NCBI GenBank assembly: GCA_902728285.1
Contig: CACVBU010000017.1
Location: 636,420 to 700,419, forward strand
From: Clytia hemisphaerica
Lineage: Eukaryota; Cnidaria; Hydrozoa; Leptothecata; Clytiidae
Length of the DNA: 64,000 bases
Direction: 5' to 3'
Shown here: positions 1-64,000 of the stretch, one piece after another
Numbering within the stretch: the stretch's first letter is position 1
How the letters are laid out: each line of letters begins with the position of its first letter
Position numbers and translations under genes: made by a program
Notes under the pieces: generated by a model
The model's database searches: none
Told to the model about the DNA's origin: nothing
Seen by the model: only the letters and a program-made list of their open reading frames with translations

Positions 1-55
1 TTCATGAAAAAAACGTTTAACGCAGTCAAGCGAACCAATGGAAGAGGTTAGATAC

Positions 56-2682
56 CTGTTATGAGGTGAATAATTGCACTTGAGGTCACAAGAGTCAGCT
101 CTTATTCGATTTTTGGTAAAAGCACTTGTTTCCAAACGTTGAGGAACAAATTTAGCTTGACTTCCAGTGAAACCATATCGACATAAACAAACCATGTTGG
201 AATCTCGTAAATCCAGATTGGTGATACAAAATCCATTTTCACCGCATTGTGAACAGACAACACATTCCAAACCAAGTCTCTTGCACGGCTCTGGGTCTGT
301 AAAATATACGAAAAATTACATACACAAAAAACGAAAAAGAAAAAAGGCCGCTTGTTCGACTCTGGGGAAATACAGGAGAAAAATCACGAGCTAATTCTGA
401 CAGATGATTTTGATATTTTCACTTCGATATTTGATATTGATTATTTTTCCCAAAAATCAAAGCCCGCGGTTTTTGACATCTTTAAATTGTTACAAGCATT
501 GTTTTAAAAGACCTAATTTGATTCAGCCTATCGAAAATTACTGCCCTCCTTAAAATCAAACTTAATCAAAAAGATTTTCTGCTGTTCAATGTGTGATTTC
601 AAGAAAGAGATTTTGGCGAATGATTGCTCATTTAATTTTCCAGGATTTATTTGGGCGCTTCAAGAATATTTTTGAATTTAGCGGGAGAAAATTTTGTAAT
701 TTGATCTGTCATTTTCTTCTTGAATATCATAAGAATTATACGCAAAAGAGCATTTTAAGAAGAATGAAGAAATGAACAAAAGTGAATGGAATGTTGCGAG
801 AATTTATTTAGGAAAGTGGCAAAAATGTTTAATTTAAGGCCAATTCCCAACTTTATCAACAATTATTCCCTTTAGCTATTCCATGTGAACTCGATGAATA
901 TGATGACCAAAAAAATTGACTTACTACTCGAGGATGTCGGATTGGTTGTCGTGGGTACGGTTGACGATTTTTGAGTGGTTTTTGGTGCAGTGGTTGTGGG
1001 TGGGTGGGTTGGCGGTGCAGTGGTTGTGGGTGGGTGGGTTGGTGTTGCAGTGGTTGTGGTGGTTGTAGGTGGGTGGGTTGGTGGTGCAGTGGTTGTGGAT
1101 GGGTAGCTTGGTGGTGCAGTTGGTGGTTGTGGTGGTGGGTGGGTAGCTGGTAACGGAACCCTGGCTCACACATTCGTTGTTTCTAGAGAGTTTGAAAGAT
1201 ACAAGATTATGACAAAGAAGTCTGAAAATATCTGTTAAACATGATACCAGATATACTCTCGATTTTCAGCAGTTAAAGAGTGTTGGAAAAATTTACACAT
1301 CAATAACAAGATATTGGACGAACAAAAATACCAGAGACTAAATAAATACCTGTTATGAGGCGAGTAATCACATTTGAGTTCACAAGAATCAGCTCTTATT
1401 CGATTTTTGGTAAAAGTACTTGTTTCCAAACGTTGAGGAACAAATTTAGCTTGACTTCCAGTGAAACCATATCGACATAAACAAACCATGTTGGAATTTC
1501 GTAAATCGAGATTGGTGATACAAAATCCATTTTCACCGCATTGTGAACATGCAACACATTCCAAACCAAGTCGCTTACAAGGTTCTGGGTCTGTGAAATA
1601 TACAGGAAAATTTACATACACAGAAAACGAAAAAAAATAAAGAAAAGCCGCTTGTTTGAATCTGTAAAATACAAGAGAAAAATCAGAAGTTAATTCTGAC
1701 AACTTAATCCAAGCCTGCGGTTTTGAAATATCTTCAAAAATATTTTTAAATTTGGTGGGAGAAAATTTTGTAATTTGATCTGTCATTTTCTTCTTAAATA
1801 TTATCAGAATTATACGCAAAAGAGCATTTTAAGAAGAATGAAGAAATGAACAAAGGAGAATGGAATGTTGCGAGAATTTATTTTGAAATTACAAAAATAT
1901 TTAATTTAAGGCCAAGTCAAAAATTCAACTCGATGAATATGGCCAAAAAAATTTGACTTACTACTCGAGAATATCGGATTGATTGTCGTGGGTGGGTGGC
2001 TTGGTGAAATAGTAGTTGTGGTGGTTGTGGGTGGGTAGCTTGGTGGAATAGTAGTTGTGGTGGTTGTGGGTGGGTAGCTTGGTGGAATAGTAGTTGTGGT
2101 GGTTGTGGGTGGGTGGGTTGATGGTGCAGTGGTTGTGGTGGTTGTGGGTGGGTAGCTTGGTGGAATAGTAGTTGTGGTGGTTGTGGGTGGGTGGGTTGAT
2201 GGTGCAGTGGTTGTGGTGGTTGTGGGTGGGTGGCTTGGTGGTGCAGTGGTTGTAACGGAACCCTGGCTCACACATTCCTTGTTTCTAGAGAGTTTGAAAA
2301 ATACAAGGTCATGACAAAGAAAATATCCATTAAACATGATACTAGATGTACTCTCGATTTTTAGCAGCTAAAGAGTGTTGGTAAAAATTTACACATCGAC
2401 AACAAGATATTGAAGGAACAAAAACACGAGAGACTAGATACCTGTTATAGGGCGAATAATTGCATTTGAGGTCACAAGAATCAGCTCTTATTCGATTTTT
2501 GGTAAAAGTACTTGTTTCCAAACGTTGAGGAACAAATTTAGCTTGACTTCCAGTGAAACCATATCGACATAAACAAACCATGTTGGAATTTCGTAAATCG
2601 AGATTGGTGATACAAAATCCATTTTCACCGCATTGTGAACAGACAACACATTCCAAACCAAGTCGCTTGCAAGGTTCTGGGT
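56..2682 (-). repeat. Tandem segmental duplication of exon pairs and introns
   Basis: The Cys-domain exons at 56-296, 1350-1590 and 2442-2682 are near-identical, all 241 nt. Their flanking introns are also repeated: about 297-420 matches 1591-1700, 660-850 matches 1735-1925, and 1235-1340 matches 2335-2440. Spacing is about 1.29 kb then 1.09 kb. Shared introns indicate recent duplication of whole genomic blocks rather than exon shuffling. Confidence 0.85.
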
Positions 2683-5537
2683 CTGTAAAATATACAGAAA
2701 GGATTTCTGAAGATTTTCCTCATATGACTAGACCTAATACGTATGTAATTTAGACAAAAGATTATTGAATTTTGACATTTATATGACGAATAGCAGAAGA
2801 GCTACAAACGAAGAGGGTCATTTGAACCAAATGTGTGAATAATTTAGTATTCTCAGAGATACCTCTATAATCTTTAAATTCTTTGATAACCTTTGACTCT
2901 TACTTTTAGGTGCTTAATAGCGCACCGCGCTGAATCTAAAAATAGATTTTATTTTTGACATAATCAATACTCTCGATGTGTTTGTACGAGTTGCAATTCC
3001 ATCAACCTTTACGTTAATCTCTTTTGCACGTTAATTGCATCGTTTGACAAAAGATATATAACAACTTACACGTATCTTTAATTGAGCCGCATTGAACTGT
3101 GGGATTGCAACTCGAACAAATGTCAAAAAAAGTGAAAAGTAATAATTATGACGTTTGCGTTGCGGAGCGCTATTACCACACTACTTCGTTCGTTAATTTA
3201 TCGATTTTTTCCCATCCCCCGAACCTAATTAGAACCCTGCTCTCTCTATCAATTATGAATAAGAATTTCAGCTGTCACTTCTAGTATATCATTAACCTCG
3301 CTTGTCTGTATTTAGAAGTACAATTTCCACCAGTCCCCAAACCGGCAATTAGGCCCCCGGTTTGTTAAGATTTGCAGATTGCTAGCCCACTCCGTTTATT
3401 CAACCCTCGTTCATTTAAAACCACCGTTTGTCTGACACCAAAGTACTCTTTTGAGCTCAAACTCACTTGAATTAACTGGAGAAGAGGTTGTCGAAGATAC
3501 GATGGTCGTAGTGGTGGGTGGGGCGGTCGTGGTGGTGGTGGGCGGAGAGTTTGTGGTAGCTGGTGGTGTGGTTGTGGTCGCAGGTGGGGTGGTCGTTGTC
3601 ATTTCACTTGCGCATCGTGGATTTCTAGAAAAGAATGGAAAAGTTTTGAGAGTTGATGAGAAAATCAGTCAGCCTGAATGTTGCTTTTTTTATAAAAATT
3701 AAAATGTCAGGTCTGTCAGATCTACAAACTACAAAGAGTGGCCGGACTTTTTTCTTCTTGAAAGGACCGTGCCTTGTGAAAAGGTAATCAGGCTTTTCTA
3801 GATCCCTCTATCTTTAACCTGGATAGATAAATCTTCAAAACTGTTTTCAGCATAGAAAAATAGAGGTATACAGTGTTGAAAATGTCTCTAAAACTTCAAA
3901 TAAAGTGGTTACACGTTTTTTATAAGAACAAATTATATAAGAATATAATGACCAAAATATAAAGAACAGGCTAAGAACAAATTAAAAATAGGCTTAAAAC
4001 TTAGAAAGTTAAAAACATCCGAAGGCAAAAATTTTAGAAGCTTCTATTCATGATATGCGCCATTGCAATGTCTTCCACGGACCCAACAGCTGATTGGCTG
4101 CAAGTGACGTATTGATTGACTGATTTACGTCACTTACAACCAATCAGCTGTTGGGTCCTCAGGAGCCATTACAATGGCGCATATAACAAGCTAAAATACA
4201 AACTCTTAATAGAAGGGCATCGCCAATTAGCAGACCTTACCTGACATAAGGTGAATAAAAACATTTTGTTTTACAATCAAACGCACGCACACGGTTCAAG
4301 CTCAACGTTGTATAACCTGTCGCTCCCGTGATGTAAACACTTTGTGAGCCCGTGAATCCATAATCACAAAGACAACGTGGTAGAAAGTCCGTGTTTAGCA
4401 CGCACCATCCCCCAACGCCACATAAATCGTCACATCGCGTACATTCCAAACCAAGGGCGGTACAAGTTAATGGATTGTTTGGGTTGTTATTACCAACGGG
4501 CGTAACTATGACTGGCTTTTGTGTCAAGGGTGTGTTTGCTTGGGTGTTGAGAGGCGGTTGGGTGGTGGTTGTAGGGGTGGTAGTCGTCGCCGTGGTTGTA
4601 GGTAATCCCTCTGATGCACATTGGGTATTTCTAAAGTCGAATAAAAAATGTTATTTATTAGAAAAAGTTCCCAGGAATAACTCACGCAAATCAGGTACAA
4701 TGGGACCTACCGCTGGTCAGACTTCCTTTTCCAAAATCTGAAATCTTCACCGAATTCTGAAAGTTTTCATGAAATTTTGCATCTGACAGAATTCAAATAT
4801 TTGTTTTCAATTTGCAGGTAAAGTTGTTCTAAACTGTTGGGGGAGGGGTTGTCATTTCTGGAACCCTGGTAACTAAACAACGACGCCATATTTTCATACT
4901 GTTCTCTTTTCCCGATCAACAAAGTCGCACGTGATAGTATTTGCAAAGCTATCAACGGAGTCCAAATGAAATTTCTGTTCAGTCAGTTTTTCAAGTCTAG
5001 AGAATTTCAATCGGGGAAATTTTCGTTAAAATGGGAAATCGGGGAATCTATTCCGTGAAGCTCGATATTAAATGAGCAAAAACCTGCAAAAACTAAACAC
5101 TTTAAACTTTTACAGTATTGTGAGCAATTGAAAGCGGGAGGATATTTTGGAAGAAATTTTTCATGTGAGAGAAAGTGCGCAGTTTTTATGAAAATATTTA
5201 ATCAACTTGAAACAGTTTGTTATTATTTAAGAACGAGTTACCTGACATAAGGTGTATAATGGCAAGCCACGGAGCACCCATCCGCACGGATTAAGTTCAT
5301 CTTGCTTGACAACGGGTTGTTGTCATAAACAGCATTGTTGCCAACCCAACCATATTTACACAAACATTTCGGTCCCGTAACAATGTCATCAATACGCCAT
5401 CCGCCAGGCCAGCATTGTGCATGCCTGGAACACTGGTATCCAGTCCCTTCACAGAACTCAATATTACTCGCGTCAACAAGCCCTGTTGCTATAGTAACCA
5501 CTAAAAGGCTAACAAAAATCGTATTCAAAAATCTCAT
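56..5537 (-). CDS. Secreted multi-module cysteine-rich protein, 5' part of gene (3' end outside window)
   Basis: I do not recognise the family. Exons on the minus strand, 5' to 3': 5242-5537, 4241-4630, 3467-3624, 2442-2682, 1962-2284, 1350-1590, 925-1182, 56-296; a donor at the last shows the gene continues off the left edge. Exon 1 has a signal peptide (MRFLNTIFVSLLVVTIATG..., likely cut near VDA/SN) and a Cys domain. Later exons alternate between a 241-nt Cys-domain exon (9 Cys; GLEC, CGENGFC, CLCRYGFTGSQ, NRIRADSC, YSPYNR) and a Thr/Pro linker exon opening with NxxCxS, which adds a tenth Cys; exon 2 fuses linker and domain. The first module has only 8 Cys. Phases alternate 2 and 1 and agree at every junction except after 925-1182. 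Spacing is vaguely EGF-like. Inferred role: extracellular, mucin-like linkers between disulfide modules. Modest confidence in identity, high in exon structure. Confidence 0.75.
3190..3450. mobile_element. Degenerate MITE related to the 33261-33573 element
   Basis: C-rich blocks (cccccga, ggcccccgg), the shared string ttcagctgtca and a right end resembling tttggcacctaagagtac match the better-preserved copy at 33261-33573. It lies in intron 3 and ends just before the donor of exon 3467-3624. Confidence 0.45.
3910..4030. mobile_element. TACACG-family MITE, partial copy
   Basis: Starts tacacgttttttataagaac and continues with repeated agaacaaat/aagaaca motifs and the phrase catccgaagg, as in copies at 13004-13146 and 62907-63126. 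The right terminus is eroded. It lies in intron 2 of the cysteine-module gene. Confidence 0.5.
4054..4183. repeat. Imperfect palindrome, MITE-like
   Basis: The left arm (tatgcgccattgcaatg, then gacccaacagctgattgg, then aagtgacgta) is repeated inverted on the right. Arms are about 55 nt around a short centre. It lies in intron 2 of the cysteine-module gene. Confidence 0.75.
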
Positions 5538-5664
5538 TTTTGCTGCTTCGAAAATTCCCTGCTTCGGAAAAATTGAATTCAGCAAAAACTGAGAGAGCTT
5601 AACAAACACAAGGTTATGTTTAAGTAGATTGAAATTCACTAGTTGAATGAAGTTGGGTGAAAGG

Positions 5665-5671
5665 TTTTATA
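5665..5671 (-). promoter_or_regulatory. TATA box of the cysteine-module gene
   Basis: On the minus strand this reads TATAAAA, about 130 nt before the signal-peptide start codon at 5537. Position and orientation suit a core promoter with transcription starting near 5635-5640. No transcript data support it. Confidence 0.5.
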
Positions 5672-5689
5672 CCCGAAAATCTAAAGCCT

Positions 5690-7250
5690 TTGGATCATCC
5701 AGGATGAGTACCAATGAAAAGCCAAACGACATATTTAGGTAGCAAGGACATTATCTGCTAATTATACACGCTAAATATAACAACTTGTAAAGTATTACAA
5801 ATTTTTAAGTGATCCTGTTTGCGGACAATTTCCGGTCTGTTGATGTGAAGGCTTAGGAAGGATTTAAGAGTAATTTTTGTTTGATACTGATAGTGATAAA
5901 ATTTCTGTTTGATTGGTTGTTCGCAGGTATTTGTTTTGTTAATAGTAATATGTTGATAGGGTCAGCCCGGGAATCTGGCCATGAAAATCCGTTTGCCGAG
6001 TCAAATCTGAATATGGGGGATGCAGGATATAACATTTCTTGGAAATTTACCCCCCCCGGATATTGTGAATTTTGACCCCCGATCAACGGATCTCACCCCC
6101 CGGACAAGCATCAGTTGACCCCCCGGACATTAAAAATCATCCTTAATCAGAGCAAGCTTGCCCCTAAAACAAGGCAAAATTTGTAGACTTTTACTACCCC
6201 CATTGTGACACTTTATGACGCTATGAGAAGGGTCTGTAGGTGTAATCTAGCTCTCTCATCGACAATATGGCAGAAGATCTCTGGTGAGAGTTTTTTTGGG
6301 TACAATAAAAAAGGTCATCCCTCCAACCGGATTCAAAATTAGCACCATCACGCAAAAAGTTTCGGTTTTAATGATTTCGCAAACTTTTTCACTTTTTCAC
6401 TTTCACGTCATCTTGTTTTTGAGATTGAAATGGAAATGAAACCTCCCCTGAGGATGTGATGAGTGGGAGATGTTCGTTCTATGACGTGAATTGAAACCAA
6501 TTCCAAGAATTGCCATACTAAGGTTTTAAGAAGCCCATTCCAGTTTACACCGACTTGGAAAGATTTCAATTTACAACTTCAATTGGCTTTAAAATGGTCA
6601 CATTTTACGTATATAAACGAGGCATTTGACGAAAGCCTGAAAAAGGAAACTTTAGCTAAAATAAGCTGAATGTTGTTTTCAAATAACAATTATGGTGGTT
6701 GTCACTATCATTCTGAACTGTTTCCATCACACCGAAGTGTGTTCATGCTGAACCGACCAAATTCTCAGAGCAATTAAAAATTGAAGAATTACAGGATTTT
6801 CGTTTATGTAAAAATCTTTCCGCTTTGGAACACATTGTACTCATTCATAGCAAGCAGTACAATCTTAAGATTTCGCAGATGATAAGCTCAACCGCGAAGT
6901 TCAATCCCCGCCGCGAGATTTGAGACTTTTTCTAATCTATGATGGCGACCTATAGCGACATTTTCCAAGGCTTACATCCAGTAAATTTCTTTCAGAAAAC
7001 TTTTTAGAGAACTTTGCATTGAACATTTTCATATGTATGGATCAAGTAAAGTAATTTTGAATTAGCTTTTTTCGTCAATTGCCATCTCTATGAATCTTTA
7101 CGGAAATTGGATAATTGGCCGACCGGCCAACCGTTGAAATAAATTAGAGAAACCTTTTTGAAAGATGGCAACTACAGTATCCTAATCATTTGTGATATTT
7201 TGCAAGATAGAGGTACCCCCTTCTAGGCTAGTGCCCCCCCCCCCTTAAAA
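5690..7250. other. Intergenic stretch without a recognised gene
   Basis: I see no conserved reading frame. The only structure is four C-runs between about 6046 and 6123 (acccccc followed by gga or ga), resembling the C-rich cores of MITEs elsewhere here. The rest is AT-rich unique-looking sequence. Confidence 0.5.
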
Positions 7251-7251
7251 A

Positions 7252-7435
7252 TGTAGATAATAATCAAATGAACCAATCCTCACTGCAAAATATTATGCTA
7301 TTTTTCCATACCGAATGAATTTTCTGACATGAAAACAAAAGAATTGAAATCCTCCACCATAAAGATATGGGAACACCAATCCCCACCGAGTTTCAGTCCA
7401 ATGACTGAAAAGATTCTACCGGGTCTTGTGAGAAA
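7252..7435. repeat. Dispersed repeat, copy 1 (paired with 42363-42555)
   Basis: Shared phrases in the same order as at 42363-42555: aatcaaat, aaccaatcctcactg, tgctatttttc, gaattttctgac/at, tatgggaa and ccc(c/a)atcgag or ccaccgag, then tcctaccg. This shows a diverged interspersed repeat of about 185 bp. The last 120 bp of the window look related. Confidence 0.6.
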
Positions 7436-7524
7436 GGGGTGTTTTTAGCGACCCAGCGTTCATCGTTCAACGTTCATCTAGCGTTCACAACGTCCATATA
7501 ACGTTAGTTAGATGTACGTAGTCT

Positions 7525-7703
7525 GAGCTCTTCCAGAAAAAACCGTTCATAGGGGGTGGAAGATATATATTGTCAAACGGTGTCGAAAAAATCCTGAAAA
7601 ACTGCCATGTCCAGGGGTGAAAAATCTAAATGTCCAGGGGTAAATCATTGAAAAAATAATATATCATCCACCCCCCATGAACGAATTTTTTCTAGAAGAG
7701 CTC
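7525..7703. mobile_element. MITE with about 45-bp terminal inverted repeats
   Basis: Begins gagctcttccagaaaaaacc and ends with its imperfect inverse, ttttttctagaagagctc. Both arms include the C/G-rich block (gggggtgga inverted as tccaccccc) and atata. The central 90 bp includes two copies of atgtccaggggt. It abuts the reverse-transcriptase remnant to its right. Confidence 0.75.
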
Positions 7704-7705
7704 AT

Positions 7706-8040
7706 TTCTCGAAAGCCTTCGATGAAGTTGACCATGCCATTGTCCCCCAAAAGATAAAGCAACTAGGAATTTATGTAAAAATACTACATTGCCTCGATTC
7801 CTGCCTTACAGGAAGTAGCAGTCAGTGCTTGTAAATGGTGTTAAGTGAGAACCACAAAATGCCCTATCAGGAGTCCCTCAAGGAAGTGTCCTGAGTCCTT
7901 TAATCTTTCTCATATTCATTGGCGATATTGACAAAAATATCTTAAACAGCTTTGTGAAGTCCTTTGCTGATGACACCCGTGCAACAAAACATGTCAAGAC
8001 AATTGAACATGTTGCCTTACTGACTTAGAGAAAGTGAGGA
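7706..8040 (+). pseudogene. Non-LTR retrotransposon reverse-transcriptase fragment
   Basis: Translation gives KAFDEVDHAIVPQKIKQLGI early, then the RT signature GVPQGSVLSPLIFLIFIGDI and, after a short gap, the catalytic-site motif SFADDTRA. These are the usual RT blocks of LINE elements, with the catalytic aspartates in FADD. At least one frame change between the first and second blocks and stops in between mark it as dead. It is about 110 codons of a normally much longer polyprotein. The adjoining reading frame at 8034-8246 is not RT-like. Confidence 0.8.
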
Positions 8041-8249
8041 TGAGCTGGAGTTTTTACAAGCTGGGATGCGATTTTCTTTGTGTGTATTTTACGGAACAAG
8101 CACACCTGATATGTTATACCTCCAAAAAATTCTCTAAACCCAAGTTCCGATCAATCAAAGCAAACTTATCGAAAACAAAAACATTGCTTGTGAAAACGAA
8201 AGTGGTGACACACAGCATACAGAACACGGCTATTAATGGCTATTAATAT

Positions 8250-9395
8250 ATAGATAGCCTCATCGTAAAAACCACATTTTGGGGTAGGTAGTCTTTGCTT
8301 TGAATGACATTAACATCAACTACACGCTTGTTCTATTGTTTGGAACAATAGAAATTTAAGAACAATCTCAGGCTTCAAAATTTACTGGTTCTTACAAAAA
8401 AAAGCGAAACATTCGACTGTCAGCACGTTCCTCTTGGTGGAAAGAAATTATTATTAAAGTTTATGTCCAAAAAGGTGTGCAGTGTTTTTACTTTTGGTCA
8501 TATAACTTTCAAGCATTTGTCGTATAATAAAAAGTTTGGTATCGTTGGAAAGATATTTGAATGCGCTTATATTATTTTCCACTAATTAGTTTTTCACAAT
8601 TCGTGTAAGAAAGTGAAGAAAAACGAGAAATGAACGGATCACAACCATTTTTTTATAATTTTGCTGAGGCTCGGCTGTACTTATTTTTTTTTTTTGTCAC
8701 TTTGAGCCTCAAATTGTTATTATTCTGTTCTTATAACTGAGGTTTGGGCGTTTTACCCAATTTTTACTACTTTAACCCCTAAATTGCTTCAAATTGAGTA
8801 ATTTCAGGCTCAGCATTGTTGTTAAATTGTTCTTATTTTTTGGGGATTTTGAGCCTCATTGTTCTTATGAAAAAAAAGTGAATTTAGAGATTTTTCGGCG
8901 GACCGTTGCTTTTCATACTGAAAGTACCCTTTAAATAAAATCCAGTTTTTTACTTTGCATCGAGATTAGGCCAAAACACCAAAAGTCGAAAATTTTCAAG
9001 TTTCTATAGGCATTCGGAATAAGAGTTTTACTGAAGGTGAATTGGTCAGTTTTCTATAAGAACAAACGAAGAAAATTTTTTAAAATGTCTAAGGGGCACT
9101 TTTTTCACTAAAAATTTGTCTCTCTAAGGATCGGTTTTTCACCAACCCTAGTATCCCCCATGGCCTAAAACACTCAATTTTCATAAGAAAATGAACAATA
9201 ATATTCAGAAAATGGTGAGAATTTAAAAACATTTCCAAGCTGAACGTTCTCATAAAAAATAACGTGTATTTCTTTGAATTCGACGTGGAAAGTTTCACCA
9301 CTTGCCGAAAAAATTTCGTCATTTTACCGCCGTTGAAATTTCCCCTCTGTTATTTTAGAGATGTTGTTTTGTCTGCGTTTTCAAGTTCAATATAG
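8250..9395. other. Intergenic AT-rich stretch, no gene seen
   Basis: Repeated runs of ttcttat/ataagaac and a segment near 8470-8560 resembling the outer repeat at 43883-45450 (gtgtgcag, ataacttt, aaatttggtatc, ttggaaagatat) suggest old DNA-transposon debris. No protein-coding signal. Confidence 0.4.
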
Positions 9396-9398
9396 CAA

Positions 9399-10319
9399 GG
9401 AAATCCCCTTCCAAATGAATTTTAAACTTCCAATTTGGCAGGACTTCACGCCACTGACAAGGGGAGGTTAAGTCCCGAACATGCAAAGAAAAAATTCATC
9501 AATATAATAATAAAATGACGTCACACGTTTCTTTTAAAAGAACATCCAAAATCTTTGGAGCCTTCGAATGTTCTTAACTTCTTGAGTTTTAAGATTGAAA
9601 ATATTGTATTATTTTGACCAGTATTTTTGTCCATTTTCCTAAGAAATTGTGTGTTTCAAAGTCTGCAAAATCGAAATGTTCATAAGATTTCGGCCTCATG
9701 TTCTTAAATAGCTTGCTTTTATAAAAAAATTTTTTTTTCTTATAACAGTGCGATCAAAATCATTCACAAAACCGAATGGCAGATCAATTCAAAACATCTC
9801 AAACACTCGAGAATGGAATTTCCCTTTTTCTATAAGAACAGAATAAAATGATTAAAGTTATTATTAAATAGTCAACAATATAATTGAATATATTTATATA
9901 TTTGATGTGCGTTTTCTATTTAAAAGGACTATTCTTAATCACAAATTTTGTTCGACTGAGAAAAATATAAAACGACTGATTTCTCTTCACATACCTTTGG
10001 TAGTGAGCTGAATATAATATGCTTACGATAAAAATCTTCTTATAAATAACGAATAAACATGGTGTAGGAAATTCCCTTTCGATTGTCGTGTTAATGAGAA
10101 GAGAAAGAAGAGGGAGTTTCCCTTCTAGACTGATAAAAAGCTTCTTGCTAGGTGAAGGGAGATCGAAAGTAAAACAGATATGAGACAGAGAAAGTAGGAT
10201 CGAAAGATGAGAGCCACGAAAGAAACTAGTTTCGTATCTGGAACGAAACCTTTTTGAACGAAAGTGAAAACTTTTTATCAAAACACTCACACACAAAGAG
10301 ACTCTGATAGATATATAAA
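9399..10319 (+). promoter_or_regulatory. Candidate inducible promoter: kB-like sites, ISRE-like site, TATA box
   Basis: Upstream of the UBAN-like gene are four matches to GGRRNNYYCC/GGGRNNYYCC: 9399-9408 GGAAATCCCC, 9815-9824 GGAATTTCCC, 10067-10076 GGAAATTCCC and 10112-10121 GGGAGTTTCC. An IRF/ISRE-like GAAAGTGAAAAC is at 10260-10271 and TATATAAA at 10312-10319. A fifth kB-like site, GGGAAACCCC, is in intron 1 at 11356-11365. The order (kB sites, ISRE, TATA) is that of an immune-inducible promoter. The start site would be near 10345, giving a 5' UTR of about 550 nt. This is motif reading only. Confidence 0.45.
9521..9728. mobile_element. Probable TACACG-family MITE, degraded
   Basis: Contains cacacgtttcttttaaaagaac, the family phrase tggagccttcgaatgttctta, and a final ttcttaaatagcttgc before a T-rich end. 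The order matches copies at 62205-62461 and 62907-63126, but the right terminus is not intact. Confidence 0.4.
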
Positions 10320-10899
10320 GAAGTTTCAATGCATGTGTACGTGTTCAGTTTGATAGTCAGTCAGTTGGTCGTAACTGAGAAATCACTCTGTTTTTATGGT
10401 TATAATATGGCATCAATAAATTTGAGATTTTCGTAGAAGATAGAAGCACACGAGACAGATGAGTTGTTGGGTTGTGACTTGTTTTTGAATTGAGCTCAAG
10501 TGTGAGGAATTGATTCGAGACCTAACATATTTAATAGCATTCCTGGAACATAGTTTAAGAGGCCTTTAAGCGGTTTGTGTGATGGCTGGGCTCGGCGAGA
10601 AAATATTTTCGGCGGGACTCCGCTGGAGGGGCAGGAGGTTCATTTTCAAGGCTTCGAAGACTCGAAAACATGTAATTTTTTAAGAAGAACAACAAAATGC
10701 TGAAAATGTTCAGGTTTCGAACCAAAAGAGTCTTCAAATCTTTTAGTCATACTGTGGGTTGGCAAGACGGAGTCTTGGTTCCATCTATGAGAACAATTTC
10801 ATTTATGGAATGCAACATTTTTTCTTTTTAGCAAAATAGTAGAAACAAAATCATATAAAGAACACTTTAAGAACAACTTTAGAATAAGAAGGAAAAAAA

Positions 10900-13800
10900 A
10901 TGGATAGCATGTTGTTGAGTATGGAATCACAAATAATGGAGGGAACAGATTGTCAATGTAATTGTCAAGCAACAAAAGACTTGAAAAAGGTAAAAAGAGA
11001 AATATTCAATATGCCTGATTTTTAAGAAACTTTTATCAAAGAGGTACAGGTTTTGAAGGGTTTATTTCTTCCGGGACTTCCTCTTTTAGATTTTTTAAAG
11101 CTTTTTAACTGTAGAACACTTTCTTTGGAGGACAACTCAAAAGATACATGATGAGTAGACATTTCATTCGTCATGCTTGTTTAACCCCTTTAGAAAGGTT
11201 ATAGTGATGGAGACTTTCATTAAAGATTAGTTCGAAAGATGGGTTCAAAAGTTCTCCCATAATCATCGTGGTTTAATTGACCGCAGTAATTATACAAGAA
11301 AGTCCAATTAACTATTACGTCAGATAATGATCTGGGAAGTCACAGATAGTAGGAAGGGAAACCCCATCGAGGAAACCCCTTTATACAAGGAAAAACCACT
11401 CTTTGACGAGGCAAGGAAATCCACATTAGGAAAACGAAAGATTCTATATATTAATAGCGGTGCTTTGTGTGTCTGTGTGTCACCACTTTCGTTTTCGCTT
11501 TGTTTGTGTTTTAAAATTATGACTTTTCGTCTCTTGCTCCACAAATTTGTTCCATTGGATTCGCGCCATTTGCAAAAGATCGGATAGAGCTTGGTTTAGA
11601 CTTTATTCAGCCTTTGTTTTGAAATTTAAGGCCCATCTACATTTTAGTAATTTTAATTTCTGCCCAGAGTTCTGCAGAGTTGTCTTTTTCTCTCTTCTTT
11701 TGTTTTAAATGTTTTCGAATGTATTTAACGATCGTATTTATAAATGACATTCGAATTCTTTTCAAAACAAAACAAATTAATTTCATAGAAAAGAATATTT
11801 CAAAAGTAAATCAAAACATAAAAATCAAAAAGTTTTTGGACAACAACAGCATTCAAAGGACGATATCAAGCATAAGAAAAAATTAGTTTACTTCTTTCTT
11901 CTTATAAAAATATTCAAGTCGTCGTTACTGTTAAAACCCCGTTAAAACGTGTGTTTGTTATTCTACATGTTTAAATTCGAAAAGTTATGAAAGGGTTTAA
12001 AAAAGCATAACTTTAAATTGTCTTATTTTTTTTCGATCTGATAAAAAACAAAGAGTTGCACTATTCTTTGTTACCTTCCCACTTTTTCCTGAAAAATTGT
12101 TATTTAAAGTGGACGGCATATTTAACGCGAGCGAAGCGAAAAAAAATAACTACCTGCAGAGTCGTTTCAAACGACACTGGTACAGTAAACGATGCTCTTT
12201 CTGATAACTTTTGACTTAAACAAACAAAAAATTATGTCACGGGGGGACAGTACACGATCCAAATATGGTTAAAAGATAAGACACCAGGGTTAGAGTTAAA
12301 CGTTGTAGAGATTTCTTCTTCTTTTTTGATCGCTTTTTTAAGCCAGCTTCAACATCCAAAGGACTTTTAGTGCGTTCAGCTACAGCTTAACCGGCGTGCG
12401 ACGCCGGGTACCGGCTAGTATTTCTATAAACAGAAACAGGTTTCCATGGAAATTAAACTATTAATATTCATATGGAAACTCGTTAAGTTTTTCTAACATC
12501 ACCTTCTTACTCAATCTTCGAAAGTTAGAAACTTCTTCAATAGAAAATGTTGGAAATAAAAACTTAAGGTTGTCATCCCCGAGACTCGTAAATGTCACCT
12601 CCGAGTGCGGTGGCAAACTTCCTTACAAAAAAGTAATTGAAAATAGCATAAGGTACTGTAACTTCCAATCCACCAAATGTTCAATTCTTATTGACAGGTC
12701 TTAGACGTCAATCAACACTGGCAAAGCGATTACAACCAATTGATGGATGCGAACCAGCTTTTAAAAACAAAATATTGGAATTTGAAACAGAAATATGAAG
12801 ACATGAAAAAAGAAAATGTTGAGTTGATGGGCAGATGTGCAGAGTTGTGTCGAAAGAAAATTGATCAACAATTCCCTCAAGTTGAGAATGAACCGGTGGA
12901 GAAAAAAGTCGAAACGTCGAAATTTACGGCAGACGATTTGGAGGCTTTGAAACAACAGGTGAGTTTCAAAACCTGCTTTTCAAAATAAACTTTATATACC
13001 ATATACACGTTTTTACATAACAACATAATCACAAAATGATGGAACAAGAACATGTTAAGAACATTTTTAGGTTTAAAATTCAAAACAATGAGGAATATCC
13101 GAAGGTTTCAACAATTTTGGATATTCTTATAAAAAAGAAACGTGTATCCTCATAAACTGGAATTTAATTCTCGTCTTTTTCAATAAATAGTTGGCGATCT
13201 ATAAACAAGACTTCATGGAGGAAAAGAAAGAACATCAGAACACGTCTCGTCAAAACAACAAACTGAAAATGGAGCTCCGACAACTGAGACAAACGGTGGA
13301 TGGGTATTTCAAAGACAATCAATCCATGAAGGAGAAATATCAAAAATTATATGCAGAGAAAAATCACATTGTGAATGAACTTCAACGGTTGTCAAATCCG
13401 TATCATCAAGCAATGCATTATGGGAATCAATATGGTAGACGACCGATCATTGAAAGTTATACCTTGAAACCACTTCCGTGTTGTGGAGCTGAGGTATGTC
13501 TAAAAGATTTTATAATTCGAATTCGCTATTTTCGTTCACCCCTTTTTTAAAGCAAGTCATTATGTTTTGATTTTTGACATCCTCTTCGAAAGACCCCTAG
13601 CCTTTTTTGCGTGATGAAGAGATTAGGGATTTCCTTTTCGGATTTGGTAATGAACAATTTATTGTCATACTGTAATAAAAAACAGTATCATCAACCATTT
13701 GCTTTCGAAAAAAAACTATAGGTCTATAGTCTATAGAAACTTGAAACAGTTTAGGAAAGGATAAATCACAATAAATCTTTAAAGTTTCGAAAGCTTGAAT

Positions 13801-14405
13801 AACCACGATAAAAAAATGACACTTTGTTGTATCAACTTTCGAAAGCTTTCGCGACACCCTGTGATGACCTTGTATTGATCTACTTATTTAGCATGACAGC
13901 GTCTTTATAAAACACGTCAGGACGATTAAAAAAAATTCTTTGCATATAAGGAGGTCAAATTCATATTATAGCAGTGGAATAGTAAAGTAAAACCTTCAAA
14001 ACTTTTTCAATCAATGGAATTTGACATACAGTACACGCTTTTTTAATAAGAATGGTGTAAATCCATTTCATCATGGACATTTTTATAAAGTGTATTCTTA
14101 AAAAAAAAGCGTGTAATTAGAATAAGAATAAGTGTAGCCTGTTCAGTCGCAATACGTTATTGAATAACAATTCATTAAGTAGGTTAGTCATAAAAATCCA
14201 ATATTTCATTTGCATAAATTTTGTTCCGCATTTAAAAAAAATATTTACCAGGGCAAGAGTATTTTCTTAGAAAGGACATCGATTAATCAAGTTATCATTT
14301 TCTCATACTCAGCTCACCCGAGATTGCGGATCATCTGAAAAGCGGAAGGAGCACACACAAGACGGAACTGTACCTGAAATAAACAACGGAAAACTCAAAT
14401 GTTGA
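10900..14405 (+). CDS. Small UBAN-like coiled-coil protein (TNIP/NEMO/optineurin type)
   Basis: Four exons, all phase 0: 10900-10989, 12698-12958, 13191-13493, 14313-14405 (stop TGA), giving 248 residues. The start (aaaaaATGG) gives a short Cys-containing N-terminus (TDCQCNC). Exons 2-3 are almost wholly coiled coil. Residues about 108-135 read DLEALKQQ, then LAIYKQDFMEEKKE, close to the ubiquitin-binding UBAN signature (Y-K-x-D-F-x-x-E-R/K) of NEMO, optineurin and ABIN/TNIP. Those proteins bind linear or K63 ubiquitin and regulate NF-kB signalling. The C-terminus has PCCGAE, two further Cys and no clear zinc finger. At 248 aa it is shorter than NEMO, optineurin or TNIP1. Alternative: an unrelated coiled-coil protein with a chance match. 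Exon 1 and exon 4 are less certain than 2-3. Confidence 0.65.
12391..12407. repeat. GC-rich perfect stem-loop in intron 1
   Basis: CCGGCGT and ACGCCGG pair around a gcg loop, a GC-rich patch in an AT-rich intron of the UBAN-like gene. No function inferred. Confidence 0.4.
13004..13146. mobile_element. TACACG-family MITE in intron 2 of the UBAN-like gene
   Basis: Starts tacacgtttttacataac and ends ttcttataaaaaagaaacgtgta, so the ends are inverted repeats flanked by TA. It contains the family phrases aagaacatgttaagaaca and atatccgaagg. About 143 bp, no coding capacity. Confidence 0.75.
14032..14115. mobile_element. Short TACACG-family MITE in intron 3 of the UBAN-like gene
   Basis: Starts tacacgcttttttaataag and ends ttcttaaaaaaaaagcgtgta. 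It is nearly only the two terminal repeats, 84 bp, with TA at both edges. Confidence 0.75.
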
Positions 14406-14486
14406 CGTAGTGAATAAGTAGAAAGAAGGTATGTTGGGAGAAACGACATCTTGATCACTTTCAAAAGTTTTATTGAAGGACGGATC

Positions 14487-14492
14487 AATAAA
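14487..14492 (+). terminator. Candidate polyadenylation signal of the UBAN-like gene
   Basis: AATAAA lies 82 nt after the stop codon at 14405, a normal distance. No cleavage-site evidence. Confidence 0.4.
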
Positions 14493-14499
14493 CAGATTC

Positions 14500-15458
14500 T
14501 CATAACCTTGCACCTCAACGTTCAATTCAATCGAAGATTGCGCAGGCGCATGGTCGTCAAAATGTTGAATGAGCGAAAGTTTTGGCAATCAGACTGTGTT
14601 TTGGGCAGGAGTGACCTAAAGCGCTTCATGCTAAAGAAGGGAGCTTCAGACCGGATTTGAGGAATCAGAGAGATGAAGAAAGAAATTTAGAATTCATTCG
14701 TTGGAATGGAATTGGTATTGCACTCGATTTCCATCTCGTCTATGAGTAGGTTTGCATGTACGTATGATACAAATACACACGCAAGAGAAAGAATCAGCTG
14801 CAAAGACTCAAAAATGTGTCGAAAATCACCACATATAGCAATGTGAAAGCTTCAAAAAACTTCCAAACCGGTTAATATATGGAAGGTTATTTATTACCTG
14901 AATTAAAGTTTTATTGAAGATATATTTTGTACAAAATTTAGTCATTTAACTGTAGATAATATCTAGGTATCATATATCTATTAGTGGAAAAATGTAATGT
15001 TAATATTTATTTATTGAAAGCTTGGGTAGAAAATATTTTGGTGAGCTTTCATCAGTGTGTATGTAAATAACGATGAAGATGCAATATATGTTGCGTATAA
15101 AAGATTTTTAACGAGAAGCAAACGACAAATCGATAAAATATACTTTCAATACTCATTTCCAATTCAAGAGGACAGTTGAATTCTTGTAATTTGGTCAACA
15201 GTTCATAGTCCAGGACAGGGATATCTAGAAAAACTCGTTGTCAATGGGGTGATATTTGCGATGTCACAGGGGTGTAGTTCATTAAAAACACATCCTCCAT
15301 CACCATAAAATATGATTCTATTTGAAAGAGCTCTATGGAATGCTTTTTAAAAGCTCTTTTCCAGCTTTTTGAAGTTCATAAGAAGGAAAATAGAAAATTA
15401 CCAGTGACTTTTTAAAAATCAAAATCTTCTCCCTCATAAAGTATCAAAAAAAAAAATC
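14500..15458. other. Convergent 3' spacer between the UBAN-like gene and TSR3
   Basis: No coding signal. On the minus strand two overlapping AATAAA motifs at 15007-15016 are candidate poly(A) signals for TSR3, about 445 nt after its stop. I see nothing else. Confidence 0.4.
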
Positions 15459-18400
15459 TCACGTCTTATTAGTAGATGATGAATTAAGATCAATATTCGA
15501 TACCTTTTCTTGCACAGATGATACCTCAAGTTGACCCGTCGTTAAGACGTCTTTTTGACTGTCCGAAATAACACATTCAATGTCCGAAACATCTTTATTT
15601 TTGTCCGAAATATCTTTAATTTCGTCCGGAATATTATGGTCGGTATTATCAGTGTCTATACCATAATTCAAATTTAAATCTTTCGATAAAATGTCTTTGC
15701 GAATTACGCTATCGTCATTCACTGATATATCATTTTCTCGGACAGGATTTATCTTTCGGACAGTGTTACCGAATCGATCAGTCTCGTATTCTTCCTCTTC
15801 TCCGCTCTCCGTTGAATCTTCTTCTTCACTTTCAATTTCATCACTGCTTGATGGAAAATCTCTGGTGTTTCTGAAAAAGATTATATTCGCTCGTGAGTAA
15901 TATTTTAAAATCTAAAAAATTTCTACGTTAGAATATATTCGAAGGCCCCATCTCAAAAAAGCTTCATAATCCTATCTCCTTTCGAACCAATCACATGCGG
16001 TTGAGTCCCATAAAGATGCTACTGATTATAAAGGTTGGCCCCTACTATATGTAAAAGTCTCTAAAATTTTGATTCGTTAAAAAATGCGAAGCTGTAAGTA
16101 ATTTGATTAATTTTCGCGGGATTTAATTTCGCGTTTTCGTAAATTTTTCCCATTTTCGTGAGAATAAATCTTGCGAAAACTAATTCCATTTCAGTAATCA
16201 GACAGTAGAATTAAAGTATTTTTCCGTGACATTTCACTTTCTTTGATAAAATGGCCGAATTGGGTAACTATCGAGAAGCGATCTTTTAATACCCATTTTT
16301 TTCAAAAACCCTAAGACCACCAGTTTGTACTGAAAACTGACGCTTTAAAAACTTTTCTGGTGCTTCATGAGGAAAACAGCATATGTCGAAATTCAGAAAT
16401 GTCTTATATAATCCCAACTCCATAACTCCATAACTCCATAACTCGACCAATTTGTTTAGGTTCGAGTTATAGAGACTCCACTACAGGTACTTTTTTCAGT
16501 GAAGGCCGTGTTTAAGGCTTATTTTGTGCAAATTGAGGCTTTTTGGAATATAGAATAGTGGAAATACCTTTTTCCTGTGAGAAGGTTTGCACTTCTGTTT
16601 GGATTGAAGCCTCCTTCTAAATCCATATCGATGCTCATCATATCTATGGAAGATTTCGTAGAGAAACCTCTGTTACTCTCAGGTCGGGCTTTTAGTGCAG
16701 TCTAGATGTGCCAAAAGTTATTGAAGGCATAAAACTTTGCACAATTGTAGTTTTAGGGTCAAAATGGATTTAAATTTCAGACCCAAAAGATTGGCACCTG
16801 TTCGTCTATTTTACAGACCAGAACAGGTTCCCAGGCTAAAATCTTTTCTTCTCCAAAGTATGTCATGTTCTATACCGTTTGAAAGCATTTTTCATGACCC
16901 GTTCTTTAAAACATTACAACCTGTATCTGCAAATGAAGCCAATAAAAGTTATTGCGGTAGGTTGTTTGAAAAATGACGTAATTGCTAATGTCAGCAAAAA
17001 TTTGAGGACGATGTCCTTCAACGGGCATGAAAAATGCTTTCCAACGATATGTAACATGACATACTTTTTTCTTACATTTAAAATTCAAGATATATTGTAC
17101 TCTTCTTAAGGCCGGTATTCACTTTCGCGCGAAATGGGCGACAGTTTTTTCTTAACCTTTTTTGCCTGAAGAAAAGATTACGTCATAAAAAAGTTTCGCG
17201 CCAACAAAAAAAAAGTTGAAAGAAGTTCTTCTTTTTTCATCCGTTACGTAAATTTCTCAACCGACCAATAACCTTAAAAAAAACGTGAAAAAAGTTTTCA
17301 TTCATGTCGCGCAAAAGTGGAGACCGGCCTTAAATAAAAGATATATTGTACTCTTTTTAACCAATCAGATTGCTGATATTTTTTGGATCACCGATGCCTT
17401 CGAAAAATAAAATGGATGCAGATGTCTTACCAGTTTTTTTGACGGCTTGATATTCCGCTTCGCATTTTTCCAACCAGTCTCTTTCCACTTGCCGCACTTC
17501 CGCTTCTGTATCACAACCTTCGTATAAGTCCAACAATTCTCTAAGTAATGCGTAAAATGCTAAACTATAGTATGTCTCAAACCCGGGGGGGGCACTTAGG
17601 GGGCAAAAATGTCATCTACCAACCATCTGAGTGGCCAGGGCGTCAGCGACTCAAACCAGGGGTTCACGGTTCCCGCCGGTCGTATACCCCATTCAAATAA
17701 TCGAAAGAATAGCTAAAAATCATAAAATATTGGTTTGCTGTCACTCGGGCACACTCGGGAAAAGTTTTATTTTGACGATTTTTAAACATTAATGAAATTA
17801 AAATCTACAGATAAGGGAATGAACTATTCTTAAGCTAAAGGTAGCACGATAATATTTGATTCCTCAGTAATCCACCCTTGTTATCTTCATCATTCTCATC
17901 GCTCATCTTAACGAGAATGCCGAATTTAGAAGAATGTAGAACAATTTACGGCAAACACCGTTGCAAAAACAACATCAAAAAGACAACACACGAGGTTGAC
18001 CGTGGTACTTCGCTTCCGTAAAAACGCTTACCACGCCCATTGGTTTATCCTTGGAAGCAACACAACATCAACTAACAACATCGACAAACAACAACTTATA
18101 CAAGCAACTATAGTTTTAAGAAAGATACAAAAAAACACAATAGATCCTTTTCATAGCCTAACTTGCGGTAAACACCTAACCTGTCCTGAAGACTAACCTG
18201 TTAAGTTCGAAAAAGTGAAGACCCCATTTGAAACGTGATAAGATCTGTTCACCATACTCCTTGAAACCTAAACACAAAAAGAATTGTAAGAGTGAATGTC
18301 TCTATAAGATATGCATTATGATCCTGTAGTCACAGACTCAAGTCAAAGACTTATATAAAACACTAAGTACTCTCGGGTAGAAAAGCGAGGGGAGAGGTTG

Positions 18401-21400
18401 GAAAAAATCTCACAACTTAATAAGGGGGAGGGGTTGGAATAAAAATGTCCTATTACCTGGGTGGAAATTTTTCGAAAAAGAGCCTAATACAGCAGAATTA
18501 GGGCAAAAGAGGGAACTTTCAAAAAAATTTTCCCAAAAATCAATAAGCGGGAGGGGGTTGGAATAAGAATGTCCTGGGTGGAAAATTTTCAAAAATGAAT
18601 TAGCGACCTCCCCCCGGCTATTAGGTACCCGAGAGAAGCTACTTCGTCTCTGGCTAAAGTAAAATAATGCGTCATCTTTAATAAGTCGATCATAGTTCGA
18701 CGCTGGCAATTCGATTAATCATGCCCGTTTTCCCACCTCCTTGTTTCACAACATGCTAGTTTCTTATGATTGAAGAAATTGCCGGTACCGAACTGCGGTC
18801 TACGAGATGACAATTGTTTTTCTTCATGTGTCGTGGATTGGGAAAGACAGTAGCTCTATCTAGTGTTTTCAATCCCTTGGAGGGGTGAGGTGCCATGGAA
18901 AAAAGACAACTAGATCAAAAGTTAGTTGTGAGCCGTGTAAGGTAAGGTAGGATTAATAGTAAAGAAGAATAACTCAGATGCGAAATTGATATCAAAATGA
19001 GTAAATCTTTGGTGGGTGACACCCATATTCGCAAAGCTCGCGAAATTTTAATGATTTTAAAAACGTTGTGCTTACCAACAAGGTATAGAGTAGCAGCGAA
19101 AGCCTCGACACACGATAATTTGAAAGGTTTCCCATAATTCACCGGGTTGGCTGCCAACATGTGTGGTAAAAGACGGGGGTTGGAGCATTTCATCTTGTTG
19201 AAAGGAGTTTGGTCTAGTTGAGCCCAAGAACAATCAATAACCGCTGACCCATGTTGAAGAACTAGATGTCGGTCAGCTTTTGAGACGTATTTTGTACCGA
19301 TCGGACTGAGGACGATTCCATTAAATCGTTGGTTCAATCTTAAAGCTGTAAGCAAGCCATACCGCTGAAGCTTACGACCTGTACATCTCTTAGGATCACA
19401 ATGACCCATATCCTATACAAAAGAAATGAGTAAAACATAAAAAGCCTTGTGATGTGTAACCAAATCAAAATAAAACATAGTCAAACAAGTTTTCTTAACT
19501 ACAAAAGAAATGAAGAGTTTTAACAAAAACAAGCTAGATGCTGAATGGACCTACCTGATGATGAAAGTTAGATAGCAATGCGAGGAGAAAAAAATCAGTC
19601 AGAAAATATATCGTTTAGCGAAAATGCATAACGCAATAAATTCATCATTGATTGTTGATGGGGGGAGAGGGAAGGGTTGTAGGGAAAAATTAATAGAAAG
19701 TTCTGGTCGCAAAAGTTTTATTGACAATTGAATCATGCTTGATGGTGAGCATTGTTATCAATAATGCTTTTATGCGAAGAACATAGAAATACAAGGAAAA
19801 CATATAATGAAAATCTGCAAAGACGGCGATTTCCGGCATTTTCAACCGGAAAAAAATTTTTCTCAAAAAATCGAACTCGACCATGTTTTGAGCATTGCAA
19901 ATACGCATCTTTCTGCAAAAAATCAGAAAAAGCTAAAGATGAAAATTCGAGAAAATGTAAAAAAAAACGGTTTTCCGGCATATTTCTGGCATTTTCGGCC
20001 GGGAAAAAATATTTTTCGAAAATCGGGCTCCGTCACATTTTAGGTATTGTCATTTTGCATCAGTGTGCAAAATTTCATGAAAACATATAAAGTACAGCTC
20101 GAGAAATTCAAGAAATACCGTTTTTCCGGCGAAAATAGGCTGTTCCGGCGATTTTTAGGAAGTTCCGGCTTCAAAAATCACTTTTATTGACAATTAAACC
20201 ATGCTTGATGGTGGGCATTGCTATCAATAATGTTTTTGTGTGAAAAAACAACGAAATATAAGGAAAAAGTCCGATGAAAATCTGCAAAAACGGCGATTTC
20301 CGGGATATTTCCGGCATTTTCAGCCGGAATAGAATTTTTCTCAAAAATCGGACTAATCCATGTTTTAGGCATTGCTAATACGCATCTTTGTGCAAAAAAT
20401 CAGAAAAAACTAATGATGAAATCTCGAGAAAATGCCAAAAAACCGGTTTTTCCGGCATATTTCCGGCATTTTCGGCCGGAAATGAATTTTTTTCGAAAAT
20501 CGGGCTCCGTCACATTTTGGGCATTACCATTTTGCATCTTTGTGCCAAAAATTAGGAAAAACTAATGAGCCAATCCCGAGAAAAGCTAGTAACGAACGGA
20601 CGAACGGACGAACGGACGAACGGACGAACGAACAGAGGTTAATTTATAGGACCTACAGCCCACCGGGGTAGGTCCAAAAATTGAGTCTGTTGAATTGCAC
20701 GCCCTGCACGCCTTCTAAAAAGTGGCGCTCCTTGTGCTCCTTAATCTTTTTTGCGCGCCTTTGCGCGCCTTCTAATTTTTGACGCGTTTCTGATTTAACA
20801 AGTGTCTTGAAAAGTTTCTAAATGCCTGTATAATTTGTTGCAAACCCGTTGCAATAAATGTTCATTTGAATGAAACTTAAAAACCCTTTTAGTAAAACTG
20901 GTTGGTAAAATACCTAAAAAAGATGGCATCCAGACAAAAATTTGAGAATTTTTTTTACCTGGTACTAAAATTGGCCAATTTTAACATTTTTTTTTCTTTG
21001 AAGAATTTCAATCATTTTCCATTACTATTTCAATTGTCTAAAATGATTGCTCCAAAAATCAACACGAAATTTGTCTCAAGAAGACCCAACTAGGTTTATC
21101 TTTGAAATTGGGTTCAAAGAAGTGGTTTTCATTTTAGGGGCTAAAAATTATTCTAAAATTTCCAGGGGGTGATTGAATGATCTTAGTTCACCCACCCTCA
21201 CTTTAGTGTGATTAAGAACAATGGAGAGAAGACGTTTTATCTTGATTATATGGAAAAGCTTTCTTACCCACATAGCAAGATGAATTGGGATGGATTGTCC
21301 TGCAGATTCATCATCGTCTGAAATTAAGAAAAAATAACATACTATGATAACTTGGCGTGCTCAAATCCAGAAAACGTCATTCTTCATATCGCCTGAAAAC

Positions 21401-21969
21401 CCCAAATTTGTCTCATTAGACCAGTGGGGCGTACAACGTCCCCCGTAAGGTAAGAGACTGGATGGTGGTTTTGGATTGCTAATATGCTAAATTTTCAGGA
21501 ATGAGATTGAAAATGGAGGGATGAACATGCCAGTGTCTAAAATGGGATACAAATTGAGTGTTATTTCTAAAAAGAGATGATAGACCTCTACTTATTTTAT
21601 AAGATGGTTAACTTTATTCTTATGAGCTTCTCTGGGAAATAATTACCAAAGAGATAATTTGAAAAGGAGGTAAGCGACTTTGCGATTATGAAAATAACGT
21701 GATTATGAATCCATGTCCCACTCAGTAACATAATCTTGAAAGGTCTATACAGTTTATCATTTTAGAAGACTTATAACACCCTTAGAAAGCTCATCACCAT
21801 TATTATGAAGCAAATCTTCTTCAGATGGTAATGAATTAGCATGTTCTTCAAAATGTTGATGTCTCCCAGCGCGATGTGATGCTTTGTTTGTTCTGTGATC
21901 TTTGTGTGCTAATGATTGTTGTTTCTTTCTGTTGTTATTGTTTGATTCTCTTTTCTTTGACCCACCCAT
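15459..21969 (-). CDS. TSR3: 18S rRNA aminocarboxypropyltransferase TSR3
   Basis: Transfers the 3-amino-3-carboxypropyl group of SAM to N1-methylpseudouridine of 18S rRNA in a late 40S maturation step in the cytoplasm. Seven exons: 21780-21969, 21268-21317, 19076-19412, 18198-18267, 17431-17540, 16568-16643, 15459-15870; phases close to 1245 nt, 414 aa. The core (residues about 78-250) has the family motifs [63 protein letters not shown] and [15 protein letters not shown], then [13 protein letters not shown]. The N-terminus is basic and Asn-rich. The last exon is a long acidic Ser/Asp/Glu tail, making it longer than human TSR3 (312 aa). Exon 6, GFNPNR, aligns with the conserved FGNPNRP. The start is the first ATG of exon 1. 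Identity is clear; small-exon borders are inferred from phase. Confidence 0.93.
16085..16200. mobile_element. Diverged relic of the CCTTAAGG MITE family
   Basis: Contains attttcgcgggatttaatttcgcg and further ttcgtgag/ttgcgaaaa motifs like the cores at 38297-38687 and 55400-55843. Both termini are lost. It lies in intron 6 of TSR3. Confidence 0.4.
18369..18634. mobile_element. MITE with G/C-run core in TSR3 intron 3
   Basis: The left end gtactctcgggta is inverted at the right end as ggtacccgagag. The interior repeats aataagggggaggggttgg twice and ends with tccccccggctatta. The layout resembles the 33261-33573 element. Confidence 0.65.
19546..20676. mobile_element. Nonautonomous TIR element, GGACCTACC family, full copy
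   Basis: Runs from tggacctacctg to caccggggtaggtcca, its inverse. Inside is a tandem duplication of about 470 bp (attgacaatt..catgcttgatggt at about 19718 and 20190) containing palindromic ttccggcattttcggccggaa-type strings and tcgggctccgtcacatttt. Near the right end is an (acggacga)n array at 20591-20630, then gaggttaatttataggacct. No transposase reading frame. It fills most of TSR3 intron 2. Related copies: 43089-43722 and 44036-44951. Confidence 0.8.
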
Positions 21970-22733
21970 TGTTTTATTTATTTGTTTTTTTTCTCTTTGT
22001 TATGTGTTGTGTCTAAAAGGAAGTCAAAACAAAAGAAAAGAATGGAGAAAATAATAAATTCTAATTTGTCAACTTTTGAAAGCAGGTGTGACAATACTAA
22101 CACATAAATTTGATATCCCGAAAATGTTAAGGCCTCAGTATTGAAGATTGACAAGGAACCGGGCGTTTAAAAAAATGTACGAGATTTATATTTTGGCATT
22201 GGAAAGAGAAGAAAACCTAACCTAAATTTTGATTTATTTTACAAATTTGGTTCAGCAGTTCAAAAAGCTTAGTGAAAATACGATAAAATATTCGTACGAA
22301 AATTCGTTGGTAATTTTTAAGAAACAGCCTGTATGAAATATTTATTCAAACGTGTACATTTTTTAATGGAATACACAAGTATCATTCGTAAACTTTGCAG
22401 TTGGTGTGCCAATAATATAAACATCTAAATTTAAGAAATATTATGAATATTTTAATTTTTGAAATATTTTCAGATGCTCAAAATTTTTGCTTTAATCAAA
22501 CTTCACATAACTTTCCCAGACGAAGACGTGAAAAGAAACAAGTCAAAATGAGTCTCCATTGCTCGGGTAATTGATAAATTCTAGAACACAGATAAACCTT
22601 ACGGAGAGGAGCATACAGTAGGTCACGTGATTGTATTTTTCAAAAATAAGTATATTACATTGCAAGTATTTTTTTCAACGTATTTACTAACTGATAATTA
22701 AAAAAATGTAGGATTTCAAAATAAGTACAATTA

Positions 22734-23472
22734 TTAGACTTTTCCGGCAAACGTTCCTTCCTCTATTTGGTCATTCCATTTCTCAACCTGAAAAACGAAT
22801 GTAGAAAATATTACTCTTGGATAGCAAATTGACGGCAGATTGGAACATGTAGGGTGGGTGAAAAGATTCTAAAAACGAATAAAAGCAGGGCAGGGGTTAA
22901 GATTGAACATTTTGGGTAGAAAACATTGGAAAGCAACTTGGAGATTGAAATGTCAGGGTAATAATACAGTACTGGGCTATAAAAAATATTTCCAGGAGAA
23001 CCCATTCGCAAGATAAAATCATCATAGTTAAACTGTAGTCAAAAGCAGTTTTTCAGACAAAATGAACATCTGCTTGATATGTAACAATTTCAAATTTTAG
23101 AGTTGTTATTTTGTTCTTGACTATTAGATTTCATTGGCGAAAGTTTTCATTTCAAACATTTAAATCTTAAAATAGATAACAACTTGATGGACTTGTCAGC
23201 TCTAAAACCGAACACACTTCTGTGAATAGGAATCTTGATGGTACAGCTATTGATCAGTGTAAATTAGCTCTTACCCAAGCGACTGGACAGATGGATTTGT
23301 AATTTTTTTTGAAAAAGTTACATGGTTCATATTCTTCTCCTTTATTTTTGATACAGCGTTGATAATCCATGAAATTTTGCCAACAATTTTTCGTTTGGTT
23401 TTGGTTGGGGAAGCGAGCATCAAAAGGGGCGGTTCTCAAACCGAGTTGTTCTACAGCTGATTGTCCAGACAT
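22734..23472 (-). CDS. COX6B: Cytochrome c oxidase subunit 6B
   Basis: Nuclear-encoded subunit of respiratory complex IV, sitting on the intermembrane-space face and bridging the two monomers of the dimer. Two exons, 23275-23472 and 22734-22787, phase 0, 83 aa (human COX6B1 is 86). [17 protein letters not shown] is the family hallmark. The CHCH fold is seen as C30-x9-C40 and C51-x10-C62, the pattern oxidised during MIA40-dependent import. The second exon gives VEKW, then EEGTFAGKV and the stop, matching the conserved E-G-T-F-P-G-K ending. The loop between the Cys pairs is four residues shorter than in mammals. It lies 764 bp upstream of TSR3 on the same strand. No presequence, as expected. 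Confidence 0.95.
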
Positions 23473-25132
23473 TTTCTAAAACAAAACCAAAATAAACTTG
23501 TTAATAACTTCTTATAAAGCATGCATGCGCCCATCCCTCCACGATCACATACAATTCTAAATTTGAAAGCTTGACAACCAAATTTAAGGATGTTGGTGGT
23601 TAGTTCATCATCCCGAGACAGATAAATGGTCGCCACATCATCATCATCATCAGTGTTGGTTGTCGTGGTGGATCACCCCTATCACTCAGTTGTGATGGCG
23701 GATTTTTTATTACCACCACTCCTTTCTTTTATTTTTGATCATACTCAAAATCAGGAGTGATTGGTGTTTTTTTATTGGTTAGCAGCTATTTTAAGAGCCA
23801 TTTTTTCTAATAGTCTTCAGGGTGTGATTTATCAATGTCTCAGATTTTGCTGAAATTTTGCTCAAATGATCCCTTTAATGGGCCATCCCAGAAAACTTTT
23901 GTTACGACATGCATTTTTTAATTTTTTTAGCCTCAGAAATAATTTTTTCTTTTCCAGTGGTGGTTGGAAATTCTGATGAAAATCCATGTACTTTCACAAA
24001 ATGCATCGGAAATTCCACTTTTTTTCCCCTTTTTTTAATCCAATTGCCTAGGAAATTCATACATTTTCTTCTCTCGTCTTGGAAATTTTGAATTTTGGTG
24101 AAAACTTTTGCCCTGAAAATTTCAGCTCTATATCTCAAGCAGTTTTGAAGATATGGGGTTTTGAGAATTTTGATTTGAGCAATTTCCGCCCCCAAGTTTT
24201 GGAAAATTTGTGATAATATTTAGTTAGTTTTAGGGGCTGATTTTTTTCAGGTTTTTTCAACTTTTTTATGTATATTAGGCAATTACTTTTTTATTTTCTG
24301 GTTTACGGACATTATGAGGAAAAGTTTTGGACAGGAGGATGGAAAAAAAATTAAAATAAAATTGATGTTTTAAATTTTTTTCTTTTCTTTTTTAAAATCA
24401 GAAATAGTAGGAAAATAATACAATAAGATTTTATGAAGTTTCGAAAAAAGTATCGATTTTTTTATAAGTCTCTCTTCAACAATCTTCTTCTGCACAAAAT
24501 TACTCTTGAAGTTGTTTTTGTGAATAGGGAAATTCCATGGGGAAGTTCCCTGAAATTAAGGGAAGGATCAAAGTATCTTTACATTGGCAGAATAGGGCAC
24601 AGCTGTGTTAGATCGTTTAACCCCCTCTTTCTTTCTCTTATTTTTTTTTATTTTGGCAAAAATAACGTTGGCGGATCCGTAAACCAATAAATAAAAAGTA
24701 TTTGCCTTATTAGAAATAAAAATTTCTGTCCAGAAGATTTCCAAAAAAAGTTTTAGGACCCCCAGCAGAGTGCTCCAAAAACCGAAAATTTGAGTTCAAG
24801 GCCAGAAAAATGTCTTCATTCTGCACGGTGAGTGGTGTAAAAACCTCAAAACCAAATTAAAATGAAACTTTGGGTGGAATACTTTACAGAAAATCGGTTT
24901 TTAGGTTATCTTCTACCATATTGAAATTCATAATGGCGGACAAAGTTGTGATTTTACAGAAAATTCACAAAATTCAGCTAAGTTCAAAGGAGCATATCTT
25001 TTGGTGCTACCTGAAATTTTCAGGAAAGACTCTCAATTGGGTCTAGTTTACTCCCTTGATTTTCATGATTAGATTGTACAATTATACTTCTTTCTCTTTA
25101 AAGTTAGAACAAGAAACTTAAATAAAAATATG
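23473..25132. other. Intergenic, no gene recognised
   Basis: A short (cat)n run lies at about 23637-23652. The rest is AT-rich with many tttt/aaaa runs and no conserved frame. Two kB-like strings, gggaaattcc and gggaagttcc, lie close together at about 24528-24550, but with no gene nearby. Confidence 0.5.
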
Positions 25133-25430
25133 ATATGATTTCTTTGCTAATTCTTTTTTAAAGGGATAATCAGATGGTTTGAGATATTTTGCCTATAGAT
25201 ATAGCTTCTAGGATTTTAGGAAAAACCTCTAAATTTTTCGGTGTATTTATTTTCTTAACTCAAGTTATGCCAATTTGAAATCTCGAAAAATGGGACTTTT
25301 CAGGGACTTTTCACACTTTTTTCTATTGTTTTCAAGCAAAAGTTCAAAATTTCAAAGTGGTATAACTTTAGTTAGAAAAATAAGTACACCTTTAAAAAAG
25401 AATTAGCAAAGAAATCATATCCATATCCAG
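25133..25430. mobile_element. Palindromic MITE, about 33-bp terminal inverted repeats
   Basis: The left end atatgatttctttgctaatt continues cttttttaaagg. The right end is its inverse, cctttaaaaaagaattagc then aaagaaatcatat. The interior also folds back. No coding capacity. Confidence 0.75.
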
Positions 25431-26509
25431 ACTGAAACTCAATATCCAATCCATCCAGGAAGGAATATTGATTGGTTTCAATATATAACTGATCTGGTAA
25501 TAGATAATCAAAATATCATTGAGAGACTTGAATATCTATTGATTGATAGATTATTCATTCATTGATTGAATTGATTGAATTGATAGATGATCAATTAAAT
25601 CTATTGATGATTGTCAGGCTGTATCATTTGAGGCGTGCGATAGTACGCGCACACCTCCACACACACCTGAAATTTCTTAGGAGTTTGATTTATTGCAAGC
25701 CATAAAATTAGTTTTACAACTCAAAGTTGAGCATAGCACTCCTAATCACACGTCTAAATTACTAAAATTAAGGTTTTAGGAGTGTGATTGACCACACGCC
25801 TGGAATTTTCAAATGATGGATTGTTCAACAATTACAGGTTAGTTGTTTGGGAGAAGTGAATAAGTTATTACTCCAGCATAATAAATGTTTTCAATGATAA
25901 CCTCATATAACAACATATCATAAATGATTATAAATGATTTGTCTTTTTTACCTAGGGACAAGGTAGGTACTCGCTGAGGGAAAGTAAGCTGGAGTGATTT
26001 GTTATTCAATATGATTGATATGCGTTCTTCTTGACCAGCCTCGACAAAATCCAGAATCAAGTATCAACATGTACTAATTTGGGGCAAAAATTTCAGCAAA
26101 AATTGTACTTTTGAGTCAATTTTACAAAATTTAAAGGGTGTCAGGGGAGTTAAAAGCTGCTAAGTGGAATTTCACCACCATGGTGGGCAACATTTATTAA
26201 AAATTTTCAATTTGGACCCCCAATTTTTTTTAACCCCGCATTTTTATGATGTACATGAATTCTTTCTTCTCTTCCTCAGTTGGTTGACGTCCCATGTTGA
26301 TACGTAAAGAAAACTAGTAATACTGTATAATAATACTACCAGAAATGACAGTAGCTTTTTTTTCTGGGACCTGAACCTTGAAAGCAATTCTTAGAAATGC
26401 CTCTTAGGGGCACTTTTCGTACCCTGTGCTGTGACTAAACATAGGGCTGCATAGCAGCCCTTTTAGGGGCACCGGTAGGGGGTTGGGAGCTATAATATAT
26501 AGGGTCTGT

Positions 26510-26645
26510 AATTTACAGGCATTTTGTTTACTGCTGTGTCTCGTTAGCGCAAGTGGTCGGGTTTGGAAACCAATAGACCTTTTCGCCTTTCCGTCCGCTA
26601 TCTTGAATTGTATGCAAAAATACAGGAACGAAAATGCCGTGGTTG
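26510..26645 (-). repeat. Dispersed repeat, copy A (inverted relative to 27240-27360)
   Basis: On the minus strand it contains tttttgcatacaattcaa, then gcggacggaaaggcgaaaag and gtctat. The same order occurs on the plus strand at 27277-27330. The plus strand of copy A also has tagcgcaagtgg, like a tRNA A box, so a tRNA-derived SINE is possible. Confidence 0.55.
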
Positions 26646-27239
26646 GATTTAGTTGAAATGTATGCACAAAACATATGCAAGTTTACACAAAGATTAAAAA
26701 GACAACAAAGCATCTTATAAATAAATATCATAATCATTAGAACAATAAAAGATGGAATTTCTTAATCCAAAAGGAAATATTTACAGAACAACAAAAGCCT
26801 TTTAGGAATTTGTTCTTAAAGACATTGCATATTCTGTTTTCATGCCATTAAAAAATTCCACGAAGACGGAGTACACACATCAAACTTTCAAAACACACAA
26901 ACTGAAAGCAGTCACACTTTATCAATGTTTTGATTTGATCATTTGGCGGGTCTATTCCCAGGAGAATAATTTGCCGTCAGCCGAATAAGGATTATTTTTT
27001 ACCTTTGAATAAGGATTATTTTTTACCTTTGCGGGTGATTTTTCAGTTTGAGTTTCTGTCTAATGTTATGATCTTTTGAAGTGCTTGTTCTTAGAGATGA
27101 GTGAATAAAATTGTTTTTAGTTTTCAAGAGAAGCAAATTTAATCTTTCTTCTACAAGATTACACTTTAATATAATGCCAATTATGCATGTAAGTTTTTAT
27201 TTAATACTTTCTTTTTGCATATGTTTTGCATACTTTCTA

Positions 27240-27360
27240 AGGGAATTTCACCACGACAATTCGGCCACCATAATTTTTGCATATAATTCAATATGGCGGA
27301 TGGAAAGGCGAAAAGGTCTATATCAAGGTTGCTTGCATTTGGTGGTTCGAATCGAGGTGT
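27240..27360 (+). repeat. Dispersed repeat, copy B
   Basis: Shares about 55 bp with copy A and ends with ggtggttcgaatcgagg, close to a tRNA B box (GGTTCGAATCC). Together with the A-box-like string in copy A this hints at a SINE family, but no complete head is present. Confidence 0.45.
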
Positions 27361-28610
27361 GGAGTATAGTTTCAGAATTAGCAAAATAGCTTCAAATAGT
27401 CAAATTCAGAAAAAACTAAGTCCAGAAATCAGAAAAATCAGAGTTAGAGATAGGAAATAGAGAAAAAGAGAAGGGCGGAATTGGTGATTGAAACTAGATC
27501 TTTCCATTTTCTGCCTGCCTGAGACCAGACGTCCGCCAGCGGCGGATCTGAGGGGGTTCAAATGGTTCAGCTGAACCAGCCCAACCCTGCCTTTTAGTAA
27601 ATAAAAAAAACAAAGACCCTTTCTTCAAGTGAAATCTAGTTTTCTGATCGGAACTGATTTTTCTTTTTGGTCATATCTCGATATTATTTTACCAGGGGTT
27701 GTATGCATGTGGCGTGCGTTTCCGTGGTGCACGCGACAAACTTAGCTTTTTCCGCGCTAAAAAATCTTTAGGTTATGTGTGTACGGCGTAGCTAGCTTTC
27801 CCGCGCTGTAAAAAATCTTTGTTATGACTTTTTTTTTGCGGGATTAATATCTAGCTGTGTTCTGTGCTAGGAAAATCTTTGATTTTGAACCTGGTTCAGA
27901 AAATGCATCCAGTGAAATGGCAAATTTGAGGTGGTTCAAGGAAATTTCTCGAAAATACGAGACCGACCGTTTTGAGCGTAAAAGATTTTCCTACAAAAAT
28001 AACTTTCAGTGGCATGTCGTCGCCGGCAAAATATTGAAATGATTTGAAGGGTAGCCATTCGTACGGCAAACGACCTCACTTCTTTGCAAGCGTTCAATGC
28101 AGTGTTTTAAAGAAAGGAATTGAAGTGGATCCAATTGAAGTCCTGAAAAGTGATAATAATCAGGCAATTACTTATCTTTTTGAGGACATTTTTGGTTCAA
28201 TTTAATCAGTAAATTTGAGAATCACACAACAATATCAATCAATGATTTTGACAAAGACTCTGTGTGATGGAATTTTCATCTGCTTTTGTTTGATGTGGTG
28301 AAGAAGAAGAGTGACAAAAGAAAAAGACTTTCATTCTGAGGAAACATTTTTGTTTTGGTTTATCTTTAGAGGAAAAGCATTCATACGAACAAAAACAAAA
28401 CTTATCAAATCAATCTTGCTTGATAAATGAAGTTTGGAATTTATTTATGGGAAAGGACTTATTTGTGAATATTTGGTGGAAGTTTATCGTGTCTTGAATA
28501 TAATCACGAATTTACGTTTGGCTCTTCTCCCATCATCGGGCATCGGGAATATCACGGGGAAAAATCTACCTAGCTACATGTGGATCACAAGATTTGTGAT
28601 TGGCTACATT

Positions 28611-28714
28611 TCGAGAGATTCTTCTCCCATCATTGGACATTGATGAATTTCACATTGTTACGTTTCGAGAGATTCTTCCCCCATCATCGGACATTGATGA
28701 ATTTCACATGGAAA
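28611..28714 (+). repeat. Two-copy 54-bp tandem repeat
   Basis: Each copy reads tcgagagattcttc, ccatcat, ggacattgatgaatttcaca. A weaker third copy precedes it at about 28527. It lies inside the 3.3-kb element. Confidence 0.7.
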
Positions 28715-30253
28715 AAAAGCTAGCTAGCTTTATTTTTGAAAACTATTATAGAAAAACAAAACAAAATTTGTTTTATAACAGAGACTGGAAGAAAGGTTAG
28801 GGAACAACATTTTAGCAATTTGATTGAATTTGGTTGAAGAAAGAAATTTCTGGAAAGGTGAACCTTCATGCATGCTTCAAGATAATGTGATGCGAGGAAA
28901 TATTTTTGGTTTCGTCATGTCATAAGAAGAGAGAGTTCATACCACTTTATACTTGCAAAACAAAACTAAGATTACTTTTACGTGATCATACGAAAATGTG
29001 GTGTACTTTTATACAAAAAGAGACATTGGTGACCTCTGAAAAAATTACCCTCTTGTGCTTAATTGTAGGTGGACATTTTGCAATTTTTAGGAAAAAATCA
29101 CCCAATTAGCATTTTGTAATGACCTCCAATTTATCAAATTTTCCTGATAAAGTGCCAAACCTTCATTTTCCTTGGGTTTTTTGGGAAAATCACCCCAAAA
29201 TCAGTTAATAATGACCCCCCATTTTATGAATTTTCTCTGAGAGTACTGCCCCTGCATCTTCCACCCCCTACAAGTAAGCATAAAAGAGTACGATTGAATG
29301 CAGAATTTATGAAATGATATATAACAACAATCTCTACCAAAAGAATTATAAACAGCACTCCATACAATTGTGAAAGTTGAAAAAGTGCTTTCCTACAGAT
29401 TGTTGATGATTACTGTTAGTACCTTTAATAATGCTTAAAAACATCAAACTTTTTACTTTGAATGTAAAAAGTACTTTTTTATGAGATTATTCATCTAATT
29501 TGAGAGCTAGAATTTTTTTGAGTCTATTTGCACATAAAACGCATTATATCAGTACTCATGGTGTACTCCACTTTTTGGCAATCTTTTATTTTTCCATCTT
29601 AAGAATATTGTATTCCCTTGTATGTATTATATAAATAATCTCCTTTATTTTTTAACTTGATCACTGTTTTCAAAATATTATCCATTTCTGGTTTTATAAT
29701 GTAAACATACTCAACATGAAAAGTTTTTGCTTGATTGTCAGCCAATTAATTCGCTACAAAGAAATTCCATAAAAAATGGTTATAAGAATAAATTATCGAA
29801 CTTTTTTACTATGTTTTAAATATTCACGAAATGAAACTGAAGTGTGTAAAGTATTTATATTATAACTTGTCTTATTTTTTCTTCAAACTTTTCTTCAAAA
29901 CCATTTATTTGCTCTTTTATATATGGCTTTCTCAAAAACATTTTCTGCAAGAACCATGAATATATAAAAGAATATACACCAAACAAGCAGTTGTGAGCAT
30001 GCTGGGTGTCTGTTTTATCAAAATTAAAGGTTAAACCAAAGAAATATAAGAAATATAATACTAACTATATTTGCGTTTTATGAACGTTTTGTGTGATAAG
30101 ATTGAAAAGAAGAAACTAGATGTGCGCAATTGCAGTTAGGGAATTTCCCAATGTATATATGAATATCACCACAAACGATTATTACACGTTCAGCCTCTGG
30201 CTGTTCAAGTCGGGTCAAAAAAAAATTGGCCTACCGCCCTCCTTTCAACGCAT

Positions 30254-30661
30254 GGGACCATTCAAAAAGTACGTACGCTCGAGAGGGGGGGGGGGTACTC
30301 CCAAAAGCGTACGAGGGGGAGGGGGTCCTTGAGGAGAAGTACGTACGCTCGTAATTTTTCCTAAACTGTCTTATTGAGAGAAAAACGCAATATTTTCACA
30401 TCAAAAAATGGTTTTTGATTGTTATTTTTCATTTCTCCTTTGGTATTTTTGTAGATTCTTTTAATTTCTTGAGACTTTGTTATAAATACGATTGGATACC
30501 TACATATTCTACTGTTACAAGAGTTACAAGTTTCGACTTTGGTTAGGGGGTGTACTAAAAAGCGTACGTACGCTAAAGGGGGGGTACACATAAAGCGTAC
30601 AAGGGGGAGAGGGAGTCAAAAATTTGCCATTTTCGAGCGTACGTACTTTTTGAATGGTCCC
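30254..30661. mobile_element. CGTACG-rich MITE with 29-bp perfect terminal inverted repeats
   Basis: Left end gggaccattcaaaaagtacg then tacgctcga; right end is its exact inverse. Internally aagcgtac(aa)gggggagggg-type blocks recur on both sides, with long G-runs. About 408 bp, no coding capacity. It is nested near the right end of the 3.3-kb element. Confidence 0.85.
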
Positions 30662-31029
30662 CCGCTGAGGCCTATGTTTGGAGTTCATAGGTAATGGGAA
30701 CTGCAGATGTGCAGGCGCTCATTAACGCCCCCCATGTTGAATGGGAAAAAGGTGACACCGCCCAAACAGGGCTGGTGCAAAAATTACGCCCAAAACGTTT
30801 GTTCCGAAAATATTTTTTTGAAAAGAGATTTTTGAACCCCCTCAGAAAAATCCCAGATCCGCCTCTGTCCGCGCTCGATAGGATCGATCATCGGAATGGC
30901 TCGATGGCGGATCGATGGATTACTTAACGATCCGGATAGGAGATCGATGGAAGATTCAGCCATTAAAAAGTCTTGAGTATCGATCCTTCGTTGATCCATT
31001 ATCAAGCTAGTATTTCAATCGAGTATATT

Positions 31030-31117
31030 GATTCGTCATCGATTGTTAATCGATTCGTCATCGATTGTTAATCGATTTGTTATCGATCGTTAATCGATTT
31101 GTTATCGATCGTAAATC
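31030..31117. repeat. 22-bp tandem repeat, four copies
   Basis: Units of gattcgtcatcgattgttaa(tc), the last two as gatttgttatcgatcgttaa(tc). Each unit contains atcgat motifs on both strands. Confidence 0.8.
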
Positions 31118-31318
31118 GAGTATGAGTCGATAGGGTCGATAAGATTGCGATAAAAGATCGATGAGATCGACAAATAATCGATAACTAATCATAAGCTTTA
31201 AAAAATCTTGAGTATCGATCCTCTATCCTATCCGGATCGTTAAGTAATCTATCGATCACATATCGATAGAGTCGTTCCGATTATCGATCCTATATCGAGC
31301 ACAGACGTCTGGCTGAGA

Positions 31319-32000
31319 AGCTTGGAAAAGGAAAAAGGTGTATATTGCCTCACTGTTCTTATAAAATTATTTTTATCAAAGGAAAAGAATTCAATTAGTT
31401 TGAACTAATAGAACTAACTGAACAGTTATTGAGCAGTTGGATTGGACATCGCAAGGATATTAAAAATCTAGATTGACAAAGCCAAACATTGTATGTCAAT
31501 GAACCAAACTGAATGAAAAGCACAAATTCTTACCTTTGATATAGTGACTTGGGTATTTACTAGAAATGCACAATGGAAATGCTGGAACTGCTTGGCAAAG
31601 TCAGTGGCAGAGTTTGTTGAGATTTTGGAGATTGAGAAAATTAAAGATGGCGTGTTTCGGCTGCCGTAAGTATTTCTAACAACTGTGGACAGCCCGCGCG
31701 TTGCGCAAAGGCGAGTTGTATCACCCGCTAAACCAAATAGCGAGTTATGTTTTACTCGCCGCCGGTGGAGGCTCAAACCAATAGCGAGTTTATGTATGTG
31801 TGTTTTTCAGCGACGGAGACGGTAAGGTTCTAATTTGAGTAGATCCTGACCAGCTGAGGACGACGGTAAATCAGCACTTTTACCGTCCTCGATTTTGCGG
31901 GGCGGAATTGCGGGTTTTTCCAAATCGCTTCAGTCACTCTACCGTCCTCAAAAGTGCAAATACATAAACTCGGTAATGAAGTATATAAGGGTCTATAAGC
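31319..32000. other. No gene seen; one GC-richer hairpin
   Basis: A hairpin at about 31857-31893 (gaggacgacggtaaa inverted as ttttaccgtcctc) and nearby second copies of ctaccgtcctc at 31939 suggest a small eroded inverted repeat. The minus-strand frame at 31468-31776 resembles no known protein. Confidence 0.4.
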
Positions 32001-32265
32001 CTGAAGGGCTAGAAGTCAATTTCTTTGGTAGGATTTGAAGCCAACAAATCCTACCAAAGTTGCGCGGCCTTGAGCGACCCGCCTGGTTTTTACACAAATG
32101 ACAGATTGAAACTAAAATTTACCGCTTAATTTCGAAAAATATATCAATCACTCGAAAACAAAGGAATTGCTAGATTCAACCCGTCATCAAAAATACGGTG
32201 CATATTTTAAGGCTTCAATTTTTCTTGCCTGAGAAAGTTTAGAGATTGACCTCTAGCCCTTCGGG
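32001..32265. repeat. Inverted repeat enclosing a perfect 15-bp hairpin
   Basis: Left arm cctgaagggctagaagtcaa; right arm inverted reads cccgaagggctagaggtcaa. Just inside the left arm, 32023-32059 forms a perfect hairpin: ctttggtaggatttg, 7-nt loop, caaatcctaccaaag. Confidence 0.65.
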
Positions 32266-32630
32266 CTTGAAACTCAATGGCTCAAACCCTGATTCAACGA
32301 ATTCAAATCCTGTTTCATTCACTGACCAGTGGTTTCATTGTGACCAGTGGTTTCATTCCATCCAAAACCAGAGCTGTTTTTCGACGTACTTATAATTTCG
32401 GGACGCATGAGACTTGAATGACCATGTCTATTTTGTCTTAGGTCAATAAATAAAACCCATAAAAAGGAATAATTTAGAAGGCGGGGATAAATTTGAAAAT
32501 GAAAATGGTTTTTAGCCCGGGGAGCGGAGAGAAAGCAGTGAAGAGGTGTTTACAGTGCTTGTTTCAAACAAAAGTTGATGGTAGCTTTGAAAGTTCTTGT
32601 ATTAATGGCTTCATTTTGAACATAATCCTT

Positions 32631-32800
32631 TAATTGACGATATCGCGTTTAGATAAATGCAATGCATTCTGGTTTCTCGGGGACTCTCAAAGGAATTATA
32701 ATGTCGATTATATAATGATCTGGAATAGATTATAATTCCCTTGAGGGTCCCCGAGAAACCAGAATGCATTGCATTTATCTAAATCCGATATCGTCTATTA
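32631..32800. repeat. Long near-perfect hairpin, about 70-bp arms
   Basis: Left arm taat(t)gacgatatcgcgttt, agataaatgcaatgcattct, ggtttctcggggactctcaa; the right arm is the inverse with only a few mismatches. The loop is about 30 bp. High arm identity suggests a young MITE or a single-arm inverted duplication. Confidence 0.85.
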
Positions 32801-33260
32801 GTAGATGCGTTTTCCAGCAATCTAGACACCTTAAATTGCGATTTTTTTCCCTCGGCCCTCGGTTTATATTAATCAGTTTGCCCTCTCAAAATGAAAATGC
32901 TTCCTACGGGTCTGCGTTTAAATAAAACTTCCTGGGAGCAGAAATGTGAAAATGAAAGACTCAAAAACGTTTTCTTTTATTTCAGGCTAGACGTATTAAT
33001 AAACACATAAAACATAACTGGTGAACATAAAAAATAATAAGGTTTGTTTGGGTAAAAAGGTAAGTAAAACGGTTATTTATTTATAAGATAGAAGAATATC
33101 GATCTATGCTTGTAAATAGTGATTATTTAATAGCTAGAAAACACATATTATTGGGTATATTTTGGCCAAATTTCTAAGTATGTGCTAATAAAAAAGTTGA
33201 GAAAACAAAAAATGAAAAGTAGACCTGTAGAAATTCATCCAATCAAAAAGTACTTACACT

Positions 33261-33573
33261 GTACTCTTAGGTGCCAACTAAACGCCCATCTCCCCGCTTG
33301 TTAATTTTTCGAAAATTTTCCAACCCCCCGACTTTATTAGGACCCCCCCCCCGTTTATTAGTTTTTAAGAATATTTTCAGCTGTCAAAAGAAGGCCCCCT
33401 ATTCTGTCCTAAATAGCCCTAATTTTAGCCTATATTTACCTTATTTTGGGTTTTCAGAAGTACAATTTCCAACCCCCGGCAATTAGGCCCCCCCCGTTTA
33501 TTAAAATCTCGAAAATTTTCCAATCCCCCGTTTATTCGAACCCCCCCCCCGTTTGTTTGGCACCTAAGAGTAC
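33261..33573. mobile_element. C-run MITE with GTACTCTTAGGTGCCAA ends
   Basis: Left gtactcttaggtgccaa and right tttggcacctaagagtac are inverse. The interior has repeated units of ttattag/ttaatttttcgaaaatttt followed by C-runs of 6-10. A relic is at 3190-3450, and a relative at 18369-18634. Confidence 0.85.
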
Positions 33574-33739
33574 TTAGCGGAACATGACAATTCTTAAGCT
33601 CTTCAGGCCAGTAAAAAAAATTTTTCCCCATATGCTTAAAAATAAATTAATTTGACCCAGTTCTTATAAAAACATTTTAGCAACTCAAAACTTCAAACCT
33701 AAACTCCAATCCTCCTGTAAAAACAAAAAAACAATTTCA

Positions 33740-34190
33740 ATAGCAAAAAACATCCATCTCATGGAGAAAATGAGTGATTTGGGAAAGAACATTGGTCTAT
33801 GCTTATAAAATAGTGATTCTTTATAGCTAGAAATTCATTTTCTGAGCCGATAAAAATGTTTTAAAAAAGTCTACTTCGACTATTTCTTCCCTATGATGGT
33901 GCTCTGTCTTTATGCAAAAAATCAGAAACATGTAATGATTCAAACTCAAGGAAATCTCAAAAAAACCTCATTTGGGCATATTTTGGCCCACATTGACTCA
34001 AAAACTGTTTTACGAAAATCGAGCTCCGTCACATTCGAGGGTTTGCCATTTTAATTATTTGTGCAATATATCAGAAAAATTAAATGAGCTAATCTGGAGA
34101 AAAGCTCATAAGCAAACGAACGAACGAACGAATGATAATCAAAGGCAGAGATTTTGGAGGAAAAAAAATTCAACAATAAAATTTCAGTAG
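33740..34190. mobile_element. Truncated GGACCTACC-family relic
   Basis: Contains the family's ordered phrases: gctctgtctttatgcaaaaaatcag, cgagctccgtcacattcg, aatctggagaaaagct and an (acga)n array at about 34117-34133. The terminal inverted repeats are missing. Confidence 0.55.
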
Positions 34191-34362
34191 CTTCGGCTTC
34201 TATTTTGAAACACTCCGCAATCTCTTCCTGGGAAAAATTAAAACTACCATTCTAAGATACATGCCTTGACTTCACTTTTTACCGAAAACTGCCATAGAGA
34301 TGTTCATTCCACCTCCAGCCTTCATTAGTTCATTATAGAGTTTGGGGGGGGGGGGAGATTGG

Positions 34363-37300
34363 TTACCGGTGATATTCAATAAAACGGCAACCACAGAAAG
34401 GACACACATCAATGTTTAGCAAAATACTTTCTACATCCAGTTTGCCACTTAAACATTTACTTAAAACTTTCCGATCACAACCGATGCATACACGGTAGGT
34501 TTTTAACTTACACGCACGTAACGTAAGTGCGCATCGTACGTATTTATGTCCATTTCTGCATTTCTCTTGTTGTACGCCCGTAAGACAAATATCAGCCCCA
34601 CAATACGGACAATGCTCGCGGAACTGTTCCCATAGGTTCTGTTGCAAAGTCGACTCGACAGAAAGTTCGGTATTTATCAAATGTGAAGTTTCATAGTTTT
34701 TATCTAATATCTCGTTAGCTTTGCTAGACGTTTCGCTACCAGGGACGTCTTTCGATTGATGTAATGTTTCTTGCTCATCAAGTGATGACACTGCATTCTT
34801 GCCACGAGTCACATCCTCGTCGCTATGGATATTGGATACCATTTCCGAACACTCGTCATCTTTGAATGCTATGAAAGCTCTTTTAGCGAGGTCTCTACCT
34901 TCATCTGTCGTGTCGTATCGCAAAATGAAGTCGCAAATCAGACGGAGTGATAACGATCCTGGTAAGAATAGAAAAGACAAAGTAATTGATATATTAAAGA
35001 ATGAAATATATCATGAAATAAGCCGAAAAAACATCACTATCCCATTAAGCTGTTTTTCTCAACTCTGTATAGAGGGCTAAATTTTTCCATATAAGCTCGG
35101 GAATTAAGAGATAAAGGACTAGAGAAAAGTTTTTAAATTTTGAATTGCTATTTAAAATCCATTCTCTTTGATTGCACAATGATTTTAATTTTCTCTGCCT
35201 TTTCCAACCAATGCTTTAAATGTATTAAACTATATAATACCGTTGAAAAGATATTTCAGAGAGCAGTGAAAGCAAAAAATAAGGTTTTTAGACTCTAATG
35301 AGCTATTTCAAGAGGCTACAAACTTCTTTGCAAGAAATTTGCGGTTTATCCGAAATCAAGAGGTTCCAAAGAACCTATACCAAAAATGAAGTACAAGTAA
35401 ATCGTAAAAAATTCATTTTTTCACTTCATTCTTCATTTTCTAAAATTTGAATTATTTTTCTTAAAAATCAAATCGCTCTGAATTATCTTTTAAACGGTAT
35501 ATAAAATGCTAGAATTGAAGCATCGGCTTAAAAATGACAAGCACGTTTAAAGTGAATGGTATATGTATATGGTATATATAATATTTTTTCAATCAGTTTA
35601 TCCCCTTTGCCATTAAAAGCTAGACATGTTTTTTTTCTATAAGCAAAACGTTTATAAGCATACGCAGGCTCAGTTTTTGGTACCTGAACAATGGCTCTAT
35701 TGTTTATGAACGATAGAATACTAAGCATAATGCAAACCTGATATAGGAGTAGACACGTGCTTATAAAAAAAACATTTAGTCAAAAGCTGTGCAGTGCTTT
35801 TATATACACGCACTTCTTTCGAGGGACGTCCCTCATTAGACGCACACGTCTTTCGAACGCACAAGTCTTTCTGAGGCACACGTCTTTCGATCAAGGGACG
35901 GACGGCGCTTTCATGTGTATGGAAACCCCAACTGATTGTAAGACAATTGTTAGGGTTGCAAGATAAGAAAAAACAACAAAAACAAAGAAAAATAGAGGTA
36001 GTACCTTCATCTGTGAGGACAAGCCATTCATTTTCATGCAATTGAAGAAATTTACACAACATTTCTTTGAAGAATTGGATTTCAATGGCTTTGTTGATTT
36101 TTTTGATGACTTCATCTTCAATTTTATTGACGTTTGATGTCCATGTTTTCTTCACTTCCTCGTTTGTTAAAGCGTTTGCTCTGAAACGAAAATCCCATTC
36201 TTTGGTCTATGCTTTGAAAGTCTAGAAAGCGTTCGCTCTGAAACGAAAATCCCATTCTTTGGTCTGTGCTTTGAAAGTCTAGAAAGCGTTCGCTCTGAAA
36301 TGAAAACCCATTCTTTGGTCTATGCTTTGAAAGTCTAGAAAGCGTTCGCTCTGAAATGAAAACCCATTCTTTGGTCTATGCTTTGAAAGTCTAGAAAGCG
36401 TTCGCTCTGAAATGAAAACCCATTCTTTGGTCTATGCTTTGAAAGTCTAGAAAGCGTTCGCTCTGAAACGAAAATCCTATTCTTTGGTCTATGCTTTGAA
36501 AGTCTAGAAAGTGTTCGCTCTGAAACGAAAATCCCATTTTTTGGTCTATGCTTTGAAAGTCTAGAAAGCGTTTGCTCTGAAATGAAAATCCCATTCTCTG
36601 TCTATGCTTTGAAAGTCTAGAAAGCGTTCGCTCTGAAACGAAAACCCCATTCTTTGGTCTATGCTCTGAAATAAAAATCCCATTCTTTGTCTATGCTTTG
36701 AAAGTCTAGAAAGCGTTCGCTCTGAAACGAAAATCCCATTCTTTGGTCTATGCTCTGAAATAAAAATCCCATTCTTTGTCTATGCTTTAAAAGTCTAGAA
36801 AGCGTTCACTCTGAAACGAAAACCCATTCTTTGGTCTATGCTTTGAAAGTCTAGAAAGCGTTCGCTCTGAAATGAAAACCCATTCTTTGGTCTATGCTTT
36901 GAAAGTCTAGAAAGCGTTCGCTCTGAAACGAAAATCCTATTCTTTGGTCTATGCTTTGAAAGTCTAGAAAGTGTTCGCTCTGAAACGAAAATCCCATTTT
37001 TTGGTCTATGCTTTGAAAGTCTAGAAAGCGTTTGCTCTGAAATGAAAATCCCATTCTCTGTCTATGCTTTGAAAGTCTAGAAAGCGTTCGCTCTGAAACG
37101 AAAACCCCATTCTTTGGTCTATGCTCTGAAATAAAAATCCCATTCTTTGTCTATGCTTTGAAAGTCTAGAAAGCGTTCGCTCTGAAACGAAAATCCCATT
37201 CTTTGGTCTATGCTCTGAAATAAAAATCCCATTCTTTGTCTATGCTTTAAAAGTCTAGAAAGCGTTCGCTCTGAAATGAAAACCCATTCTTTGGTCTATG

Positions 37301-40300
37301 CTTTGAAAGTCTAGAAAGCGTTCGCTCTGAAACGAAAATCCCATTCTTTGTCTATGCTTTAAAAGTCTAGAAAGCGTTCGCTCTGAAACGAAAATCCCAT
37401 TCTTTGTCTATGCTTTGAAAGTCTAGAAAGCGTTCACTCTGAAATGAAAACCCCATTCTTTGATCTATGCTTTGAAAGTCTAGAAAGCGTTCACTCTGAA
37501 ATGAAAATCCCATTCTTTGGTCTATGCTTTGAAAGTCTAGAAAGCGTTCGCTCTGAAACGAAAAACCCATTCTTTGGTCTATGCTTTGAAAGTCTAGAAA
37601 ACGTTCGCTCTGAAACGAAAATCCTATTCTTTGGTCTATGCTTTGAAAGTCTAGAAAGCGTTTGCTCTGAAATGAAAATCCCATTCGTTGGTCTATGCTT
37701 TGAGAAAGTCTGGAAAGCGTTCGCTCTGAAATGAAAATCCCATTCTTTGGTCTATGCTTTGAAAGTCTAAAAAGCGTTCGCTCTGAAATGAAAATCCGAT
37801 TCTTTGGTCTTTCTTTTGAAAGTCTAGAAAGCGTTCACTCTGAAATGAAACACCAGGTAAAGAATAGTAATTTTAGATTACCCACACTGCATTGCTTTAG
37901 CAGCTACTGACCTCATTCCAGTAGTTTGCATGTATCGCACTCGATTGAAATAAAGATAAATCTGCAGCTTTCGAGTGGATAGATCGTATGACTCTGGTGC
38001 TTCACAAAACGGATGTAAAACGTTTGGTAGGATGAAATTCTCCGCCGTTGAAATGAGAAAATATTCGCACACAATAATGTCCATGTCAATTTCTTCGTTT
38101 AGGAGAAGCTGTGCAATGTCTTCAGTGCTTAAGAACGGTAAAAAACAGACCTGGAAAATGGGGAGAGAAATGTCAAGGATAAAATGTAAAGCATTTCTCT
38201 CTGGAGAGTTTAATATAGAGGTATACATTGTGTCGCAAAAAGAAGGGGCAAGGTAAAATAAAATCCTCAAAACTCATTATAACTGGGCTTACAATACCTT
38301 ATTAAGGGAAGAAATTTTCGCGAGAAGAAATTTTCGCGGAATTTAATTTCGCGAATCAGAGTTTCAAAATGGCAAATTCCCCGGAATTTAATTTCACGAA
38401 TGAGCCGATTTCAAAAGTTTCACGGAATTTAATTTCGCGATTGAGAAGAAGTTATCAACTTAGATTAACTTTTAAGCATCACGGAGTTGTTTATATTTGT
38501 TTATATTTGATAAAAAATACACGTTATAATGCTTAAAAATCAATTGTGTCCATCCCTTTTGGTAATACCTGGTCAAAAACAACAAAATAAAAGAAGAAGA
38601 AAAAAAATCGAATTTCGCGGAATTTAATTTCGCGAATTACGCCCAAATTCACGAAATTAAATTCCGCGAAAATTTCTTCCCTTAAGGTAATTGAAATTAA
38701 AATTCTAAAATTAAAATTCTCTGTTCGATCAAAACTGAATAGGTTTTGGAGAAATATAAAGGCTTAATAAGGGCTGGCGTAAGGAATCGGTATTAAAATT
38801 GGAGTTGGGCTGAATTTGAAAAAGAGCTTTGGCGTTATAAGGGCCGATAAGGTATTGAATTAGGTCTAAATTTAATTTAATCCTGAATTAGTCGTCTATG
38901 GCAAGGTCTTCACTAACCATACTGGGGATATTGATTTTCAAGGATATTTGAGTTTTTATGATATAGAAATGAAGCGCTGACAATACGAGATAATTTGTTC
39001 GTTTATGTTTAAAAATACTGGGTAATCAAATGGAAGGATATAATATAATCATATCCTTTAATCATAGGCGATAAATCGCATATCGATGAACAAATAATAT
39101 GTACCTCCATTTGTTTGACGAAAGAGGATTGAAGAAGCAATAGCCTTGAAGGGCAAGACACACGAACGAACATACACAGTGATGGATCAGCGGCTAAACC
39201 ACAACACCGGAATCCTCTTAATATGTTGCTATCACAAAATGGGTTGATCTCATCCTCTGCAACAAAAGAGAATGCACAGTATGAAAACGTTGTTGTGTAT
39301 ACAATTAGATATTATATTATGATATTAATGATAATTGAAAACCTATTGAAAATCATTTCCATTTAAAAAACGATCAATTTTCTGTTCGACATTTTTCATT
39401 TTCGTGGGTCGTCCGGTATCTTATAAAAACCTGGATTCCAAATCTCTACATCCCTGAAGAAAGTAAAACTTTGAGAAAACACTCTTGATTGTAATAAAAA
39501 CAAAAACATACCAATATCAACATACTGAGTAGCACCATGGCTTGCAGTCACAATGAACCTGTCTTTGACAGTTTGCAAGGAGACAATGGGAGAACTGTGG
39601 CATGTTGGTGCTTGCTCACACGATACTGATCGCAGAGGTTCGATGGAGAGTTCACGGAATATCAGTATCTCTGTTCCTTTGATCGCAATTAAATTCAAAC
39701 GACCAAGCTAAAAGTAACAAAAGAATAAAAATCTTTATTCTCTTCTTCGCCAGTTATATTTGTATGTCCGAAAAACCACAAGAGATGGAATCAGATAGGA
39801 ATGGATACTCTTTCACGCTTTTACTTTTTATTTACACGAATATTTTTAACCTAATGATGCCATTTTTACAGTTTTTGTACCTGCATACCGCCAACTCTCC
39901 CAAATATTAATCAATACTTTCACAAAAATGTCAAAACTTTTTACTTTTACATTTAAATGCATTACATGAATTCCGAACGAAGAAGCCATTGTATATGAAT
40001 ATATTTTTCAAACGATTTTCATTTAGCTGATGATTGTCTCGATGTGGGCGGCACGAAACTTAAAGTTCTAAACAATAAATCAAAGTCTCTTTCTTTCAAT
40101 TTGCTATGCATTACATGTTAAATTCAAGTTGAACAGTAACCCTAACATTTTTCCAAAAAGAAATTGATCAACCAAATGAAGTAAATTTTTCTCTATACAA
40201 ATTTGATATAAATTTGATATAAATTAAGTTTTTTCCGGACCTGCTTTCTAAAAAGTTTTTTGTATCTTCGTATTCAAATTCGGTTAATACTAATTCATCT

Positions 40301-43300
40301 TGAATAGAACTTCAATTTTGGAAATCAAAGTCAACGAAAGTTTGAGATAAAAATCTCCTGGTAGTCAGAGGCAGGATGAAATGCATTTGCAAAAGTGCAA
40401 AATGGTATTTCATAGTAGAACCAAGGACGGCCTAGACTAGTAAACTAGTCGGTTGTTACTTATACTAAAACTGTCAATCAAATAATGTAAACACTAATTA
40501 AATATTCAGCGCGCGTGACAGAAAAGGAAAATAACCGACTAGAAGCTTCTTCCAACGCCTTTTTTTCTTCACCCAAATTCGTAAGGAGAGACATACAGAT
40601 TTCTGTATGTCTGACCCGTGCGGGATTGCATTTATTTTTCTGTCTGTTTATTGTATTTTTTGAAATGCTCATTTATTTACATGTTCCCATGTTTAATGTT
40701 ACTATGAAATATCATTTAGTCAAAAAAGTTGGATGGATTCTCAAAAACCTAAAAAAGGTTGTAAAATTAAACAACGTTTTTTGAGGGAAGAAGCTTCTAG
40801 TCGTTGAAATTCAGAAAAGACACGCAACCTCATATCTTCGATTCTTTTTATTTGAAGCTTGAATTTTTTGTATATGGGTCTGTTTTCAACGACTAGTTTA
40901 CTAGTCTAAGGACGGCCATACAATACCCTTCCAATAAAATACGAAAGCCAACCCTCTCTCAAGTTAAGACAGTCGGATGTTTACCGTTCAGGGAAGACCT
41001 CTTGGGGAGAGCTCTAAGAATACACCAAAAATTCACGGGGTCTCTAAAGTTTCAGTAAAATTCATGGGGTTAATCCCAAGAATTATAAGCTCAACATAGG
41101 AAGGAAAGGATGTATAATTTCATCTGAATAATAAGCATAACATTCTCAAGAATACAAAACCTACTTTAGTTCGGATGAAAGCGAGGTTAGTGACGGAGAT
41201 TTCATCAATATCGTCCCAAATGTTGTGTTTATCAACAAAACTGATGGTTTGTTGTCCATTCCCCTCGGTATTGTAATTGACACGAAAATGCAATAGAGTG
41301 ACAGTGCCCTGTGTGTAACCAACTGCTATCAAAACTGAAAAGGTAGAAGAATCAACATTATTTTGCTAAAGTAGAGTATAGAATTTTGAGATTGAAAAAA
41401 AACTCTTTATGTATATTTCTCTGAGATTGAAACTCAGTGTGAGACAGAAGAGTTCTTTGAAAACTGAGAGATAAATGACTCCTTGTGCTTTGATTATGTG
41501 TAGGGATGGCCTTTATGATTGGCGTAGATGGCCTTGATTATGGCCTTGATTATGGGCGGGTGTGGCCTTGGTGATGGGCGAGGGTGGCCTTGATGATGGG
41601 CGTGGATACAGGGAAAAGTATGGAAATTTGCAGTCTTGAAATAACGCAGTGTCATTTTAAAAGTTCTTTATCATACCATCGTTTGTAGAATATTGAAACC
41701 ATGATGAGGAAAAGGGCCATGTTGTTTTGGTGTCATAAACAAATGCTACTTCCAAATCATTCTTGGACGCGTGACGCTTATGGTACGTCAAGTTCCACAG
41801 AAAAAGATGACCAGTACGACTAGCTGTACAAAACATGTATTTGCCATGACAGCAAGAAGCAAAATTGATGAAATAGTTTGTGTAGTACATATTCTCAGGG
41901 TGCTGGTTGACTAAACAATCATTACAAGTCCATACCAAAGGACACCACGCAAAAGTCACAGTGTATAACAAACGTTTTCTGCGGCAGTATTCTTGCATTT
42001 CATACTGCAAATCCTTCTCTGTACACTTCTCCTCTATCCCACCTGTAAACCATGCATTCTGTTTCAGGTAATCTTGTAAATGTTTTGTCACAGGGAAAGT
42101 TGGTTCCCATTTTCCAAGCATATTGGAGAGGGTGTGAATGTAGATTTCCCCATTGGCTGATTGTGTTGCTAGGATTGATCTGGTCGAAAACAAGAAAAGA
42201 ATTTTAGCGAGGAGAAAGAAATACTGGCTTTCTTAGCAGAAAGCTGTTTAGTGTTTAGTGTAAAACACCCCCGTCTCACAGACCCACTGGGACCCCTTCC
42301 AACTGGAAAAATTGGCCAAATTATCATCCCTGGTGGAAAATTATCATTCAATTTGTGTCCCCACTGAAAATAATCAAATAAACCAATCCTCACTGATAAA
42401 GATTGTGCTATTTTTCACATCCCCACTGAATTTTCTGATATTAAAAACAAAAGACTTAAATCCCTGGCCATAAAAAATATGGGAATATCAGCATCCCCAT
42501 CGAGTTTGTGTCTGTTATCCACACTGGCTGAAAAAATCCTACCGAGAAGGGGGTGCGTAAAATGAAGTGGATTAGAGTGAATCTTTTGAAAATAAGATTT
42601 TCTCGATTTTGAGCATTTTAACGCTAGTTTGTTAAAAAATTCTAAAAATCAAGACATAGTTTTGAGGAGATAGATACCAAAAGAATCTCTCCGACATTTG
42701 CAAATGGGGAGAAGTAGGTTTTTCTATAATTAATACTAAAAAACTTGGGAAGCAAATAAAAACAAATATGCAAAATATGCGATCAACCTTCCATCTGAAG
42801 TGCATCCAAGAGGTGACCAATGTAAGTTGGAATAACAATCAGGATCTGTATACACACTTCGATCTCTCACTGTCCCATAATCCAACACAAACTGTTGACG
42901 TTCCTTAAAACCACCATTGCCAAACTCATCTGGTGAAATACCAACATCTCCACATTGGAAAGGTGTTATTGGAATAACTGATGAATCAAATGTTAGACCA
43001 AACTCTTCACCTGGTTGTCGCCTCTTTGTACTGTTGTTGAAGGACTGTTAAATATTATTGAGTTAAGGAAAAACAAGTGATACTTTTATGGACCTACCTG
43101 GTTATCAAAACTAATCAATGAACATTGAAACGATGAAACACATAAGGCATAACTGGTCAAAATACAAAAAAATATAATGAAAACATTGGGAGAAACTATC
43201 AACACTATTGAAAAAGACTTTTGAAAAAGAAATAAAAAAGCTATTAAAAACGCTTTTTTTATAAAAACATTTCATTATCAGAAAAATGCACAGCTTAATA

Positions 43301-46300
43301 AAGGTTTCTAGAAAACTCAAACCATTGCCCTCCACTGTGACATTTTCATTAAAAAAAAACTAATAAAAATAATAACATGGCTGAAAAAATTGATCTATGC
43401 TTATAAATAGCAATTCTTATAGATAAAGATTCGTTTTTTGAGCTGAAAAAATTTTTTTGCGAAAATCTGCTTCAGCCATCTTTTACCAATGATGTTATCC
43501 TTTCATGCAAAAAAATAATTATCCAATTTTTCACTAAGTCTTATTAAAAACGCTTTTTTAGCTGTTTTTTGGCTGAAATGTGCTCTGTCACATTTTGGCC
43601 ACCACCATTTTGCACCTTTGTACCAAAAATCAAAATATTCATATGATTCAATCCTGAGAAAAGTTGGTAAAAGACGAACGGACGGACGAACACAGGTTAA
43701 TTTATAGGACCTCCATTACAGTTGAAATTATAAAGTACCCGCAAAAAATTTGAAATCTTTCCTCAATCTGCAAAAAATTTTAAATTTCTATCGGTAAATA
43801 GGACACTATCATTGTTTTCCTGTGAATACTTTTGAATTTTTATTCCTGTCGTTTAAAAGATCTATTATGCTTCATACAGAGACTAAAGTCTATTCACGAT
43901 AAGTGTGCACTCTTTTTTCTTTTACCTATAACTTTTGAAGGAATTCTTTAATCTTTATAAATTTGGTATCATTGGAAAGATATTAGTGAGTGAAACAATT
44001 TGAAATAAAACAAGTGATACTTTTATGGACCTACCTGGATATGCATTTAACAAATATAATTGATATCTACGTGAGCATGACCGTTAAACAATCACTCAGA
44101 ACACAAATAGTGACGATCTATTAAAATTAGTCGTTTGTTTCTTATAAAAAAAACCTTTAGAAACCAAAATTTCATGCTCTTGAAATAATCTTTCATATTC
44201 AAGACTTCGTGAGCAAAATACAATGATCCAATATTTCACAAAGTCCAAAAAACCTTTTTTTAGCCGTTTTTTGGCCCAAATTTGCCCAAAAACATTTTTT
44301 TTCAAAAATCGGGCTCCGTCACATTTGATGGTTTAAAGTTATGCATCTTTTTGCAAAAAATCATAAAGAATGAAAGAGCCAATCTCGAGAAAAGCTAATA
44401 CCTAAATAATTGATAATGTGCTTATAAAGAAATATCGAATTTGGCCAGTTTTTCTATAAAAACACGCTAAGCAACCAAAATTTTATGTCTAAACACACAT
44501 ACTCTCTAAAAGTAAGCCCTCATGAGCAAAAAAAACATCTATCTCATAAAAAAATTGAGTAATTTGACTAAGAACATTGATGTATGCTTATTAATAGTGA
44601 TTCTTATAGATAAACATGCGTTTTTTGAGCCAACAAATTTTTTTTGCAAAAATCTGCTTGAGCCATCTTTTACCTATGATGGTACCCTACTTTCATACAA
44701 AAAATCAGAAAAAATTAATGACCCAATTTTTCACAAAGTCTAAAAAACCCGTTTTTAGCCGTTTTTTGGCCCAAATTGGCCCAAAATTCACATTTTGTCA
44801 CATTTTGGCCACCACCATTTTGCACCTTTGTACCAAAAATCAAAAGATTCCTATGATTCAATCCTGAGAGAAGTTTGTAACAGACGAACGAACGAACGGA
44901 CAGACGAACAAACACAGGTTAATTTATAGGACCTCCACCGGGGTAGGTCCAAAAATATTTAAAAAAATTCTAAAAATGAAGATGAAAATGAAGAAGTTAA
45001 AAAAATGAAGATCTTGTAGAAAAGTGCTATGATTTTTACTGATGTGATCATCCTTGATCATCGAACGTCGTCACTGTGAAAAAATTTCTCAAAAATAATC
45101 TATCAGTCATAAGATATCAAACAAAGTTATAAGCTGATTCAGGCTGATTGACGTCTAAAAACGCTGTTTTTTGCTGTTTTTTGGGGTCAATCACTTATTA
45201 ACTTTATATCATAACTTTATATTGATTAAATATTTTAATGAAATTTCTTCACAGCGATGACCTCCTAAGATCAAAGAATCTCTCGTCATTTTTTTTTCTT
45301 CATTTTCATCGTCATTTTTAGAATTTTTTTAAAGATTTTTTTATTTCAAATTGTTCCACTTACTTGCCAAATTTATAAAGATTGAAGAATTCCTTCAAAA
45401 GTTATAGATAAAAGAAAAAAGAGTGCACACTTATCGTGAATAGACTTTAGTATTTTTATTCGAAAAGTGCAAAAAAGGGGTGACGAATTGAAGAGAAGAA
45501 TGAAGTATCATTTTTATCAAGGAATGTCCGAAGAGGAAATGTTCAACTACCATATCAAAATTTTGAAAGTTTTGAATTTTGCGGATAGGCCCAACCGCGG
45601 TAAGGTAAGACTAGCCTAGTTTCTAATCCTGATATAGGAGTTTAAGCTTAGGCTGCTAGATTAACCTACTTTTTCAGGAACTTGCAAAGTGATTGCAAAA
45701 AGAACGAATAAAAAATCTTTTTTTTTGGATGAATTATTCAAATTTTTATTTTTAATTAATTTGACTCTATGATGGAGAAAATAAACGAAGGAGAGTAAAT
45801 TTGTGACGTAGATAGTGTGTTTCTGTTTCCCCTCCTCTTTCTTTTAATAACAAATTTCTCCGAATAACTCACAAATATCTGCTCTTTTTCGCCAGCAATT
45901 TTTAGAACAGAGATCGTCCATTTTCCAAGAAGGCACTAATTCTATATTCAGAACAGATCGTATTTCAGCCAAGTATCTAGATAAACTGGACAAAACTAAT
46001 GAACAGATCAAATTTTCTGAAGGAAAAAAAGCAGATCGACTTTCCTGTTTAATAATTATGAAATCTCTCTCTTTTTACCAAAAATCTTGTTTAACAGATG
46101 TTGTTTAAAAAGTAGAGAAGCACGTTACGTCACAGATTTAAAAAGAAGCGGAATTTTCAAAAAACTTTCAATAATATATAGCTTGTTTTGATCGTCTTGT
46201 TCTAAATTTTCTAAATGTAACAAAAAATGTGTGACAAAAATTTGGGCTGACGTCCCCTTTAAATCTACAATTTTTTTAAACTAACGTCTTTTCTTTCCAA

Positions 46301-49300
46301 ATCCAATAAACTAACGTCTTTCCCCCCTATATGTCCTTTTGACCTCAAAACCCATTCCCCCCTGAATCCAGGGGGAGACACTATGGGTGGTGGGCGGTGG
46401 GCGTTCTCTAATTCTACAATTAGCATCCGGTCATTTTGAATGAAAACAAAGTTAAAATATCATACAGTTCCATGTTTTGACCAACAGTCCCAAGTGAGAG
46501 CAGTTGACAGAACCATCCAACCATAACCAGACCCCTCAAAAGTTGAGTGTGTATAATGATGACTCGACTTCATTTTGTTTCATTTTGTTGACTGTTGAAT
46601 GACAAGGTGCACCTCGAAAATTATCAAAGAAAAGGAAAGCCTTGGAAAAGGATACGGAAGTATCAGAAAAGAGTACAGTACAGAACTGGATCGAAAATTT
46701 CCGGTCCGAAACATCATTTTTTTAGCGCCACACTCCAGCTGGCAGCGCAGCAATAACGAGTACTTTGGGCATCGAGCTTTATTTCTATTTGGCTGAGTTG
46801 CAGGGACTTTGAGGCTTATTTTCGCAACTATAGACGCTTTTAATGAGCGCCCAGTCAGCAACTTGGACTGACTACCCAATTCCCCTCATATTGCATGGGC
46901 TGACCCGGGCAAAGGTTCATTCACTACTGTTCACTAGTGAACTGCTGCGAGTGGGAATCGAACCTCAGTCGCCTTGTGCAGCAACCAAGGTCAATGAAAA
47001 CTATACCACAATGCCTCTATTTATCAGTTTGGGTAAGTCGGGTCTAGATATAAACCAGTCGAAGCCGCGTTGGTCACAACACAAGGCAACACTCGAGTCG
47101 AAAATACGAAAATATGGTGATGGCATTGAGCATGGGTTGGTGTTGGTCTTGACTGAAGAAAAAGAAGCAAAGTACCAGATTTTTGAGAAGCGAATTTATG
47201 AGCAAAGCAGTTTTGCTATATTGTGTGCACGTACCTTTAACTTCTATCCCAAGCGAAAATCTGCTATAAAATTTGCTATATAAATCACATCTTCAAACCG
47301 ATGATTTTATCAAAATGGCCTTGAATTGTTTGGCTTGAAGCCACGAAAACTTTCTCGGTTTGATAGCTAGGACTGGGAAAAATGCCTTTTTAAAATGGTG
47401 TACCTTAGCAGTGTGAACAGCAACAAAATTACCGGAAGCCGAATCTGAAGTTAATTCTTTGTTTATTTTGTTGTTAAATGGAAAGAAATTAGTTTGAACG
47501 GTGACAGAAAGGATCTTTATAATCCCTTGACTTTTATTTTAACAGCAAGTATTTTAAGTATATAATCAAATAAGGTCAATCAATATAGCGGCTTCATTAG
47601 AGCTGGAGGGATTTTTATTAGAGTGTCTCTTTATTTTGCTAGCAACTTGCGAATTGAGACGTGGAGTCTGGATCGCTTCGCAACCCTTATACAATACGGC
47701 TAGTTGTGAGTGACGTTATGTGGGGTGGGTGGGTGTTTTAGCTGAACTTAAAATCATCAATTTGTGAGTCACAAGTGTTTCAACCGGTATTCCAACGAAG
47801 CCATATTTTGATTTGTACAAAAATTTCGCCCGCTCAAATCAAAATAACAAAATGGTCAATCTCACTAAAGCAAAACATTGCCGCCACGGCAATGCCCTGG
47901 ATAAAAAATTCTGGTCACGTGACCATCCGTGATTTTAGACGGTTTTTAAAGTTCTACACTAACACGCGGGAACCAGCTAGAAAAAGAAAGAAAAAACCAG
48001 GGGTCAAGTTAAATTTTTCTCCCTTCTTGCGGCAAACATAAAATACTTTAAGAGGCCATTATTTAAGAAAGGGGTGTTATATCATAAATAAATTATGTAA
48101 AGTAAGTGATATTTTAAGTAACAAGTTCATTAAACAATTTTATTTTGAAGTTTTTTTTTAAAAACAAAACCCCCTGCTATATGATAATTTCATTTTCTTA
48201 ACTTATGGACCCATTTGGAAGTATTTACAGATCATTTGGTAGTGTAGTTGCAGCCTATACAAGAATTGGAATCTAAAGTCTGAAGTCGTAACTCCTTGCC
48301 AGTGACCCCCAGAGAAATTTTTAGTCGGCAGACAATGACTTTAGGTTGGTTTGGAAATCATTTTATTTTGAAATGTAATCTTCACTTTAGATGAATACTT
48401 TTATTTATTTGGATTCCTGAAAGGTTCAAGGTTTGTTTACATTTTATTTCAAATTATTTCATTGATTTATTGAGCTGCAATAGCTAATTGAAAAACAAAG
48501 ATTTTTGATAGTTATCAGCATGGGCTTGGCCGCCATTTTGAATTTTGATTTTTTTTCTCCTGTACTCAGCAATTTACAGGTTGTTCGTACTACGCGATTT
48601 GGCTTACGCGTAACACTTGTGTGGAGTGGAGTAAGGGGTCACTCGCATATCGTTTTTTCCTGCAACTAACGTCATTGTGACGCTATCTGAAGAACCCCCC
48701 CACCCCCCTTTCTTAGAGCGTCATTTACATAAATATATATACCAAAAATCGATGAAAGTAATTTTTCTTCTTTATTACAGATATTGATATTCCAGCCACA
48801 TTGATTTTTGTGCTTCGTTTCGCACGGTCTTAAAACAAGTGGTTTTGACTTATGACTTTCACATTTGTTTGTCCCCAGACAAACGGCTCGTTGTTTTGTC
48901 ATATTTATGTAGACGGTCCGTCAGTGCGGCCCTTGTATATCAAAATATGGCCCATCTATTTTTTATTGCGGTACCTCTGTTTTTATGATTAGGGAGATAA
49001 TAACATATTGCTACAAACGTAACGGAAGGGTATTAGATATCATCTTCTGTTATATTTTATGCGTTTGAATTAAGATGACAGGTGTAGCGAAGGATGGAAT
49101 ACAAAATGTTACAGGTTTAAAAATCGATATTCTGTTGAAATTTCTTAGCGCCATAGGCTCTGACCCCCCCCACCCCCTCGCGTCACAATGACGTTAGTTG
49201 CAGGAAACATCGATATGTGGGTGACCCCTAACCAACCCCTTAAAATAATCTAAAATGTACATAAAATGAAAAGATACCAAAACATGAATGACATTGTCAG

Positions 49301-49472
49301 TCAAAATTGCAATTCTTCCATCAAATGACCATTTGACAGCATTTGGCCAAGAACAACCTGTGCTTAATGTGAAACTGTGGACTGAAGGGTCTTTCTCTTG
49401 ATCTTCATAAACTTCGTCAACTGCTTGGTCCGCCATATTCATTGCCATGCGTCCCCAACCATGCGGACCCAT
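34363..49472 (-). CDS. GTF3C4: General transcription factor 3C polypeptide 4 (TFIIIC90)
   Basis: Subunit of TFIIIC, the nuclear factor that binds the A and B boxes of tRNA genes and recruits TFIIIB and RNA polymerase III. Nine exons: 49278-49472, 42788-43044, 41677-42179, 41165-41334, 39512-39707, 39105-39256, 37912-38150, 36005-36180, 34363-34958. Phases close to 2484 nt, 827 aa (human 822). Residues about 30-500 give WD-like beta-propeller strands (WSFDGRIAILTDNVIHVL; NLHWSPLGCTSDGR, SILATQSANGEIYI; SPIVSLQTVKDRFIVTASHG). Residues 746-827 are the zinc-binding C-terminus: CPYCGADICL, CRNGHKYVRC, CIGCD, CPFCGCRF. Residues about 650-740 are an acidic, low-complexity linker. Intron 1 (6.2 kb) is full of transposons; intron 7 is a minisatellite. 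The start could be a later Met in exon 1 (MAMNMADQ). Confidence 0.93.
36181..37853 (-). repeat. 57-bp minisatellite filling GTF3C4 intron 7, each unit carrying a 3' splice-site copy
   Basis: About 30 units; the consensus in the transcribed direction includes TTTTCGTTTCAGAGCGAACG, then CTTTCTAGACTTTCAAAGC and ATAGACCAAAGAATGGGA. Some units are 56 bp or shortened to about 36 bp. A block of about 460 bp is duplicated exactly (36391-36594 equals 36851-37054 and flanks). The first unit overlaps the real acceptor: exon 8 starts TTTCAG/AGCAAACGCTTTAACA, and the array has TTTCAG/AGCGAACGCTTTCTAG. Only about 58 bp of intron 7 lies outside the array. Confidence 0.92.
38297..38687. mobile_element. CCTTAAGG MITE, copy in GTF3C4 intron 6
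   Basis: Starts ccttattaagggaagaaatt and ends aatttcttcccttaagg, flanked by TA on both sides. The core has several near-palindromes gcggaatttaatttcgcg. Nearly identical to 55400-55843 over most of its length, including the non-palindromic middle (gattgagaagaagttatcaa). Confidence 0.88.
42363..42555. repeat. Dispersed repeat, copy 2 (paired with 7252-7435)
   Basis: Same ordered phrases as copy 1: aatcaaataaaccaatcctc, tgctatttttcac, gaattttctgatat, tatgggaatatcagca, ccccatcgagttt, tcctaccgag. It lies in intron 2 of GTF3C4. Confidence 0.6.
43089..43722. mobile_element. GGACCTACC-family element, right end damaged
   Basis: Starts tggacctacctgg, contains tgctctgtcacattttggcc, gattcaatcctgagaaaag, a short (acgg/acga) array at about 43673-43690, and gttaatttataggacctcca, after which the terminus is lost. 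The 21 bp before it (aacaagtgatacttttatgg) also precede the 44036 copy. Confidence 0.7.
43883..45450. mobile_element. Outer inverted-repeat element with a nested GGACCTACC copy
   Basis: Left end ctaaagtctattcacgataa then gtgtgcactc is exactly inverted at the right end; the arms stay alignable for about 110 bp (ataacttttgaaggaattct, aatctttataaatttgg). A second inner inverted pair (tctaaaaatgaagatgaaaa) lies at 44965-45330. The 44036-44951 element sits inside the left arm region. All lie in GTF3C4 intron 1. Confidence 0.8.
44036..44951. mobile_element. GGACCTACC-family element, intact ends
   Basis: Starts tggacctacctggat and ends ccaccggggtaggtcca. Inside are two degenerate copies of the family module (tcgggctccgtcacattt; ttttggcccaaattggccc) and an (acga/acgg) array at 44884-44910. 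About 916 bp, no transposase. Confidence 0.78.
45451..46600. other. GTF3C4 intron 1, no feature recognised
   Basis: AT-rich, with two copies of aaactaacgtctttc at about 46279 and 46309 and a GGTGGGCGGTGGGCG patch at about 46387. No coding signal. Confidence 0.4.
46600..47017 (-). mobile_element. Probable tRNA-derived SINE
   Basis: On the minus strand the 5' end (47017) begins gaggcattg, with an A-box-like TGGTATAGTTTTC (46996-47008) and a B box GGTTCGATTCCC (46953-46964). An anticodon-like stem CCTTG/CAAGG encloses a 9-nt loop. The acceptor arm does not pair, so it is not a functional tRNA. The following about 350 bp would be the SINE body. Same strand as GTF3C4, in its intron 1. Confidence 0.55.
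47020..48632. other. GTF3C4 intron 1, no feature recognised
   Basis: Two reading frames on the plus strand (46843-47283 and 47775-48041) show no recognisable domain and the first overlaps the SINE. I see nothing else I can support. Confidence 0.4.
48633..49230. mobile_element. TIR element next to GTF3C4 exon 1
   Basis: Left end taaggggtcactcgcatatc then ttcctgcaactaacgtcatt and gtgacgc; right end is the inverse with few mismatches, about 50 bp. C-runs follow each arm (cccccccaccccc). No recognisable transposase in about 600 bp. Ends 47 bp before the exon 1 donor. Confidence 0.82.
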
Positions 49473-49829
49473 CTACATCGGTCTTTGGGAGCCAGTACCT
49501 TAAAAACTGCTGAGTATGCAATAAATAAAGTGGTGCAAGTCGTGAAAATTACGTAATCAATTTCTCGAATCTTTCCTAGAAACGCTTACACTATGGGGGT
49601 AATTCCTGCTTAAAGAATAATTTTTTCTCTGGAATATTACCTCCTTAGCATTTGTGTTCAGGGTTCCGCCTCTAGCTGTGTTACATAAGGAGACGTCATC
49701 GGATCGAAGTGGGACATTATTTGGAAGAAATTCTAGATCTTGGCTAGTTTTGAGAGGTTTTCACTTGAAAGTTTCAATTTGTTGAAAGGAAATCTTAAGT
49801 TTCAAGAATTTATCAATCATTTGTTAGTT
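49473..49829. promoter_or_regulatory. Shared head-to-head promoter region of GTF3C4 and ZNF598
   Basis: The start codons of the two divergent housekeeping genes are 357 bp apart. I see no TATA box on either side and no obvious CpG island. Divergent spacing under 1 kb suggests a bidirectional promoter. Confidence 0.55.
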
Positions 49830-52800
49830 ATGGATACTAGGGATAGTCAACTCACCCCTTCTACTACAGCCGAAATAACATGTATGGTTTGTTGTGAAGA
49901 CTCAGACTGTTTTTCCATTGGAGCATGTGATCATCCAATTTGCTTTAAATGTTCAGCAAGAATGAGAGTTCTTTCCAACCAGAAATATTGTCCAAGCTGC
50001 CGAACAGAGTTAGATCAGGTATACCATTTCTATAAGTGGGATTTTTTATGTAGAGGTCCACTCCAGAAACGTCTGGAACTGGAGCAAAATAAAGTGCTGT
50101 TTTTTCGTGCTCTGGAACGCGTGAAGATTCCGCAGCCTTTCCGGTGTTCCAGAGCAAGATATCCGCAATATAATTACGATAGCACTCGCTGTGTTTTGTG
50201 AAAATTGATTGTGCATGCACTTAAAATACAGTATAAAAGAAAATGTTTCTCAATATTTCGACCACGTGATCAGTGATGCTTTCGAATATAATGAGAGTAA
50301 TATAATGTAATCAATGATGTTTTCAACTCAAGGGACCTGCGTGATAATTTCTTGTTTTTGACCAAAGTCCATCACCTTACGTGGGGACAAACATTTTTTT
50401 GTAAACATGTTTAAACAGTTCCGTGGAGTGGTCCTACATCCGACAGCCCTGCCTAAATCCGATGAAGTTTTTCAAAGATACAAACTAAAATAAAAACAAA
50501 CCTTTCCCTGTGATGCAATGAAGATACCGTCAACTGCTCTAACTTGGGACGATTGGTCGAAACATGGGATGGTTGATATCTGGTCTGTATTTTCACTTAG
50601 GCGGCAATCACAAATATCTTAGTTTCGCGTTGCCCATCCGACTCTCAAAAATTGAGTACCGTAGAGTCGTCTAATCTCGACATACGTCTTGCAATCTCGA
50701 CACCGGATCTGTAAAATAATCAAAACAAACCTTGAATGAAATTCTTGGTATCATTCTTATCGAACAAGTTCATCCATCAAACTAGAAGTTCAGTAAACAT
50801 TGCCATCCTTTCAATTAAAAAAAAACAGCCAAATTATAAGCAGTTTTACACAACACACGAAACGCATGCAAACTTCCTCGTAACTTTCTCGTGTCCATCA
50901 TTAAAATTTTACAACTTTATTACGCTTCAAGTCACGTGATAAAAATAATTCGCGCGCTTAGTCGACCTGGTTTCCATCTCCTTTTTATTTATTGCAAGCA
51001 CACGCTCTAGGCGCTAGGAGGCCGCGTTAAACTTCTAGACGCCGCACCTAGCACACCCGGTCCCTTTTCAAATTCATAAGGAAACCGGGTTCTTTTAATT
51101 ATTTTCGGTTCACGGTAAAAAGGTCTACTAAAAAATTCCTCGCGTGCAAAATGTTGTTGTGATTTCGGCATCTTCGTTGAAAGCATGCTAATTAGTTTTT
51201 TAGTGATTACTACATCGTTAAAGTGTTCTTTTCAAATATAAGTAATAACAGTTCACATTTCTCATATTATATTAACAATCTGTGACGTGGATAGAGAGAG
51301 AGAACAATTTAGTGATTGATTGATAACTTTAGTATGTATTTGTTTATGTTTGATTTTTTATTTCGAAGACCAGCCTACAGCTATGTCGAGATTGCAAGAC
51401 GTATGTCGATATTAAACGACTTTACGGTAGAATTGAGTTTGTGAGTCGGTAAATTTGTCTAACTTTTTCTGTTAATGACCTTGCCTTCGTTCAAAAATTT
51501 TATTATTGCCAATTTTTTGCGAGCAATTTCTAGCGCATTCGCAGCATTTTTACTTTGTTTATCATTACATGCGCCATTTTGGGGTCAGAGGTCACTGTGT
51601 TCAAAGGTCATAATTTTAAACCGCCCATTGCACGCGGTTGTTTTGACTGCTGGCTGGCTGGTTTCCTCCAAGAATGCACTCCAAAAATGGATGGAAAAAT
51701 GGAAACCCGAAAATTTTTAACTCAAATCAAATACCTTTGGAGGTTCGGTGAAATGGGGGCTGAATTGCCATCCCATGTTTTGTCACATAGTCTCAAGTTA
51801 GAGCAGTTAACGATACCAAAGTGTCAACTAAACTGAGAGATTTGATACACTGAACCAATTGAACCTGATAACAATAATTGCTTCTTATACAAAGATTTTT
51901 TTATTACAAAATTGTTAATGTTTCAAACTTGAGCAGCGGATTCACAATAATAGAGGTAATTATTTTTACAACTCACACTTTTTTGATCACATTAATTGAC
52001 ATCTTGACATTATAGTCATCTTGTTAGATGTTCTGATGTTTTGTTTCGAGAGTTCTTGCAATAGTTTATTGTTCAACTTGGAGAAGGAATGTTTGTTAAC
52101 ATAGAATTTTTTTTCATAGGAGTTATTTGGGGGGTCTGGTTTAGGCAGGGCTGTAGGATTTAGGACCACTCAGGGTTTTATTTAACGTGTTAAAAATCAC
52201 TTGCTCCGGAAGCACTGGAAAAGATCCGGAACTTTCCAGAGAGAAAAATAGTGTTTTTTAGCTGCTCCGGAAAACTCTGCACCGAGAGCAGGGGGGTCGG
52301 TACTAAAATCCAAGACATATATGAGTGCTAAAAGGTTTATTGACCATTTTTGACATACCTTCACCTGCCAAGAGGGTCCTTAAATGTAGCAGTGTGATGA
52401 TGGGATAACCAGGCCGAATTCTATAGAGGCAGGGCAGCATCCTTTTAAAATAGAGCACTTTTCTGCTGATTTTATGTAAAAAGGGCTATTTTATCATTAT
52501 TTTTCTTAGTTCTTGAAGGGCAGCGACTGTAAAAAGGCATGAAAAATGGTCAAAATCGATTGATTCCTATAATCAATAGGTTATGAGGCCTTTTCTATAA
52601 AATTGTGAGTATCAATTGATCATCAATTGGTTTTTTTATCCGTTGGCTATCAATCAATCATTTTATAGGAGTGTCAATCAATAACAATGAATAGACTGAT
52701 GATTCTGTGTGTGAAGACGTCATTACTTGCACCCACGATCAGCCATTTTTGCTAACAAATGGTAGAAATAACATACAGGATAAATTCGGTTGGTTCGAAA

Positions 52801-55800
52801 CGCAGGACACAGGTCATACAAACTACAGACCGGAAAATTGTAACACACTTGTAACGTAACATATAGAAAATACACTATTTTAGAAGATTTTAACAACAAA
52901 CCATAAATGCCAAACGATTGACTGTTTTAGAGATATGAAAAAAGTGACGTCGTTTTCATCAAAATTACAAGGCAGGGGATAAAAATATTGATATAGTTAT
53001 GAAATATAAACCTTTGATGCCACTTTAATCAATTTTTGTTATCATACCCAAGGTGATGCAGGAGATATAATGAGATATGATATAGCGATTGTGAAATAGC
53101 TTTTTTCCTGCCAGGAGGCTGTTTAAAGATGAGATAAATATATATAACACATGTACTTTTGATATAACATATGTAACATACCAATGACATTGAAAAGATA
53201 ACTTCTATTATACATGATTATGTGTAATGTATGATATAAGTATTACAGGTCCATGTTATACACGGCACAGAATGCAAACACACGTGGTAGGCACGTGGAT
53301 AGATTTTGTTCTTTAACTTTAAAAAGGTTTCAGATCAATAAAATACCTTCAGAATGGTATTTCTAACGATTGCGATTGTTTTTCAAATATTTTCTTTGTT
53401 TTTTACATCAATTAAAGCTGACCTGTCAGCACTGACCTGCGTCTTGTCTTATGCGTCCTGTCTCCTGCATTTTGAACCAACCGGGATAAATTCAGTAGCA
53501 CCTTGATAGGCAGTCTATGCTTAAACTCCTATATCAACATTACAGGATTCGAAGTGCGGGCCGATTTCACTTTCATTTTCAGTAGTTTCACTTTCGATTT
53601 CAAGCCAACATCTTAGCAAACGGGATGCTTGCCCATAGTTGCAGGGGTTTGTGCAAAAAATCAAACATAGAAAGATTTCCAAATGCAAATCCCCTATTTT
53701 CATTGAACCAATAAAAAATAAAACTTTTCCATGTTTCACTTTTTTGCACCAATTCTTTAAAATGAAAATATTTAAGATTTATTTAAGAAAAAATTAAGTT
53801 CCAATGGAAATTTGGAAAGGTTTGATCTGCGAAATATTTTGAAACAAAACTAAAAATTGTCAAATAAACTACTTTTTAAATGTTTACTGGCACTGGCATC
53901 AAAGGATATTTCAACAACCAACGTGCATGATTTGGCAGTAAAAGTCACAAATTTATGAAAATATTGTCTCCCAATAGTGCCATCAGGCTCGGGTGGAAAA
54001 CAGTACTTCTCAGTGAATTAAAACTTTGAACACTTTTTCTGAAATGTTGAAACCTTATTTATATAAAGATAATTATTTGGTTTTCCTTTCAGGTTGTTTA
54101 CTGTAGTCAACTGAAGAAATTCAACGAGTTTGTACTCAGTAAAATGTTAAGCAATCGAAAGTTTGGCATTCGCTTTGAAACGGCATTTGTTCGTAAAAGA
54201 TTTGACGCACTATTGGATTATGTGTGTATCGAATGTGGCGAAGGACCTTTAGGCTCCATGCAAGACTTGAAAAGCCATATCCGCAAAGAACACGAGAAAC
54301 AATTCTGTTTGATTTGTATCAAGAACGTGGTACTGTTCCCATCTGAACGCAAACTGTATAATAAGAAAGAACTTGTCAGACATCGCAAGGATGGAGATGC
54401 AGACGAAAAGTCACATAGAGGTTCGTTAAGCCTAAATCCTTCTCATCAAATCTCTGTTGAAAGTTCATTCGTTCATAGAAGACTTTCCGACTGAGGAACG
54501 TGTAAAATGAGGCACTTAAGAGTCCAAATTGAGCCTGTGGCAAATTGGCAAAGTGCCTGCTCCATCAGGTGGAAGTCTATTTGACGGAAGTTATAAAATG
54601 TAAACAAACCAGGACACCCTATCCATTATACAATATTTATCCACAAACCATTTTTTTTTGCTTTGAAAAAACTGTTTTGATCACAATTTTTATTTACAGG
54701 CCATCCTGAATGTCGTTTCTGTGATGAAAGGTACTTCGATAACGATGCACTTCTCCTTCACCTTCGAAAAAGTCATTTCTGGTGTCATTTCTGTGAACAC
54801 GATGGAAAGCAAGATTATTATGATGTTTATGAGAGCTTGCGAAGACATTTTGCTGACCAACATTTCTTGTGTGATGAAGGTACACGCTTTTCTTTTTATA
54901 ACAATAGTGTACTTTGGATGAGGGTCAAGTATTCTTAAGAAATTGCCAAAAATGAGAGTGAAATATTCTTAACGTATTCTTACTTTTTTAGACTTTTTTA
55001 GACTTTTTACAAACATGAGAAATGATTTTTGGACTTTTAAATGAACTTTTGGAACTTACATTTCTGTCTCAAAGTTTAAACAGGTTTAAATTCAAGTCTA
55101 ACAAAGGAAGCAGTTTTTTTCTGTTAGCCAAATACGAAATGACTAGAGGCTATTCTAAGGGTATTCTTACGATCTAGCCAATTTTCACCCTGATATTCTT
55201 ATAGAAGATATTCTTATAAAAAAAAAGCTTACATGGGGAAAACATTTTCATGGGTTGTTTAATTTTGATGAATCTCATTCACCAATAGACCTTATCGGAG
55301 TTTTTGATTTTTCTAAAAATACGATACATTGTGGCATTGTTTCGAGTGTATTACAATAGAATTCCCTGGATGAATTCCTAAGAGATTTCTATTGTAATAC
55401 CTTAAGGGAAGAAATTTTCGCGAGAAGAAATTTTCGCGGAATTTAATTTCGCGAATCAGAGTTTCAAAATGGCAAATTCCGTGGAATTTAATTTCGCAAA
55501 TGAGCCAATTTCAAAAGTTTCACGGAATTTAATTTCGCGATTGAGAAGAAGTTATCAACTTAGATTAACTTTTAAGCATCACGGAGTTGTTTATATTTGT
55601 TTATATTTGATAAAAAATACACATTATAATGCTTAAAAATCAATTGTGTCCATCTTTTTTGGTAACACCTGGTCAAAAACAACAAAATAAAAAAAGAGGA
55701 AAAAAAATCGAATTTCGCGGAATTTAATTTCGCGATTTAACAATTTTGGTGTGTTTCGCGGAATTTAATTTCGCGAATTACGCCCCAATTCGCGAAAATT

Positions 55801-58800
55801 TCTTCCGCGAAAATTTCTTCCGCGAAAATTTCTTCCCTTAAGGTACACTCGAAACAATCCCACAATGCATCGCTTTTTTTAGAAAAATCAAAAACTCTGA
55901 TAAGGTCTGTACATCGGGATGATGAGATGGAACTTTTACAAGATACTTCACTAATTGGTATGAAGTAATAAAAATGACTCGTTCTTTAGAAAAAGTAACG
56001 TGTTATTACATGTTAACCAAACCAAATCAAACGAGAGTTTCTTGTAAAAACTCCAACTTGTACCAATACAACAATGCCTGCTTTTAATCCTTATTTATGT
56101 AGCTAAGTGTAGAGGGAAGATTCAATGACGCTCTGTTTTTCGATATTTGGGCGCCCCTCGAAGATTACTTTTTGTGCTTTCATTGTCAAATCGCTACTGA
56201 ATTTTAATAAAACTTGCTTGCTTTTAAACTTATTCATGTAGCTAACTGTAGATGGAAGATTCAAAAAAGTGAAAGAGATTCTAGAGAAAACAGAAGAAGA
56301 TAAAAATGAAGATTGAAAATACTTTACGTATTCATTCATCCAACATTGTAAAAATTTCTCTATCACGAACAATGACATAGATTTTGTTTTTTATCCTGAC
56401 CTTTTCACTATTATAGATGCATGCGCGAATGAGAAATTCACATCAGTGTTTCGTGACAAGATCGATTTTCAAGCGCACAAACTAGCCGCTCACCGCAAGA
56501 AACTGAATAAATATCAGGCTAAAAATGCCCGTAAAGTGGATATCGACTATAAGTAAGTCTCCAGCTTGAACATTTTTTATTGTATTTTCAAAGAAAGAAA
56601 GAAATTTCCCTGTAAACCAAATCACTCATTTAAAAACCTATCCCAACTTTTTTCTGTTACATTTATGACTTGATGCCAAACCTTTTTGTCCCTTGCTTTC
56701 AGTTCATCATTTTTCAGTGGTTCTATCTGTGCATGAAGCAAAATGATTGAATTTCTTTTTAAAATTTATAATCACTATTCTTTTTAGTTTTGGAGGGCGT
56801 TCATCAGGTGCCTCGGCATCTGGGGGCGGTGGGAGTACAATCACAGGGGCGGATTATGAAGACGTTAGACAGAGCGGTGAAAACAGGGGAGCCTCTGGTA
56901 AGTCAATAATAGCATTTAAGCGTTATTTACTGTACTTTAAAGCTTCAAAAAATAAACGCTTTTGAAAAAAGTGTGTAGAGTACACAGGGCGGGATGAATG
57001 ATTATCTGGCACCCAAATGCAGAAATTTTCATCCGACACGCTAAAGCTCTGAAGGTCGGGAAAATTTTCAACATCTGGAAGGTTTAGATATTACAGAATT
57101 TTTCAAGACCGCGTCAAGGATTTTTCAGTGGAAGGCTCGGTAACCCAGCCCTTGTCTTCGGAGATAAGTGGGTCCAACTGAAATAGTTTTAGGTTTACAC
57201 GAAAGGGTAGTTGAACCCGACTGGAAATGTGGCAGATCAAAGGCCGACCCTCTCCGATTGGAAATTGACCCTTTAGAGCTTTATCGTGGGTGTTTGCCAA
57301 CCCGCCGTCGGACTATCAGATAAGATAAATGATGTCTTGGATTTTTAGGAGGACGTTCGGCCGGTCGTTCAAACAACAACAACCATCGCTACCATCGCGA
57401 GAAGAACGGCACGTTGAATTTCTATGATTACGAAGATGTAGAGAAGGATCGGAAAAAGTTTTTGGGGAAAGCACGAAGACATGAAGCGGAGGAAGTCACC
57501 GATAACAATGAAAGGTACTTTGGCTTGGCTCTTCTTTGAGAGATTCAATCAGTAGAACCAGGGGGTCGGTAAAATCCCAGACATCATGTCATTTAGTGGT
57601 GGTGGTATACCATATTTTTAGTCCTTTTTGTGTCACCAAAAAGGTGGTATCCAGACAAAAGTTTTTGAAATTATTTAATGCATTCAGTCAAACCTCTCTC
57701 TTACCCTTGCCCTTACCCTTATTGCCATGGTGATTTTAACTCTCAGTGGATTTTATTAAAACTACCGGGTGACCCACGAAAAAGTTCGGACCTTTCTCGG
57801 CGTCTTGAGGCCGAACAAATGTCCCAAAGTGCTCGGAATATTGGTATTTAAAAAGTAGATATCCTAACTTAAAATTTGAGCTATCACTTTTTAAATTTGA
57901 CCAACTAGTTCTCTACTTATGACCTTTTAAACTCAAAATTCACTTTTCGGAAAGTGTAAAAAACACGTAAAAAAGAGGTATTAAATTAATGCAATCAATT
58001 AGAAAATCTCTTATAAATTGACTTATTTAACGAGTTTTATGACATTAATAATTATTAAAAACACCCTTTTAAAGTAGTTTTTGTTAAACCAAGACTAGTT
58101 TTTATCAAAATTGGCACTTTCAAGGACTTTTCTCAAAAAACTGTATATCAAAAACGTCTAAAAATACCTAATTTGATACCCCTTTTTTACCTGTTTTTTA
58201 CACTTTCCGAAAAGTGAATTTTGAGTTTAAAAGCTCATAACTAGGGAACTTGTGCGTCAAATTTAAAAAGTAATGGCTCGGATTTTAAGTTAGGATATCT
58301 ACTTTCTAAATAATAAAACTCCAAGCACTTTGGGACATTTGTTCGGCCTCAAGACGCCGAGAAACGTCCGAACTTTTTCGTGGGTCACCCGGTACTTTCT
58401 ATTCATAAAAAAATCATTTAAAAATGTCTCAAGGGAGTTAATCACCATGGTAATTGTTTGAATACGAGGCAAGTGATGTTTGTGACGTAATTTATGAAAC
58501 GGTCTATTATATTTGAAAATTTTGAAAAAGTTGAATTTCTGATTTTCCCAAAAGTTTTCATCAAAATGTAATTTTATTGCATAGTATGTGGCAAACGGCT
58601 AGGGCTCTTTTCAAGATTTACCATTTGTCTACTCGCAGAATCACCATTTATTGTTTGAGTCTCATTTCACACTGTCCTTCTTTCACAGGGCAAAGGTCGG
58701 TCGTCGCATGGCTGCAACGCGTTCACTCAGTCAATCTGAACCGGATATCCCTTCAAACTATAACAACCAAAACATCACGCTTGATGATGACGTCATTGGA

Positions 58801-60102
58801 TTCACGGAGCGGCTCGGCGATCATACTGAAAAACCGAAACCGAAAGAAAAAATTAAACCTGTTGTCAACAAAACGAAAGAAAGACAACCCAGTCCTTCTC
58901 CTCCTCCTCCTCCTCCTCCTCAACAACAACAACAAACGAAACCGAAAGTTGTCAAAGAAGATTTCCCTTCCTTACCTGGTGCTAAACACTATATCCCTCC
59001 AACGAGTAACAAGAAGCGGGCGGACGATTTTCCCGCGCTACCGAAAGCAGCGGCTAGTAAACCCAAACAAGCGAATTGGGGGACGAACAATAAAGACATG
59101 AAAGTGTTAAACGGTGTAGTGGTAAAAACAGCAAAAACTAAGAAAAAGGGGAAAACAAAAAACTCTAAAGTGACTGATGAGAATGATTTCCCATCACTTG
59201 GGCGGACGCCAGAGAAATCTGCTCCGCCACCGAGTAAATTTAATACATTTGTCGATGAAACGAATAGTACAAAACCGGTACAAAATGGTGGTTCGGCTTC
59301 ACAGAAGAAATATAACGAAAATAACGTTTCAAAGGAGAAAAGTAAACATGAGAAACAATCATCAAACCAACATTCATCACCTAAACCATCCAGTCGTCCC
59401 CCACCCGGACTTTCCACCAAACCGCCAGGCTTCTCCACCAAACCGCCAGGCTCCTCCACTAAACCGCCAGGCCTTTCATCAAAACCGCCAGGTCTTTCGG
59501 CCTCAAAACCGACTGCTTCCGCTCCGCCACCCGGTTACGCAAGTCAGCCAGCAGACACATCTTTAGCCGATCGCAATATGCGGCTTTTAGGAATGTTGAC
59601 GAAATTTTTGGATGATTTCAATATGAGCCTTTTTAAAGATTTATCAGGGAAATTGAGAAGAGGGCAAATTACTGCTAAAGCATATTACGATGGAATTAAT
59701 GAACTTTTGGGCCGTAATTTGAAATATGTATTTTCAGAGCTTGTTGCTTTGTTACCGGACGAACGAAAACAATCAGAACTGCTGCAAGTACACAACGATG
59801 CCAAGATTAAAACTAAACAAATAGTAGAAGAGAGAAGGGAGAAGAGCCTGGCAGCAGATTATACTAAACCGCAGACATGGGGTGCCAAAACGAACAAAAC
59901 TGTCGAAGAAAAATTACCTGAGAGTACATGCGAGAAATGTGGTGTTACCGTACGAAATGACTTGATACAGGAACACTTAGAGTCGCATGGTGAAGCTTTC
60001 CCTGCGCTTCCTGTCACCACTAAGAAAAAGAAGAATTATTCATTCAATCCTACAGTGCGCCATACTCGCCAAAATATGGTCAAAAGTGCCTGGTCTAAAT
60101 AA
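49830..60102 (+). CDS. ZNF598: E3 ubiquitin ligase ZNF598 (ribosome-collision sensor, Hel2 family)
   Basis: Recognises collided ribosomes and ubiquitinates small-subunit proteins (eS10, uS10), starting ribosome-associated quality control. Seven exons: 49830-50018, 54093-54420, 54700-54879, 56417-56552, 56788-56897, 57349-57514, 58689-60102. Phases close to 2523 nt, 840 aa (human about 904). RING: C18, C21, C33, H35, C38, C41, C54, C57 (CMVC, CDHPICFKC, CPSC). C2H2-type fingers follow at about 105-255: CIECG, CLIC, CRFCDERYFDND, CHFCEHDG, FLCDEG. Then GADYEDV and NFYDYEDV, repeated (D/E)DFP(S/A)L motifs, PPGL/PPGF proline repeats, the C-terminal helical domain (MLTKFLDDF...LLGRN...LVALLPDE) and a final finger CEKCG..HLESH. 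Start is the first ATG in frame before the RING. Confidence 0.95.
50425..52172. mobile_element. TIR element in ZNF598 intron 1, with a nested element
   Basis: Left end gagtggtcctacatccgaca then gccctgcctaaatcc; right end inverted reads gagtggtcctaaatcctaca then gccctgcctaaa. About 1.75 kb. The nested 50658-51430 element accounts for 0.77 kb. No transposase recognised. Confidence 0.75.
50658..51430. mobile_element. Nested TIR element, TACCGTAGAGTCGT ends
   Basis: Left end taccgtagagtcgtctaatc, tcgacatacgtcttgcaatc, tcgaca; right end is its inverse with few changes, over 45 bp. Flanks aaattgag (left) and gaattgag (right) suggest an 8-bp target duplication with one mismatch. Centre has ctctaggcgctaggaggccgc. 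Confidence 0.78.
52173..54060. other. Rest of ZNF598 intron 1, nothing recognised
   Basis: AT-rich, with atgatata/acatatgta-type low complexity at about 53080-53260. No supported coding frame or intact repeat. Confidence 0.4.
54881..55233. mobile_element. TACACG-family MITE starting at the ZNF598 exon 3 donor
   Basis: Begins tacacgcttttctttttata and ends ttcttataaaaaaaaagctt(aca). Inside are ttcttaa/attcttac motifs typical of the family. The first T is also the second base of the intron's GT (G54880, T54881). Confidence 0.6.
55288..55907. mobile_element. Outer MITE with GACCTTATC ends, interrupted by a second MITE
   Basis: Left end gaccttatcggagtttttga then ttttctaaaaa; right end inverse (agaaaaatcaaaaactctga, taaggtc). 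Inner parts also pair: cattgtttcgagtgtattac on the left with cactcgaaacaatcccacaatg on the right. The inner element 55400-55843 splits the right arm. Confidence 0.85.
55400..55843. mobile_element. CCTTAAGG MITE nested in the outer MITE
   Basis: Starts ccttaagggaagaaattttc and ends aatttcttcccttaagg, flanked by TA at 55398-55399 and 55844-55845. The core is about 95% like 38297-38687. It differs mainly by two extra gcgaaaatttcttcc units at the right end and one extra gcggaatttaatttcgcg. Confidence 0.9.
57763..58394. mobile_element. Long foldback MITE in ZNF598 intron 6
   Basis: Left end taccgggtgacccacgaaaa, agttcggac, then gtcttgaggccgaacaaatg, tcccaaagtgct; right end is the inverse. Pairing continues through aattcacttttcggaaagtg, so nearly the whole 630 bp is a hairpin with about 250-bp arms. 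TA at both edges. Confidence 0.88.
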
Positions 60103-60300
60103 TTTTTTAGTCATTTCATTTAAATTTTGTTTCATTTATTGATTTCAGTTTTTCTCATAAAAACGATAAATTCCTTCTTTTTGTATTGATCAAAATGTTC
60201 AAGACCTAATGAAATCATTGGAAAAATTGAAACTGATTCTCTACTTCTTTGGAACTTCCTCTTCCCTTGTTCCCAGAAGGTACGAAGGGAGGTTTTTATT

Positions 60301-60403
60301 ACCCAGCGGGCACACAACGTTGTTTCAACGTTCATTGAACGTTATATGAACGTCCTGAACGTTAGACAAACGTTTAAACAACGTTGTGTACCTGGTGGGA
60401 ATA
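60301..60403. mobile_element. Small AACGTT palindromic MITE
   Basis: cccagcgggcacacaacgtt, gtttcaacgttc at the left is inverted as aaacaacgttgtgtacctgg at the right. The middle repeats gaacgtt. A related fragment lies at 7447-7497. It is 200 bp past the ZNF598 stop, probably in its 3' UTR. Confidence 0.65.
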
Positions 60404-61200
60404 GTTTTTTAGCCTTAGTAATCATTTTGTTATAAGTTGAATCAGAAATCTAGATACCGCAGGGCCATGAGAATGGCCAAAAAATTAAGCAACTTGGCCT
60501 TAGCAACCTTGCCCTGAATCAAACTGAGCATGAACCGGGAAAGCAACCAAAAATACCTCAATTACTTGACATTAAAATGTGTACCGATGGTATTTGAATA
60601 CCAAATTCGAGTTATTTTTGAGATAAAAAGCGAAAAATATTTGAAGCTTCTAGGCATTTTTGGCTCGAAATCCATAAGCAACTTTTTGGCTGAAATCCGG
60701 AAAATCCTTAGCAACTCCAGTCCTGAACCGAAAATTGGGGTTGCTTATAAATAAAAATGTGTACACGTTAGCAGATGAACGCTTTGTCATTTTCGCGTCC
60801 AGAGATCAGCAGTCAAGCTATGAGCTGCTGTGAGTATGAATTTTGAAGCACACAAGCTGTGACGGAGTATGCAACCAATATGAGATTTTTTGTTATCAGC
60901 TCATCTATATAAACTGAGAGTTTGTAACCCTCCTTCGCCGTCTTCTTGAAAATTTCTGACAACACTCTAATTCTTATTTTTTCAACAACCTCTCCAGACC
61001 AATTGCGAATTTAAAAAAAGAAGTTTTAAATCGTTTGACACTCACTTGCATAAATCACTTTTTCCGACTTAACAAGTTTTGCAAATTTTTCATTGAGAAT
61101 CTTGCTCCTTCTGTTTTACTGTTGCCGTTGCTGAAACCATCGCCATTAATCAAGAAAGATCAGATTGAGCAAATGGCTTTTCGCCATCACGTTTTTTTCC
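60404..61200. other. Downstream of ZNF598, no gene seen
   Basis: An AATAAA at 60750-60755 could be the ZNF598 poly(A) signal, 648 nt after the stop, but this is weak. No other structure noted. Confidence 0.35.
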
Positions 61201-61202
61201 AC

Positions 61203-61453
61203 AATCATGGTCGAAATATATTGACATTTTAGTGTATTTCAACGTTTTTCAAAATTTGAAGTTCGAGCGAGAATTGCTATTTTAACACTTCCACTGTCTT
61301 TCATTGAATATTTCAATTTTTGAGGGGTTTGGTGGCTTCTGGCTATATTCCTAGCCTTTTTCGAGCAACGTTGAATTTTTAAATCCCGAGATCCTGAAAT
61401 TTCGCCGGGAAATCCCCTTTGTCTCAAATATTTTGTCCATGATCGTAGTTGCG
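61203..61453. mobile_element. MITE, CAATCATGGTC ends, copy 1
   Basis: Left acaatcatggtcgaaatata; right inverse atattttgtccatgatcgta. Interior phrases aaatttgaagttcgagcgag, atttcaatttttgaggggtt and ggctatatt recur in order in copy 2. Confidence 0.7.
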
Positions 61454-61745
61454 TAAATAGCACCTGCAGCATTACACGTTTTTTTTTAAGAAATTAGTTT
61501 TACCAAGCAGCCTCAATGTTTCTTAAGAAATCGGCCTTTTGAGCCTTAAATGTTTCTTACATGTTTCTAAACTTTTTGAAATAATCAGCCTCGTGAAAGG
61601 CTGGATCGGAAGGTTTAAAAAAAACGAATTAAAAAATGTTATTTTCTCATGCTCAGCCTTAGCATGTTTTTGACTGTCCAGAGTCTTGCGTTATAAAGTA
61701 GCAATAGTTTTGTTTGGAATGAGAAAACGTTCAGCAATCATAAGG

Positions 61746-62046
61746 TACAATCATGGTCAAAATCTATTGAGAATTTAGCTTACAGTATGTATTTGCGTTT
61801 TTTCGAAATTTGGAGTTCGGGCGAGAAAGTCGCTTTTGGGCAAATTGATAAATTTCAATTTGGGAGGGGTATATAGACTTCCAGGCTATATTCTGAGCCC
61901 TATTGGACCATTCTTGAACTTTTGGATCTCAGATCCCAAGCTCCTAAATCTTAAACTCTACCCTTCCAAGCTAATTTAGAGCGCTTGGTTATAAGATTTC
62001 GAAGGAATTTCTCTTTTTTCTCAAATATTACGACCATGATTGTAGG
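61746..62046. mobile_element. MITE, CAATCATGGTC ends, copy 2
   Basis: Left tacaatcatggtcaaaatct; right atattacgaccatgattgta. The interior parallels copy 1 (gaaatttggagttcgggcga, aatttcaatttgggaggggt, ggctatatt) with an extra segment before the right end. Confidence 0.72.
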
Positions 62047-62204
62047 TCTCCAGTGGTCTTTGCTACTTTTTCGATATTTTGTATAAACACTCTCCTCCCA
62101 CTGAGAATTCGATCATTTTATACTATAGACAGCATGGGTGTGAGCCAATGAAATAATCTATTTTCGTTGCTATACTATTTAGTTTGTATTTACTTTGAAT
62201 TGGA

Positions 62205-62461
62205 TACACGTTTTTTTTTATAAGAACGTCAAAAATTTTCGAAGCCTTCGGATGTTCTTAGTTTTTTGGATTTGGTGCCTAAAAGTGTTCTTAAAATGTT
62301 CTTATTTTGAGCATTTTTTGAGCATTTTGATGTAATTTCTTAAGAAATCGAATGTTTTTAAGTCTCCAAAGCCTTTGTATGTTCTTAAGAATGTTCTTAG
62401 ATTTTTGGGCCTCGAAGCCTTATGTTCTTATATAGTTTGTTCTTATAAAAAAAAACGTGTA
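62205..62461. mobile_element. TACACG-family MITE
   Basis: Starts tacacgtttttttttataag and ends ttcttataaaaaaaaacgtgta. The interior has aattttcgaagccttcggat and repeated tgttctta. TA at both edges, about 257 bp. Confidence 0.85.
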
Positions 62462-62906
62462 GTTTGTTAATACTACCACAAGAATTTATGTAAGTTGAAC
62501 TACAATTATTAAACGTAGCATAAAACTGGGAGAGTTTTTGTCCCTACTTAGAGGCGAAATGGGTGTCGGGTATGTGCCAGCCATAAAGGCCCCTTTTTCA
62601 CACCCTCGAAAGTCTCTCTGACTCTCTGTCAGGATCCAAAAATCACGAAGTTGAAAACTTTCCTCTTTCAAAGGGTCGTGACTTTCCATAGTTTGGACAA
62701 AAATCGAGTGAAAATTGACAAAACTTTTGAGAAAAGTCTCTTAAGGGTCCCAAAAACGCCAATTTTTCCTCTCTCTAAGGGTCGATTTTCAATTTTTGGC
62801 TTAGACATACCCGTCACCTCGCCAACCTAGTACCCCCTGGGTTTATTCTTCAACTGGATTTCTTCATTGGCTTTTGTTCGATTTATTTTAAGTAAGATCA
62901 GCTCGG

Positions 62907-63126
62907 TTATCGTTTTTTTTTAGAACAAACTATATGAGAACATAAGGCTTCGATGGGCAAAATGTTAAGAACAAGTTAAGAACATTTTAAGGCTTCTTAG
63001 GAAATGGACAAAAATGCTTACAAAATTGTGAAGATAAGAACATGTTAAGAACACTTTTTAAAACTCAAAAACTTAAGAACATCCGAAGACTTCAAAAATT
63101 TTGAATGTTCTTATAAAAAACGTGTA
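62907..63126. mobile_element. TACACG-family MITE, inverse-oriented interior
   Basis: Starts ttatcgtttttttttagaac and ends ttcttataaaaaacgtgta. The interior reads aagaacatgttaagaacact and aagaacatccgaagacttca, the inverse of the neighbouring copy. About 220 bp. Confidence 0.78.
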
Positions 63127-64000
63127 TCATGTCTATTGTGAGATGGTTATTTTGATTTCATTTAATCTTAGGGTTACTTTCATGTTCAAAAGTGTTTAAA
63201 ATGAGAACATTTTTCGCAACCTTTTATGGTATCAATTTCTCCAGTGATTCCTGTCCCAATTTCCATTAAGCAATAATTGATTTCCTTCAAACATGCAGTT
63301 AACATTACAAAGGAAAACACCAAGAGGAAGTTTATATGTCACATCATAAATTTTCGCCCTATTAAAGTCAAATAAAAGTGACAGCCATATCAATTAACCA
63401 TTTGTCATTACAATGTTTTTCAGCTTTGGTTTGACAACTCCCGCTTTTTGATAACATTCCACATTTAATTTACAAATTACATAGGCAATTGTGATGGTTA
63501 AAGTGAGAGCTCTTGATTGTTGCACATTGACTTGGAAGTGAAGTAAACAACTTACTGTATTGGCATTTTTTTTCATTTCTCCTCGTGGATGTGTAAATCA
63601 CAGTCCGTATAAGGCTGCATGCATCCCCTCTGATATGTTTTGATATAGAGGCTGGCGTATCGTGTATAAAATTTCCGTCCAAAAACTACCCCCGTCTTTG
63701 TGTTTTTGAATTCTAGAAACTTGATTAGCTTGATTAGAAATGAAGTAAAATGTTTGGTATTTTTTTCATTTTTCCTACTGGTTGTTAGATGAGACATTTT
63801 TTTGAAATGATTGACTGGAATAATGAAAAAGTATGCTATTTTTCCCTTTTGTAGGAACAATTCAAACAATGGATCACTCGGGATTGAGTCGGGATTGTTT
63901 CACAGCCCCGATGGAAGTTTTTCCCTCAGTGGGGATGAAAATTTCTGTTTCAAAATCTCAATGGCGATAGAACTTCTATTGTTCCCCAAAAAATCCAATG
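63127..64000. other. Right edge of window, no gene seen
   Basis: Overlapping minus-strand frames at 63394-63869 show no domain and look random. The last 120 bp (cccc/gggg blocks such as cagtggggatgaaaatttct) resemble the dispersed repeat at 7252-7435 and 42363-42555. Confidence 0.4.

Follow-up and report, generated by a model that had tools for sequence, protein, structure and literature searches.

The intron between two coding exons of a GTF3C4-like gene in the hydrozoan Clytia hemisphaerica is built almost wholly from copies of its own 3′ splice site, and further splice sites in the genome, both donors and acceptors, have undergone the same process. The GTF3C4 array is probably an acceptor-type "mirage", born by tandem duplication of the exon/intron boundary and then expanded on the intron side, with the real acceptor being chosen by exon definition.

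The GTF3C4-like gene and its intron

The gene lies on the minus strand of the window, by which we mean the whole 64,000-nucleotide stretch of DNA that was analysed (contig C12, positions 636420-700419, of the 417-Mb assembly). Pfam searches located a zf-TFIIIC domain (PF12660, E 2.8e-13) in the last coding exon (34363..34958, minus strand) and a TFIIIC delta propeller (PF12657, E 9.8e-8) in another exon. When the last three exons were joined, their product matched human GTF3C4 (8cli_B, E 9.7e-6), in the zinc-finger part only. The original prediction had called the gene GTF3C4, and these three matches bear out its identity as GTF3C4-like. A second copy of its exons was not found in a search of the 417-Mb assembly, and the Rfam and tRNA scans of the window returned 0 matches each.

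The upstream coding exon (37912..38150, minus strand, 239 nt; "exon 7" in the original prediction) ends in ATGAG in phase 2, and the downstream coding exon (36005..36180, minus strand, 176 nt; "exon 8") has a purine-rich start. Joined at 37912/36180, the two give an open frame. Homology across this junction was not significant, the first stretch of the 8cli alignment scoring -0.4 bits. The intron that separates them (36181..37911, minus strand, 1,731 nt) begins with GTCAGT and ends with TTTCAG. A weaker-looking GTAATC, located 30 nt downstream and in the same phase, may be an alternative donor of the upstream exon.

TRF reported a single array at 36169-37850 with a period of 57 and 29.4 copies, in agreement with the expectation that the intron is almost wholly a 57-bp minisatellite. 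The roughly 30 copies of its own 3′ splice site that had been anticipated could be counted: the intron contains 32 [AG]TTTCAG sites, namely 31 decoys and the real acceptor ending at 36181. Elsewhere in the window, such sites occur 0.42 times per 1,731 nt on each strand. The 31 tandem units (36181..37839, minus strand) measure 56 nt in 14 cases, 57 nt in 12, 59 nt in one and a shortened 33 nt in four. The final unit of the series is the one that terminates in the real acceptor, and the array extends 12 nt into the downstream exon (36169..36180, minus strand), these 12 nt being common to the units.

The unit thus has the anatomy of a boundary minisatellite, as it comprises the intron end, the splice signal and the adjoining exon bases. 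All 31 units end in [AG]TTTCAG. The sequence AGCGAACGCTTT directly follows the decoy exactly in 17/31 cases and with at most one mismatch in 27/31. The claim that every unit contains TTTCAG followed by bases resembling the exon start is correct as regards the splice signal (31/31), but it fails for the four 33-nt units, which lack AGCGAACGCTTT. Compared with the real exon start AGCAAACGCTTT (12 nt), 3/31 decoys are identical and 20/31 have at most one mismatch. On the intron side, the last 14 nt of the real site are common to 10/31 decoys and the last 23 nt to 5/31; the last 30 nt recur in 2/31 and the last 40 nt in 0/31.

The longest exact repeat within the array is 450 bp long (first copy 36818..37267, second copy 36358..36807, both minus strand; 37267-36818 aligned with 36807-36358) and is offset by 460. 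An exact duplication of 460 bp had been described; the duplication exists, but its length is 450 bp and 460 bp is its step. The repeat supports the proposal that the growth of the array is recent. Copy number may also vary, as had been predicted. As a single assembly was analysed and an exact repeat of 450 bp is hard to assemble, the copies or their number might in principle stem from misassembly. The full-length units, however, differ from each other (mean pairwise identity 0.93) and are arranged in an ordered pattern, and we regard such an artefact as exceedingly improbable. The copy number could be off, but the array can hardly have been invented by the assembly.

Arrays at other splice boundaries

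We ran TRF on the window together with the adjoining 200 kb (C12:436001-636000), 264 kb in total. Arrays were merged and retained if they had a period of at least 20, at least 2.4 copies and a score of at least 200; the rest were dropped before counting. Among the 18 merged arrays, those located at splice boundaries occupy score ranks 1, 2, 3 and 12, so that the top three are all of this type, with the GTF3C4 array ranking third. They represent four boundaries in three genes, and the three besides GTF3C4 are on the same contig, within about 155 kb. The sampled DNA was taken from beside the window and not at random, so these counts give no genome-wide rate.

The array with the highest score (C12:613254-615122) is composed of 99-bp units and carries 19 donors ATTG/GTAAG behind an ABC-transporter exon of an ABCC4-like gene. 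All 19 matches to its unit fell within the array itself (best candidates scored). The array with rank 12 (C12:615596-615855) is situated at the acceptor of the same intron and consists of three copies, the real one and two extras, one of which has lost its AG. When the ABCC4-like exons were joined, the alignment with human ABCC4 spanned the junction (8bwo, E 8.7e-38).

The array with rank 2 (C12:519343-521119) belongs to a DIL-domain gene. Its 47-bp units contain the last 17 nt of the exon followed by GTTCC, which results in 34 donor-like sites including the real one. The real donor of this gene is weak (GTTCCC). The downstream exon encodes the DIL domain (PF01843, E 6.7e-18), to which the Pfam match is confined, and the upstream exon alone had no match in the homology search. 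With the exons joined, an alignment with myosin Va (PDB, E 1.2e-7) spanned the junction and was the only one to cross it.

The ABCC4-like donor units (n = 18) read AIFVANVIARYI in 13 cases, AIFAPIVLARYI, as in the exon, in three and AIFVANVLARYI in one, while one is 38 nt long. The exon copies of the ABCC4-like and DIL genes align with known proteins and most ABCC4-like units are altered, which supports a passage of the sequence from exon to array and not in reverse. In 17/18 ABCC4-like units, CAG and GTAAGT enclose a complete 36-nt cassette that is in frame, and the process could therefore still be generating new exons and introns.

One further array, at C12:534039-535070 beside an RA-domain exon, was rejected as an ordinary neighbour because the acceptor lies about 40 nt outside of it. 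Another, at C12:560050-560373, may be of the acceptor type; it is without homology support and was left out of the count. These two are among the 14 arrays that are not counted as splice-boundary arrays; of the remaining 12, seven were inspected by eye, without a family search of their flanks, and five were left out of the inspection (window 1988-2241; C12:553330, 632468, 633669 and 634325).

Origin of the GTF3C4 array

A 25-mer from the unit was searched against the assembly with up to three mismatches, and 26/26 matches were inside the array; the reversed-pattern control gave 1 match. A DNA search of the assembly with 111 bases of the array likewise placed 24/24 matches inside it. The best candidates were scored in both searches, and on this basis a dispersed satellite or mobile minisatellite was ruled out, the unit occurring, among these candidates, in its own array only.

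The two edges of the array are identical in the 11 nt of intron end and agree in the 12-nt exon start except for one base, A/G changes aside. The piece between the donor and the leftmost acceptor copy (37840..37911, minus strand) is 72 nt long, and its first 61 nt bear no resemblance to the unit: the score of these left 61 nt against the unit was reached by 224/500 shuffles. Duplication of the whole old intron was ruled out, as this sequence is no more unit-like than the shuffles. Since the sequence before the left edge is not unit-like, what the two edges have in common is the acceptor plus exon start. The restriction of the unit to one locus and the presence of the same acceptor-plus-exon segment at both edges make growth from the acceptor itself most likely, as the original prediction had proposed. 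To judge by the best candidates scored, the array would thus most likely derive from the boundary of its own host gene.

The simplest account of the observed anatomy is a history of boundary duplication, spacer inclusion and expansion. The starting point would be an intron ending in TTTCATTTCAG/AGCAAACGCTTT with a length of perhaps no more than about 72 nt; the piece of 72 nt between the donor and the leftmost acceptor copy may be this old intron. The last 11 nt of the intron and the first 12 nt of the exon would have been duplicated with a 34-nt spacer, and slippage or unequal exchange would then have amplified the resulting unit, on the side of the intron, to 31 copies. The growth of the array would have included a recent duplication in a 460-bp step. 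The outermost copy, which never lost its connection to the exon body, would have been kept as the working acceptor.

The reverse order of events is capture, in which an intronic minisatellite of other origin reached the exon and the acceptor of one of its units replaced the original one. The order of events is not seen directly, and 11 of the 23 shared nt are intronic. On the other hand, among the best candidates scored the unit is found only at the GTF3C4 locus, and the part of it that stems from the exon is read in frame as coding sequence in the real exon. Furthermore, three more boundaries show the same design of exon plus splice site, and their exon copies can be aligned with known proteins, so that captures would have to have occurred repeatedly. 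We consider capture unlikely and retain duplication of the boundary as the preferred origin.

Decoy sites and the choice of the real acceptor

When the upstream exon is joined to each of the decoys, a stop follows within five codons in 30/31 cases. The decoy at 37726 runs for 78 codons, and with no decoy does the frame stay open across the downstream exon. It had been claimed that any decoy would add four codons and then TAG, which holds for 26/31; in the four 33-nt units a single codon precedes the stop, and 37726 departs from the rule as described. Occasional use of a decoy would give truncated messages that are likely to decay. A coding minisatellite was considered, the GTF3C4 units being open in some frames, and was set aside. 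Cassette exons within the array were ruled out, as it contains no GTRAG donor.

Such outcomes raise the question of a functional array under selection, whose copies would restrain or tune splicing and thereby place the output of GTF3C4 under the control of unproductive splicing. The early stops at 30/31 GTF3C4 decoys are what it would call for, as are those at the decoy donors of the other genes (18/18 in the ABCC4-like array, after five codons, and 33/33 in the DIL-gene array, 13 codons on). The early stops, however, do not make a good case for selection, as almost every one of those in GTF3C4 comes from one TAG inherited with the unit; with the stop inherited from one unit per array, the independent events are few. 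The acceptor motif is also no more constant than other stretches. TTTCAG is invariant in all copies, and 5/57 six-column windows are equally invariant, so that its conservation speaks neither for nor against function and selection on the motif is unsupported. We deem a regulatory role for the array very unlikely.

Hiding of the decoys by RNA structure was ruled out: predicted accessibility is low at all 32 sites and does not separate the real site, which ranks 18/32. The 50 nt after the real site contain 35 purines, as compared to 26-28 after the decoys. Because the intron-side signal is common to the real site and several decoys, exon definition is likely the rule. As far as can be judged from sequence, the copy beside the purine-rich exon body and its donor most likely wins. 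The putative real site is the outermost, exon-attached copy in the GTF3C4, ABCC4-like and DIL-gene arrays. Intron definition, contrary to this model, would favour the leftmost decoy, with its 72-nt intron and unique upstream sequence.

Mitochondrial contig of the host

Contig C900 (14,551 bp) carries, in one direction, cox2-atp6-cox3-nad2-nad5-nad6-nad3-nad4L-nad1-nad4-cob-cox1, a full gene order that we take to be of the hydroidolinan hydrozoan type. The cox1 gene was named by family search and the others by eye; cox1 reaches the contig end and has a TGA inside its frame. The available text of PMC4655093 describes linear DNA in hydroidolinan hydrozoans, with the blocks atp8-atp6-cox3, nad2-nad5 and nad6-nad3-nad4L-nad1-nad4 and a cob/cox1 boundary. 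In hydroidolinans a further copy of cox1 would be expected; the search gave one match and no second copy, perhaps because the contig is incomplete. We take the contig to indicate a hydrozoan source, with amphioxus being unlikely.

Relation to known systems

The kind of array described here is already known as the mirage, whereas its presence in this lineage and phylum is new as far as searches of the open-access literature show. Among the matches listed from the open-access PMC literature, there was no splice-boundary minisatellite from a cnidarian, and the available part of PMC2206037 contains no array of this kind. The accessible sections of PMC3087553 and PMC3902484 define mirages as minisatellite-like tandem duplications of an exon/intron boundary with unit lengths of 10-160 bp, and report them in the amphioxus genes Adh3, BflGb6 and BflGb9 (both globin genes), TnC and PGBD5, with undisturbed splicing and length instability. 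In those sections, the BflGb6 repeat combines the 3′ end of an intron with the 5′ part of an exon, as does the GTF3C4 array, and many copies in amphioxus mirages keep the splice signals, as they do in the 57-bp unit of GTF3C4. BflGb6 differs in having 6 and 3 units in two haplotypes, as opposed to the 31 decoys of GTF3C4. Moreover, the range reported so far for mirages, which is no part of their definition, is cephalochordates, while our host is a hydrozoan cnidarian.

Four boundaries within 264 kb of an animal apparently far from amphioxus suggest that boundary duplication is a wider route of intron growth than the amphioxus cases implied, and perhaps also a wider route to intron or exon gain. 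It is quite possible, though somewhat less likely than not, that splice-boundary minisatellites are a common and continuing mutational product in this hydrozoan lineage, affecting donors and acceptors of many genes and leaving dozens of near-perfect decoys per intron. Several decoys do not differ from the real site in the acceptor signal itself and represent natural controls for splice-site choice, the main remaining difference being the position of the real site beside the exon body.

Two other systems bear a more partial resemblance. In the available text of PMC2812944, introns of human paralogs formed from internal tandem repeats; as in our case, minisatellite expansion altered the exon/intron structure, and it can activate cryptic splice sites. 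Those new introns arose inside exons, whereas in GTF3C4 the boundary of an existing intron was copied into the intron. CeRep25B of C. elegans, in the portion of PMC4039745 available, comprises minisatellites that are located in introns, like that of GTF3C4, and are linked to alternative splicing. It is, however, a dispersed family of regulatory motifs, whereas the GTF3C4 array is made of copies of the host intron's own splice site.

Boundary-copying arrays on the same contig

In an ABCC4-like intron on the contig that holds the window (G000:C12), a donor-type array, i.e. a minisatellite copying the exon/intron boundary, occupies C12:613254-615122 (L033:7254-9122 under a second coordinate handle for the same stretch). 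The exon end plus GTAAGT is present there in 19 copies, and an in-frame 36-nt cassette lies between CAG and GTAAGT in 17 of 18 units. At the opposite end of the same intron, an acceptor-type array (C12:615596-615855, or L033:9596-9855) has two extra copies, one of which has lost its AG. Another donor-type array, located in a DIL-domain gene (C12:519343-521119), is built of 47-bp units containing 17 nt of the exon end plus GTTCC, and its donor-like sites number 34.

A 26-bp array at C12:560050-560373, whose units have TATTATAG|GGTG-like ends, adjoins an open frame and is a possible acceptor-type case. A family search with this open frame gave no match.

Other repeats

Two arrays with units of ~115 bp (C12:503227-503983 and 504473-506041) have units and outer flanks that, inspected by eye, are mutually reverse complementary; on this reading, the pair is a large inverted repeat. 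In the window, short repeats of the GAAGAAATTTTCGCGA type are found at 38308-38338, 55408-55438 and 55791-55836, and CGCGAAATTAAATTCC stretches resembling them lie within an intron of the GTF3C4-like gene. This is probably a dispersed repeat.
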